Shown piece by piece: positions 1 through 40,744 of a stretch of 40,744 nt of DNA. The position numbers were made by a program, and so were the translations under genes. This DNA is from Thermoleophilia bacterium. Its GTDB lineage: Bacteria > Actinomycetota > Thermoleophilia > BMS3ABIN01. The notes under the pieces were generated by a model. That model did no database searches, was not told the DNA's origin, and worked only from the letters and a program-made list of their open reading frames with translations. Positions within the stretch are counted from its first letter, which is position 1, and every line of letters begins with the position of its first letter. The DNA is taken from positions 1 to 40,744 of the forward strand of contig JACUUL010000012.1 in NCBI GenBank assembly GCA_014859345.1. Reading direction: 5' to 3'.

Positions 1-100
1 GCCGTCTGCTAGAATTTTGTAACCGGGTCGGTCAAACAATCGTAATGAGATCGGAAAATCGCCGCCGGCTCTGTTGACGGGACCTGGTCTGTCCAGAGGA

Positions 101-652
101 ATGAAACTGCTTCTTCACATCTGCTGCGCGCCCTGCGCCACAGCCACCTTCGATGCCTGGCGGGCTCTGGGAACAATTCCCGAGGGGGTCTTCTTCAACC
201 CCAACATTCATCCTTTCAGCGAGTTCCAGCGGCGCCGCGACACCCTTTTGGCCTACGCGAGTGAGATCGGCCTGAGGCTGATCGGAGAACCCGTGTACGA
301 CGTGGCCGGATGGCTGCGCATGGTGGCCGGCAACGACGAGAAGGGCAGGCGCTGCCGGATCTGCATATCAGGGCGGCTGCGCTTCACCGCGGACCTGGCG
401 CGGTCTGCCGGCTTTGAAGCGTTCTCAACCACTCTGCTGATAAGCCCCTGGCAGGAGCATGAAATCATCCGGGAGGAAGGCGAAAAGGCCGCCGCGGCTG
501 CCGGGGTGGAGTTTGCCTACCGGGACTTGAGATCCGAGTACGGGCGCAGCCGGGAGATGTCCCGCGAAGCGGGTCTATACCGCCAGAAATACTGCGGCTG
601 CATCTACAGCGAAGCCGAGACGGCTCTTGAGCGCCGGCGAAAGGCCAGGTAG
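101..652 (+). CDS. queH: Epoxyqueuosine reductase QueH
   Basis: QueH reduces epoxyqueuosine in tRNA to queuosine, the last step of the pathway, using an Fe-S cluster and a further metal site. The protein shows the family's conserved cysteines: HICCAPC at the N-terminus, CRIC in the middle and YCGC near the C-terminus. From ATG 101 it is 183 aa, a normal QueH length. I prefer this ATG to the TTG at 74 in the ORF track because MKLLLHICCAPC is where the family begins, although the purine-rich AGAGGA lies directly against the ATG. queA follows 17 bp downstream, so the two are probably cotranscribed, which supports the assignment. QueH is unrelated to the cobalamin-dependent QueG that does the same job in other bacteria. 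Confidence 0.93.
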   Translation: MKLLLHICCAPCATATFDAWRALGTIPEGVFFNPNIHPFSEFQRRRDTLLAYASEIGLRLIGEPVYDVAGWLRMVAGNDEKGRRCRICISGRLRFTADLARSAGFEAFSTTLLISPWQEHEIIREEGEKAAAAAGVEFAYRDLRSEYGRSREMSREAGLYRQKYCGCIYSEAETALERRRKAR

Positions 653-669
653 GGCGGAGACGCTTCCGC

Positions 670-1755
670 ATGCGCACCAGTGAACTCGATTACAGCCTTC
701 CCCCCGAGCTTGTCGCCCAGCGCCCGGTGACCCCGCGCGACCGGAGCCGCCTGCTGGTTTACGACCGCTCCAGCGGGCGTATCGATCACAGCCTCCTGCC
801 GGATCTGGCCGCCAACCTGAGCCCTGGTGACATTCTGGTTTACAACGACTCGCGAGTCATCCGGGCGCGCCTTCAGGCGGTCAAGCCCGGGGGCGGACGC
901 GTCGAGCTGCTTTTTCTGAGGCGGCGCTCGCCACGCCTCTGGGAGGCGCTGGCCAGGCCGTCCTCCCGGTTAAAGACAGGTTCAGAGCTTGGCCTGGACT
1001 CTCCCGGTCAAAGCGGCATTAGCGGCGGGGCCCGGTCCGGAGCCGCGGCCGGGCGTTTGCCGACTGAAAAACCGGGCCCGTCGCTGAGACTCGAGGAAAA
1101 CCTGGGAGGCGGCCGCTGGCTGGTCAGGAACATGAGCCTGACTCCCACTGAGGAGCTGCTGGAGTCGCGCGGGGAAATGCCGCTGCCTCCATACATCACA
1201 GAAGAACTAAGGGAACCGGAGCGATACCAGACAGTTTACGCCGCCTGTCCCGGCTCGGCGGCGGCCCCCACCGCCGGCCTGCATTTTACGCGGCGATTGA
1301 TGGACCGCATCCGCGATCACGGAATCGGCCTCTTTCCCTTGACCCTGCACATCGGGCTCGACACCTTCCGTCCTGTGCATGAGGACGATCTTTCGCTGCA
1401 CCGGATCCATTCCGAGTACTACCGCATGCCAGCCGCCACGCATAAGGCTGTCGTCCGGACCCGCTCCCGGGGCGGCAGGGTGGTGGCCGTGGGCACTACT
1501 ACGGCCCGGGTCCTGGAGACGGTATACCGGGAGCCGGGTGCGGCTCTGGAGGGAGAGACGGGATTGTTTATAACCCCCGGTTACGCGTTTCGCGCGGTCG
1601 ATGCCCTGCTGACCAATTTCCATCTGCCGAAGTCGACGCTGCTGGCGATGGTAATGGCCTTTGCCGGCATCGACGAAACCCGGGGCATCTACCGGCAGGC
1701 CATCCAGGCCCGGTACCGATTCTACAGCTTCGGCGACGCGATGCTGGTGATCTAG
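670..1755 (+). CDS. queA: S-adenosylmethionine:tRNA ribosyltransferase-isomerase QueA
   Basis: QueA transfers and isomerises the ribosyl part of SAM onto preQ1 in tRNA, giving epoxyqueuosine. The 361-aa product has the hallmark N-terminus (LDYSLPPELVAQRP, then DILVYNDSRVIRARL) and the later blocks AAPTAGLHFT, LHIGLDTFRPV and LLTNFHLPKSTLLAMV. It is a little longer than usual because of a Gly/Ser/Pro-rich insertion of roughly 25 residues around residues 112-138, between two conserved strands. It follows queH closely. In many bacteria tgt comes next, but here tgt lies 7.5 kb away on the same strand. Confidence 0.96.
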   Translation: MRTSELDYSLPPELVAQRPVTPRDRSRLLVYDRSSGRIDHSLLPDLAANLSPGDILVYNDSRVIRARLQAVKPGGGRVELLFLRRRSPRLWEALARPSSRLKTGSELGLDSPGQSGISGGARSGAAAGRLPTEKPGPSLRLEENLGGGRWLVRNMSLTPTEELLESRGEMPLPPYITEELREPERYQTVYAACPGSAAAPTAGLHFTRRLMDRIRDHGIGLFPLTLHIGLDTFRPVHEDDLSLHRIHSEYYRMPAATHKAVVRTRSRGGRVVAVGTTTARVLETVYREPGAALEGETGLFITPGYAFRAVDALLTNFHLPKSTLLAMVMAFAGIDETRGIYRQAIQARYRFYSFGDAMLVI

Positions 1756-1791
1756 CGACGGGGGCTTTGTTTCCGGGCCTCAGGGAGATTC

Positions 1792-1810
1792 AGGGGCTGG
1801 ATTCGCCCCT
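1792..1810. other. Short hairpin between convergent genes
   Basis: AGGGGC and GCCCCT are separated by 7 nt in the 97-bp gap between the ends of queA and the minus-strand gene at 1853-2182. It could act as a two-way transcription stop, but no T-run follows on either strand, so the role is a guess. Confidence 0.3.
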
Positions 1811-1852
1811 TGCGACGGAAACGGGTTTGCTTCCGGAGGGAGAGCCAGGCTC

Positions 1853-2182
1853 CTACGGCATCGGGGGCATTGCCCGTGAGCCGGCCTTTGCTTCCATGGA
1901 ATTGATAGACCGGCCAGCCTGTGGGATGACCATCTTGATGGTATCGAGCCGGAGGATCAGAATATCCGCTTTGCGGGGCTGTTCCTGCGGGTTGCGCAGG
2001 CTGCGGATGCCGGCCTCGGTCACGGGTATATAGTCGTTGTCGCTCGCATTGAGCACATCGCTGATGCGAGACTGGTAGCCGCCGGGCTTGACGTGCATGT
2101 ACCCGTCGATTTCGTGATCGCCGGTGGCGATCCAAACCCTGACAGGCTCTGTCTGGATCTTGCTATGCATCATTGCGTTCAT
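1853..2182 (-). CDS. Small conserved protein, DUF6812-like
   Basis: The 109-aa product is not assignable to a function. Its central part (roughly VRVWIATGDHEIDGYMHV, then SDVLNASDNDYIPVTEAGI and ADILILRLDTIKMVIP) has the layout I associate with small proteins of the DUF6812 type: a strand pair, a short helix naming a small domain, then a further strand pair. No signal peptide or membrane segment is visible. The ATG at 2182 is chosen over the track's 2197 because GGAGG lies 8 nt upstream of it. The gene stands alone, convergent with queA and divergent from the ferredoxin gene. The family name is from memory and unchecked. Confidence 0.68.
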   Translation of the reverse strand: MNAMMHSKIQTEPVRVWIATGDHEIDGYMHVKPGGYQSRISDVLNASDNDYIPVTEAGIRSLRNPQEQPRKADILILRLDTIKMVIPQAGRSINSMEAKAGSRAMPPMP

Positions 2183-2437
2183 TTCTCCATCCTCCATATG
2201 GCCGGATCCCCGGACAGGTTGGCAATATCGGCCCGGAATTTAAAATCTCAGCTGCATCCCCACCTGGCTGAAAAGGCCGATTTACCGGTAATTATCGACA
2301 CGTGCAGGCTTTGCTGTAATCGGAGCGGCCGGCAGCGGTCTGCCGCGAAGACTCATCCATGGCCGCGGGTCCATGTAGTCTCGGGCATCACGGGCAGCCT
2401 GATTCGGAAAAACGAACCCATCATCCGTAATCGCTAA

Positions 2438-2451
2438 TTGGCAACCGCCAA
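2438..2451. promoter_or_regulatory. Palindrome over the -35 element, possible operator
   Basis: TTGGCAACCGCCAA is a perfect 5-4-5 inverted repeat that includes the -35 hexamer. Its position fits a repressor site. No regulator gene is adjacent and the arms are short, so it may be chance. Confidence 0.35.
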
Positions 2452-2466
2452 GCCTACTTATATAAT
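2438..2466 (+). promoter_or_regulatory. Sigma-70 type promoter of the ferredoxin/oxidoreductase pair
   Basis: TTGGCA (2438-2443) and TATAAT (2461-2466) are separated by exactly 17 bp, a near-consensus housekeeping promoter. The predicted start near 2473 leaves about 23 nt of leader before the ATG at 2496. Confidence 0.72.
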
Positions 2467-2495
2467 CCAAAAAGTTCACTAAAGCAGGGCTTCAA

Positions 2496-3074
2496 ATGAC
2501 CCGCAGCAAAAATCCCCGGATGGCAATGATCAGCGGCATGGTGAGAGATCTCACCGGCCCAGCCCATGACTGCGTTTTGATCAGGGCGGACCTTTGCGAC
2601 GGTTGCGGAGATTGCGTCACGGCCTGCGAAAGGGCGGTGGCCGGGAATGAAGGGGAACCGGATTCCGGCGGCGCCCGAATAAGGATCGTCAACAGGCAGG
2701 ATGCCTTCCTGCCCGTCCTCTGCCATAACTGTGAAGAAGCCCCCTGCGTCGCGGCCTGCATGACAGGGTGCCGCAGGAGAGGCTGCAGCGGATTCATCGA
2801 GACCGATTATGCCCGGTGCATGGGCTGCGGGATGTGCATCATGGTATGTCCTTTCGGCGCCATTGCTCCCGTGGGCGACGATCACAAAGCCCGCAAATGT
2901 GATGGCTGTACCGGGATGGATACTCCCGCCTGTGTCATTGCCTGCCGTCCGGGAGCCCTTGTCAAGGGACAGGTTCTCCTGTTCTCCGAGCATGTACGGC
3001 GGCGCTCAGCCGCCGGCATCGCCTCCGCCACCGGGGAGCCGGCCTCAGGCGCAAAAGGACGGGCAAGAGGATGA
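2496..3074 (+). CDS. Four-cluster ferredoxin, CooF/HycB type electron-transfer subunit
   Basis: A 192-aa soluble protein with sixteen cysteines in four sets that should bind four [4Fe-4S] clusters: C34/37/40/44, C76/79/84/88, C108/111/114/118 and C135/138/146/150. This spacing is the CooF/HycB/DmsB pattern, in which the protein wires a catalytic subunit to an electron acceptor. The C-terminal 35 residues are low-complexity. The stop overlaps the next start (ATGA), so the two are translationally coupled. CooF paired with an NAD(P)/FAD oxidoreductase is known from carbon monoxide dehydrogenase clusters and from some tungsten aldehyde oxidoreductase clusters. Neither catalytic gene is in this window, so the partner enzyme is unknown. 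Confidence 0.88.
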   Translation: MTRSKNPRMAMISGMVRDLTGPAHDCVLIRADLCDGCGDCVTACERAVAGNEGEPDSGGARIRIVNRQDAFLPVLCHNCEEAPCVAACMTGCRRRGCSGFIETDYARCMGCGMCIMVCPFGAIAPVGDDHKARKCDGCTGMDTPACVIACRPGALVKGQVLLFSEHVRRRSAAGIASATGEPASGAKGRARG

Positions 3075-4333
3075 GCGCCGGATGCGGCAACGGCGGCGGG
3101 AAAGCGTCCGGCCACGTCATTATCGGGAACTGCGCCGCCGGAATCGCCGCAGCTGAAGCTATCCGCGAAGCCGGCTGCCAGGAGCCGCTCAGCATCATCA
3201 CCGACGAGGAGCATCCCGCCTACGGCCGGCCCCTGACCTCATACGTCCTGGGAGGCAGGGTCAGCCGGGACCAGATCTGGCTCCGGCCGCCTGATTTTTA
3301 CGGCCGGCTCGCCATCGACATCCTCTTCGGGCAGCGGGCTGCCGCCGTCGATTCCAAGGAGAAGTCAGTCGTCATCGAGGGGGGAGGCAAGCTCCGGTAC
3401 GACAGGCTGCTGATCGCCAGTGGCGGCTCTCCCCGGAAACTGCCGGTGCCGGGCGCCGATCTCGCGGGCGTATTTTACCTGCGCACGGTCGCCGATTCCG
3501 ACGCCATCATCGGCCACCTGCCCCGCACGAGGCGGGTTGTGCTGTGCGGCGGCGGGCTGGTGACTGCCAAGGCGATGGACGCTCTACGGCACGTTGACAC
3601 CGTCGAGAGCATGAGCATGGTAGAGATAATGCCGGCGGTTCTTTCGCAGGTGCTCGATGGCGAACCGGCGGCGATCATGGAACAGCATTTCCGTGAAAAC
3701 GGAGTCGACGTGCGCACGGAGACCAGCATAGAGGAAGTCCTGGGCCGGGAAGGCCGGGTAGCAGGCGTGAGACTGAGCAGCGGAGAAGTGCTTGACTGCG
3801 AGATGGTGATCGTGGGGATGGGAGTGATTCCGAACACTGGTTTTCTGGCCGGCAGCGGCATAAAGACCGATTTCGGCATCCTGGTGGATTCATGCCAGCG
3901 GACCAGTGTCCAGGATGTCTTCAGCGCCGGCGACGTGGCCCAGGTGCCGGACTTCTTCGGTGACGGCAGCCGCGTCTGCGCCATCTGGCCCGCTGCCTGC
4001 CAGCAGGGACGGGTGGCCGGGCTCAACATGGCAGGCAGGGAAGCCGTCTACCGGGGCGGCGTCGGAATGAACTCGGCCGAGTTTTTCGGGCTGCCGGTGA
4101 TCGCCGCCGGCATGACGAAGCCAGGTGAAGGGAGGGAGGCGTTCGATTACCGCTCCGGGGAGAAGCAGTTCCGGCGGATCGTTCTGAAAGACGGGGTTGT
4201 CGTGGGATACGTCCTCTTGGGAGAGGTCTCCTGCACCGGGGTGCTGACGGCGATGATCTACAGCCGCCGCAAACTGAACGGGACGGTCCGCGACGTGCTT
4301 GCCGCAGACCTGAGCAATTTCATCCGCTCGTAA
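3071..4333 (+). CDS. NAD(P)/FAD-dependent oxidoreductase, CooF-associated (FNOR-like)
   Basis: This 420-aa flavoprotein belongs to the two-dinucleotide-fold family (NADH oxidase, rubredoxin and ferredoxin reductases). It has an FAD motif at residues 17-35 (IIGNCAAGIAAAEAIREAG, with Asn and Cys inside the usual Gly pattern), an NAD(P) motif near residue 155 (VVLCGGGLVTAKAMDAL), and the second FAD motif FSAGDVAQVPD. The likely job is to pass electrons between the upstream four-cluster ferredoxin and NAD(P)H. It overlaps that gene by 4 bp. The first ten residues are Gly-rich and precede the conserved fold. The gene ends 23 bp from the stop of a convergent operon, with no clear terminator between them. 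Confidence 0.87.
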   Translation: MSAGCGNGGGKASGHVIIGNCAAGIAAAEAIREAGCQEPLSIITDEEHPAYGRPLTSYVLGGRVSRDQIWLRPPDFYGRLAIDILFGQRAAAVDSKEKSVVIEGGGKLRYDRLLIASGGSPRKLPVPGADLAGVFYLRTVADSDAIIGHLPRTRRVVLCGGGLVTAKAMDALRHVDTVESMSMVEIMPAVLSQVLDGEPAAIMEQHFRENGVDVRTETSIEEVLGREGRVAGVRLSSGEVLDCEMVIVGMGVIPNTGFLAGSGIKTDFGILVDSCQRTSVQDVFSAGDVAQVPDFFGDGSRVCAIWPAACQQGRVAGLNMAGREAVYRGGVGMNSAEFFGLPVIAAGMTKPGEGREAFDYRSGEKQFRRIVLKDGVVVGYVLLGEVSCTGVLTAMIYSRRKLNGTVRDVLAADLSNFIRS

Positions 4334-4356
4334 GCGTCGCCCGCCGGCTCCACGCT

Positions 4357-4608
4357 CTAGTAATATGGTGCGGGCCTCCCCCAGGCGATGCCTGCGGCCT
4401 CGAGGGCGGAGATGGTTTTTTCTCCTGATTCGAGGCCGACATGTATCGTGGCGGTATAGGGCTCCACCGATGATACAGACTGGAACATGACTTCTATGCC
4501 CGCGTCTTCGAGGGCAATGCGCGCTCTTTCCCAGTCTCCGTTAAGAAAACCTACCCTGAGCGGCACCGAGCGGATCGTGCCCGCTGCCGCACCTGATGAT
4601 GTGTTCAC
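4357..4608 (-). CDS. Small ACT-like protein, third gene of the molybdoenzyme operon
   Basis: This 83-aa gene is absent from the ORF track as a separate entry. It is visible only as the tail of a spurious 234-aa frame. A GTG at 4608 is preceded by AAAGGAAG about 5 nt upstream and lies 25 bp after the stop of the Fe-S subunit. The product alternates likely strands and helices: LRVGFLNGD, WERARIALEDAGIEV, ATIHVGLESGEKTISALEAAGI. This beta-alpha-beta-beta-alpha order with repeated xALExAGI helix ends looks like a small ACT-type regulatory domain. A maturation or regulatory partner of the molybdoenzyme is possible. The family and function are inferred from shape only. Confidence 0.72.
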   Translation of the reverse strand: MNTSSGAAAGTIRSVPLRVGFLNGDWERARIALEDAGIEVMFQSVSSVEPYTATIHVGLESGEKTISALEAAGIAWGRPAPYY

Positions 4609-4633
4609 GGCGCTTCCTTTCCCTGATTTGATA

Positions 4634-5320
4634 TCACTGTCCGCGGCCCGCGCTGAGCTTTCCGGCGACCGGAACGAGGTGGCGGTGTTCCCGCGTGTCC
4701 CAACTTCCGCCGCCGCTCTCGGCGGCGGCCGCGATCCTGCGGGCTTCCCGCTGCCGGCGCATCGTGGACATGGCATTGATATTGCCGAAATGCAGAGCCT
4801 TGGTGGAGCAGGAAGTGGCGCAGGCCGGCCAAAACCCGGCGTCGACCCGGTCCATGCAGTAATCGCACTTGACGACTTTCTTCGTTTGCGGGTTGAACTG
4901 CGGCGCTCCGAAGGGGCACGCGTAAATGCAGCTCTTGCAGCCGATGCAGGCGGCCTCCTCGATAAAGACGATGCCGTCTTCGCGCTTCTGGCAGGCTCCC
5001 GTGGGGCAGGCCTGGGCGCATGGCGCCACGGGATCGCAGTGGTTGCACTGCATGGCCACAAAGGTTGTGCTGAGGCGGCCGCCGGTCAGCCGGGGCCCTA
5101 CCTGGATGATGCGGATCAGCCGGGGACCGACGGGCAGGCTCTTTTCCAGCTTGCAATGGACCTCGCAGCTGAAACAGTTGACACACCGGTCCTGGTCGTG
5201 CAGCATGGCCCAGCGGTTGCCGGCGCCCCGCAGGGTCACCCGTCCCTCGCGTCCTTCCCAGGGAAGCTTTCTGCCGGCGAATCCCTTTTGCTCTGTGTAT
5301 AGCGGGGTGGTGGCGCTCAT
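4634..5320 (-). CDS. Four-cluster Fe-S subunit of the molybdopterin oxidoreductase (DmsB/PhsB type)
   Basis: From the ATG at 5320 the product is 228 aa. AAGGAGG lies about 10 nt upstream, which favours this start over the track's 5347. Sixteen cysteines form four [4Fe-4S] sets: C46/49/52/56, C92/95/101/105, C125/128/131/135 and C152/155/167/171, including the hallmark CIGCKSCIYACPFGAP. This is the electron-transfer beta subunit paired with DMSO-reductase-family catalytic subunits. The gene begins 23 bp after the catalytic gene's stop. No Tat or Sec signal and no membrane segment is visible, so the complex should be cytoplasmic. The C-terminal 40 residues are less conserved and Arg/Gly/Ala-rich. 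Confidence 0.92.
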   Translation of the reverse strand: MSATTPLYTEQKGFAGRKLPWEGREGRVTLRGAGNRWAMLHDQDRCVNCFSCEVHCKLEKSLPVGPRLIRIIQVGPRLTGGRLSTTFVAMQCNHCDPVAPCAQACPTGACQKREDGIVFIEEAACIGCKSCIYACPFGAPQFNPQTKKVVKCDYCMDRVDAGFWPACATSCSTKALHFGNINAMSTMRRQREARRIAAAAESGGGSWDTREHRHLVPVAGKLSAGRGQ

Positions 5321-5343
5321 AAATCCAGCCTCCTTCTCATGCT

Positions 5344-7950
5344 TCACCGGCCCGCGCCCGGGCTTTCGCCCAGAGCGGGAGCGTTTTCATCTTCGGACGA
5401 TCTGCTCGGCGTGATTGGAGCCCGGTAATAGCCCGGCTCGTATTCCCGCCCCTCATGAATTATCTTCTCGCTTACGGGGTCCCATCGGGGAGCGTTCTCC
5501 TGCGCCACCCGGTTGGTGTAGTGGCCCAGTTCGCCGTCCATGGTCTGGCCTTCGTGGTAGAAGGACTCGGGGTTGACCTGGTAATCGGGGAAGGTGGCTA
5601 TATAATTCCGGGCCCGCTCCAGGGCCCAGCCTCGGTCGGAGCCCTTCTTGCGGATCATCACCAGCTGCGCCTTGAATTCAGCCTGGTTGTAAACCGGATC
5701 GTTGACCACGTCATCAATCAGGAACGAGACGTTGCGGTTGGTTGAGGGCGGCACGAACAACTGGTACTCGTCCGTGGAGCAGCAGATCCATATCTGCCGG
5801 GGATCGGTCTCCGCGGTCACCCAGGCAAAGCCCTCGATCTCCGCCTGCCGGCTGTCGACGATCACCAGGTCGCCATCGGCGATCTCCAGAACCGCCGCCG
5901 TGTCAGGATGGATCTGGATGAAGCGGTCAGGCTCCAGCTCGTCGGTCCAGGGCCACCAGTGGCCCATCTCGTGGAACGAGGAGACGATGCGGCCGGTGCA
6001 CAGGACAAAGGGATGCTCGCTGAACTCCTCGGTGGCCGACACCGGAGTGTGCCCGCCTTCCCGATGCTGCGGCAGGTAATCCCAGCCCAGGTCCCGGAGC
6101 GCATCCGAGGCGATCTCGATCTTACCCGAAGGCGTGGGAAAACGCTTGTCAGTCCCCGGATAGTTCTCTTCCTCGCGGTACATGATCCAGGTGCCGCGGA
6201 CGCTCGCCCCCGGTGTCTGGTAGCTCATGGCCTCCTCCTCGGTGCCCGCCGGCCACATGACGCCGCCCTTGGGCGTTGTCCGGGGATCGAGGGTCTCCTT
6301 GTAGCAGCCCGCGGTGAACTGGTCCTGCTGGTTGAAGAACTTCACCCAGGCGGCCTGGTCTCCCCGGGCCGGGTCCATCTCATCCCGGCATGGAAACCAG
6401 TCCCCCAGGCCCAGCCGGTCGGCTATGCCGATGACCACGTCGATGTCGTTGCGGCATTCCCAGTTCTCGTCGATACATTTGTTATACCATGACATCAACC
6501 GGTTGTTTCCGTGGTGCACCAGCCCCTCCCGCTCGAAAGCAGAGGTGATGGGGAAGGCGACGTGGGCGTGCTGGTAAGTGAAGTTGGGATGGAATGAATT
6601 ATGAATGGCGATATCGACGTTATGGCGGAAGGCCGATGAATACTTATGGGTATTGGGCATCTGGGCCAGCATGTTGCCGTTCCACCACACTCCCCTTACC
6701 GGATATGGCTTCTGGGTGAAGATGGCGTTGGCGAAATTGGCCGCGGAGATGTCCGCCCATGGCACCAGCTTGTTGCTGATGCAGGGCCGCTTCAGCCGGG
6801 GCAGTTCCTCGGTCAGGCGCTCGCCGGAAGGCCTTCCTCCGGCAGTGAAAGCCGTCTTTAGCGGCCGCCTGACCTCAGAAAGATCCCGGCCGGGATTGAG
6901 CGGCGGCCGGCAGTTGTGCAGCCAGTTCCACCCGCCGCCGGGGACGCCTATGCTGCCCGTCAGGGCCAGCAACGCGCCCCAGACGCGGTTGGTGTTGTTG
7001 GAATTGTAAGACTGGGCAGTCCCCAGGCAGCCGGTCATGCTGGCCGGGGTGTTGGTGGCGAAGGCGCGCGCCGCCTCCACGATGCGCTCCCGGGGTACCC
7101 AGGTGATCTTTTCCGCCCGCTCAGGGGGCATGTCGTCAATCAGCGGCCACCATTCGTCGAGGCCCTTGACCCACTTCTCGACGAATTCATGGTTATACAG
7201 GTCCTCCTTGAGGATGACGTTTATCATGGCCATTCCCAGCGCCGAATCGGTATTGGGCCTGAGTTGCAGGGCGATATCGGCCTTGGCCATCGAGGGGTGG
7301 AACCTGGGGTCGACCCAGATGATCTTGGCGCCGTTTTCCCTGGCGTCCAGGATCCAGTTCATGGTGGTGACCTCGGTGGCTCCCATGTGCGAGCCGGCGA
7401 CCAGGATGCATTTAGAGTTGATCCAGTCCTGGGAGGGATTCATCAGCCGTCCCAGTTCCCGGGCGCCGAAGAGGTAGTGCGCGGCCACTCCCGGCGATTC
7501 GCAGCAGATGGGACCCTGCCCGGCCACGTTCGGCGTGCCGAACAGCTTCCCGAAGCGGGCCGCCCCTTCCTTCCAGTTTAGATCCGAGCGGCCCGTCCTC
7601 TGGATGTAAAGGGCTTCCGGCCCGTACTCGTCCTTGAGCCGCTGCAGGCGCTCCGCAGCGAAGTCGAGCGCCGCTTCCCACGAGGCCCGCCGGAACTCCT
7701 GGTCGAGGCTCTCCCTGACCATGGGATATTTGACCCGGAGAGGGTTATAGATATGCTGCATCTGGCCTGAGCCCTTGCAGCACAGAGAGCCTCGACTGCC
7801 CGGATGCTCCGGATCCCCCTTGATGTCCACGATCTTGCCGTCCATGACGTAGACGAGCATTCCGCAGGCCGATTCGCACATGTTGTTGCAGGTGGTAGCG
7901 ACCACCTTGTCATACTTACGGAGGGACTGGCCAGAAGGTCTCAGAGTCAT
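5344..7950 (-). CDS. Molybdopterin oxidoreductase catalytic subunit (DMSO reductase superfamily)
   Basis: The catalytic subunit of a Mo- or W-bis-molybdopterin enzyme, 868 aa from the ATG at 7950, which has AAAGG about 8-9 nt upstream. The track's start at 8043 is a TTG without a ribosome site. The N-terminus holds a [4Fe-4S] motif (C21, C25, C29, then C57 or C58), and ICCESPG near residue 148 lies where the metal-ligand cysteine is expected. A molybdopterin dinucleotide binding domain closes the protein. The substrate cannot be read from the sequence; thiosulfate, polysulfide, arsenate, formate or acetylene-hydratase-like roles all remain possible. There is no Tat signal, no NrfD/DmsC anchor gene and no TorD chaperone gene beside it, which separates it from the usual respiratory operons. 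Confidence 0.92.
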   Translation of the reverse strand: MTLRPSGQSLRKYDKVVATTCNNMCESACGMLVYVMDGKIVDIKGDPEHPGSRGSLCCKGSGQMQHIYNPLRVKYPMVRESLDQEFRRASWEAALDFAAERLQRLKDEYGPEALYIQRTGRSDLNWKEGAARFGKLFGTPNVAGQGPICCESPGVAAHYLFGARELGRLMNPSQDWINSKCILVAGSHMGATEVTTMNWILDARENGAKIIWVDPRFHPSMAKADIALQLRPNTDSALGMAMINVILKEDLYNHEFVEKWVKGLDEWWPLIDDMPPERAEKITWVPRERIVEAARAFATNTPASMTGCLGTAQSYNSNNTNRVWGALLALTGSIGVPGGGWNWLHNCRPPLNPGRDLSEVRRPLKTAFTAGGRPSGERLTEELPRLKRPCISNKLVPWADISAANFANAIFTQKPYPVRGVWWNGNMLAQMPNTHKYSSAFRHNVDIAIHNSFHPNFTYQHAHVAFPITSAFEREGLVHHGNNRLMSWYNKCIDENWECRNDIDVVIGIADRLGLGDWFPCRDEMDPARGDQAAWVKFFNQQDQFTAGCYKETLDPRTTPKGGVMWPAGTEEEAMSYQTPGASVRGTWIMYREEENYPGTDKRFPTPSGKIEIASDALRDLGWDYLPQHREGGHTPVSATEEFSEHPFVLCTGRIVSSFHEMGHWWPWTDELEPDRFIQIHPDTAAVLEIADGDLVIVDSRQAEIEGFAWVTAETDPRQIWICCSTDEYQLFVPPSTNRNVSFLIDDVVNDPVYNQAEFKAQLVMIRKKGSDRGWALERARNYIATFPDYQVNPESFYHEGQTMDGELGHYTNRVAQENAPRWDPVSEKIIHEGREYEPGYYRAPITPSRSSEDENAPALGESPGAGR

Positions 7951-8073
7951 GTCGTCCGCCTTTCCGGGAAGCACCGGCCAGGGAATTGGAACAGTACGGT
8001 CACTAGGCCGGCACAAGCCCCTATGTCTTTGGATGTAAGACAACTTAGAGGCTTAAAGTAGTTATGTTAGGCA

Positions 8074-8101
8074 TTTTTATTGGTGGCTCCTTTTTTGACA
8101 A
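8074..8101 (-). promoter_or_regulatory. Possible promoter of the molybdoenzyme operon
   Basis: On the minus strand TTGTCA (8101-8096) and TAAAAA (8079-8074) are 16 bp apart. The start would fall near 8067, giving a leader of about 117 nt before the ATG at 7950. The -10 is off consensus, so this is moderate evidence. Confidence 0.4.
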
Positions 8102-8170
8102 GGCCTAAATGCAGATGAAACAAATAAGCATTACTGATAAGCAGGCGGGAGATGATTAAGAGAAATGAGA

Positions 8171-8198
8171 GGGGTAAGACTTCAGGGGTAAGACTTCA
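8171..8198. repeat. Perfect 14-bp tandem duplication
   Basis: GGGGTAAGACTTCA occurs twice with no spacer. It lies about 70 bp upstream of the putative promoter of the molybdoenzyme operon. It could be a pair of binding sites or a recent slippage event. Confidence 0.85.
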
Positions 8199-8262
8199 CC
8201 CGCGTGATGAGAGGGTCCGCCGCCGGTCTTGCCGCGGCAGGCGCCGCAGGAATGAGCTTAAC

Positions 8263-8306
8263 GTTCCCTGGCAGCAAGTTTAAGGAAACCTTGCCAGGCG
8301 GGGAAC
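8263..8306 (-). other. Long imperfect hairpin after the caspase-like gene
   Basis: The outer arms GTTCC/GGAAC and inner arms CTGGCA/TGCCAG, then AAG/CTT and TTT/AAA, fold into an interrupted stem of about 17 bp beginning about 10 nt past the stop codon. No T-run follows, so it is not a standard intrinsic terminator. It may stabilise the mRNA 3' end or assist Rho-independent pausing. Confidence 0.45.
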
Positions 8307-8316
8307 AGAGAGGAGC

Positions 8317-9198
8317 TTATCGCGGGCGGGAGAAATCGAGGTTGCCGGGGTAATTGTCGGAGATATGCGGATTCTGGCCGTAATGGTCAGCACCCGGCAA
8401 CGAAGCCAAAAAAGCTTCTTCCACCGACTTTCCCCTGGCGACGCCTTCGTCTATCACATAGTGCGTGAAAACCCCCCGGTTGACCTCGTGAAGCTCGCCG
8501 GAAAGCTGGTTTGCCTGACTGGAAAGCGTAAGCACCCGGTTGGGTCCGGAGATGCCGGGCCGGTCAAAACCGGCGCTGAAGCAACTGTCCACCGTGACCC
8601 ACATGCGCGCCGGGCTGATGCGGGACAGATGCTCTGCCAGGTACCAGTCAAAGAAAAGCCCGATGCCGTTCTTGTAATCGAAGCCCTGGAAATCGAAAGG
8701 GACCATGGCATAACCGTCTGGCAGGCCCGGCACCTTCAGTTCGCCCCTCTCGCCGTTGCGAAGTCCATGACCGCTGTAAAAGAACACTACGTCCGAACTG
8801 GCGTCGATTTCAGGATTTTCGGCCAGCCAGCTCAGGGCATTCCTGATGTTCTCATTGGTGGCCTGCTCGTTCTTGAGCAGGATCACGTTCTGGCGGGGAA
8901 AGCCCAGTTTCTTGGTGAGCAGATCGTACAGCGAGTCGGCGTCGCGGTCGGCGAATTTGATCCTGCCGAGCTCGTTGTTGTCGTAGACGATTCCTATGAT
9001 GACCGCGAACTTCTTGCCGGCGGGCGTATCGTCAACCGCCGCCTCCCGCACGGGCGTCGAGACGCCGCCCACCGCGGAAATCAAAACCGGGCCAAGGGGC
9101 TCGCCGGCCCCGGGGGGGCTGATGCCGGAAAGGCCCATGCTGAGCACCGAAACGGTCACGAAGATCAGGATTGCGGCATTTCGCGAGAAGGAGAGCAT
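8317..9198 (-). CDS. Exported caspase-like peptidase (C14 family)
   Basis: From the ATG at 9198 the product is 293 aa. It starts with a hydrophobic segment (residues 9-25) preceded by one Arg, which is a signal peptide or membrane anchor. A caspase-like domain follows from about residue 63. The catalytic His is in FFYSGHG (His144) and the Cys in VTVDSCFSAGF (Cys206), the dyad expected for bacterial metacaspase-like (orthocaspase) enzymes. Such enzymes cleave after basic or acidic residues, and the preference here is not readable. The track's 679-aa ORF is an artefact: its first 386 codons are antisense to tgt. The gene is divergent from tgt and has its own strong promoter, apparently leaderless. 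Confidence 0.88.
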   Translation of the reverse strand: MLSFSRNAAILIFVTVSVLSMGLSGISPPGAGEPLGPVLISAVGGVSTPVREAAVDDTPAGKKFAVIIGIVYDNNELGRIKFADRDADSLYDLLTKKLGFPRQNVILLKNEQATNENIRNALSWLAENPEIDASSDVVFFYSGHGLRNGERGELKVPGLPDGYAMVPFDFQGFDYKNGIGLFFDWYLAEHLSRISPARMWVTVDSCFSAGFDRPGISGPNRVLTLSSQANQLSGELHEVNRGVFTHYVIDEGVARGKSVEEAFLASLPGADHYGQNPHISDNYPGNLDFSRPR

Positions 9199-9205
9199 CT
9201 GGGCG

Positions 9206-9233
9206 ATTGTACCATGCCCGGAGAACGGTTCAA
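9206..9233 (-). promoter_or_regulatory. Leaderless-type promoter of the caspase-like gene
   Basis: On the minus strand TTGAAC (9233-9228) and TACAAT (9211-9206) are 16 bp apart. Only 7 nt separate the -10 from the ATG at 9198, so transcription should begin at or next to the start codon. The lack of a Shine-Dalgarno sequence agrees. Confidence 0.65.
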
Positions 9234-9248
9234 TACCTCCAACCCCGA

Positions 9249-10389
<1,141 letters not shown>

Positions 10390-10439
10390 AGCGAATCCTT
10401 AATCAGGAATTTCCGTAACCGAGGAGGAAAGGAGCTGTC

Positions 10440-10832
10440 TTGATCGGATCGTACATGGCTGCACTTACATTTATACTCGCCCAGGTCGAGGACGGCGATG
10501 GCGCAGGCGGCTTCGGTGGTTACTGGCTGTTCATCTACATCGCCCTCTTCATAGGAATTTTCTACTTGTTGCTTATCCGCCCGGGACAGAAGCAACGAAA
10601 GGCGCAACAGCAACTGGTGAGCGCCGTCAAAAAAGGAGATCAGATCATGACGGCGGGGGGAATTTACGGCCTTGTGACCCAGGTCAAGGATGATTTCATC
10701 ATGCTCGAGATCGCGAAAAAGACCGAGATCAAGGTCTCAAAAAGCTCCGTCGCCCAGCGCTTCGGCGCAGCGGGGGCGGAAGAGGCCGAAGCGGGGGAAG
10801 AGCCTGAGCCGCCGGAGGCTTCCGGCTCATGA
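10440..10832 (+). CDS. yajC: Preprotein translocase subunit YajC
   Basis: YajC is the small single-span partner of SecD-SecF at the translocon. The 130-aa product has one membrane segment (about residues 27-46, YWLFIYIALFIGIFYLLL) followed directly by the signature RPGQKQRKAQQQLVSAVKKGDQIMTAGGIYG. The C-terminus is acidic and Ala/Glu/Pro-rich. The TTG start at 10440 has AAAGGAG about 5 nt upstream, whereas the internal ATG at 10455 is too far from it. Two unrelated small genes separate yajC from secD. Confidence 0.93.
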   Translation: MIGSYMAALTFILAQVEDGDGAGGFGGYWLFIYIALFIGIFYLLLIRPGQKQRKAQQQLVSAVKKGDQIMTAGGIYGLVTQVKDDFIMLEIAKKTEIKVSKSSVAQRFGAAGAEEAEAGEEPEPPEASGS

Positions 10833-10850
10833 GAGCCTGAAATAACCATC

Positions 10851-11558
10851 GTGGAGCTTGACCTAGCCGTCAGCAAGACCGACAAGTTCGGTGTCTCGCC
10901 CGGTGGCGACACCGTCGAGGTCACGGAGCGCCCCAACGGCGGAGTCAGCGTGGTTCTCTCGGACGGCCAGGGATCCGGGCCGCCGGCCAAAGCCATCAGC
11001 ACCTTCGTGGTCTTCAAGGCGGTTTCCCTCATTGCCGACGGCGCGCGCGACGGTGCCGTCGCGCGCGCCGTGCACGATGCCCTCTACGCCCAGCGCCGGG
11101 CCCAGGTTTCCGCCACGCTCACCATTGTCTCGGCCGACACCGACAACGAGGAGCTGGTCATCACCCGCAACTCCAACTGTCCGGTCATCATTATCTCCGG
11201 CACCGGTGAGCTGACCCTGCTGGAGGAGGCGTCACTGCCAATAGGCACGCAACGCATGATACGGCCCCAGGTCGTCCAGTTGCCGCTGAAGTCGCCCCGC
11301 ACCGTTTTGGCGTTTTCGGACGGCATCCTGTCCGCGGGCCGTTCGAGCGGCAATCCGGTGAAGGTAGGCGAACTTGCGGGACTGGCCGCCGGCATGGCCG
11401 GCGAGGAGGCGGCGGCGATCAGCCGCGGGGTGCTCGAATGGGCGGTGGAACGTGATAGCGGCCGTCCCGCCGATGACATCAGCGTGGTGGCGCTCAGGAT
11501 TGTCCGGCGCAAAGGCGATCCGCGCATCAGGGAGATGACAGTGAGGTATCCGATATAG
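10851..11558 (+). CDS. PP2C/SpoIIE-family serine phosphatase
   Basis: A 235-aa stand-alone phosphatase domain with the metal-binding signatures of the PPM/SpoIIE family: VVLSDGQGSGPPA near residue 35, LAFSDGILSAG in the middle and RPADDISVVAL near the C-terminus. These Asp residues hold the two catalytic metals. No sensor, membrane or kinase domain is attached, so it resembles RsbX/RsbU-like catalytic cores that dephosphorylate anti-sigma antagonists or similar serine phosphoproteins. It starts with GTG 18 bp after yajC, so it is likely cotranscribed. No anti-sigma or STAS gene is nearby, and the substrate is unknown. Confidence 0.8.
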   Translation: MELDLAVSKTDKFGVSPGGDTVEVTERPNGGVSVVLSDGQGSGPPAKAISTFVVFKAVSLIADGARDGAVARAVHDALYAQRRAQVSATLTIVSADTDNEELVITRNSNCPVIIISGTGELTLLEEASLPIGTQRMIRPQVVQLPLKSPRTVLAFSDGILSAGRSSGNPVKVGELAGLAAGMAGEEAAAISRGVLEWAVERDSGRPADDISVVALRIVRRKGDPRIREMTVRYPI

Positions 11559-11638
11559 GGGGTTCTCCCTCCCGGATTCCTGCCGCGCCATCCGGCGGGC
11601 TCATGTCCTCCCGATTGACAGGGTGATCAGTCAAGAAC

Positions 11639-12028
11639 ATGGACACCAAACCAGGAAGCCGGAACAAGGCACCGGAGCCGGGGCCCCGAGGGCTCATAGT
11701 CATCGTCGGCGTCTGCGGGTCTGGCAAGTCGGTGCTGGCCCGGGCGCTCAGGGAGCGGGGCTTCCGGGCCGAGTCGGTCGCCCAGGAGCATTCGCTGGTG
11801 CCGGAGCTGTTTCTGCATCCGAACCCCGATATCGTCATCTACCTCGAAACCAGCGATGACACGGTCGCGGAGCGGAAGCAGACCGCATGGGAACCGCATC
11901 TGCTCTCCCAGCAGCGCCAGCGGCTCGAACATGCCCGGCGGCGGGCGGACATTCACATTGTCACGGACGGCCTGTCGCCGGAAGAGTTGCTTGGAAAAGC
12001 CGAGGCGGCGCTAAGCGCCGGATTTTGA
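11639..12028 (+). CDS. Small P-loop NTPase/kinase-like protein
   Basis: The 129-aa protein has a clear Walker A motif (GVCGSGKS, residues 24-31) after a hydrophobic strand (LIVIV). A likely Walker-B-like strand is PDIVIYLET, followed by the Arg-rich helix RQRLEHARRRADIHI and a closing TDGLSPEELL helix. It is shorter than nearly all nucleoside-monophosphate or shikimate kinases and lacks a recognisable lid, so it may be a reduced P-loop protein of unknown substrate. It sits between the phosphatase gene and secD on the same strand. Confidence 0.72.
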   Translation: MDTKPGSRNKAPEPGPRGLIVIVGVCGSGKSVLARALRERGFRAESVAQEHSLVPELFLHPNPDIVIYLETSDDTVAERKQTAWEPHLLSQQRQRLEHARRRADIHIVTDGLSPEELLGKAEAALSAGF

Positions 12029-12110
12029 CACCCATTATTTTTTGCCCTATGCTTTCGGTATGGCCCGGATCTCTGCGGGCCTGTAAGCTGTTCTGAACAA
12101 AAAAGCCTTC

Positions 12111-13577
12111 TTGACCGACAAACAAAAAAATCTGGCTATCCTGGGCGCGATGCTGGTCCTCGCGGTGTTTTCCGCAATCATCATATGGCCGCCGCGTGAA
12201 AGGACCAGGCTTGGCCTCGACCTGCAGGGAGGGCTGGAAGTCATCCTCGAGGCTTCCGGCAACGTCACCAGCGAGCAGATGGACCAGGCGGAGCTCGTCG
12301 TCCGTAACCGCGTCGACAGGCTGGGAGTCACCGAGCCCGCCATAAGCCGTCAGGGCGCCAACCAGATCTCGGTGGGGCTGGCTGGCGTAACGGATATCGA
12401 GGAAGCCGCCGGCCTGATCGGCAAGACCGCCCTCCTGGAGTTCAAGAGAGTCGACTTAAGGCTGACCAACGAAGCAATCACCGCGACTCAAAGCGCCACC
12501 CTTACCCAGCCCGACGCGGCCGAACCCGCGGCAACCACAGGCCTTCAGGAATTCGAAGCAAACCTGCCGCCCTCAAAGCAGCTGCTCTTCCAGACAGTGC
12601 GCGATGACAAGGGGGAGATGCTTCGAGACGAAGATACCGGCCAGCCGCTGCGGACGCCGATGGTTGTGGATCGGGAGCCTCTTATGACCGGCGCCGCCTT
12701 GAGCGGCGCCAGCGTCGGCTTTGATCAGTTCAACCGTCCCAAGGTGGACATGTCGTTCAACAGCGAGGGAGCCGAGCTTTTCTCCCAGGTGACAGAGGAA
12801 CTGGCGACGGCGGGCGCGATCACCGGAACCGCGCAGCAGATGGCCATCGTTCTGGATGACGAGGTGCAGTCGGCTCCCACGGTCCAGGAAAAGATAACCG
12901 GCTCTTCGGCCGAAATCACCGGCAACATTCCCAGGAAAGAAGTGGATAACACAGTGCTGGTCCTTCAGACCGGCGCCCTGCCGGTGGAGCTGACTACGGT
13001 GGATAAGAACGAGATCAGCGCCACGCTGGGCTCGGATTCTCTCAGGCAGGGGCTTATAGCCGGCGCGGCCGGCCTGGCCCTGGTGATGATTTTCATGGTC
13101 GCCTATTACCGCTTTTTGGGAGTGGTGGCCGTCATCGCGCTGGCCTTTTACGGGCTGCTCTTTTACGCGGCCCTGGTAAATCCCTGGTACCCGGCCACGC
13201 TGACCCTGCCCGGCATCGCCGGCATGATGCTCACCGTGGGCGTCGCCGCCGACGCCAACGTGGTCATCTTCGAGCGCATCAAGGAAGAGGTCAGGAAGGG
13301 CAAGACCATCCGCTCCGCCGTCAGCTCGGGATATTCCAAGGGATTCAGGACCATCCTGGACGCCAACACGATCACCATCATCACAGCCATCATTATCTTC
13401 TATGTGGCTACCGCGGGCGTGAAGGGCTTTGCGCTGACGCTGATGATTGGTGTAATCATCAGCATGTTCACCGCGGTTCTGGCAACCCGGGCGATGCTTT
13501 CCCTGCTCGCCAACTGGCGGATATTCAACAGCCCTGCGCTTATGGGCATCAGGTCGGGCAAGGCGGAAGAAAAATGA
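12111..13577 (+). CDS. secD: Protein translocase subunit SecD
   Basis: SecD, with SecF, uses the proton motive force to pull exported proteins through SecYEG. The 488-aa product has an N-terminal membrane segment, the signature RTRLGLDLQGGLEVILEA, a large extracytoplasmic region holding the P1 head (about residues 45-310), and five C-terminal membrane segments. VGVAADANVVIFERIKEE is the conserved ion-path motif. The start is TTG at 12111, as no better start lies between it and the upstream in-frame stop. Its last codons overlap secF by 4 bp. Confidence 0.95.
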   Translation: MTDKQKNLAILGAMLVLAVFSAIIIWPPRERTRLGLDLQGGLEVILEASGNVTSEQMDQAELVVRNRVDRLGVTEPAISRQGANQISVGLAGVTDIEEAAGLIGKTALLEFKRVDLRLTNEAITATQSATLTQPDAAEPAATTGLQEFEANLPPSKQLLFQTVRDDKGEMLRDEDTGQPLRTPMVVDREPLMTGAALSGASVGFDQFNRPKVDMSFNSEGAELFSQVTEELATAGAITGTAQQMAIVLDDEVQSAPTVQEKITGSSAEITGNIPRKEVDNTVLVLQTGALPVELTTVDKNEISATLGSDSLRQGLIAGAAGLALVMIFMVAYYRFLGVVAVIALAFYGLLFYAALVNPWYPATLTLPGIAGMMLTVGVAADANVVIFERIKEEVRKGKTIRSAVSSGYSKGFRTILDANTITIITAIIIFYVATAGVKGFALTLMIGVIISMFTAVLATRAMLSLLANWRIFNSPALMGIRSGKAEEK

Positions 13578-14470
13578 TGCTGCCTAACTTCGACTTCATG
13601 GGCAAGAAAAAGCTGTGGTTTGCCGTCACGGCTGTGGTTTTCCTGATAAGCGTGGGCAGCCTGTCGATAAGGGGACTGAACCTGGGCATCGATTTTACCA
13701 GCGGCAACCGCCTGGTCGTCAGCTTCGGCCAGGAGGCCACGGTGGATGAGATGCGCGAAATCATTGGCGGCCTCGGTTATGGCGAACCCGTGGTGCAGAC
13801 CATTGGCGAGGGACGATATCAGGTGACGTTGCCGACCCTCACGGCCGAGGAAGAGGCCGGTGTCGTCTCGGCGCTGGATGAACGGTTCGGGGTTCAGGAA
13901 GTGTCATGGAAGAGCGTAGGCCCGACCTTCGGCCGCCAGGTGGTCAACGCCATGGTCCAGGCAGTGATCGCGGCCTGGGTGCTGCTGATAATCTACGCTA
14001 CCGTGCGCTTCGAGTACAAGATGGCGGTGGCGATCCTGGCGGCGGTGGTGCATGACCTGATCCTGACGGGAGGCATCTACTCCCTGGTCGGGCGCGAAGT
14101 CACTACCGCTACCGTGGCCGCAATTCTGACGATCATGGGTTTCTCGCTTTACGACACGGTGATCGTCTTCGACAGGGTCCGTGAGAACGCTCCCAAGGCC
14201 AAACGGGGCACATATGGCGAGATGGTCAACCAGTCGATCCGGGAGGTCCTGGCCCGCTCGATTATCACCACCGTCATCGTGCTCATGCCGGTCCTGAGCC
14301 TCCTTTTCTTTGGGGGCGAGACGCTCAAGGACTTCGCCTTCGCGCTGACCATCGGCATCGCCTCCGGCACTTACTCCTCGCTGTTCGTGGCCTCCCCGCT
14401 CCTTGCCCTGTGGAAGGAGCGCGAAAGACGCTACCGGGCCAGCTCCCGGCCGGCCCGGGCCAAGGCGTAA
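13574..14470 (+). CDS. secF: Protein translocase subunit SecF
   Basis: SecF pairs with SecD. The 298-aa product has the N-terminal membrane segment, the signature LNLGIDFTSGNRLVVSF, a short extracytoplasmic domain and five further membrane segments containing GFSLYDTVIVFDRVREN. It starts at the ATG of ATGATG overlapping the secD stop, so expression is coupled. The C-terminal 15 residues are basic and likely cytoplasmic. Confidence 0.95.
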   Translation: MMLPNFDFMGKKKLWFAVTAVVFLISVGSLSIRGLNLGIDFTSGNRLVVSFGQEATVDEMREIIGGLGYGEPVVQTIGEGRYQVTLPTLTAEEEAGVVSALDERFGVQEVSWKSVGPTFGRQVVNAMVQAVIAAWVLLIIYATVRFEYKMAVAILAAVVHDLILTGGIYSLVGREVTTATVAAILTIMGFSLYDTVIVFDRVRENAPKAKRGTYGEMVNQSIREVLARSIITTVIVLMPVLSLLFFGGETLKDFAFALTIGIASGTYSSLFVASPLLALWKERERRYRASSRPARAKA

Positions 14471-14502
14471 AACCCGGTCGTTTTCGGGTCAGGTTCACGG
14501 AC

Positions 14503-15168
14503 ATGAAAAGAATCCCGGAACCCGAACTGATGGAGGAAGAAGAACAGGTACGCGCTTATGCCCGCGCTGACTTCGACGAACCCCATGGCCGATTCATCAA
14601 GCTGCTCGAGGAGGCCTTCTCCACGGACGAGATAAGGGGTTGCGTGCTCGATCTCGGTTGCGGTCCCGGCGACATTTCCCTAAGGATAGCCAGGGCCTAT
14701 CCGCGCTGCACGGTTCTGGGCATAGACGGCTCCGAGGCGATGATCAGCCTGGGCCGGGAGATTATCTCCCGTTCGGGCGAGGCCGGCCGCGTTGAGCTGA
14801 GGCGGCTGCGGCTGCCCGTGGACAAACCCTCCGGGCGAGATTACGGAGCTATCGTCAGCAACAGCCTGCTTCATCACCTGCGGGAACCCGAGGTCCTTTG
14901 GCATACGATCAGGGAATGCGGCTCTCGGGGAACACCCGTTTTCGTAATGGATCTCATGAGGCCGGCCAGCGTCTCGCAGGCCGAGAGGATGGTCGAAGAT
15001 TATACTGCGGGCGAACCCGAAGTCCTGATACGGGATTTCCGCGCCTCGCTCCTGGCTGCGTATGACCTCGGTGAGGTGAGAGAGCAGCTGGCAAAAGCAG
15101 GGCTGGACGCCCTCCCGGTAAAAGAGGTGAGTGACCGGCACCTGCTGGTAGCCGGCCGGCTGCCTTAG
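14503..15168 (+). CDS. Class I SAM-dependent methyltransferase
   Basis: From the ATG at 14503 the product is 221 aa. The track's start at 14410 lies inside secF. Motif I is VLDLGCGPGDISLRIARAYP (residues about 49-68), the acidic ribose-binding residue is in VLGIDGSEAMI, and motif IV/post-I is AIVSNSLLHHL. This is the Rossmann fold of small-molecule methyltransferases such as UbiE-like enzymes. The substrate cannot be read. It begins 32 bp after secF, so it may be cotranscribed with the translocase genes, but a functional link is not obvious. The 268-bp gap that follows holds no gene I can support. Confidence 0.82.
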   Translation: MKRIPEPELMEEEEQVRAYARADFDEPHGRFIKLLEEAFSTDEIRGCVLDLGCGPGDISLRIARAYPRCTVLGIDGSEAMISLGREIISRSGEAGRVELRRLRLPVDKPSGRDYGAIVSNSLLHHLREPEVLWHTIRECGSRGTPVFVMDLMRPASVSQAERMVEDYTAGEPEVLIRDFRASLLAAYDLGEVREQLAKAGLDALPVKEVSDRHLLVAGRLP

Positions 15169-15436
15169 CTCTCTCTTCCCTGTCTCTTTTATTTTCCGGC
15201 ATGTAGTTCAATTCCCCTTCTCGCCGGGTAAGTAGATATTATCTTTTCAGCGCGTAGTGCCGATTAACAAGGCGTCCCGAAGGGCAGCGTCCCGATGCCG
15301 GCCGGGCGGCAGGATGGAGATGGCCGTTCTCAAGGGGCCAGGACCTGGGGAACTGCTTCTCAAGCAACGGGATTTTGGATGCTGGCGCGTCCTGGAAACA
15401 TCCGTATGACAGACCGACACCAGGGAGGCGATCCTG

Positions 15437-15895
15437 ATGACCAACCTCTTCGAACGCAGTTTTCTGATAGCTCTGGGCGCGGCGGCGCTGACCAGGGAGA
15501 TGGCGGCTGATATCGTCGACGAGCTGGCAAACAAGGGAGACGTGGCCAGCGCCGAAGGCAGGAAAATGGTAGAGGATACCATCGAGCAGGCAAAAGTGGA
15601 GGCCCGGGGGATGAAAACCAGATTTGACGAGGGTTTGAAACGCAGCTTCACGGATATGGGCCTGGCCACTTCCGACCAGATAGAGGAGCTGACCCTGAAG
15701 TTGGCCCAGATAGAGCACCGTCTCTCACTGCTGGAAGCAAGCGCACCGACAGCAGCCCCCGGGATTGAGCCGGTCGTCACGGCCGAGGAGATGCCGAGCG
15801 GCGAGATGCCTGAGGAAGTGTCGGAGGAACACCATCGCCGCCGTGAGGAAAGGGCCGAGGCTGAGGGTTTGAATCCGCATCTTGACCTCCCCTGA
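15437..15895 (+). CDS. Phasin-like / polyhydroxyalkanoate regulator-like coiled-coil protein
   Basis: A 152-aa helical protein. Residues 5-35 form an amphipathic helix (FERSFLIALGAAALTREMAADIVDEL). A long helical stretch to about residue 105 ends in a coiled coil (QIEELTLKLAQIEHRLSLLE), the layout of phasin-like proteins annotated as polyhydroxyalkanoate synthesis regulators. The C-terminal third is acidic and disordered. The ATG has GGGAGG 8 nt upstream. No PHA synthase gene is present, so a granule role is not shown. The ABC1/UbiB-like gene downstream on the same strand is a pairing seen in other genomes and suggests a lipid- or membrane-related job. Confidence 0.65.
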   Translation: MTNLFERSFLIALGAAALTREMAADIVDELANKGDVASAEGRKMVEDTIEQAKVEARGMKTRFDEGLKRSFTDMGLATSDQIEELTLKLAQIEHRLSLLEASAPTAAPGIEPVVTAEEMPSGEMPEEVSEEHHRRREERAEAEGLNPHLDLP

Positions 15896-15959
15896 AACTT
15901 CCGCCACCGGCCCGTAACAAGCTGCCCGTAACGGTTTGAGTCGAAAAGAGGCCTGGAGG

Positions 15960-17612
15960 ATGAGGCTCACTTCAATCAAAAACATCGAACGGATGCGGGA
16001 CATAGCCGAGGCCGCCACCCGCCATGGGTTCGGTTATTTCTTCGAGCGCCACAGCTTGCGCAACCTGCTTCCCCGCCGCAAAATGAAGCCGCGCCCCATG
16101 GGCAGCCGGGGCGAGCACATCAGGGAGATGCTGGAGGAGCTCGGTCCCACTTTCATCAAGTTCGGCCAGCTGATGAGCACCCGGCCCGACGTGGTGCCGC
16201 CCGACATCCTCATAGAACTCAGGAAGCTCCAGGACCAGGTCAGGGGTTTCCCCATCGAGGTGGTTTACGAGATGGTCGAGCAGGAGCTCAACCTCTCGGT
16301 GGAGCGCCTGTTCCTGGAGTTTGAGGAGAAGCCTGTGGCGGCTGCCTCCATCGGCCAGGTGCACCGGGCGGTATTGCCCAATAAAGACCGGGTGATTGTC
16401 AAGGTGCAGCGGCCGGAAGCGGAGGCGCAGATCCGCGCCGACATCGATCTTCTTTACCAGTTCGCCGAGCTGCTCTCGAATTACTGGAAGGACATCTTCG
16501 TGGATCCGGTGGGGCTGGTGGACCAGTTCGCCAGGAGCATCCGGGCGGAACTCGACTACCGCGCTGAAGGCCGCAACGCCGAGCGATTCCAGAATAATTT
16601 CGCGGACGACCCATCGGTGCGCATACCAAAAGTTTACTGGCAGTATACAACCGGCCGCGTGCTCACGCTTGAGGAGATGCCGGGGATCCAGCTGGTCGAC
16701 CTGAATCTTGACAGCATGGACATGTTCGAGCGCAAAGCTCTGGCTGGCCTCATCGCCGAAACATGGCTCAAGCAGATATACATCCACGGCTTCTTCCATG
16801 GCGATCCGCATCCCGCCAATATACTGGTCGACATCGATGGCTCCATCTCGCTCATAGACTTCGGAATCACCGGAAGATTGTCTGAAAAGGATCGCCAGAA
16901 CATTATCAGCCTGCTGCTGGACGTGACCAACGGAAAGCTGGAGCGTCTGCCGAAGCTGATAGAAGACCTGGGGGTGAAGTTCGCCCGGGAGAAGGAAGCA
17001 GAGTTCGTGGTGGAAGCCCGCGACCTATACGCCAAATACTACGGGATCTCGCTGGAAAGTCTGGATCCCGTGACCGCGTTCAGGGATATCTTCGGGGCGG
17101 TCTACCGGTTGAAGATCAAGCTGCCCAGCCGTTTTTTGCTGCTGGAGAAGACGGCCGCCACGCTGGAAGGCATCGGTTCGCAGCTCTACCCGGCATTCAA
17201 TGTCTTCGAGTTTGCCCGGCCCCATGTCCGGGAGTTTGTGAGGAGCCGCTACCGCCCGGATGTGCTTCTGCGGGAGGGCGCTTCTGAAACGATGGGCTTC
17301 CTGACAATGATCAGGGAGTTCCCGAGGCAGGTCTCAGATGCCATGGAGCAGGTGCGAAGGGGAGAGGTGAGCGTCAATTTTATTCATCGCAACCTTGAGG
17401 ATGTGATGCATCGCATCACCGTGCTCACCAACCGGATGGTGATGGCGATCGTTTACGCCGCCATAATCCTGGGTTCTTCGATAATTGGCGTAGCAACCGA
17501 AGGCGGCCCCCGCTTTCTGGGAATATCGCTGTTCGCTTTGCTGGGTTTCGTCGGCGCCGGGTTCCTGGGGCTGGCGCTGGTGGTGGGAATCATCCGTTCC
17601 GGGCGCCACTGA
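15960..17612 (+). CDS. ABC1/UbiB-family protein kinase-like ATPase
   Basis: The family acts in ubiquinone or other prenyl-lipid metabolism as an atypical kinase or ATPase at membranes. The 550-aa product has the family's KxGQ motif (FIKFGQLMSTRPD), the Ala-rich nucleotide loop (AAASIGQVHRA), the catalytic loop HGFFHGDPHPANIL and the metal motif LIDFGITGRL. Two membrane segments close the protein (about residues 490-510 and 518-545). I start at ATG 15960 rather than TTG 15936, with AAGAGG 8 nt upstream. In an organism without visible ubiquinone genes it may serve menaquinone or isoprenoid lipids. That is inference. Confidence 0.9.
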   Translation: MRLTSIKNIERMRDIAEAATRHGFGYFFERHSLRNLLPRRKMKPRPMGSRGEHIREMLEELGPTFIKFGQLMSTRPDVVPPDILIELRKLQDQVRGFPIEVVYEMVEQELNLSVERLFLEFEEKPVAAASIGQVHRAVLPNKDRVIVKVQRPEAEAQIRADIDLLYQFAELLSNYWKDIFVDPVGLVDQFARSIRAELDYRAEGRNAERFQNNFADDPSVRIPKVYWQYTTGRVLTLEEMPGIQLVDLNLDSMDMFERKALAGLIAETWLKQIYIHGFFHGDPHPANILVDIDGSISLIDFGITGRLSEKDRQNIISLLLDVTNGKLERLPKLIEDLGVKFAREKEAEFVVEARDLYAKYYGISLESLDPVTAFRDIFGAVYRLKIKLPSRFLLLEKTAATLEGIGSQLYPAFNVFEFARPHVREFVRSRYRPDVLLREGASETMGFLTMIREFPRQVSDAMEQVRRGEVSVNFIHRNLEDVMHRITVLTNRMVMAIVYAAIILGSSIIGVATEGGPRFLGISLFALLGFVGAGFLGLALVVGIIRSGRH

Positions 17613-17655
17613 TTCGTTCCTTGGCGCGGCCTTGATCACAATTCCTCGCTCTTCG

Positions 17656-17682
17656 TTGAATAACGCCCAACGTTGTTATAAT
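17656..17682 (+). promoter_or_regulatory. Extended -10 promoter of the diguanylate cyclase gene
   Basis: TGTTATAAT (17674-17682) is a perfect extended -10. A -35-like TTGAAT (17656-17661) is 15 bp upstream. The start near 17689 leaves about 34 nt before the ATG at 17723. No good Shine-Dalgarno is present. Confidence 0.55.
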
Positions 17683-17722
17683 TGAGCTCTGTCATGTCGC
17701 CCAACTTGCGTTCCCTGTTTAC

Positions 17723-19690
17723 ATGAAGCTTCAATACAAACTCTACCTGTTCTTCACGGCGGTTGTGCTCGTGCCTCTTGTGGTGGCGACCGTCACCGCC
17801 AGCCTGATCCTGGAGCGATCCAGCCGGGAAAGCTATGAAAACCGCATAAGCAGCGCCATGGCGGCAGCTCTGGCGGTGGTGGAATCGGATGCCCGGAAAC
17901 TGAGCGGCGATTTTAGCGCTGCGATCGAGACGACCGATCTTGCCGCGGTTGCCACGGGAAGCGCTTCCGAGCAGCAGGCAATTCTGAATTCAATCATGTC
18001 GCGTTCCGGAGCCAGCGGGGTCGTCATCGTCGATTCGGCCGGAAATGCCGTAACCGGGGCAGGCTCCGGGTCCGCCGGGGAGCCTGCCCTTCCACACATT
18101 GCCTCGACTGTCACCCTTGGTCCTGCCGAGGCCCGCTGGCAAATCAGGGCATTTCGCACGTTCGATGCGGACGCCCTGTCCAACATCTTTTCCTCCCAGG
18201 AGCTCGAGTGGGGAATCCTCCGGGATGGCAGGGCCCAGGTCGGATCATTGGAAGCGGGCATGGAGCCTGCCCCTCTCGCGGGCATGGACGGCGCCGCCGG
18301 TGACAGATACTTCCGGGCCCGTATCGATGGCAGGGATTACCTTTCTTCATCGATAAGGCTGCCGGCCGCGATCACCAGCCAGGAAGCCGTTCTGTTTACA
18401 GGGATATCCACGGATGTGGTCAGCGCGGCATCCATAAGAGTCCTGATGATGGGCGCCGTATTCGCGTTGCTGGTAGTTGCCGCGGCGGGATCCCTGGGAT
18501 TCCTCATGGCCCGGAACATCACAGGCTCTCTCAGGGAGCTGAACGCGGCTATTGCCGCCGGCATCCAGGGCGACCTTGAGCGCCGGGTTGAGGTCAGATC
18601 CGGGGATGAGATAGGCAGCCTGGCCGGCTCCTTCAACAAGATGCAGGACAGCATCGTCAGATACATCGCTGACATTGAAGAATCCCGCGGGCAGCTTCTG
18701 CTGGCGCTGTCCTACGCGGGTGACATCCTGGGCTCGACGGCCGACCGGAAGCGCCTGCTCGAAGTTACGGCGAACGCCGCCATGCTGGCTACCGGCGCCA
18801 AAGGCGTCTGGGTGGAGTCGTTTGCTCCGGGATGGCCGGAAGAGGGCCGGGCCCAGCCGGATCCATCATGGCCGGCTGGCCGGCCACCGTCGGCAGGCAT
18901 GGCTCAGGAGAACGTCACGATGGGCGTACCCGAGGATTTCTTTTCGGGCGCCACCGGTGAGGCGGCCCACATGTTGGCGCTCGACATGGCAATAAGCGGC
19001 GGCGCCAGGAAAGTCAGACGGCTGGAAAATGGTCTGGAAATGAGCGCGTACCCCATGTTAAAGGACAACCAGATACATGGAGCCCTGGTAGCGGTCGCCA
19101 CTGGCCCTCTTGAAGAAAGCCGCCAGAGGATCCTCACCTCTTTGACAATCCAGGCCGCCAGCGCTTTGGAAAACCTGATCATTGGAGATCTGCAGAGGCA
19201 CCTGGCCATCACCGATCCCATGACCGGACTTTACAATTTCCGATACCTCATAGACTCGCTCGGCAATGAGTTGGAGAGGAGCCGCCGTTACGAACATCCG
19301 GCCGTATTGGCCATCATCGATCTCGATGACTTCAAGCTTGTCAATGACAAATATGGCCATCCGGCCGGCGATGAGCTGTTGAAGGCTGTTGCTGAGATCC
19401 TGAAGGCGAATATCCGCCGCGCGGATATCGTGGCCAGATACGGGGGCGAAGAATTTGCCGTGGTCATGCCAGAAACTAACAAAGAGGCGGCGCTGGGCGT
19501 CATGGAGAAGCTCAAGCGGGTGATAGCCGGCATCAAACTCGAGAATTACCCTGAGGTGCGCGTTACCGCGAGCATAGGCGTCGCCGGTTTTCCCGATGAC
19601 GCGGATAATCATACCGATCTGCTGGCGCGCGCCGACGAAGCGCTCTATCTATCCAAGAAGGCAGGTAAGAACCGGGTTACTGGCGCTTAG
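17723..19690 (+). CDS. Membrane diguanylate cyclase with HAMP, GAF-like and GGDEF domains
   Basis: The 655-aa protein makes cyclic di-GMP in response to an outside signal. It has a membrane segment at residues 8-30, an extracytoplasmic sensor region of about 200 residues, a second membrane segment near 232-258, a HAMP domain (SLRELNAAIAAG ... SGDEIGSLAGSFNKMQDSI), a GAF-like region at about 330-485, and a C-terminal GGDEF domain. The active site is RYGGEEFAVVMP, so catalysis should be intact. The inhibitory site RRAD lies exactly 5 residues before it, so product feedback is expected. No EAL or HD-GYP phosphodiesterase is in the window. The gene converges with a proline-rich membrane protein gene. 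Confidence 0.92.
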   Translation: MKLQYKLYLFFTAVVLVPLVVATVTASLILERSSRESYENRISSAMAAALAVVESDARKLSGDFSAAIETTDLAAVATGSASEQQAILNSIMSRSGASGVVIVDSAGNAVTGAGSGSAGEPALPHIASTVTLGPAEARWQIRAFRTFDADALSNIFSSQELEWGILRDGRAQVGSLEAGMEPAPLAGMDGAAGDRYFRARIDGRDYLSSSIRLPAAITSQEAVLFTGISTDVVSAASIRVLMMGAVFALLVVAAAGSLGFLMARNITGSLRELNAAIAAGIQGDLERRVEVRSGDEIGSLAGSFNKMQDSIVRYIADIEESRGQLLLALSYAGDILGSTADRKRLLEVTANAAMLATGAKGVWVESFAPGWPEEGRAQPDPSWPAGRPPSAGMAQENVTMGVPEDFFSGATGEAAHMLALDMAISGGARKVRRLENGLEMSAYPMLKDNQIHGALVAVATGPLEESRQRILTSLTIQAASALENLIIGDLQRHLAITDPMTGLYNFRYLIDSLGNELERSRRYEHPAVLAIIDLDDFKLVNDKYGHPAGDELLKAVAEILKANIRRADIVARYGGEEFAVVMPETNKEAALGVMEKLKRVIAGIKLENYPEVRVTASIGVAGFPDDADNHTDLLARADEALYLSKKAGKNRVTGA

Positions 19691-19706
19691 GCTGGCCGCC
19701 CGCCAG

Positions 19707-20303
19707 TCACTTCTTTTGTCCGTTGCCTTGCCCGTTGCTCTGGAGCTTGGCCTTATCCTGATTTTCCTTTTTTTCCTTCTTTTCCTTGTCCAGGCCGGCG
19801 CCTGGGCTGGAAGCCGCTGCACCGTTTCCAGAATTGCCGTTTCCGGGGTCACTGCCCTGGTTCCAATCATCAATGTCGGCCAACTGAGGCACATCAGGCT
19901 GAGGCTGTTCCAGGATGACAGGCTCTGGCGGCGAAGCCTCGGCGGGCTCGGGAGGAACATCGGCCGCGGCGGGAGACCGCACAACCAGAAATTCGCCAAT
20001 CTCCCAGCTCGTATCCGCCAGCATCTGGGCCGATTCAGTCATTGCGGGCTGACCGGTCGCCTGAGCCAATGGCGGAGGCGCCGCGTCCACAACGGCCCTC
20101 AGCGGCAACAGAGGGGTGGTGTGGGGTACCGGAAGCGCGGGAACGGTTATCCCCACCGTGACGGGATTCGGGAGCATTGTCCTGCCGGCGGCTGTGAAAA
20201 GATAGACGTTTACCACCGCAATCAGCATCGAGAGGGCGGCAACGCCAACTCCCAGAACCGTAATTTTGCCGTGTTCACTGGATATTTGCGGAATTCTGTG
20301 CAT
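19707..20303 (-). CDS. Single-span, proline-rich protein with a charged C-terminal tail
   Basis: I do not recognise a family. From ATG 20303 the product is 198 aa: a short polar N-terminus, one hydrophobic segment at about residues 13-34 (VLGVGVAALSMLIAVVNVYLF), then a Pro/Ala-rich stalk with many PP and EP pairs, and a tail rich in Lys, Glu, Gln, Asn and Gly (KEKKEKKENQDK). The form suggests a membrane-anchored protein with a disordered external region. No strong ribosome site precedes the ATG. The track's longer version to 20513 runs into the histidine kinase start and is unlikely. The stop is 16 bp from that of the convergent cyclase gene. Confidence 0.6.
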   Translation of the reverse strand: MHRIPQISSEHGKITVLGVGVAALSMLIAVVNVYLFTAAGRTMLPNPVTVGITVPALPVPHTTPLLPLRAVVDAAPPPLAQATGQPAMTESAQMLADTSWEIGEFLVVRSPAAADVPPEPAEASPPEPVILEQPQPDVPQLADIDDWNQGSDPGNGNSGNGAAASSPGAGLDKEKKEKKENQDKAKLQSNGQGNGQKK

Positions 20304-20391
20304 ATCCCGGCATAGAAAAATCGAGTTTAGCCATAAACATGTAATTTTTATCGGCAGAATCCTGCCGGACTTTAACAAAATGTTCGCTGGT

Positions 20392-20403
20392 TTCCGTGCG
20401 GAA
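20392..20403. promoter_or_regulatory. Palindrome upstream of the histidine kinase promoter
   Basis: TTCCGTGCGGAA is a perfect 5-2-5 inverted repeat ending 17 bp before the TATAAT at 20421, so it covers the -35 position. It could be an operator or activator site. The short arms make chance plausible. Confidence 0.35.
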
Positions 20404-20420
20404 CTGGAAGCCGTAAACTG

Positions 20421-20426
20421 TATAAT
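20421..20426 (+). promoter_or_regulatory. -10 element of the histidine kinase operon
   Basis: A perfect TATAAT stands 80 bp before the ATG at 20507. There is no good -35 at the right distance, which fits a promoter that needs an activator. Confidence 0.45.
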
Positions 20427-20506
20427 ATTGATGAATAAAGAAGCCTTTTGGAGATAAAGTAAAAATCTCCATAAACGGGAATAATGTCTGGGACTTCCGG
20501 CAGGGT

Positions 20507-22198
20507 ATGGCAATTTTGGCTAACCGCTTAATCATCAGTCAACGAGATCCCCGCCAGGTGAGGATGGCCAAGTCGGCCGCCTGGCTGTACTGGCTGGGAA
20601 TTATCGTTGTTCTGATCGGAGTCTTCCTGCCTGTTGAGCAGGAGATGAACCTCACGCCGGTGATGTTGCTTGTCGCCGGGGGCCTGCTGTCTTCTCTGGT
20701 GCTCATGCTGGCGCCCTGGCAGAGGTTCTCATACAAGCTTTTTTACATAATGGCAGGCCTGGGATGCTCCCATATCGCCACCCTGATCTTTGTGACCGGC
20801 GGCATGGAAAGCCCTTACTCGCAGCTGTATTTTTTAATCGCGATCTGGGCAGCCTACTTCTTTTCCTTCAGGGGCTTTGGCCTGGTGTCGGTCATGGTTA
20901 TCGGCAGCCTTGCGATGCCTTTCCTTTATGAACGCGGATACGGCCAGTTCCACATAACTCACGTACTCACCCAGATACTGTTCATGCTCATAGCCGGAGG
21001 GCTGGTAAACCTCCTGGTCACCCAGGTCAAGGAACGCAACCTGGACCTGGGCCGCACCAATGAACGGCTGGCCCAGAAGATGCGCGAGGTACTTCACGAG
21101 AAAGAGAAGACGGCAGCCGTCCTGTCCAGCGTCGCCGATGGCGTATACGTGGTTGATAATAATGATAAGATTGTTCTCTGGAACCAGGCGGCTGAGTTGA
21201 TTACCGGATTTACCAAGGAAGAGATGGTCGGCCGCGTCTGCCGTGACGCCATGAAGCCTGCCGAAGAAGGCGGGAACCCGATCTGCACGCCTCTCTGTGA
21301 CACAATGGTGGAGTTCGAGCCGGGATCATCCGGCGTGGGCTACGAACTGCTGACATGCCGCAAGAATGGCGACCGCATATGGCTGTCAGTGAGCGCCGCG
21401 CCGATCCGTGATAGCGGCGAGACCGCCGGCATCGTCCACGTCTTCCGGGACATATCAGAATACAAGGAAATCGATCGAATGAAGTCCGACTTCGTGGCCA
21501 CTGTCTCGCACGAGTTGAGGACGCCGCTCACGTCCATCCTCGGGTTCGCCAAGACGCTGCTCAGGGCGGATGCCAACTTCTCTGAAGAGAGCCGCGAGTC
21601 GTTTCTGACAGAGATCGTCCGGGAAGGGGAGAGGCTGGCGCGGCTGATCGAGGACGTGCTCAGCGTCAGCCGCATCGAGGCAGGCAGCCTGCGGCTCGAC
21701 CTCAGGCCCGTGGCGGTTGAGCCCACGGTCAGGGAAGTGGTCCGGAACGTGTCCAGCTTGACATCCATTCACAGGTTCGAAATAAATGTGCCTGACGATA
21801 TTAGCCTGGTGATGGCGGATTCGGACAAGCTGCACCAGGTTCTCCTTAATCTGGTGGTCAACGCCGTCAAGTACTCGCCCGACGGGGGAGAGGTGTCGGT
21901 ATCGGCGGCCGAATCCGAGGGCTATATCCGGTTTCTGGTGGCAGACCAGGGCGTGGGAATCAGCGAAGAGAATCTGCCGCATATCTTTGAGCGGTTCTTC
22001 CGGGCTTCCCCCGGCGGCAAGAGGGGCGCCGCCGGCACGGGTCTCGGCCTGTACGTGAGCAGGAATCTGATCGAGCAGATGGGTGGCGAGATATGGGCCG
22101 AATCACAGCCGGGAGCCGGCAGCCGGTTTTATTTCCGGCTGCCCGTGGCACAAGCGGACCAGGCAGGAGCTGAACCACGCAAAAAAGTAGCTTCCTGA
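20507..22198 (+). CDS. Membrane PAS-domain sensor histidine kinase
   Basis: A 563-aa two-component sensor. Residues 25-172 contain about five or six membrane segments with short loops. A coiled linker follows, then a PAS domain at about 201-320 that includes an unusual Cys-rich stretch (ICTPLCDTM), then the dimerisation domain with the phospho-acceptor His335 in VSHELRTPL, and the ATP-binding domain with the N box (LLNLVVNAVKYSPDGG), G1 (DQGVGI), F (FERFFRA) and G2 (GTGLGLYVS) boxes. All catalytic boxes are intact. The membrane region has little outside the bilayer, so it may sense the membrane state or a small molecule. The ATG at 20564 is an alternative start. The response regulator gene follows after 25 bp. 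Confidence 0.93.
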   Translation: MAILANRLIISQRDPRQVRMAKSAAWLYWLGIIVVLIGVFLPVEQEMNLTPVMLLVAGGLLSSLVLMLAPWQRFSYKLFYIMAGLGCSHIATLIFVTGGMESPYSQLYFLIAIWAAYFFSFRGFGLVSVMVIGSLAMPFLYERGYGQFHITHVLTQILFMLIAGGLVNLLVTQVKERNLDLGRTNERLAQKMREVLHEKEKTAAVLSSVADGVYVVDNNDKIVLWNQAAELITGFTKEEMVGRVCRDAMKPAEEGGNPICTPLCDTMVEFEPGSSGVGYELLTCRKNGDRIWLSVSAAPIRDSGETAGIVHVFRDISEYKEIDRMKSDFVATVSHELRTPLTSILGFAKTLLRADANFSEESRESFLTEIVREGERLARLIEDVLSVSRIEAGSLRLDLRPVAVEPTVREVVRNVSSLTSIHRFEINVPDDISLVMADSDKLHQVLLNLVVNAVKYSPDGGEVSVSAAESEGYIRFLVADQGVGISEENLPHIFERFFRASPGGKRGAAGTGLGLYVSRNLIEQMGGEIWAESQPGAGSRFYFRLPVAQADQAGAEPRKKVAS

Positions 22199-22223
22199 AC
22201 ATCATCCCCGGGGATGTGGTCGC

Positions 22224-22616
22224 ATGAACGGTGAAAAAAACGCGAAACAGGTCATGATCGTCGATGACGAAGCTTCCCTGCGGGCGCTGGTGCGGGCCAA
22301 CCTGGAGATCGATGGATTCGAGGTCAGCGAAGCTGTGGACGGCATCGAAGCCATGAAGATGATGAGGGAGTCGAAGCCGGACCTGGTTCTGCTCGACATC
22401 ATGATGCCGGGCAAGGACGGCATCGAAGTGCTTGAAGAGATGGCTGCGGATTCCGAACTGCGGAACATCCCCATAATCATGCTCACGGCCAAGGGCGAAC
22501 AGGAGGATCTGCAGAAGGGGGTTGATCTGGGCGCGAGGGGCCATATCACCAAACCCTTCGATCCTGAGCAGATGGTCCGCACTGTCAAGGCTGCCCTGGG
22601 AATCATCCGGCGCTAG
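22224..22616 (+). CDS. Single-domain response regulator (receiver only)
   Basis: A 130-aa CheY-like receiver with the acidic pair DD14-15, the phospho-acceptor Asp58 in LVLLDIMMPGKDG, the Thr in IIMLTAK and the Lys in HITKPFDP. No output domain is attached, so it must act through protein contacts or in a phosphorelay. It directly follows the PAS histidine kinase and is its presumed partner. An intrinsic terminator lies about 120 bp downstream. Confidence 0.93.
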   Translation: MNGEKNAKQVMIVDDEASLRALVRANLEIDGFEVSEAVDGIEAMKMMRESKPDLVLLDIMMPGKDGIEVLEEMAADSELRNIPIIMLTAKGEQEDLQKGVDLGARGHITKPFDPEQMVRTVKAALGIIRR

Positions 22617-22737
22617 CCTGCGGGGATGTCACCTCAACTTCCAAATCCGGGAGATGGCCTCTTCCCCATGACAACCACTTTGTCAAAGGGAAGCTCTGCG
22701 GGCATATGAGGGCCGACACCCCGGTTTCACGCCCCGG

Positions 22738-22763
22738 GAGAGAGGATCTCGCTCTCTTTTTTT
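22738..22763 (+). terminator. Intrinsic terminator after the two-component operon
   Basis: GAGAG ... CTCTC, with the inner G-C pair and one mismatch, forms a short stem of about 8 bp followed by seven T residues. It separates the two-component genes from the ilv promoter. Confidence 0.6.
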
Positions 22764-22789
22764 GCCTGAGTTTGCCGGCCGGTCAAACT

Positions 22790-22818
22790 TTGTGAAGTGG
22801 CCTGGCTTGAGATAAGAT
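22790..22818 (+). promoter_or_regulatory. Promoter of the ilv operon
   Basis: TTGTGA (22790-22795) and TAAGAT (22813-22818) are 17 bp apart. The start near 22825 leaves only about 30 nt before the GTG of ilvD, too short for a T-box or a peptide attenuator. Confidence 0.5.
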
Positions 22819-22853
22819 ATGTCTTCCCTTGTCACCCATCTTGAAGAGATTCT

Positions 22854-24518
22854 GTGAGTCTGCGAAGCGATGAGATAACCAAAGGAATTGCCAGGGCGCC
22901 CCAACGCTCGCTGCTGAAGGCGCTGGGCCTGGGAGAGCGGGAAATGGGACTTCCCTTCATCGGGGTGGCCAACTCGTTCAACGAGGTCATCCCCGGTCAC
23001 ACCGGCCTGCGCCGGGTGGCGGAAGAGGTCAAGGCGGGCATATGGGCCGCCGGCGGCGTTCCGCTGGAGTTCGGCGGCATCGGCGTCTGCGATGGCATTG
23101 CCATGAACCATGAAGGAATGCGATTTTCTCTGCCCAGCCGTGAGCTGATCGCGGACGAGGTGGAAGTCATGGCCCGGGCGCATGTTCTGGATGGCCTCGT
23201 CCTGGTCCCCAACTGCGACAAGGTGGTTCCCGGCATGTTGATGGCCGCGGCGCGTGTCAACATCCCTGCCATCGTCGTGAGCGGAGGTCCCATGCTGGCC
23301 GGCGAGTACCGGGGGGAAAAGATCGATCTTCACAATGTTTTTGAAGCGGTAGGCGCCGCGCTCACCGGCAACCTGGATGAGGAGGGCCTGAAGCGGGTGG
23401 AGGGCTGCGCCTGTCCCGGCTGTGGCTCCTGCGCGGGTCTTTTCACCGCCAACTCCATGAACTGTTTGACTGAGGCGCTGGGGCTGGCCCTGCCCGGCAA
23501 CGGAACCATCCCCGCGGTTTATGCCGACCGTCTCAGGCTGGCGCGCGACTCCGGCCGGCGGGTTGTGGAACTTGTTATGGGCGATGTGAAACCCAGGGAC
23601 ATCGTGGACGGCCGCGCCATCCGGAACGCGCTCGCCGTCGATTCCGCCATGGGCTGCTCTACGAACACCGTGCTGCACCTGGCCGCCATCGCCCATGAGG
23701 CGGGGGTTGCGTTCGACATCGGCGTCATCAACGAAATCACGGCGGCAACGCCGCATCTCTGCTCATTGAGCCCCGCGGGGGTCCATCACATGCAGGACCT
23801 GCACGCGGCTGGCGGCGTCGCGGCGCTTATGAAGACGCTGCTGGACGCCGGCAAACTGGATGGATCGGCGCGGAGCGTGGCATCAGAAAGCATCGCCGAG
23901 GCCGTTGCTTCCGCCTCGGTCATTGATCAGGAAGTCATCCGCCCGGTGGAAAGGGCCTACCATGAAACGGGCGGGCTGGCTGTGCTGTTCGGCAACCTTG
24001 CTCCTTACGGCGCCGTAGTCAAGGAATCGGCGGTCCTGCCCGAGATGCTCAGGCACCGTGGGCCGGCCATGGTGTTTGAGGATGAGCCAAAGCTGGTCAA
24101 GACCATCGAACAGGGCCGGATAAAAGGCGGCAGCGTCGTGGTGATCCGCTATCAGGGCCCGAAGGGCGGCCCGGGAATGCCGGAGATGCTGACACCAACA
24201 TCCGCCATCGCGGGGGCCGGACTCGACCGCCGGGTGGCGCTCATAACTGACGGGCGATTCTCCGGAGCCACCCGTGGCGCCAGCATCGGCCATGTGGCGC
24301 CGGAAGCCTTTGACGGTGGACCGATAGCCCTGATCAAGGACGGGGATGAGATAGAGATCGACATTCCTAAGCGGCAATTGAACCTGTTGATCAGCGAAGA
24401 GGAGATGAAATCCCGGGGGTCCGCCTGGCAGCCGCGCGAACCCCGGTACAGCAGCGGATTTCTTGGCAGATATGTTAAGCTAGTAAACGGCGCCGAACGG
24501 GGCGCGGTCGTGGAATAG
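22854..24518 (+). CDS. ilvD: Dihydroxy-acid dehydratase
   Basis: IlvD dehydrates the 2,3-dihydroxy acids of valine and isoleucine synthesis using an Fe-S cluster. The 554-aa protein is of normal length and has [12 protein letters not shown], the cysteine motif [22 protein letters not shown], the block [11 protein letters not shown] and the C-terminal [21 protein letters not shown]. The GTG start at 22854 has GAAGAGAT just upstream and lies where the family begins ([20 protein letters not shown]). It is the first gene of ilvD-ilvB-ilvN-ilvC. Confidence 0.97.
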
Positions 24519-24530
24519 GAGGACGTCATT

Positions 24531-24602
24531 TTGGCGAAGAGGCACCGGCTTCATCGCCAGGGGCACGGTTGTCATCCCCGAGAAGACAGCCATTCAGGAT
24601 GA
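24531..24602 (+). CDS. Possible 23-codon ORF in the ilvD-ilvB gap
   Basis: A TTG at 24531 has a perfect AGGAGG 8 nt upstream (24517-24522), overlapping the ilvD stop codon. It opens 23 codons with five histidines (start LAKRHRLHRQGHGCHP). It is too short for the ORF track and has too few Leu, Val and Ile codons to be a classical ilv leader peptide. It may be a translated small peptide, or the ribosome site may be a relic of a tighter gene arrangement. Confidence 0.35.
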   Translation: MAKRHRLHRQGHGCHPREDSHSG

Positions 24603-24667
24603 GGCGCCGCGCGACGCGTTTCCCTGGACGGCGGGTTCCTGACAAGAAACAAGGAAGCACCGGTTTT

Positions 24668-26350
24668 ATGAAAGGCTCAGAAGCAATAATCGAATCGCTC
24701 AAGGCCGCCGGCACGGAGGTCATCTTCGGCCTTCCGGGCGGGGTCGTCATCCCTCTTTATGATGCCCTGTTCGATTCTGACCTCAGTCATTACCTGGTCC
24801 GTCACGAGCAGGGGGCGGCGCACATGGCCGATGGCTACGCCCGGGCCACCGGCAAGACAGGCGTCTGCATAGCCACCAGCGGCCCCGGCGCCACCAATCT
24901 GGTGACCGGCATCGCCAACGCCTATCTGGATTCGACACCCATAGTGGCCATCACTGGCCAGGTGCGCAGCGACCTCATCGGCACGGATGCGTTTCAGGAG
25001 GTCGACATCACCGGCATTACGCAGCCCATCGTCAAGCACAGCTACCTGATCAAGGACCCCAAGGACATCCCCCGGGTCATCAAGGAGGCTTTTTATATCG
25101 CTTCCTCCGGACGTCCCGGCCCGGTACTCATCGACATCCCGGTGGACATGCAGAACGCCGAGATCGATTACGTTGAGGGCAAAAAGATTGATCTGCCTGG
25201 ATACAGGCCAACCCTGAAGGGCCATAAAAAGCAGATCAGGGCGGCGGCCAGAGCCATCACAGCGGCTGAGAAACCGGTGCTCTATGTGGGCGGCGGCGTT
25301 ATCACTGCTGGCGCCGAGAAGGAGCTGCAGGCCCTGGCCAAACTGATGAAGATACCGGTGGCTACCACGCTCATGGGCATCGGCACCTTTCCCGAGGACA
25401 ATGTCCTGTCGCTGGGGATGCTCGGCATGCACGGCACCGGCTACGCCAATTACGCGGTGACCCATTCCGACTTGCTGATCGGGGTTGGGGCCCGCTTTGA
25501 CGACCGGGTGACCGGCAAGCTGTCAACCTTCGCCCGGCATGCCAAGAAGATTCATATTGATCTGGACCCCGCTGAGATCAGCAAGAACGTACTCATCGAC
25601 ATTCCCATCGTGGGCGACGCCAAAAATGTCCTGGCCGGCCTGGTGGCGGAGCTTAAGTCGATGAAGCGAGATGCCAGGAAGACAGCGGCCTGGATCGACC
25701 AGATCAATACATGGAAGAAGAAGCATCCGCTCTCCTATCAGGACGAGGAAGGCTCGATTATGCCCCAGTTCGTGGTGGAGGAGATCGACCGCGTCACCAG
25801 GGGAAACGCCATCATCGTCACCGAGGTGGGCCAGAACCAGATGTGGTCGGCGCTTTTTTACAAGCATAAGAAACCGAGGCATTTCATCAGCTCGGGCGGA
25901 CTGGGCACCATGGGTTTCGGTTTTCCGGCCAGCATCGGCGCCAAGGTGGGCCGCCCGGACAAGACCGTCATCGATATCGCCGGAGACGGCTCTTTCCAGA
26001 TGACCATCCAGGAGCTGGCGACCGCCGTCTGCTACGACATCCCGGTGATCGTCTGCATCCTCAACAATGGTTTTTTGGGCATGGTCCGGCAATGGCAGGA
26101 GCTGTTCTGGAACAAGCGCTACTCCGAGACGATCATCTCATGCCAGCCGGATTTCGCCGCCCTGGCCGACGCCTACGGCGCGCTGGGCATCACCATAACC
26201 GAAAAGAAGGATGTCGCCGACGCCATCCGCACCGCCATCAAGGCGAAAAAACCGGCGGTGCTGGATTTCAAGGTAAGGGCCGAGGAGAACGTGTTTCCGA
26301 TGGTCCCGGCTGGCAAGTCCATAGAGGAAATGATCGGGGGTCACAAGTAG
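24668..26350 (+). CDS. ilvB: Acetolactate synthase large subunit
   Basis: The catalytic thiamine-diphosphate subunit of acetohydroxyacid synthase. From ATG 24668 (AAGGAAG about 10 nt upstream) the product is 560 aa, a standard length. The track's extension to 24569 is Arg-rich and not part of the family. Visible features are IFGLPGGVVIPLYD, the catalytic Glu in VRHEQGAAHMADGYARATGK, and the thiamine-binding GDGSFQMTIQELATAV. The regulatory subunit ilvN follows. Confidence 0.97.
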   Translation: MKGSEAIIESLKAAGTEVIFGLPGGVVIPLYDALFDSDLSHYLVRHEQGAAHMADGYARATGKTGVCIATSGPGATNLVTGIANAYLDSTPIVAITGQVRSDLIGTDAFQEVDITGITQPIVKHSYLIKDPKDIPRVIKEAFYIASSGRPGPVLIDIPVDMQNAEIDYVEGKKIDLPGYRPTLKGHKKQIRAAARAITAAEKPVLYVGGGVITAGAEKELQALAKLMKIPVATTLMGIGTFPEDNVLSLGMLGMHGTGYANYAVTHSDLLIGVGARFDDRVTGKLSTFARHAKKIHIDLDPAEISKNVLIDIPIVGDAKNVLAGLVAELKSMKRDARKTAAWIDQINTWKKKHPLSYQDEEGSIMPQFVVEEIDRVTRGNAIIVTEVGQNQMWSALFYKHKKPRHFISSGGLGTMGFGFPASIGAKVGRPDKTVIDIAGDGSFQMTIQELATAVCYDIPVIVCILNNGFLGMVRQWQELFWNKRYSETIISCQPDFAALADAYGALGITITEKKDVADAIRTAIKAKKPAVLDFKVRAEENVFPMVPAGKSIEEMIGGHK

Positions 26351-26367
26351 GAGGGCGGGAACAGCCA

Positions 26368-26469
26368 GTGACTTCGAAAGAGAGCATCATCAGGAAGGAT
26401 TGTGCCAGGTTGTTTGCCGTGGCGGGAGCCGGAGCCAGTCGCGAAAGAGCGAAGGAACTCAAACCATGA
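26368..26469 (+). CDS. Possible 33-codon ORF coupled to ilvN
   Basis: A GTG at 26368 opens 33 codons (start VTSKESIIRKDCARLF) that end in TGA overlapping the ilvN ATG (ATGA). AGGAGGG overlaps the ilvB stop, 12 nt before the GTG. If translated, it would couple ilvB and ilvN expression across the 115-bp gap. The peptide resembles nothing I recognise. Confidence 0.35.
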   Translation: MTSKESIIRKDCARLFAVAGAGASRERAKELKP

Positions 26470-26945
26470 AGCACACATTATCGGTTTTAGTCGAAAACAA
26501 GCCCGGCGCCCTGGCCAGGATAGCCGGACTGTTCTCCCGTCGTGGCTTTAACATCGACAGCCTGGCAGTGGGCGTCACCGAGGATCCCGATGTTTCCCGG
26601 ATGACGATCACGGTATCCGCTGCCGAGCACCCGATCGAGCAGGTGACCAAACAGCTGCACAAGCTGATCAACGTCATCAAGATCACCGATCTCGACCCCG
26701 AGAATACGGTGGCCCGCGAGCTGGCCCTGATCAAGGTGAAATCGGACGCCGGCAACCGCGCCGAGATCATGCAGCTGGCGGAAATATTCCGTGCCAACAT
26801 TCTGGACGTGGGCAGAAACACGCTCACGATCGAGATCACGGGAACATACGAAAAGATTGACGCGCTCGAGAGGCTGCTTTTTCCGCATGGCGTGGTTGAA
26901 GTCGTGCGGACCGGGCGCATCGCCATCGAGCGTGGACAGAAGTAG
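26466..26945 (+). CDS. ilvN: Acetolactate synthase small (regulatory) subunit
   Basis: IlvN binds valine and regulates IlvB. From ATG 26466 (AAGGAA 8 nt upstream) the product is 159 aa. It opens with the ACT domain (TLSVLVENKPGALARIAGLFSRRGFNIDSLAVG) and continues with the typical second domain (RELALIKVK ... FRANILDVG). The track's start at 26400 adds residues outside the family. Confidence 0.96.
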   Translation: MKHTLSVLVENKPGALARIAGLFSRRGFNIDSLAVGVTEDPDVSRMTITVSAAEHPIEQVTKQLHKLINVIKITDLDPENTVARELALIKVKSDAGNRAEIMQLAEIFRANILDVGRNTLTIEITGTYEKIDALERLLFPHGVVEVVRTGRIAIERGQK

Positions 26946-27088
26946 AGAGATGTAATCGCCATCCCGGGGAGTCCTGGCTGATGTAATCCTGAGGAGAGCG
27001 GCACGACGTATCTGCGTCTTCGCCAAATCAGGTTTGCCCCCGGGCGCCGGCAAATAATCGGAAACCGGTAACTCCATCGAGGAGGAAC

Positions 27089-28099
27089 ATGTATTACGAA
27101 AAAGATGCCAATCTCGATCTCATCAAGGACAAGACAGTGGCGATCATCGGCTACGGCAGCCAGGGGCATGCCCACGCGCTGAACCTGAAGGATTCCGGCA
27201 TCGATGTAATAGTGGGCCTCAGGCATGCCAGTTTCAGCTGGCCGCAGGCCGAGGAGGCCGGGCTCAAGGTCAAGCCGGTTGTGGAAGCAGCCCAGATTGC
27301 CGACATGATCATGATCCTGACTCCCGACCACTCCCAGGCTGAGACTTATCAAAAGGAGGTCGCGCTCGGCCTCAAGGCCGGAGATGTCCTGATGTTCGCG
27401 CATGGGTTCAACATCCATTTCAACCAAATAGTGCCGCCGGCAGATGTCGACGTGGTCATGGTCGCTCCCAAGGGCCCGGGACATCTGGTGCGGCGGCAGT
27501 ATACCGAGGGCCGCGGCGTGCCCGCTCTGATCGCCATTCATCAGGACGCCAGCGGCCAGGCCAAGGAACTGGGGCTGGCTTACGCTCAAGGCATCGGCGC
27601 CACCCGGGCCGGCGTCATAGAGACTACCTTCGCCGAGGAGACGGAAACCGACCTCTTCGGCGAGCAGGTGGTTCTCTGCGGCGGCGCCAGCGAGCTGGTG
27701 CGCGCAGGCTTTGAGACCCTGGTGGAGGCCGGTTACCAGCCTGAGATCGCTTATTTCGAGTGCCTGCACGAGCTGAAGCTGATTGTTGACCTTATGTATG
27801 AGAAAGGCATAACCGGCATGCGCCACAGCATATCCGACACCGCGGAGTACGGGGACATCACCCGGGGCAAGCGCATCATCAGCGACCGGACCCGCGCCGA
27901 GATGAAGTGCATCCTGAGCGAGATCCAGAACGGCGATTTTGCCCGGGAGTGGATCCTGGAAAACAAGGCGGGAAGGCCCTCCTTCAATGCCAGGCAAAGC
28001 CGCGAGGCGCATCACCAGATCGAGATCGTCGGCAGGAAGCTGCGCAGCATGATGAGCTGGATCGAACCGGAGGCGAAGCTTGACGGCGAAGAGGTCTGA
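27089..28099 (+). CDS. ilvC: Ketol-acid reductoisomerase
   Basis: IlvC isomerises and reduces acetolactate with NAD(P)H and magnesium. The 336-aa protein is a short (class I) enzyme. It has the dinucleotide motif [15 protein letters not shown], the [14 protein letters not shown] block and the metal ligands in [10 protein letters not shown] and the Glu-rich [12 protein letters not shown] region. The beta2 loop (GLRHASFSW) carries Arg and Ser residues, which usually favours NADPH. The ATG has GAGGAGG about 5 nt upstream. Confidence 0.97.
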
Positions 28100-28237
28100 A
28101 GCGGCAAAGTGTCGTTGAGGATCACTGAAGCCGGTAAAATCTGAGGGTGCGGAGCGGCCGAAGAATCTGTTGAGCTCACGGATCCTCCGCCGTGATGACA
28201 GAAAAATGCCCAGGATGAAACTGTCAAAGGATAATAT

Positions 28238-29392
28238 ATGATTAAAAAATACCTGATGACTCCAGGCCCCACCCAGATCCCCCCGGAGGTGCTGCTGGCC
28301 GGGGCACAGCCGATCGTCCACCACCGCACCGCGGCATATTCGGCGATATTTTCCCGGGTGCTGGAAAACCTGAAGCACGTCTATCAGACGGAAAACGATG
28401 TCCTCTGTTTCACGTCGTCCGGCACGGGAGCCATGGAATCCGCCGTGGTCAACCTGCTATCGCCCGGCGACGAGGTCCTCATCGCTTCCTGCGGCAAGTT
28501 CGGCGAGCGCTGGCGCGACCTTGCCGGGGTCTACGGGCTGGTTCACGACTACCTCGAATTCGAATGGGGGAGGCCGGTTGAGCCTGAAGACATCGAGAAA
28601 GCCCTGAGGAGCAGCGCGAACTACAAGGCCGTTTTTGTGACGCATAGCGAGACCTCAACGGGAGCTGTCAATGATATGCAGGCCATCGGCGCGATCGTTG
28701 AAGATTCCGACGCCGTTCTGGTGGCCGATTCCATAAGCGGCATGGGCTCCGCCGAGCTCAAGACCGACGCCTGGCAGGTGGATGTGGTGGTGGCCGGCTC
28801 CCAGAAGGCTTTGATGACTCCTCCGGGACTGGCTTTTGCCAGCGTCAGCGACAAAGCCTGGGCCATGGCGGAGAGGTCGAAGCTGCCCAAATATTATTTC
28901 GACTGGCGGAAGGCGCGCAAGGCTCTCGCGGCCGCCGACCCCCAGACTCCTTACACGCCGGCGGTTTCGCTGATAGCGGGACTGGACGCCGCGCTGGCCC
29001 TCATACGTGAAGAGGGACTCGAGAAGCTGTTTCACCGCCATCGCGTCATGGGCCGCGCCTGCCGCGAGGCGGTTAAAGCCATGGGTCTCGAACTCTTCTC
29101 GCCTGATGACGACAGGTCCAGCTCGGTGACCGCCGTCAGGGTGCCTGAGAAAATAGATGACAAGCAGCTGAGGCGGCTTACCAGGGACAAGTACGGGGTG
29201 CAGCTTGCCGGCGGCCAGGGTCCCATAAGCGGGAAGATCTTCCGCGTCGGCCACTGCGGTTATTACAACTATTCCGACATCGTCGTGGCCCTTTCCGCGA
29301 TGGAGCTGGCTCTCAGGGAGCTTGGTTTCCAGGTCGACCCGGGAGCGGGCACGGCCAGGGCGGAGCAGATTTTCGGGGAGGAAGGGATTTGA
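28238..29392 (+). CDS. Class V aminotransferase (serine/alanine-glyoxylate type)
   Basis: A 384-aa PLP enzyme of the alanine-glyoxylate/serine-pyruvate aminotransferase family. It has the N-terminal LMTPGPTQIPPEVL, SSGTGAMESAVVNLL, VADSISGMGS and the PLP lysine in VVAGSQKALMTPPG. Its gene overlaps serA by 4 bp (TTGA), so it likely supplies the transamination step that uses the SerA product, either phosphohydroxypyruvate or hydroxypyruvate. Such aminotransferase-serA pairs are known from thermophiles and methanogens that lack a classical SerC. A role in glycine/glyoxylate metabolism is the alternative. The ATG has AAAGG 7 nt upstream. Confidence 0.9.
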   Translation: MIKKYLMTPGPTQIPPEVLLAGAQPIVHHRTAAYSAIFSRVLENLKHVYQTENDVLCFTSSGTGAMESAVVNLLSPGDEVLIASCGKFGERWRDLAGVYGLVHDYLEFEWGRPVEPEDIEKALRSSANYKAVFVTHSETSTGAVNDMQAIGAIVEDSDAVLVADSISGMGSAELKTDAWQVDVVVAGSQKALMTPPGLAFASVSDKAWAMAERSKLPKYYFDWRKARKALAAADPQTPYTPAVSLIAGLDAALALIREEGLEKLFHRHRVMGRACREAVKAMGLELFSPDDDRSSSVTAVRVPEKIDDKQLRRLTRDKYGVQLAGGQGPISGKIFRVGHCGYYNYSDIVVALSAMELALRELGFQVDPGAGTARAEQIFGEEGI

Positions 29393-31086
29393 GTCAGAAA
29401 GCCAGTACGGCGAAGCCGCCGGCCTCACGGAAAAAGCCGGCCGCGGCCGGAAAGAAAGCGGCGGCAAAGAAGGCGCCGGCACGCCCGCCGGCCAGTAAAG
29501 AAACCCGGGTGCTGATCAAGGAAAAGATCGCCCAGAGCGGCATCGACCTTTTGAAGAAGGAGTTCGAAGTCGATGTCCGCCTGGACATGAATCAGTCCCA
29601 GCTGAAGAAGGAAATCGGCAAGTACAACGCCATCATCATCCGCAGCGCCACCAGGATGACAGCCGACATTATCGAAGCGGCGAAAAACCTTTGTATCATC
29701 GGCAGGGCCGGCATTGGAGTGGACAATATCGATGTGAGGGCGGCTACCAAGAAGGGCATCATCGTAGCCAACGCGCCTCAGAGCAACATCGTGGCGGCAG
29801 CCGAGCACACTCTGGGGCTTTTGCTGGCCCAGAGCCGCAATATTCCCCAGGCGCACGGGTCGCTGAAGGCGGGCCTCTGGGAGCGCTCCAGGTTCGGTGG
29901 CGTGGAGCTGGCCGACAAGGTCCTGGGCGTGATCGGCTTCGGCCGCATCGGCGTCCTGGTGGCCCAGCGCGCCAAGGGGCTGAAAATGAAAGTCGTGGCC
30001 TACGATCCGTTTGTCAGCCAGTCCCGTTTCGAGGACCTGGGAGTCACGGGCGTCAGCGATGTCGACGACCTTTACAAGGTCGCGGATTTCATCACCGTGC
30101 ACCTGCCCAAGAGCCCCGAGACACACGGTTTCTTGGACGAGGCCGCGTTCAGGAAGATGAAGCAAGGGGTGCGAATCATCAACTGCGCCCGGGGGGGGAT
30201 CATCAACGAGGAGGCGCTGGCCAGGGCGCTTGAATCGGGCAAGGTGGCCGGAGCCGCCCTGGACGTCTTTGAAAAAGAGCCGGCGCTGGACAACCCGCTG
30301 CTGGATTTCGACAACGTGGTGGCCACTCCCCATCTGGGAGCCTCCACTCTCGAGGCGCAGGACCGGGCCGGAACCATCATCGCCGAGCAGGTGGCCGCCG
30401 CGCTAAAAGGACAGTTTGTCAGTAACGCGATCAACATCGCGGCAGTCAGCCCCGAAGATCTGAATGTAATGGCTCCCTACCTGCCGCTCTGCGAAAAACT
30501 GGGCCGCCTCATCGTCGAGATAGCCGACGGGCCGCTGGAGCAGTTCGACATCAAGTTCCAGGGCGCCCTGGCCGAACACGATACCCGGATCCTGACGGTG
30601 GCCGTATTCAAGGGAGCCCTGGAGGGCCGGGTGGAAGACACGGTCAATTACGTGAACGCCGAATGGATCGCCGAGGAGCGTGGCCTTAAGGTGACCGAGT
30701 CCCGCAGCCGCCAGGCGGTGGATTTTACCAATCTGATCACCGTGATGTCTGAGGACCGGCGCGGCCAGTTAAGGGTGGGCGGCACCACTATCGGCCCCAA
30801 GCACAAGCCCCGCTTCGTGCAGATATACCGGCACGACATCGATATCGAGCCGGCCAGGTACATGGCTTTCTTCCGTTACGACGACGTGCCCGGCATGATC
30901 GGAAAAGTGGGCACCATCCTTGGCGCCAACAACATCAATATCGCCAACATGAACGTGGGCCGGAAGAAGCGCAGGGGCAAGGCGGTCATGGGCGTCACCC
31001 TCGACGTGCCCATTCCCGAAAACGTTATCGAAGAGATCCGCAGCCAGCCGGAATTCGACGACGTGACATTCATCACCTTTCCCTAG
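29389..31086 (+). CDS. serA: D-3-phosphoglycerate dehydrogenase with a basic N-terminal tail
   Basis: SerA oxidises 3-phosphoglycerate, the first step of serine synthesis. The 565-aa product has the long (type I) layout: catalytic and NAD domains (GRAGIGVDNIDVRAATKKGI, VIGFGRIGVLVAQRAKG, RIINCARGGIINEEAL, VATPHLGASTLEAQ), an allosteric substrate-binding domain, and a C-terminal ACT domain (VPGMIGKVGTILGANNINIANMNVGR) that should bind serine. The first 37 residues are unusual: a Lys/Ala/Pro run (KKPAAAGKKAAAKKAPARPP) before the normal start VLIKEKI. The TTG start overlaps the aminotransferase stop, with GGAAGG just upstream. Confidence 0.95.
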   Translation: MSQKASTAKPPASRKKPAAAGKKAAAKKAPARPPASKETRVLIKEKIAQSGIDLLKKEFEVDVRLDMNQSQLKKEIGKYNAIIIRSATRMTADIIEAAKNLCIIGRAGIGVDNIDVRAATKKGIIVANAPQSNIVAAAEHTLGLLLAQSRNIPQAHGSLKAGLWERSRFGGVELADKVLGVIGFGRIGVLVAQRAKGLKMKVVAYDPFVSQSRFEDLGVTGVSDVDDLYKVADFITVHLPKSPETHGFLDEAAFRKMKQGVRIINCARGGIINEEALARALESGKVAGAALDVFEKEPALDNPLLDFDNVVATPHLGASTLEAQDRAGTIIAEQVAAALKGQFVSNAINIAAVSPEDLNVMAPYLPLCEKLGRLIVEIADGPLEQFDIKFQGALAEHDTRILTVAVFKGALEGRVEDTVNYVNAEWIAEERGLKVTESRSRQAVDFTNLITVMSEDRRGQLRVGGTTIGPKHKPRFVQIYRHDIDIEPARYMAFFRYDDVPGMIGKVGTILGANNINIANMNVGRKKRRGKAVMGVTLDVPIPENVIEEIRSQPEFDDVTFITFP

Positions 31087-31352
31087 GCCCGGGCATTCGG
31101 GTATGAGCATCAGCGGCGGCTAAAGGAGACTGCCATTCCACGCCGTTCGCCGTGAAACCGGCCCGATGATTAGGAAACCCGGATTCCGGCAATAAATATA
31201 AGTCAAACATGCGTTATCTCCGCAGCTGAAAAAGTGCTGTGTCCCGGCCGGTGCTTTTGGCGTCGTCGCTTCTTAACGGCTTCGGTTGAGTGTGATATTT
31301 TATAGAGCACGACATATGATCATGCCTGCAGCCCTTTGATGGAGGATTCGTG

Positions 31353-31814
31353 ATGGTTCCCAAGAAGAATAATCCTTTTGCGGAGTTTGAGCGCCTCACC
31401 TCGGAGATAGAGGAGATGTTCTTCCGCTTCTACGGCGGCCCCAGGCTGCGCATCATGAAGGGCGGCGCCTTCCAGCCGCTGGCCGATGTCTACTATCTGA
31501 AGGAGAAAAACACGGTTATCGTCAAGCTGGAGATTCCCGGCATTTCCCCGGATGATGTCAGCCTGACCATAGAAGACAAGACCCTGATCGTGGAGGGGAG
31601 CCGTTTGGACACCAGCCGCGGGGGGGAGAAGGTCTATCAGCAGATGGAGATCGATTACGGGCGCTTCCGGCGGAAGATCATGTTGCCCATCGCGGTGGAC
31701 GTGGAGAAGTCGGTAGCGGGATACAAGGACGGATTCCTGACCATCGAGCTGCCGGTGACTGAAAAGCGGTCGGCGGCCATCAATGTTCCGATCACTGTCA
31801 GGAAGAAGAAATAA
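31353..31814 (+). CDS. Hsp20/alpha-crystallin small heat-shock protein
   Basis: A chaperone that holds unfolded proteins. From ATG 31353 (GGAGG 7 nt upstream) the product is 153 aa. The alpha-crystallin domain spans about residues 45-150 (PLADVYYLKEKNTVIVKLEIPGISPDDVSLTI, then the conserved GFLTIELP). The C-terminal IxI-like motif is weak (VPITV). lon follows after 15 bp, so a heat-induced hsp20-lon unit is likely. I see no clear CIRCE or HAIR repeat in the 260 bp upstream. Confidence 0.92.
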   Translation: MVPKKNNPFAEFERLTSEIEEMFFRFYGGPRLRIMKGGAFQPLADVYYLKEKNTVIVKLEIPGISPDDVSLTIEDKTLIVEGSRLDTSRGGEKVYQQMEIDYGRFRRKIMLPIAVDVEKSVAGYKDGFLTIELPVTEKRSAAINVPITVRKKK

Positions 31815-31829
31815 CCCACGATACGGGAT

Positions 31830-34409
31830 ATGGAGATGGAAAGCAGCATAACTGAGGCGCCGGTCAAGTTCACGGAAGAGATTCCGGACGTTATCCCTAT
31901 CCTGCCGCTCCGGGAGACGGTGGTCTTCCCGGAGACGGTGACGCCGCTGGCAGTGGGGCAGGAACGCTCGGTGCGGCTCATCGATGATGTCCTGCACAAG
32001 GACAAGATGGTGGGCCTGGTCTCCATAAAGCGGCCGGAGGTCGAGGTCGCCGGCCCGGATGACGTGCACCAGATCGGCACCGCGGCCATCATTCACAAGA
32101 TGCTGAAAGTCCCCGACGGATCGCTGAGAATTCTCGTGCAGGGCGTCAAACGCATCCGGGTAGTCGATTACCAGCAGACCGAGCCGTACCTTGTGGCCCG
32201 CGTGGAGGTCCTGGAAGACAAAGTCGAGGTGACCCGCGAGGTCGAGGCCCTTTCCCGCAATCTGCAGAATATCTTCACCAAGATCATCGGCCTGGTTCCG
32301 TATCTGCCGGAAGAGCTGCAGATGGCAGTCTCCAACGTGGAGGACCCGAGCGCCCTGTGCTATCTGATCGCATCGGCCATGAAGATCAAGACCGAGGAAA
32401 AGCAGGAGCTGCTGGAGGAACTCGACGTCGAGAAGCGTCTCAGGCGCCTCACCGTCATCCTCAACCGGGAGCTGGAGGTGTTCGAGCTGGGCAGCAAGAT
32501 CCAGTCTGAGGTCCAGAGCGAGATGGACAAGACCCAGCGCGAATATTTCCTCAGGCAGCAGATGAAGGCGATCCAGGAGGAACTGGGCGAGGTCGACGAG
32601 ATCACCGCGGAGGTCAATGAGCTGAGGACCAAGATAGATGAGCTGAAGCTTCCCGAGGAGGTGGACAAGCAGGCCCGGCGGGAGCTGGACCGGCTCTCCA
32701 AGCTGCAGCCGGCCGCCGCCGAATACTCGGTGATCCGCACTTACCTCGACTGGCTGATCACTATCCCCTGGGACCGGGGCACGGAGGACATTCTCGATAT
32801 CGAGCGGGCCCAAAGGATCCTGGACGAGGATCATTACGACCTGGAGAAGGTCAAGAACCGGATCCTGGAATATCTCTCAGTGGCCAAGCTGAAGAAGGAC
32901 ATGGCCGGTCCGATTCTCTGTTTCGTGGGGCCCCCGGGTGTGGGCAAGACTTCGCTGGGCCACTCCATCGCCCGGGCGTTGGGGCGCAAGTTTATCCGCA
33001 TCTCCGTCGGCGGCGTCAGGGACGAGGCAGAGATCCGCGGCCACCGGCGGACATACATCGGCGCCATGCCTGGCACGATCATTCGCGCCATCCGCGACTC
33101 CGATTCCAATAACCCGGTGTTCATGATCGACGAGGTGGACAAGCTGGGCGCCGACTTCCGGGGCGATCCGTCATCGGCCCTGCTGGAAGTCCTCGATCCG
33201 GAGCAGCATTTCAGCTTCCGCGACCACTACCTGGACCTGCCCTACGATCTTAGCAAGGTGCTGTTCATCGCCACGGCCAACATCCTCGATCCGGTGCCGC
33301 CGGCGCTCAGAGACCGCATGGAGGTCATCGAGCTCTCCGGCTACACCGAGGAAGAGAAGATCAACATCGCCAAGAAGTATCTCATCAAGAAGCAGACTGA
33401 GGCCAACGGTCTCGATCCCAAGCGCATCACGTTTACCGACAAGGCCATCCTCAAGATCATCCAGGACTTCACCCGTGAGGCTGGCTTGAGGAACCTGGAG
33501 CGCGAGATAGGTTCCGTATGCCGCAAAGTGGCCAGGGAGATAGCGGAAGGCAAGAAGGGAAAATTCAACATCACCGAGAAGGCAGTGCTCAAGTATCTGG
33601 GCAAGAAGCGTTTCTTCTCGGAGGCGCGCCGCATGACCTCCGAGCCAGGAGTTGCCACTGGCCTGGCCTGGACGCCCAACGGAGGCGATATCATCTTTAT
33701 CGAGGCCACCAGCATGCCCGGAAACGGCCGCCTGACCCTGACCGGCCAGCTGGGGGACATCATGAAGGAATCGGGACAGGCGTCGCTCTCATGGGTCCGA
33801 TCCCATTCTGGAGAACTGGGCATCCCGGACGATTATTTCCAGAAGAATGACATACACGTGCATGTGCCCGCGGGCGCCATCCCCAAGGACGGCCCCTCGG
33901 CGGGGGTCACCATGACCACGGCTCTGGCGTCGCTGGCCATGGGCGAGCCGGTGCACTCCAACGTCTCTACGACCGGCGAGGTGACGCTGAGCGGCCGGGT
34001 CATGCCTATCGGCGGCGTCAAGGAGAAGGTGCTGGCGGCCCGCAGAGCGGGGCTCGACACGGTGGTGCTGCCGCGGGAGAACGAGAAGGACCTGGACGAC
34101 ATTCCTGAAAAACTGAGGAAGGAGATGAAATTCGTCCTGGCCGATGAGATTCACGATGTGCTGAAAGCCGCCCTCGCTAACGGCTCTCTCTTCGCCGGAA
34201 GAAATACCGCCGCGAAAACCGCTTCCGCCAAAAAACCAGCGAAACAAAAGGCCGCGAAAAAAGCCACAAAAAAGACGGCTGCCGGAAGCGCCAGAAAGGC
34301 CTCCACCAAGGCAAGCGTCAGCAAAATCAGCAGGAAGCCAGGCGGAAAAAGCAAGGCCGTCTCCAGGGTGGCCGCCCGCAACCGTGCGGGCAAGCCCGTT
34401 TCCCGCTAG
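31830..34409 (+). CDS. lon: ATP-dependent protease Lon with a histone-H1-like C-terminal tail
   Basis: Lon degrades damaged and regulatory proteins. The 859-aa product has the N-terminal substrate domain (IPILPLRETVVFPETVTPL), a coiled-coil middle, the AAA+ module with Walker A GPPGVGKT and Walker B VFMIDEVDKLG, and the protease domain with the catalytic Ser in DGPSAGVTM and Lys in GGVKEKVLAA. The normal fold ends near residue 785. The last 70 or so residues are an added tail of Ala, Lys, Ser and Arg (KKPAKQKAAKKATKK), about one third basic, resembling histone H1 or the tail of actinobacterial HupB. It probably binds DNA or another polyanion. Compare the tail on SerA. Confidence 0.96.
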   Translation: MEMESSITEAPVKFTEEIPDVIPILPLRETVVFPETVTPLAVGQERSVRLIDDVLHKDKMVGLVSIKRPEVEVAGPDDVHQIGTAAIIHKMLKVPDGSLRILVQGVKRIRVVDYQQTEPYLVARVEVLEDKVEVTREVEALSRNLQNIFTKIIGLVPYLPEELQMAVSNVEDPSALCYLIASAMKIKTEEKQELLEELDVEKRLRRLTVILNRELEVFELGSKIQSEVQSEMDKTQREYFLRQQMKAIQEELGEVDEITAEVNELRTKIDELKLPEEVDKQARRELDRLSKLQPAAAEYSVIRTYLDWLITIPWDRGTEDILDIERAQRILDEDHYDLEKVKNRILEYLSVAKLKKDMAGPILCFVGPPGVGKTSLGHSIARALGRKFIRISVGGVRDEAEIRGHRRTYIGAMPGTIIRAIRDSDSNNPVFMIDEVDKLGADFRGDPSSALLEVLDPEQHFSFRDHYLDLPYDLSKVLFIATANILDPVPPALRDRMEVIELSGYTEEEKINIAKKYLIKKQTEANGLDPKRITFTDKAILKIIQDFTREAGLRNLEREIGSVCRKVAREIAEGKKGKFNITEKAVLKYLGKKRFFSEARRMTSEPGVATGLAWTPNGGDIIFIEATSMPGNGRLTLTGQLGDIMKESGQASLSWVRSHSGELGIPDDYFQKNDIHVHVPAGAIPKDGPSAGVTMTTALASLAMGEPVHSNVSTTGEVTLSGRVMPIGGVKEKVLAARRAGLDTVVLPRENEKDLDDIPEKLRKEMKFVLADEIHDVLKAALANGSLFAGRNTAAKTASAKKPAKQKAAKKATKKTAAGSARKASTKASVSKISRKPGGKSKAVSRVAARNRAGKPVSR

Positions 34410-34426
34410 GCTCAAAATCCCCTTCC

Positions 34427-34462
34427 CGGCGGCAAAGACCTTCCCGAAGTCCCGCTGTTTTT
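34427..34462 (+). terminator. Intrinsic terminator after lon
   Basis: CGGCGG pairs with CCGCTG (one wobble) around an inner GAC/GTC hairpin, followed by five T residues. It lies 18 bp past the lon stop and separates lon from the sugar-phosphate gene. Confidence 0.6.
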
Positions 34463-34588
34463 CTCCGGAAAACATTCCTCTCCAAGCGGCAGCCATCAGG
34501 ATGAGGCCGTAAACTTCTCAAGGGTATGGAACCGGTGTTTGGGGGTAGAAGACCAGCAACAGGTAAATGGTCTTCTTGGGGAGGTTCG

Positions 34589-35695
34589 ATGGCTGGAAAG
34601 ATCACCATAAGCATTATCAAGGCGGATGTGGGCGGATTTGTCGGGCACGGCGATGTCCATCCCGCCTTGATCGAAACCGCCGAAGAGAGGCTGGCCGGGG
34701 CAAAAGCGGACGGGCTGCTGGTCGATTACCGGGTGGGCAAGGCCGGGGACGACACATCCCTGATCATGACCCACGACAAGGGTGTCGACGCGGAGCCGGT
34801 GCACAAGTTCGCCTGGGACACCTTTCTGGCCATGACCGAGGCGGCCAAAAAGTACAAGCAATACGGCGCCGGGCAGGACCTCCTCTCCGAAGCTTTTTCG
34901 GGCAACGTCAGGGGCATGGGTCCCGGGGTCGCCGAGATGGAGATAGAGGAGAGGCCCAGCGATCCCATCATCTGTTTCCTGGCCGACAAGACGGAGCCGG
35001 GCGCCTGGAACTATCCGCTCTTCAAGATCTTCGCCGATCCTTTTAACACCGCCGGACTTGTCATCGATCCCAAGATGACGGACGGGTTCTCATTCGAGGT
35101 CCAGGATCTGATCAAGAAGAGAACGGTTATGCTGTCCTGTCCTGCGGACTATTACGCGCTGCTCATGTTCATTGGCGCACCCAGCAGATTCGTGATCAAA
35201 CACGTTTTCCGCAACATCGATGATCTCATCTGCGCCGCCACATCGACGCAGCGCCTCAGCCTGCTGGCCGGGAGGTACGTGGGCAAAGACGACCCGGTGA
35301 TGATTGTAAGGGCCCAGAGCGGACTGCCCGCCGTCGGGGAAGTGCTGGAGCCGTTCGCCATGCCGTATCTGGTGTCCGGCTGGATGCGGGGATCTCATCA
35401 TGGACCCCTCATGCCCTGCTCGTTCAGGTATTCCCATCCGACCCGGTTTGACGGACCCCCCCGGGTCACGGCCTACGGCTTTCAGCTGGCGGACGGACAG
35501 CTGGTAGGGCCCAGGGACATGTTTGACGACCCTGCCTTCGACAGGGCCAGGGCGAAGTGCAATGAAGTCACCGATTACATCCGCCGGCACGGGCCATTCG
35601 AGCCTCACCGGCTCGGCCTCGATGAGATGGAATACACGACCATGCCCAAGTTGATGGAAAGACTCGAGGACCGCTTTTCTCCCACGGAGGAATGA
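34589..35695 (+). CDS. Archaeal-type fructose-1,6-bisphosphate aldolase/phosphatase (class V)
   Basis: This bifunctional enzyme condenses triose phosphates and then dephosphorylates the product, giving a one-way gluconeogenic step to fructose 6-phosphate. From ATG 34589 (GGGAGG about 4 nt upstream) the product is 368 aa, the family length. It opens with the family's KITISIIKADVGGFVGH and has the magnesium-site region GDDTSLIMTHDKG. The Schiff-base lysine and partner tyrosine occur as the YVGK motif in AGRYVGKDDPVMIVRAQSG. It is common in Archaea and in some deep-branching bacteria. The track's start at 34526 adds nothing conserved. Confidence 0.94.
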   Translation: MAGKITISIIKADVGGFVGHGDVHPALIETAEERLAGAKADGLLVDYRVGKAGDDTSLIMTHDKGVDAEPVHKFAWDTFLAMTEAAKKYKQYGAGQDLLSEAFSGNVRGMGPGVAEMEIEERPSDPIICFLADKTEPGAWNYPLFKIFADPFNTAGLVIDPKMTDGFSFEVQDLIKKRTVMLSCPADYYALLMFIGAPSRFVIKHVFRNIDDLICAATSTQRLSLLAGRYVGKDDPVMIVRAQSGLPAVGEVLEPFAMPYLVSGWMRGSHHGPLMPCSFRYSHPTRFDGPPRVTAYGFQLADGQLVGPRDMFDDPAFDRARAKCNEVTDYIRRHGPFEPHRLGLDEMEYTTMPKLMERLEDRFSPTEE

Positions 35696-35702
35696 GCCGC
35701 CC

Positions 35703-36383
35703 TTGAGTGGTGGGAATGATATCGAGCGGCTTCTGAGAAGCAGCGTGGACGGCAAGCCGGTTGACGGTTTCACCACCGAGCTCGCCGGCATCGCCCCCTT
35801 CCGTTTCCCCGAAGAGAGGTACTTTAAAATCCATCTCGTCAGGGACGGTGGGTGCAGGTCCCGCCGGCCGGTCATCAGCGGAATCTTCTTTGCCGGGCGG
35901 GGCAGGCATATCAACCCCTGGATGGAGGTCGCTTACAGCCCTGATGTGGCGTGCACCGGCCCGGACGGGGAAGACAGCTCCCTCGACCTCTCCGGCACCG
36001 AAGCCGAGGAATCGCTCTTCCGGCTGCTTTCCGGCCTCGTTCCCGCCGGCGGCCGCATCATGGTCGAGTACGGGCTGAAGGAGCACTCCAGGACCGCCAA
36101 GGCTCTCGAAAAAGGCGTGCCCCCGGTACTGACGGGGCTGGGGCACCTGCTGTACCGAAGCGGATTTACCACGTTCAAGGACTGGTACTTTGCTGAGGGG
36201 TGGTCCGAAGGGAACACCAAGCTGCAGGGTGAAAAACCTCTTGACGAAGAGGCCAGAAAAGAGCAGACCCGGAGGCTTGCCGCGGAGGTCGAGAAGTTCA
36301 TTGCCAGCGGCAGGGACGCGCCGGGGATCGCGCTTGATCCGGAGAAGATGCGCCGGCTGCTTGAAAGCGCGGCAGAGAGTTGA
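35703..36383 (+). CDS. DUF1122-like conserved protein
   Basis: The function is unknown. The 226-aa product starts with TTG 7 bp after the FBP enzyme's stop, with GGAGG 12 nt upstream of the TTG, so the two are cotranscribed. Its conserved-looking core is GRIMVEYGLKEHSRTAKALEKG, then PPVLTGLGHLL and FTTFKDWYFAEGWSEGNTKLQGEKP. From memory this pattern resembles DUF1122, a family of archaea and bacteria without an assigned role. No signal peptide or membrane segment is seen. Linkage to the aldolase/phosphatase suggests sugar or central carbon metabolism, but this is inference. Confidence 0.68.
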   Translation: MSGGNDIERLLRSSVDGKPVDGFTTELAGIAPFRFPEERYFKIHLVRDGGCRSRRPVISGIFFAGRGRHINPWMEVAYSPDVACTGPDGEDSSLDLSGTEAEESLFRLLSGLVPAGGRIMVEYGLKEHSRTAKALEKGVPPVLTGLGHLLYRSGFTTFKDWYFAEGWSEGNTKLQGEKPLDEEARKEQTRRLAAEVEKFIASGRDAPGIALDPEKMRRLLESAAES

Positions 36384-36395
36384 TGTCAATCCCTT

Positions 36396-36668
36396 CTAGC
36401 CGCCTGCCACCGCCGGCACGATGCTGATCTCGGAGCCGTCGGCGACACTGGTATCGAGCCCCTTGTCGAAACGGATGTCGTCTCCGTCGACGTAGATGTT
36501 GATGAAGCGGCGCACCTCGCCGCCGTCCAGCAGGCGCTCGGCGATGCCGGGGTGAAGGTTCTCCAGCTCCATGATGATCCTCCCCACGGTGCCGGCATCA
36601 GTCTCAACCATGCCCTCGCCGCCGGTGAGGTTTCTAAGCTGGGAAGGAATCCTTATCTTGACGCTCAA
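36396..36668 (-). CDS. MoaD/ThiS-family ubiquitin-like sulfur carrier
   Basis: A 90-aa beta-grasp protein ending in Ala-Gly-Gly. The free diglycine is the residue pair that is adenylated and thiocarboxylated in MoaD, ThiS and CysO. Typical blocks are KIRIPSQLRNLTGG near the start, FINIYVDGDDIRF in the middle and DGSEISIVPAVAGG at the end. The start is TTG at 36668 with AAAGGAG 7 nt upstream. It lies 67 bp downstream of the threonine-synthase-like gene on the same strand, and so under the same SAM riboswitch. No molybdopterin or thiamine synthesis genes are near, so a role as sulfur donor for the neighbouring PLP enzyme fits better than a cofactor role. Confidence 0.9.
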   Translation of the reverse strand: MSVKIRIPSQLRNLTGGEGMVETDAGTVGRIIMELENLHPGIAERLLDGGEVRRFINIYVDGDDIRFDKGLDTSVADGSEISIVPAVAGG

Positions 36669-36735
36669 TTTGACTCTCCTTTCTCAGTCAGCCCGTAAAA
36701 TAAAAAGCAGATCCATCGCTATGCTCGGATGACGG

Positions 36736-37977
36736 TTAAGTAGACTTCACCACGTTCTCCAGCACTTCTTCCTCAAACTGGGAGAAATTCGGATCGATCT
36801 CGAAAGTTTCCAGGGTGCCGGCAACCGCGTCCAGGGTCTTGAGGCCGTCGCCGGTGATGAAAAGGACCACCTCCTCATCCCGATAGATCCTGCCCGCGGC
36901 GGCCAGTTTGGCCAGGACCGCCGTGGTGACGCCGCCGGCAGTCTCGGTGAAGATGCCGGTGGTCTCGGCCAGCAGCTTGATTCCGTCCACGATCTCCTGC
37001 TCGGTGACGCTCTCGATGACGCCCCCTGTGGCGCGGGCCACCTCCAGCGCGAAGACGCCGTCGGCGGGATTCCCGATGGCCAGGGACTTGGCGATGGTGT
37101 CGGGCTTGCAGGGCTTGACGTGCTCCAGCCCCTCCTTGAAGGCGGCGGCCACCGGGCCGCAGCCCTCGGCCTGGGCGCCATATACCACCGGCGCCTTGCG
37201 GCGGATGAGCCCCACCTCGCCCAGTTCCCAGAAACCCTTGTGGATCTTGGTCAGCAATGAGCCGGAGGCCACCGGCACCACCACCTTGTCAGGAGCCCGC
37301 CAGCCAAGCTGCTCGGCGGTCTCGTAGGCCAGCGTCTTGGAGCCCTCGGCGTAGTAAGGGCGCACGTTGACGTTGACGAAAGCCCATTTCTTCTCTGAGG
37401 CGATCTCGGTGCAGAGACGGTTGACATCATCGTAGTTGCCTCGCACCTTGACCACATTGACGCCGTAGACGGCGGTGGCGATGATCTTCTGAATCTCCAG
37501 GTTGGCCGGCACGAACACGAAAGCCTCGGTGCCGGAGGCAGCCGCGTGGGCGGCGACGCTGTTGGCCAGGTTGCCCGTGGAGGCGCAGGCCACCACCTCA
37601 AAACCCAGTTCCAGGGCCCGCTGCAGCGCCACGGACACCACCCGGTCCTTGAAGGAATGTGTGGGATTGGCTGTGTCGTTCTTGACCCAGACCTTCTTCA
37701 AGCCCAACTTCGCCGCCAGCCGGTCGGCCTTGATCAACGGCGTGAAACCGGCCTGCAGGTCAACGGAGGGTTTGTTCTCCACGGGCAGGAAATCGGCGTA
37801 TCGCCAGAGCGAGGGCGGCCCCAGGGCGATGCGATCCTTGGTGGCCCGGCGGCGGATCTTCCCGTAATCGTATGCGACCTCCAGGGGGCCGAAGCAGAAA
37901 TCGCAGACAAACAGAGCCGCCAGCGGGTAGGAACGCCCGCACTCCTTGCATTTCAGTTGTTCGGCCGTAGTTGCCAC
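36736..37977 (-). CDS. Threonine synthase-like PLP enzyme under SAM control
   Basis: A 413-aa PLP enzyme of the threonine synthase family, which normally turns O-phosphohomoserine into threonine. The N-terminus is a zinc ribbon (CKECG ... CDFC). The PLP lysine is in NPTHSFKDRVVSVAL, followed by CASTGNLANSVAAHAA and the C-terminal FTETAGGVTTAVLAKL. The start is GTG at 37977 with AAGGAG 5 nt upstream. The ATG just before it is out of frame and the track's 38160 start runs into the riboswitch. Control by a SAM riboswitch and the MoaD-like partner raise the possibility that it makes homocysteine or another sulfur amino acid instead of, or as well as, threonine. The sequence alone cannot decide. 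Confidence 0.93.
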   Translation of the reverse strand: MATTAEQLKCKECGRSYPLAALFVCDFCFGPLEVAYDYGKIRRRATKDRIALGPPSLWRYADFLPVENKPSVDLQAGFTPLIKADRLAAKLGLKKVWVKNDTANPTHSFKDRVVSVALQRALELGFEVVACASTGNLANSVAAHAAASGTEAFVFVPANLEIQKIIATAVYGVNVVKVRGNYDDVNRLCTEIASEKKWAFVNVNVRPYYAEGSKTLAYETAEQLGWRAPDKVVVPVASGSLLTKIHKGFWELGEVGLIRRKAPVVYGAQAEGCGPVAAAFKEGLEHVKPCKPDTIAKSLAIGNPADGVFALEVARATGGVIESVTEQEIVDGIKLLAETTGIFTETAGGVTTAVLAKLAAAGRIYRDEEVVLFITGDGLKTLDAVAGTLETFEIDPNFSQFEEEVLENVVKST

Positions 37978-38012
37978 ATGGACTCCTTGTCGTTCCGTGG
38001 CGCCGGTCGCAT

Positions 38013-38042
38013 GAAAAAGACCTCTGCATGATGTGGCAGAGG
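38013..38042 (-). terminator. Riboswitch-controlled intrinsic terminator
   Basis: CCTCTGC and GCAGAGG form a perfect 7-bp stem around an 8-nt loop, followed by TCTTTTTC. The left arm and loop contain CCACATC, which is exactly complementary to GATGTGG, the 3' strand of riboswitch helix P1. The alternative pairing would break the terminator when SAM is absent. Confidence 0.85.
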
Positions 38043-38062
38043 CCAGACAGGTCCATCCTATC

Positions 38063-38190
38063 ACCACATCTTCCAGACCGTACCGCGGTCTGCAGGATTT
38101 GGCACCTTGCGGATTATGTTGGCGGCCGGGCCGCCATGCCGCAGGTTGCCGAGGCTTCACAGGGCCAGTCCCTCTGCCTCTCTGGATGCG
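38063..38190 (-). promoter_or_regulatory. SAM-I (S-box) riboswitch aptamer
   Basis: Read on the minus strand, the region has nearly the full S-box consensus: ATCCAGAGAGGC, AGAGGGACTGGCCC, GAAGCCTCGGCAACC, then GGTGCCAAATCCTGCAG, and AAGATG at the end. P1 is formed by TCGCATC and GATGTGG. P3 has an inner GGCGG/CCGCC hairpin, and P4 is CAGACCG/CGGTCTG. The kink-turn and SAM-pocket bases are present. It should turn the operon off when SAM is high through the terminator downstream. This class normally controls methionine and cysteine metabolism. Confidence 0.95.
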
Positions 38191-38224
38191 AACAACGCGT
38201 TTGTTACCTGGTTGTAGCGATATG

Positions 38225-38254
38225 AAGTCTAACAGGGGCTAAAGCCGGGTGTCA
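38225..38254 (-). promoter_or_regulatory. Promoter of the SAM riboswitch operon
   Basis: On the minus strand a perfect TTGACA (38254-38249) is followed after 18 bp by TAGACT (38230-38225), preceded by an extended TGT. Transcription would start near 38218, about 28 nt before the aptamer. Confidence 0.65.
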
Positions 38255-38268
38255 AGCTTGCGAACACA

Positions 38269-38295
38269 AGGGGAGCGTAGGGGGAGCGTAGGGGG
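38269..38295. repeat. Short 11-bp tandem repeat
   Basis: GGGGAGCGTAG occurs twice in tandem and is followed by a partial third copy (GGGGA). It lies between the stop of the repeat protein gene and the riboswitch promoter. Confidence 0.75.
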
Positions 38296-38311
38296 ACACA
38301 ATACTAATTCC

Positions 38312-39769
38312 CTACATCCCCTTCCCCACGATCTCGTTGAAATACCCGTTCCAGAGCACCCGCTGGGAGGCGAAGACCTCGGCTTCGGTGCCCGGCGCCC
38401 TGCTGGAACTGGTCCAGGCCCTGACCTCCACCGGGCCGCCCATCACGCCGGGGAAGGTGGGAGTCGCGCTCTGGAAGGGGCCGATCCAGCCGCTCCAGCG
38501 GGGGGAGCCGCCGCCGATGCGGACCTCGGCGAAGATATCCTCTTCGTTCAGGTTGGTCATCAGCACCCAGTTGCTGGCGCCGGGCGACTGCTGGTCATAC
38601 CAGGTCCAGTGCACGGATGTTCCGAAGTCATCATCAGTGACTCCCGCGATCTCGCTGAAGGAGGGCCCCCAGATCGAGCGCTGGGAGGCGTAGATGTCAG
38701 CCGGTGACTCCAGACAGCTGTCGATCTTGCTTTCAAAGTTGATGCCGGATGAGTCGAAGCAGGCCATCATGAGCACCGGGCCTTCCATGATCGGTTGCAC
38801 GGGGCTGACAACGGTCGTTTCCCCGGGAGGCACCTCATCGATCAACACAGGTTGCGACTGGCCGCTGATTATCAGCAGGGATATGCTTTGGATGTTGGGG
38901 TTGCCCACCGCCAGCCAGGCGGCCGCACCCGGGCTCTTGTTGTCAAGCCAGGTCCAGGCCCAGTAGGGCCACAGCTTCCGCTTGGGGATGCCCGGCATCT
39001 CGTTAAAGGAATCCCTGAAAAGGACGCGCTGGGAAGCGATGACCTTGCGGGCGTCGGCCGGATTAAAAGGCGATCCGTTCACGCGCCAGGCCTTGACCTC
39101 GACCGGGCCGCTGCGCAGGCCGGGAAACTGCGGGACGGTCATCTCTCCCGGATCAAGCGTCGTGTAGTAAAACTCGGGGCCGCCGAACTGGGGCGGGAAA
39201 TGGATGCGCACCTCGATCCGGACCGGTCCGTCGTTTTCCGGAGGATTGGCCACCAGCACCCAGTTCCGCATGCCATCCTCGGCCACGCCGTCGTATATGG
39301 GCCAGAAGTAGTGTGAATCCAGCTCCTCGTACGGGGTGGCCCAGATCTCCTCAAATGAGTTGCCAAACAGCGAGCGCTCGCTGACCAGACCCGGCCCGTC
39401 TGCCGCTTGCACCTTCACCGGCCCGCCCATGAGGCCGCTAAAATAATTAGGCCTGGTGACACCCGCGGAGACGTCAAAACCGCCGGATGTGAGGCTCTGC
39501 GTTCCGAGATAAATATCGAAGAGGTTGCCGGGTCCGCTTCCCGGCATGGCGGTCAATACCCACGTACGGCCGCTTGCGGTGTCGTACCAGGGGAAGTAAT
39601 AGTCGATTCCGGCGCTATAGGCTGTGGTCGCGGCGGAAGAACTTTCAGCTTTTCCCGGAACCAGGATCGCCAGCTGAAGCGCCATCAGGAAGAATCCGGC
39701 GCTAAAAAATAGGGCAAGGCTCCGGAGATTGCAGGACTTCCAGTTTGAGTCTGCTGTTGAATGTTTCAA
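38312..39769 (-). CDS. Exported protein with four degenerate ~105-residue repeats
   Basis: A 485-aa protein of unknown function. Residues 17-40 form a hydrophobic signal or anchor segment. The rest is four copies of a module that starts with an aromatic [W/P]xWYD-like strand, then a W[V/L]L...NP strand pair, a Pro-Gly turn (PPGET, DPGEM), FPG...GPV.V.A, and ends in ASQR[V/S]L...SF.EI.G. The phrase (I/F)ASQRV recurs at three module ends and SERSLF ends the first. The beta-rich pattern with many Trp, Tyr and Pro suggests an extracellular carbohydrate- or surface-binding protein. The TTG start has GGGGAG about 5 nt upstream. A promoter about 270 bp upstream predicts a long leader. Confidence 0.85.
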   Translation of the reverse strand: MKHSTADSNWKSCNLRSLALFFSAGFFLMALQLAILVPGKAESSSAATTAYSAGIDYYFPWYDTASGRTWVLTAMPGSGPGNLFDIYLGTQSLTSGGFDVSAGVTRPNYFSGLMGGPVKVQAADGPGLVSERSLFGNSFEEIWATPYEELDSHYFWPIYDGVAEDGMRNWVLVANPPENDGPVRIEVRIHFPPQFGGPEFYYTTLDPGEMTVPQFPGLRSGPVEVKAWRVNGSPFNPADARKVIASQRVLFRDSFNEMPGIPKRKLWPYWAWTWLDNKSPGAAAWLAVGNPNIQSISLLIISGQSQPVLIDEVPPGETTVVSPVQPIMEGPVLMMACFDSSGINFESKIDSCLESPADIYASQRSIWGPSFSEIAGVTDDDFGTSVHWTWYDQQSPGASNWVLMTNLNEEDIFAEVRIGGGSPRWSGWIGPFQSATPTFPGVMGGPVEVRAWTSSSRAPGTEAEVFASQRVLWNGYFNEIVGKGM

Positions 39770-40037
39770 CCTTACTCCCCTGTATTCGGGTTTTACGCCC
39801 TCCGGTCCGCTCAGCCAAGCGGCGGACAGGCGACGCGGTTTACGGAGCCGTTGTTACAAAATCGCCAGGTTGAAAGAAATCACTTGGGGGCGGGCGGCAT
39901 ATTACAGCGCGGACATTTTTTCGCGCATCCTCCCTTATCTGCTATTGGGCCGTCTCCCGCCGCGCAGATGGTATGCCGCCGATAAGTAATCCTACCTTGA
40001 CAAAGAAACAGGTGGGCGGGAGCCACATAACCGTTCA

Positions 40038-40066
40038 ATGATATAGCGGAAATCAAATATGGTCAA
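40038..40066 (-). promoter_or_regulatory. Promoter of the repeat protein gene
   Basis: On the minus strand TTGACC (40066-40061) and TATCAT (40043-40038) are 17 bp apart in an AT-rich patch. The nearest gene downstream is the exported repeat protein. Confidence 0.55.
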
Positions 40067-40073
40067 TATGGTC
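40056..40073. repeat. Tandem 9-bp repeat over the -35 region
   Basis: AATATGGTC occurs twice without a spacer, and the -35 hexamer falls at the junction. It could be two regulator half-sites in direct orientation. Confidence 0.6.
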
Positions 40074-40184
40074 TTTTTAATGAGTAAGCGGGAAAATGTA
40101 CGAACCCGAAGTTATGCTTGGACACCGCGCCCGCTGACCTCTTTGCCGTGAGACAAGGCGCAGGGTTAAGGCCCTGCCCCTGCC

Positions 40185-40652
40185 CTACAGAACCCGCGCC
40201 CAGACGCCCGATATTCCGAGGGTGAGCAAGGTGACAACCACAGCGGCGATTGTCACGCCGAGGGCGATCAGGGGGATGGCCTTTCTGGGCGGGATGCCGA
40301 AGACGAAAGAGGCCAGGGCGCCGGTCCAGGCGCCGGTGACAGGCAGGGGAATGGCGACGAATGAGATAAGCGCCATCTCCTCGAACCGCTCGAACCTGCG
40401 GGAGTGTTTCCTTCTGGTCCTGGCAAACAGTTTCTCGAAGAAGATAGCGAAGAGCCGGCTGTGCCGTGAGAGAAACCGCTGCACGGGATTGAGGAGAAAG
40501 ACGATGGCCACCACCGGCACCAGGTTGCCGATGATGCTCACGGCGAAGGCCAGGGGCAGCCCCAGCTTGTAATGCTGCAGGGCCACGGGCAGCGCAGCCC
40601 TCAACTCCCCGATGGGGGTCATGGCCAGGATGAAGACCTTGATGATGTCCAT
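40185..40652 (-). CDS. Small membrane protein, putative small multidrug export family
   Basis: A 155-aa integral membrane protein with about four hydrophobic segments (residues 3-24, 31-56, 90-115, 125-150) and a basic cytoplasmic loop (ARTRRKHSRRFERFEE). The opening TPIGELRAALPVAL and the VSIIGNLVPVV block fit the family named small multidrug export (COG2426). That name is inherited and transport has rarely been shown. The ATG is at 40652. The gene is in line with, but 415 bp from, the next minus-strand gene. Confidence 0.85.
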   Translation of the reverse strand: MDIIKVFILAMTPIGELRAALPVALQHYKLGLPLAFAVSIIGNLVPVVAIVFLLNPVQRFLSRHSRLFAIFFEKLFARTRRKHSRRFERFEEMALISFVAIPLPVTGAWTGALASFVFGIPPRKAIPLIALGVTIAAVVVTLLTLGISGVWARVL

Positions 40653-40744
40653 GATTATTAGTTTAGCGTCTTAGCCCCGGGGACGCCATTCCGCGCGCCG
40701 GTTTGTTCGGCCGGGGTGGGGGCCGCATTTTAATAAGGGGGACA

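What the first reader, a model, noticed from the sequence alone, without database searches (positions are those of the whole stretch)
4357..7950. Cytoplasmic molybdoenzyme operon without anchor or chaperone but with an ACT-like protein
The catalytic and four-cluster subunits are typical of the DMSO reductase superfamily, but there is no Tat signal, no NrfD/DmsC subunit and no TorD-like chaperone. The third gene is a short ACT-like protein instead. The ICCESPG stretch at the likely metal-ligand position does not match a motif I can assign to a known substrate class. A new subfamily is possible.
Basis: partly seen in the sequence, partly recalled or inferred. Interest (0 to 1): 0.65.

Follow-up and report, generated by a model that had tools for sequence, protein, structure and literature searches.

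The report
Unnamed molybdoenzyme clade, sulfur-linked neighbourhood
A bacterium from a sulfur-metabolising lineage carries a soluble molybdenum or tungsten enzyme from a clade that fits none of the characterised families tested, and its gene neighbours in relatives suggest that it handles an inorganic sulfur compound such as sulfite and exchanges electrons with NAD(P).

Summary
The three-gene operon is real: catalytic subunit 7950-5344, four-cluster Fe-S subunit 5320-4634, 83-aa protein 4608-4357, all minus strand, with no Tat motif and no NrfD. The catalytic subunit belongs to a monophyletic clade (100/100) outside every characterised clade I could put in the tree, and passes no NCBIfam cut-off. 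It occurs in Actinomycetota, Nitrospirota, Chloroflexota, alphaproteobacterial MAGs and Hydrothermarchaeota. 'ICCESPG' is resolved: Cys149 is invariant and aligns with the Sec/Cys metal ligand of FDH, NapA, Psr and acetylene hydratase; the FDH His and Arg are replaced. The small gene is conserved beside it in every bacterial-branch locus long enough to show it. Two corrections: relatives do have a TorD-like chaperone gene in the operon (this genome seems to have lost it), and the convergent genes 2496-4333 (second four-cluster protein, FAD/NAD(P)H oxidoreductase) belong to the system. Neighbours in several lineages (Qmo/Hdr, DsrE2, TauE, lipoate-assembly genes) point to sulfur. Best guess: a soluble NAD(P)-linked oxidoreductase of sulfite or another sulfur compound. 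The substrate is inferred, not shown. SoeA/SreA, TtrA and ArrA could not be placed in the tree.

The parts
5344..7950 (-). catalytic Mo/W-bisPGD subunit, 868 aa, no signal peptide
   Evidence: Pfam PF04879/PF00384/PF01568; tree; relatives
7780..7890 (-). N-terminal [4Fe-4S] (FS0) binding stretch, C21-x3-C25-x3-C29 ... C57-x-K59
   Evidence: sequence; C25, C29, C57, K59 nearly invariant in 29 sequences
7504..7506 (-). codon of Cys149, predicted Mo/W ligand (ICCESPG); Cys150 next to it is Cys or Thr in relatives
   Evidence: invariant in the 29-sequence alignment; aligns with FdhF Sec140, NapA Cys, PsrA Cys, acetylene hydratase Cys
6916..6918 (-). codon of His345 in the invariant NWLHNCRP motif, at the position of FDH Arg333
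5947..5976 (-). family motif FHEMGHWWPW
   Evidence: ten consecutive invariant residues, absent from all references
4634..5320 (-). four-[4Fe-4S] electron-transfer subunit
   Evidence: Fer4_11; DmsB/TtrB-like but below all cut-offs; 16 Cys in four motifs
4357..4608 (-). small conserved protein, beta-alpha-beta-beta-alpha fold, ACT-like
   Evidence: present in every bacterial-branch locus long enough; alignment A1; AF2 pLDDT 85, best fold matches aspartokinase ACT domains, weak
2496..3074 (+). second four-cluster Fe-S protein (FeS2), PadI-like, part of the same system
   Evidence: 47% identical to the operon member in L054; same kind of partner in L021, L023, L033
3071..4333 (+). FAD/NAD(P)H oxidoreductase, PadH/NirB-N-like, predicted NAD(P) end of the electron chain
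   Evidence: PF07992; PadH 272 bits, below its 475 cut-off; 38% identical to the operon member in L054; convergent copy also at the contig end in G001

Best explanation
The locus encodes a soluble, cytoplasmic oxidoreductase from an unnamed Cys-ligated clade of the DMSO reductase (MopB) superfamily. Parts shown: catalytic subunit with one N-terminal [4Fe-4S] site and a bis-PGD fold, a four-cluster Fe-S subunit, a small ACT-like protein, and a convergent FeS2 plus FAD/NAD(P)H module. Inferred electron path: Mo/W centre (Cys149) - FS0 - four clusters - four clusters of FeS2 - FAD - NAD(P). Inferred substrate: an inorganic sulfur compound, most likely sulfite (sulfite + H2O to sulfate + 2 e-; from general knowledge the sulfate/sulfite couple is low enough to reduce NAD+), with sulfur or polysulfide reduction by NAD(P)H second. 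The small protein is most likely a structural or regulatory subunit of the bacterial form. The chaperone of the clade is a TorD-like protein whose gene this genome has probably lost; the paralogue on contig C51 may stand in.
For: Discrete clade: tree 100/100 in two builds; next homologues in 99 related genomes only 30-35% identical. Soluble: no RR, no hydrophobic helix, no NrfD. Cys ligand. NAD(P) module: FAD protein of PadH kinship plus FeS2, in one operon with the catalytic gene in L054 and beside it in L021, L023, L033. Sulfur context: QmoC over its cut-off upstream of the catalytic gene in L020; HdrA-like, HdrC-like and HdrB-like genes (read here as a Qmo/Hdr block) divergent from it in L018, L019, L022; HdrB and DsrE2-like upstream and TauE/SafE downstream in L054; TauE in archaeal L036; radical SAM and lipoate ligase genes directly upstream in L030; TusA, DsrE2, lipoate-assembly and GcvH genes on the same contig in G001. 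The window genome has AprA and two DsrA-family genes over cut-off. Literature: sHdr/LbpA makes sulfite in the cytoplasm and TauE exports it (PMC12423496); L020 is MAG nzgw271, described as a sulfur oxidiser (PMC11033732); Hydrothermarchaeota and Actinomycetota include Dsr-pathway carriers (PMC10591310).
Against: aprA is in 15 and dsrA in 18 of the 19 family genomes searched, but the catalytic subunit in only 2, so it is not part of core sulfate metabolism and the genome-level link is confounded. G103 has the cluster but no AprA or DsrA. Nothing in this 40-kb window is a recognised sulfur gene. Alphaproteobacterial and most archaeal loci show mainly Mo-cofactor genes as neighbours. The archaeal branch lacks the FAD protein nearby. 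ArsR- and Acr3-like genes lie near the DsrE2/lipoate cluster in G001, so an arsenic substrate is not excluded. No formal chance estimate for the neighbourhood was made.
Confidence: 0.4

Rival explanations
1. It reduces polysulfide, elemental sulfur, thiosulfate or tetrathionate with electrons from NAD(P)H, as a soluble Psr-like enzyme.
For: Best PDB sequence match is Thermus polysulfide reductase (186 bits) with a near-gapless alignment at the Cys ligand; sulfur context as above; sulfur reduction by NADH is thermodynamically feasible (general knowledge).
Against: Outside the PsrA branch in both trees; no Tat, no NrfD; PhsA cut-off not met (201 of 694).
Confidence: 0.2
2. It is a branch of the cytoplasmic SoeA/bacterial SreA lineage that has swapped its membrane anchor for an NAD(P) module.
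For: Same location, Cys ligand and four-cluster subunit as described for SoeA (PMC10100899 Table 1; PMC6620896); sulfur context.
Confidence: 0.2
3. It acts on arsenite, thioarsenate or selenium oxyanions, for detoxification or energy.
For: The nearest sampled outgroup (Streptomyces plasmid, L060) sits in an arsenic-resistance cluster; ArsR- and Acr3-like genes near the DsrE2 cluster in G001; a Soe-like enzyme was proposed for arsenite in Thioalkalivibrio (PMC6620896).
Against: The outgroup is distant and a single-gene enzyme; no ars genes were noticed next to the catalytic gene itself; ArsR-type regulators also control sulfur oxidation (PMC12423496, abstract).
Confidence: 0.12
4. It is a divergent soluble formate dehydrogenase or CO2 reductase linked to NAD(P).
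For: Best NCBIfam score is Fdh-alpha (266 bits); the top structural neighbour is FdhF; soluble with an NAD(P) partner, as in many FDHs.
Against: Far below the 666-bit cut-off; the catalytic His after the Sec/Cys and Arg333 are not conserved (Cys/Thr and His); RGQNNVQG motif absent; outside the FDH clade in both trees. The genome has a separate FDH-like gene with an in-frame TGA on C28.
Confidence: 0.08

Closest known systems
SoeABC sulfite dehydrogenase / bacterial SreABC sulfur reductase
   Same: cytoplasmic catalytic subunit without Tat signal, Cys ligand, four-cluster Fe-S subunit, sulfur setting (from PMC10100899 and PMC6620896)
   Different: no SoeC membrane anchor; FeS2 plus FAD/NAD(P)H module and small ACT-like protein instead; phylogenetic relation not tested
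Polysulfide/thiosulfate reductase PsrA/PhsA (2vpw)
   Same: best PDB sequence match; Cys ligand aligned
   Different: no Tat, no NrfD anchor, separate branch, equivalog cut-off not met
NAD-linked and other cytoplasmic formate dehydrogenases
   Same: soluble, Sec/Cys ligand position, C-x-K-G at FS0, NAD(P) partner
   Different: FDH His and Arg catalytic pair not present, FDH equivalog cut-off not met, separate clade
Acetylene hydratase
   Same: Cys ligand, soluble, 159-bit PDB match
   Different: works without redox partners; separate branch
Phenylglyoxylate dehydrogenase PadHI (electron-transfer module)
   Same: FAD/NAD protein and FeS2 are PadH- and PadI-like
   Different: below PadH/PadI cut-offs; associated with a molybdoenzyme, not with a 2-oxoacid oxidoreductase
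Unnamed Cys-ligated MAG lineages in Wells et al. 2023 (PMC10100899, Fig. 3)
   Same: described there as novel families with PsrA/AH/DmsA-like best hits and a Cys ligand
   Different: no gene content or function given; whether this clade is one of them was not tested

Membership tests
DMSO reductase (MopB) superfamily | Fe4S4, molybdopterin and dinucleotide-binding domains | tested here: met
   PF04879, PF00384, PF01568 all over cut-off; fold search E down to 5.5e-44
Formate dehydrogenase | Sec/Cys ligand followed by His | tested here: not met
   Cys149 present, next residue Cys or Thr
Formate dehydrogenase | catalytic Arg333 in RGQNNVQG | tested here: not met
   invariant His345 in NWLHNCRP
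Formate dehydrogenase | TIGR01591 equivalog cut-off 666 bits | tested here: not met
   266.6 bits
PsrA/PhsA/SrrA | clade membership and equivalog cut-off | tested here: not met
   201 of 694 bits; separate in trees
PsrA/PhsA/SrrA | Tat export and NrfD-type anchor | tested here: not met
   no RR motif; no NrfD in the window operon or noticed in relatives' loci
SoeA / bacterial SreA | cytoplasmic Cys-ligated catalytic subunit with four-cluster subunit | tested here: met
SoeA / bacterial SreA | membrane anchor subunit SoeC/SreC | tested here: not met
   no anchor gene in the window operon or noticed among neighbours of relatives
SoeA / bacterial SreA | phylogenetic placement | not tested
   no SoeA/SreA reference sequence could be obtained
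ArrA/ArxA, TtrA/SrdA, NasC, AioA | clade membership | tested here: inconclusive
   NCBIfam ArrA, NasC and arsenite oxidase models far below cut-off; not in the tree
ACT domain (small protein) | Pfam ACT match | tested here: not met
   no family
ACT domain (small protein) | beta-alpha-beta-beta-alpha-beta fold | tested here: inconclusive
   AF2 pLDDT 85; aspartokinase ACT domains best but E about 1e-3, TM 0.5-0.6
TorD-like chaperone in the clade's operon | PF02613 gene next to catalytic genes | tested here: met
   met in relatives L032, L021, L037, L054; not met in the window genome

The most novel reading that the evidence does not exclude
A soluble, anchor-free, NAD(P)-linked molybdenum or tungsten sulfite dehydrogenase (or reversible sulfur-compound oxidoreductase) coupled to the sHdr/DsrE2/LbpA or Qmo sulfur route, shared by bacteria and Hydrothermarchaeota, with a dedicated ACT-like subunit in bacteria. 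It would give sulfite electrons a direct NAD(P) exit, which to my knowledge no described sulfur pathway has.
Probability: 0.25. Interest if true: 0.8.

Novelty: new variant of a known kind. Interest (0 to 1): 0.55.

Why it matters
The clade spans two domains and several subsurface sulfur-cycling lineages, has its own active-site motifs and its own small subunit, and no assigned function. If it oxidises sulfite with NAD(P), it would be a soluble alternative to SoeABC and to the Apr/Sat route and would change energy budgets inferred for groundwater Nitrospirota, Actinomycetota and Hydrothermarchaeota. If the substrate is different, it is still an uncharacterised MopB clade with testable predictions.

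Tried and rejected
Closer characterised relatives: none among NCBIfam equivalogs, PDB or plasmids (best about 28% identity). PhsA and ArrA labelled reference genes were sought in the phylum to enrich the tree; none was found (the controls did not ring, so this says nothing about absence). SoeA/SreA references could not be obtained with these tools. No regulatory RNA upstream of the operon (no Moco riboswitch). The AF2 model of the catalytic subunit is mediocre (pLDDT 70, under 50 around the metal site), so the ligand was assigned by alignment, not from the model. The family TorD was looked for elsewhere in the genome: only the C51 paralogue. Paper searches gave no description of this gene cluster.
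Full report
OBSERVATION. The minus strand of 4357-7950 encodes three genes in one operon: an 868-aa catalytic subunit (7950-5344), a 228-aa Fe-S subunit (5320-4634, preceded by AGAAGGAGG) and an 83-aa protein (4608-4357, GTG start). Pfam gives the three MopB domains for the first, Fer4_11 for the second and nothing for the third. None has a twin-arginine motif in its first 45 residues or a membrane-helix-like stretch. The Fe-S subunit has four cluster motifs.

WHAT THE CATALYTIC SUBUNIT IS. It reaches no NCBIfam cut-off: Fdh-alpha 266 of 666 bits, PhsA 201 of 694, NasC 181 of 1100, DmsA 161 of 778. The best PDB match is Thermus polysulfide reductase, 186 bits. A scan of one genome per species found relatives with 43-85% identity: a Gaiellales MAG (85%), Nitrospirota (about 65-70%), alphaproteobacterial MAGs (64-65%), an Anaerolineales MAG (61%), contigs from an Altiarchaeales single-cell assembly (56-64%; possibly mis-sorted), and Hydrothermarchaeota/Pyrohabitans (43-47%). 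In this organism's own family 1 of 18 other genomes has it; in a 397-genome sample of the phylum one further genome, G103, has it at 68%. Maximum-likelihood trees with E. coli FdhF, FdnG, NapA, NarG, DmsA, TorA, YdeP, Thermus PsrA, HDCR FdhF, acetylene hydratase, two paralogues from the same genome and distant relatives place the 13 sampled members as one clade (100/100) with a long stem, outside every reference clade. The nearest sampled neighbours are uncharacterised enzymes from Nostoc, Streptomyces and Pseudohalocynthiibacter plasmids. SoeA, SreA, TtrA, ArrA, NasC and AioA are not in the tree, which is the main gap.

THE METAL SITE. In the 29-sequence alignment Cys149 is invariant, Cys150 is Cys or Thr, and ESPG follows invariantly. 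Cys149 aligns with Sec140 of FdhF and with the Cys ligands of NapA, PsrA and acetylene hydratase. The enzyme is thus predicted to be Cys-ligated. The FDH catalytic pair is not there: the His after the ligand is Cys/Thr, and Arg333 is an invariant His345 in NWLHNCRP. A private motif, FHEMGHWWPW, is fully conserved. The AF2 model supports the overall MopB fold but is too weak at the site to add to this.

THE SMALL PROTEIN. It is encoded after the Fe-S gene in every bacterial-branch locus whose contig reaches that far (L005/L032, L018, L019, L021-L029, L031, L033, L054 and the window); L020, L030 and L046 end before it. Invariant residues are G10, P16, R18, N23, D25, V45, E49, P50, T54. The predicted fold is beta-alpha-beta-beta-alpha with pLDDT 85, and the closest solved folds are aspartokinase ACT domains, at E about 1e-3. 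'ACT-like' is thus reasonable but not proven. In the archaeal branch an unrelated small gene (77-108 aa; no Pfam match in the one member scanned) takes the same place.

THE SYSTEM IS LARGER THAN THREE GENES. In G103 (L054) one strand carries catalytic, Fe-S, small, FeS2, FAD oxidoreductase, TorD-like and TauE/SafE genes in order. Nitrospirota loci L021 and L023 add a VWA-domain protein and carry TorD, FeS2 and FAD genes. In the window, FeS2 (2496-3074) and the FAD protein (3071-4333) lie convergently just past the small gene; they are 47% and 38% identical to the L054 proteins. In G001 (85% identical) the order is catalytic, Fe-S, small, TorD, then the end of a convergent FAD gene. The window genome therefore appears to have lost the TorD gene that lay between the small gene and the FAD gene. 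Its only PF02613 gene is on C51 beside a Tat/NrfD operon. The FAD protein is PadH/NirB-like, so the electron exit or entry is most likely NAD(P) (inference).

SULFUR CONTEXT. Immediate neighbours in other lineages are: QmoC over its cut-off in L020; HdrA-like genes plus HdrC- and HdrB-like genes (read here as a Qmo/Hdr block) divergent from the catalytic gene in L018, L019, L022; HdrB and a DsrE2-like gene upstream in L054 (the DsrE2 gene is split in the draft); TauE/SafE in L054 and in archaeal L036; radical SAM, lipoate ligase and a MOT1-like transporter gene (by clustering with a PF16983 protein) upstream in L030. In G001, TusA, DsrE2, lipoate-assembly and GcvH-like genes lie on the same contig, roughly 10-20 kb away. 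The window genome has AprA over cut-off, two DsrA-family genes over cut-off, and what read as sat, aprB, aprA, qmoA, qmoB, qmoC in a row (names other than AprA read from sequence). Published work describes sHdr/LbpA producing sulfite and TauE exporting it (PMC12423496), nzgw271 (L020) as a sulfur oxidiser (PMC11033732), RBG-16-64-22 Nitrospirota with oxidative-type dsrA (PMC10203281), and Dsr pathways in Hydrothermarchaeota and Actinomycetota (PMC10591310). Against this, aprA is in 15 and dsrA in 18 of the 19 family genomes while the catalytic gene is in 2, so it is an accessory and the link at genome level is confounded; several loci show only cofactor genes; ars-like genes occur near the G001 cluster. 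No formal chance estimate for the neighbourhood was made.

MECHANISM. Most likely: substrate at a Cys149-ligated Mo/W-bisPGD, electrons through FS0, the four-cluster subunit, FeS2 and FAD to or from NAD(P). The parts are shown; the path, the metal, the direction and the substrate are inferred. Sulfite oxidation is the preferred substrate reading (about 0.3), sulfur or polysulfide reduction next (0.2), arsenic or selenium compounds about 0.1, formate under 0.1.

VERDICT. A real, conserved and apparently unnamed clade of a known superfamily, with its own accessory-gene set and a plausible sulfur role. Novelty: new variant of a known kind. Wells et al. 2023 already noted unnamed Cys-ligated MAG lineages, of which this may be one.

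Noticed in passing
window 38063-38192 (-): SAM riboswitch (87.8 bits) just upstream of a gene that looks like threonine synthase (36736-38160), itself followed by a MoaD/ThiS-like small protein (36396-36668).
   Followed up: no
window 8317-9280 (-): The C-terminal half of the 679-aa ORF looks like a secreted caspase-like peptidase divergent from tgt (9286-10389); the N-terminal half is antisense to tgt and probably not coding.
   Followed up: no
window 34526-35695 (+): Looks like an archaeal-type fructose-1,6-bisphosphate aldolase/phosphatase, which would suit an autotroph.
   Followed up: no
L086 (G000:C9): A row that reads as sat-aprB-aprA-qmoA-qmoB-qmoC in this genome, plus two DsrA-family genes on C86 and C14: a dissimilatory sulfur metaboliser in the window's phylum.
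   Followed up: partly
L085 and L087 (G000:C9, G001:C29): TusA, DsrE2, radical SAM proteins, lipoate ligase with DUF116, FAD protein and (G001) GcvH-like protein resemble the sHdr-associated lipoate-assembly set; in G001 ArsR- and Acr3-like genes sit beside it.
   Followed up: partly
L034-L047, gene after the first Fe-S gene: Archaeal members have a different conserved small protein (77-108 aa) where bacteria have the ACT-like one, and a second four-cluster protein of the same family.
   Followed up: partly
L021, L023, L028, L029: Nitrospirota loci carry a 750-800 aa VWA-domain protein (CbbO/NorD-like by eye) next to the operon genes, perhaps a metal-centre activation factor.
   Followed up: no
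L060 4806-7331: A single-gene molybdopterin oxidoreductase, among the nearest sampled outgroups of this clade, lies inside a Streptomyces plasmid arsenic-resistance cluster.
   Followed up: no
L031, L033: Altiarchaeales single-cell contigs carry bacterial-branch members with NuoEF-HdrA-like neighbours (L031); possible mis-sorting or transfer.
   Followed up: no
L056 (G000:C51): A separate Tat-bearing Psr-like molybdoenzyme operon with NrfD-like, Fe-S, TorD and multihaem cytochrome genes; its residue at the metal-ligand column is not Cys in the alignment.
   Followed up: no
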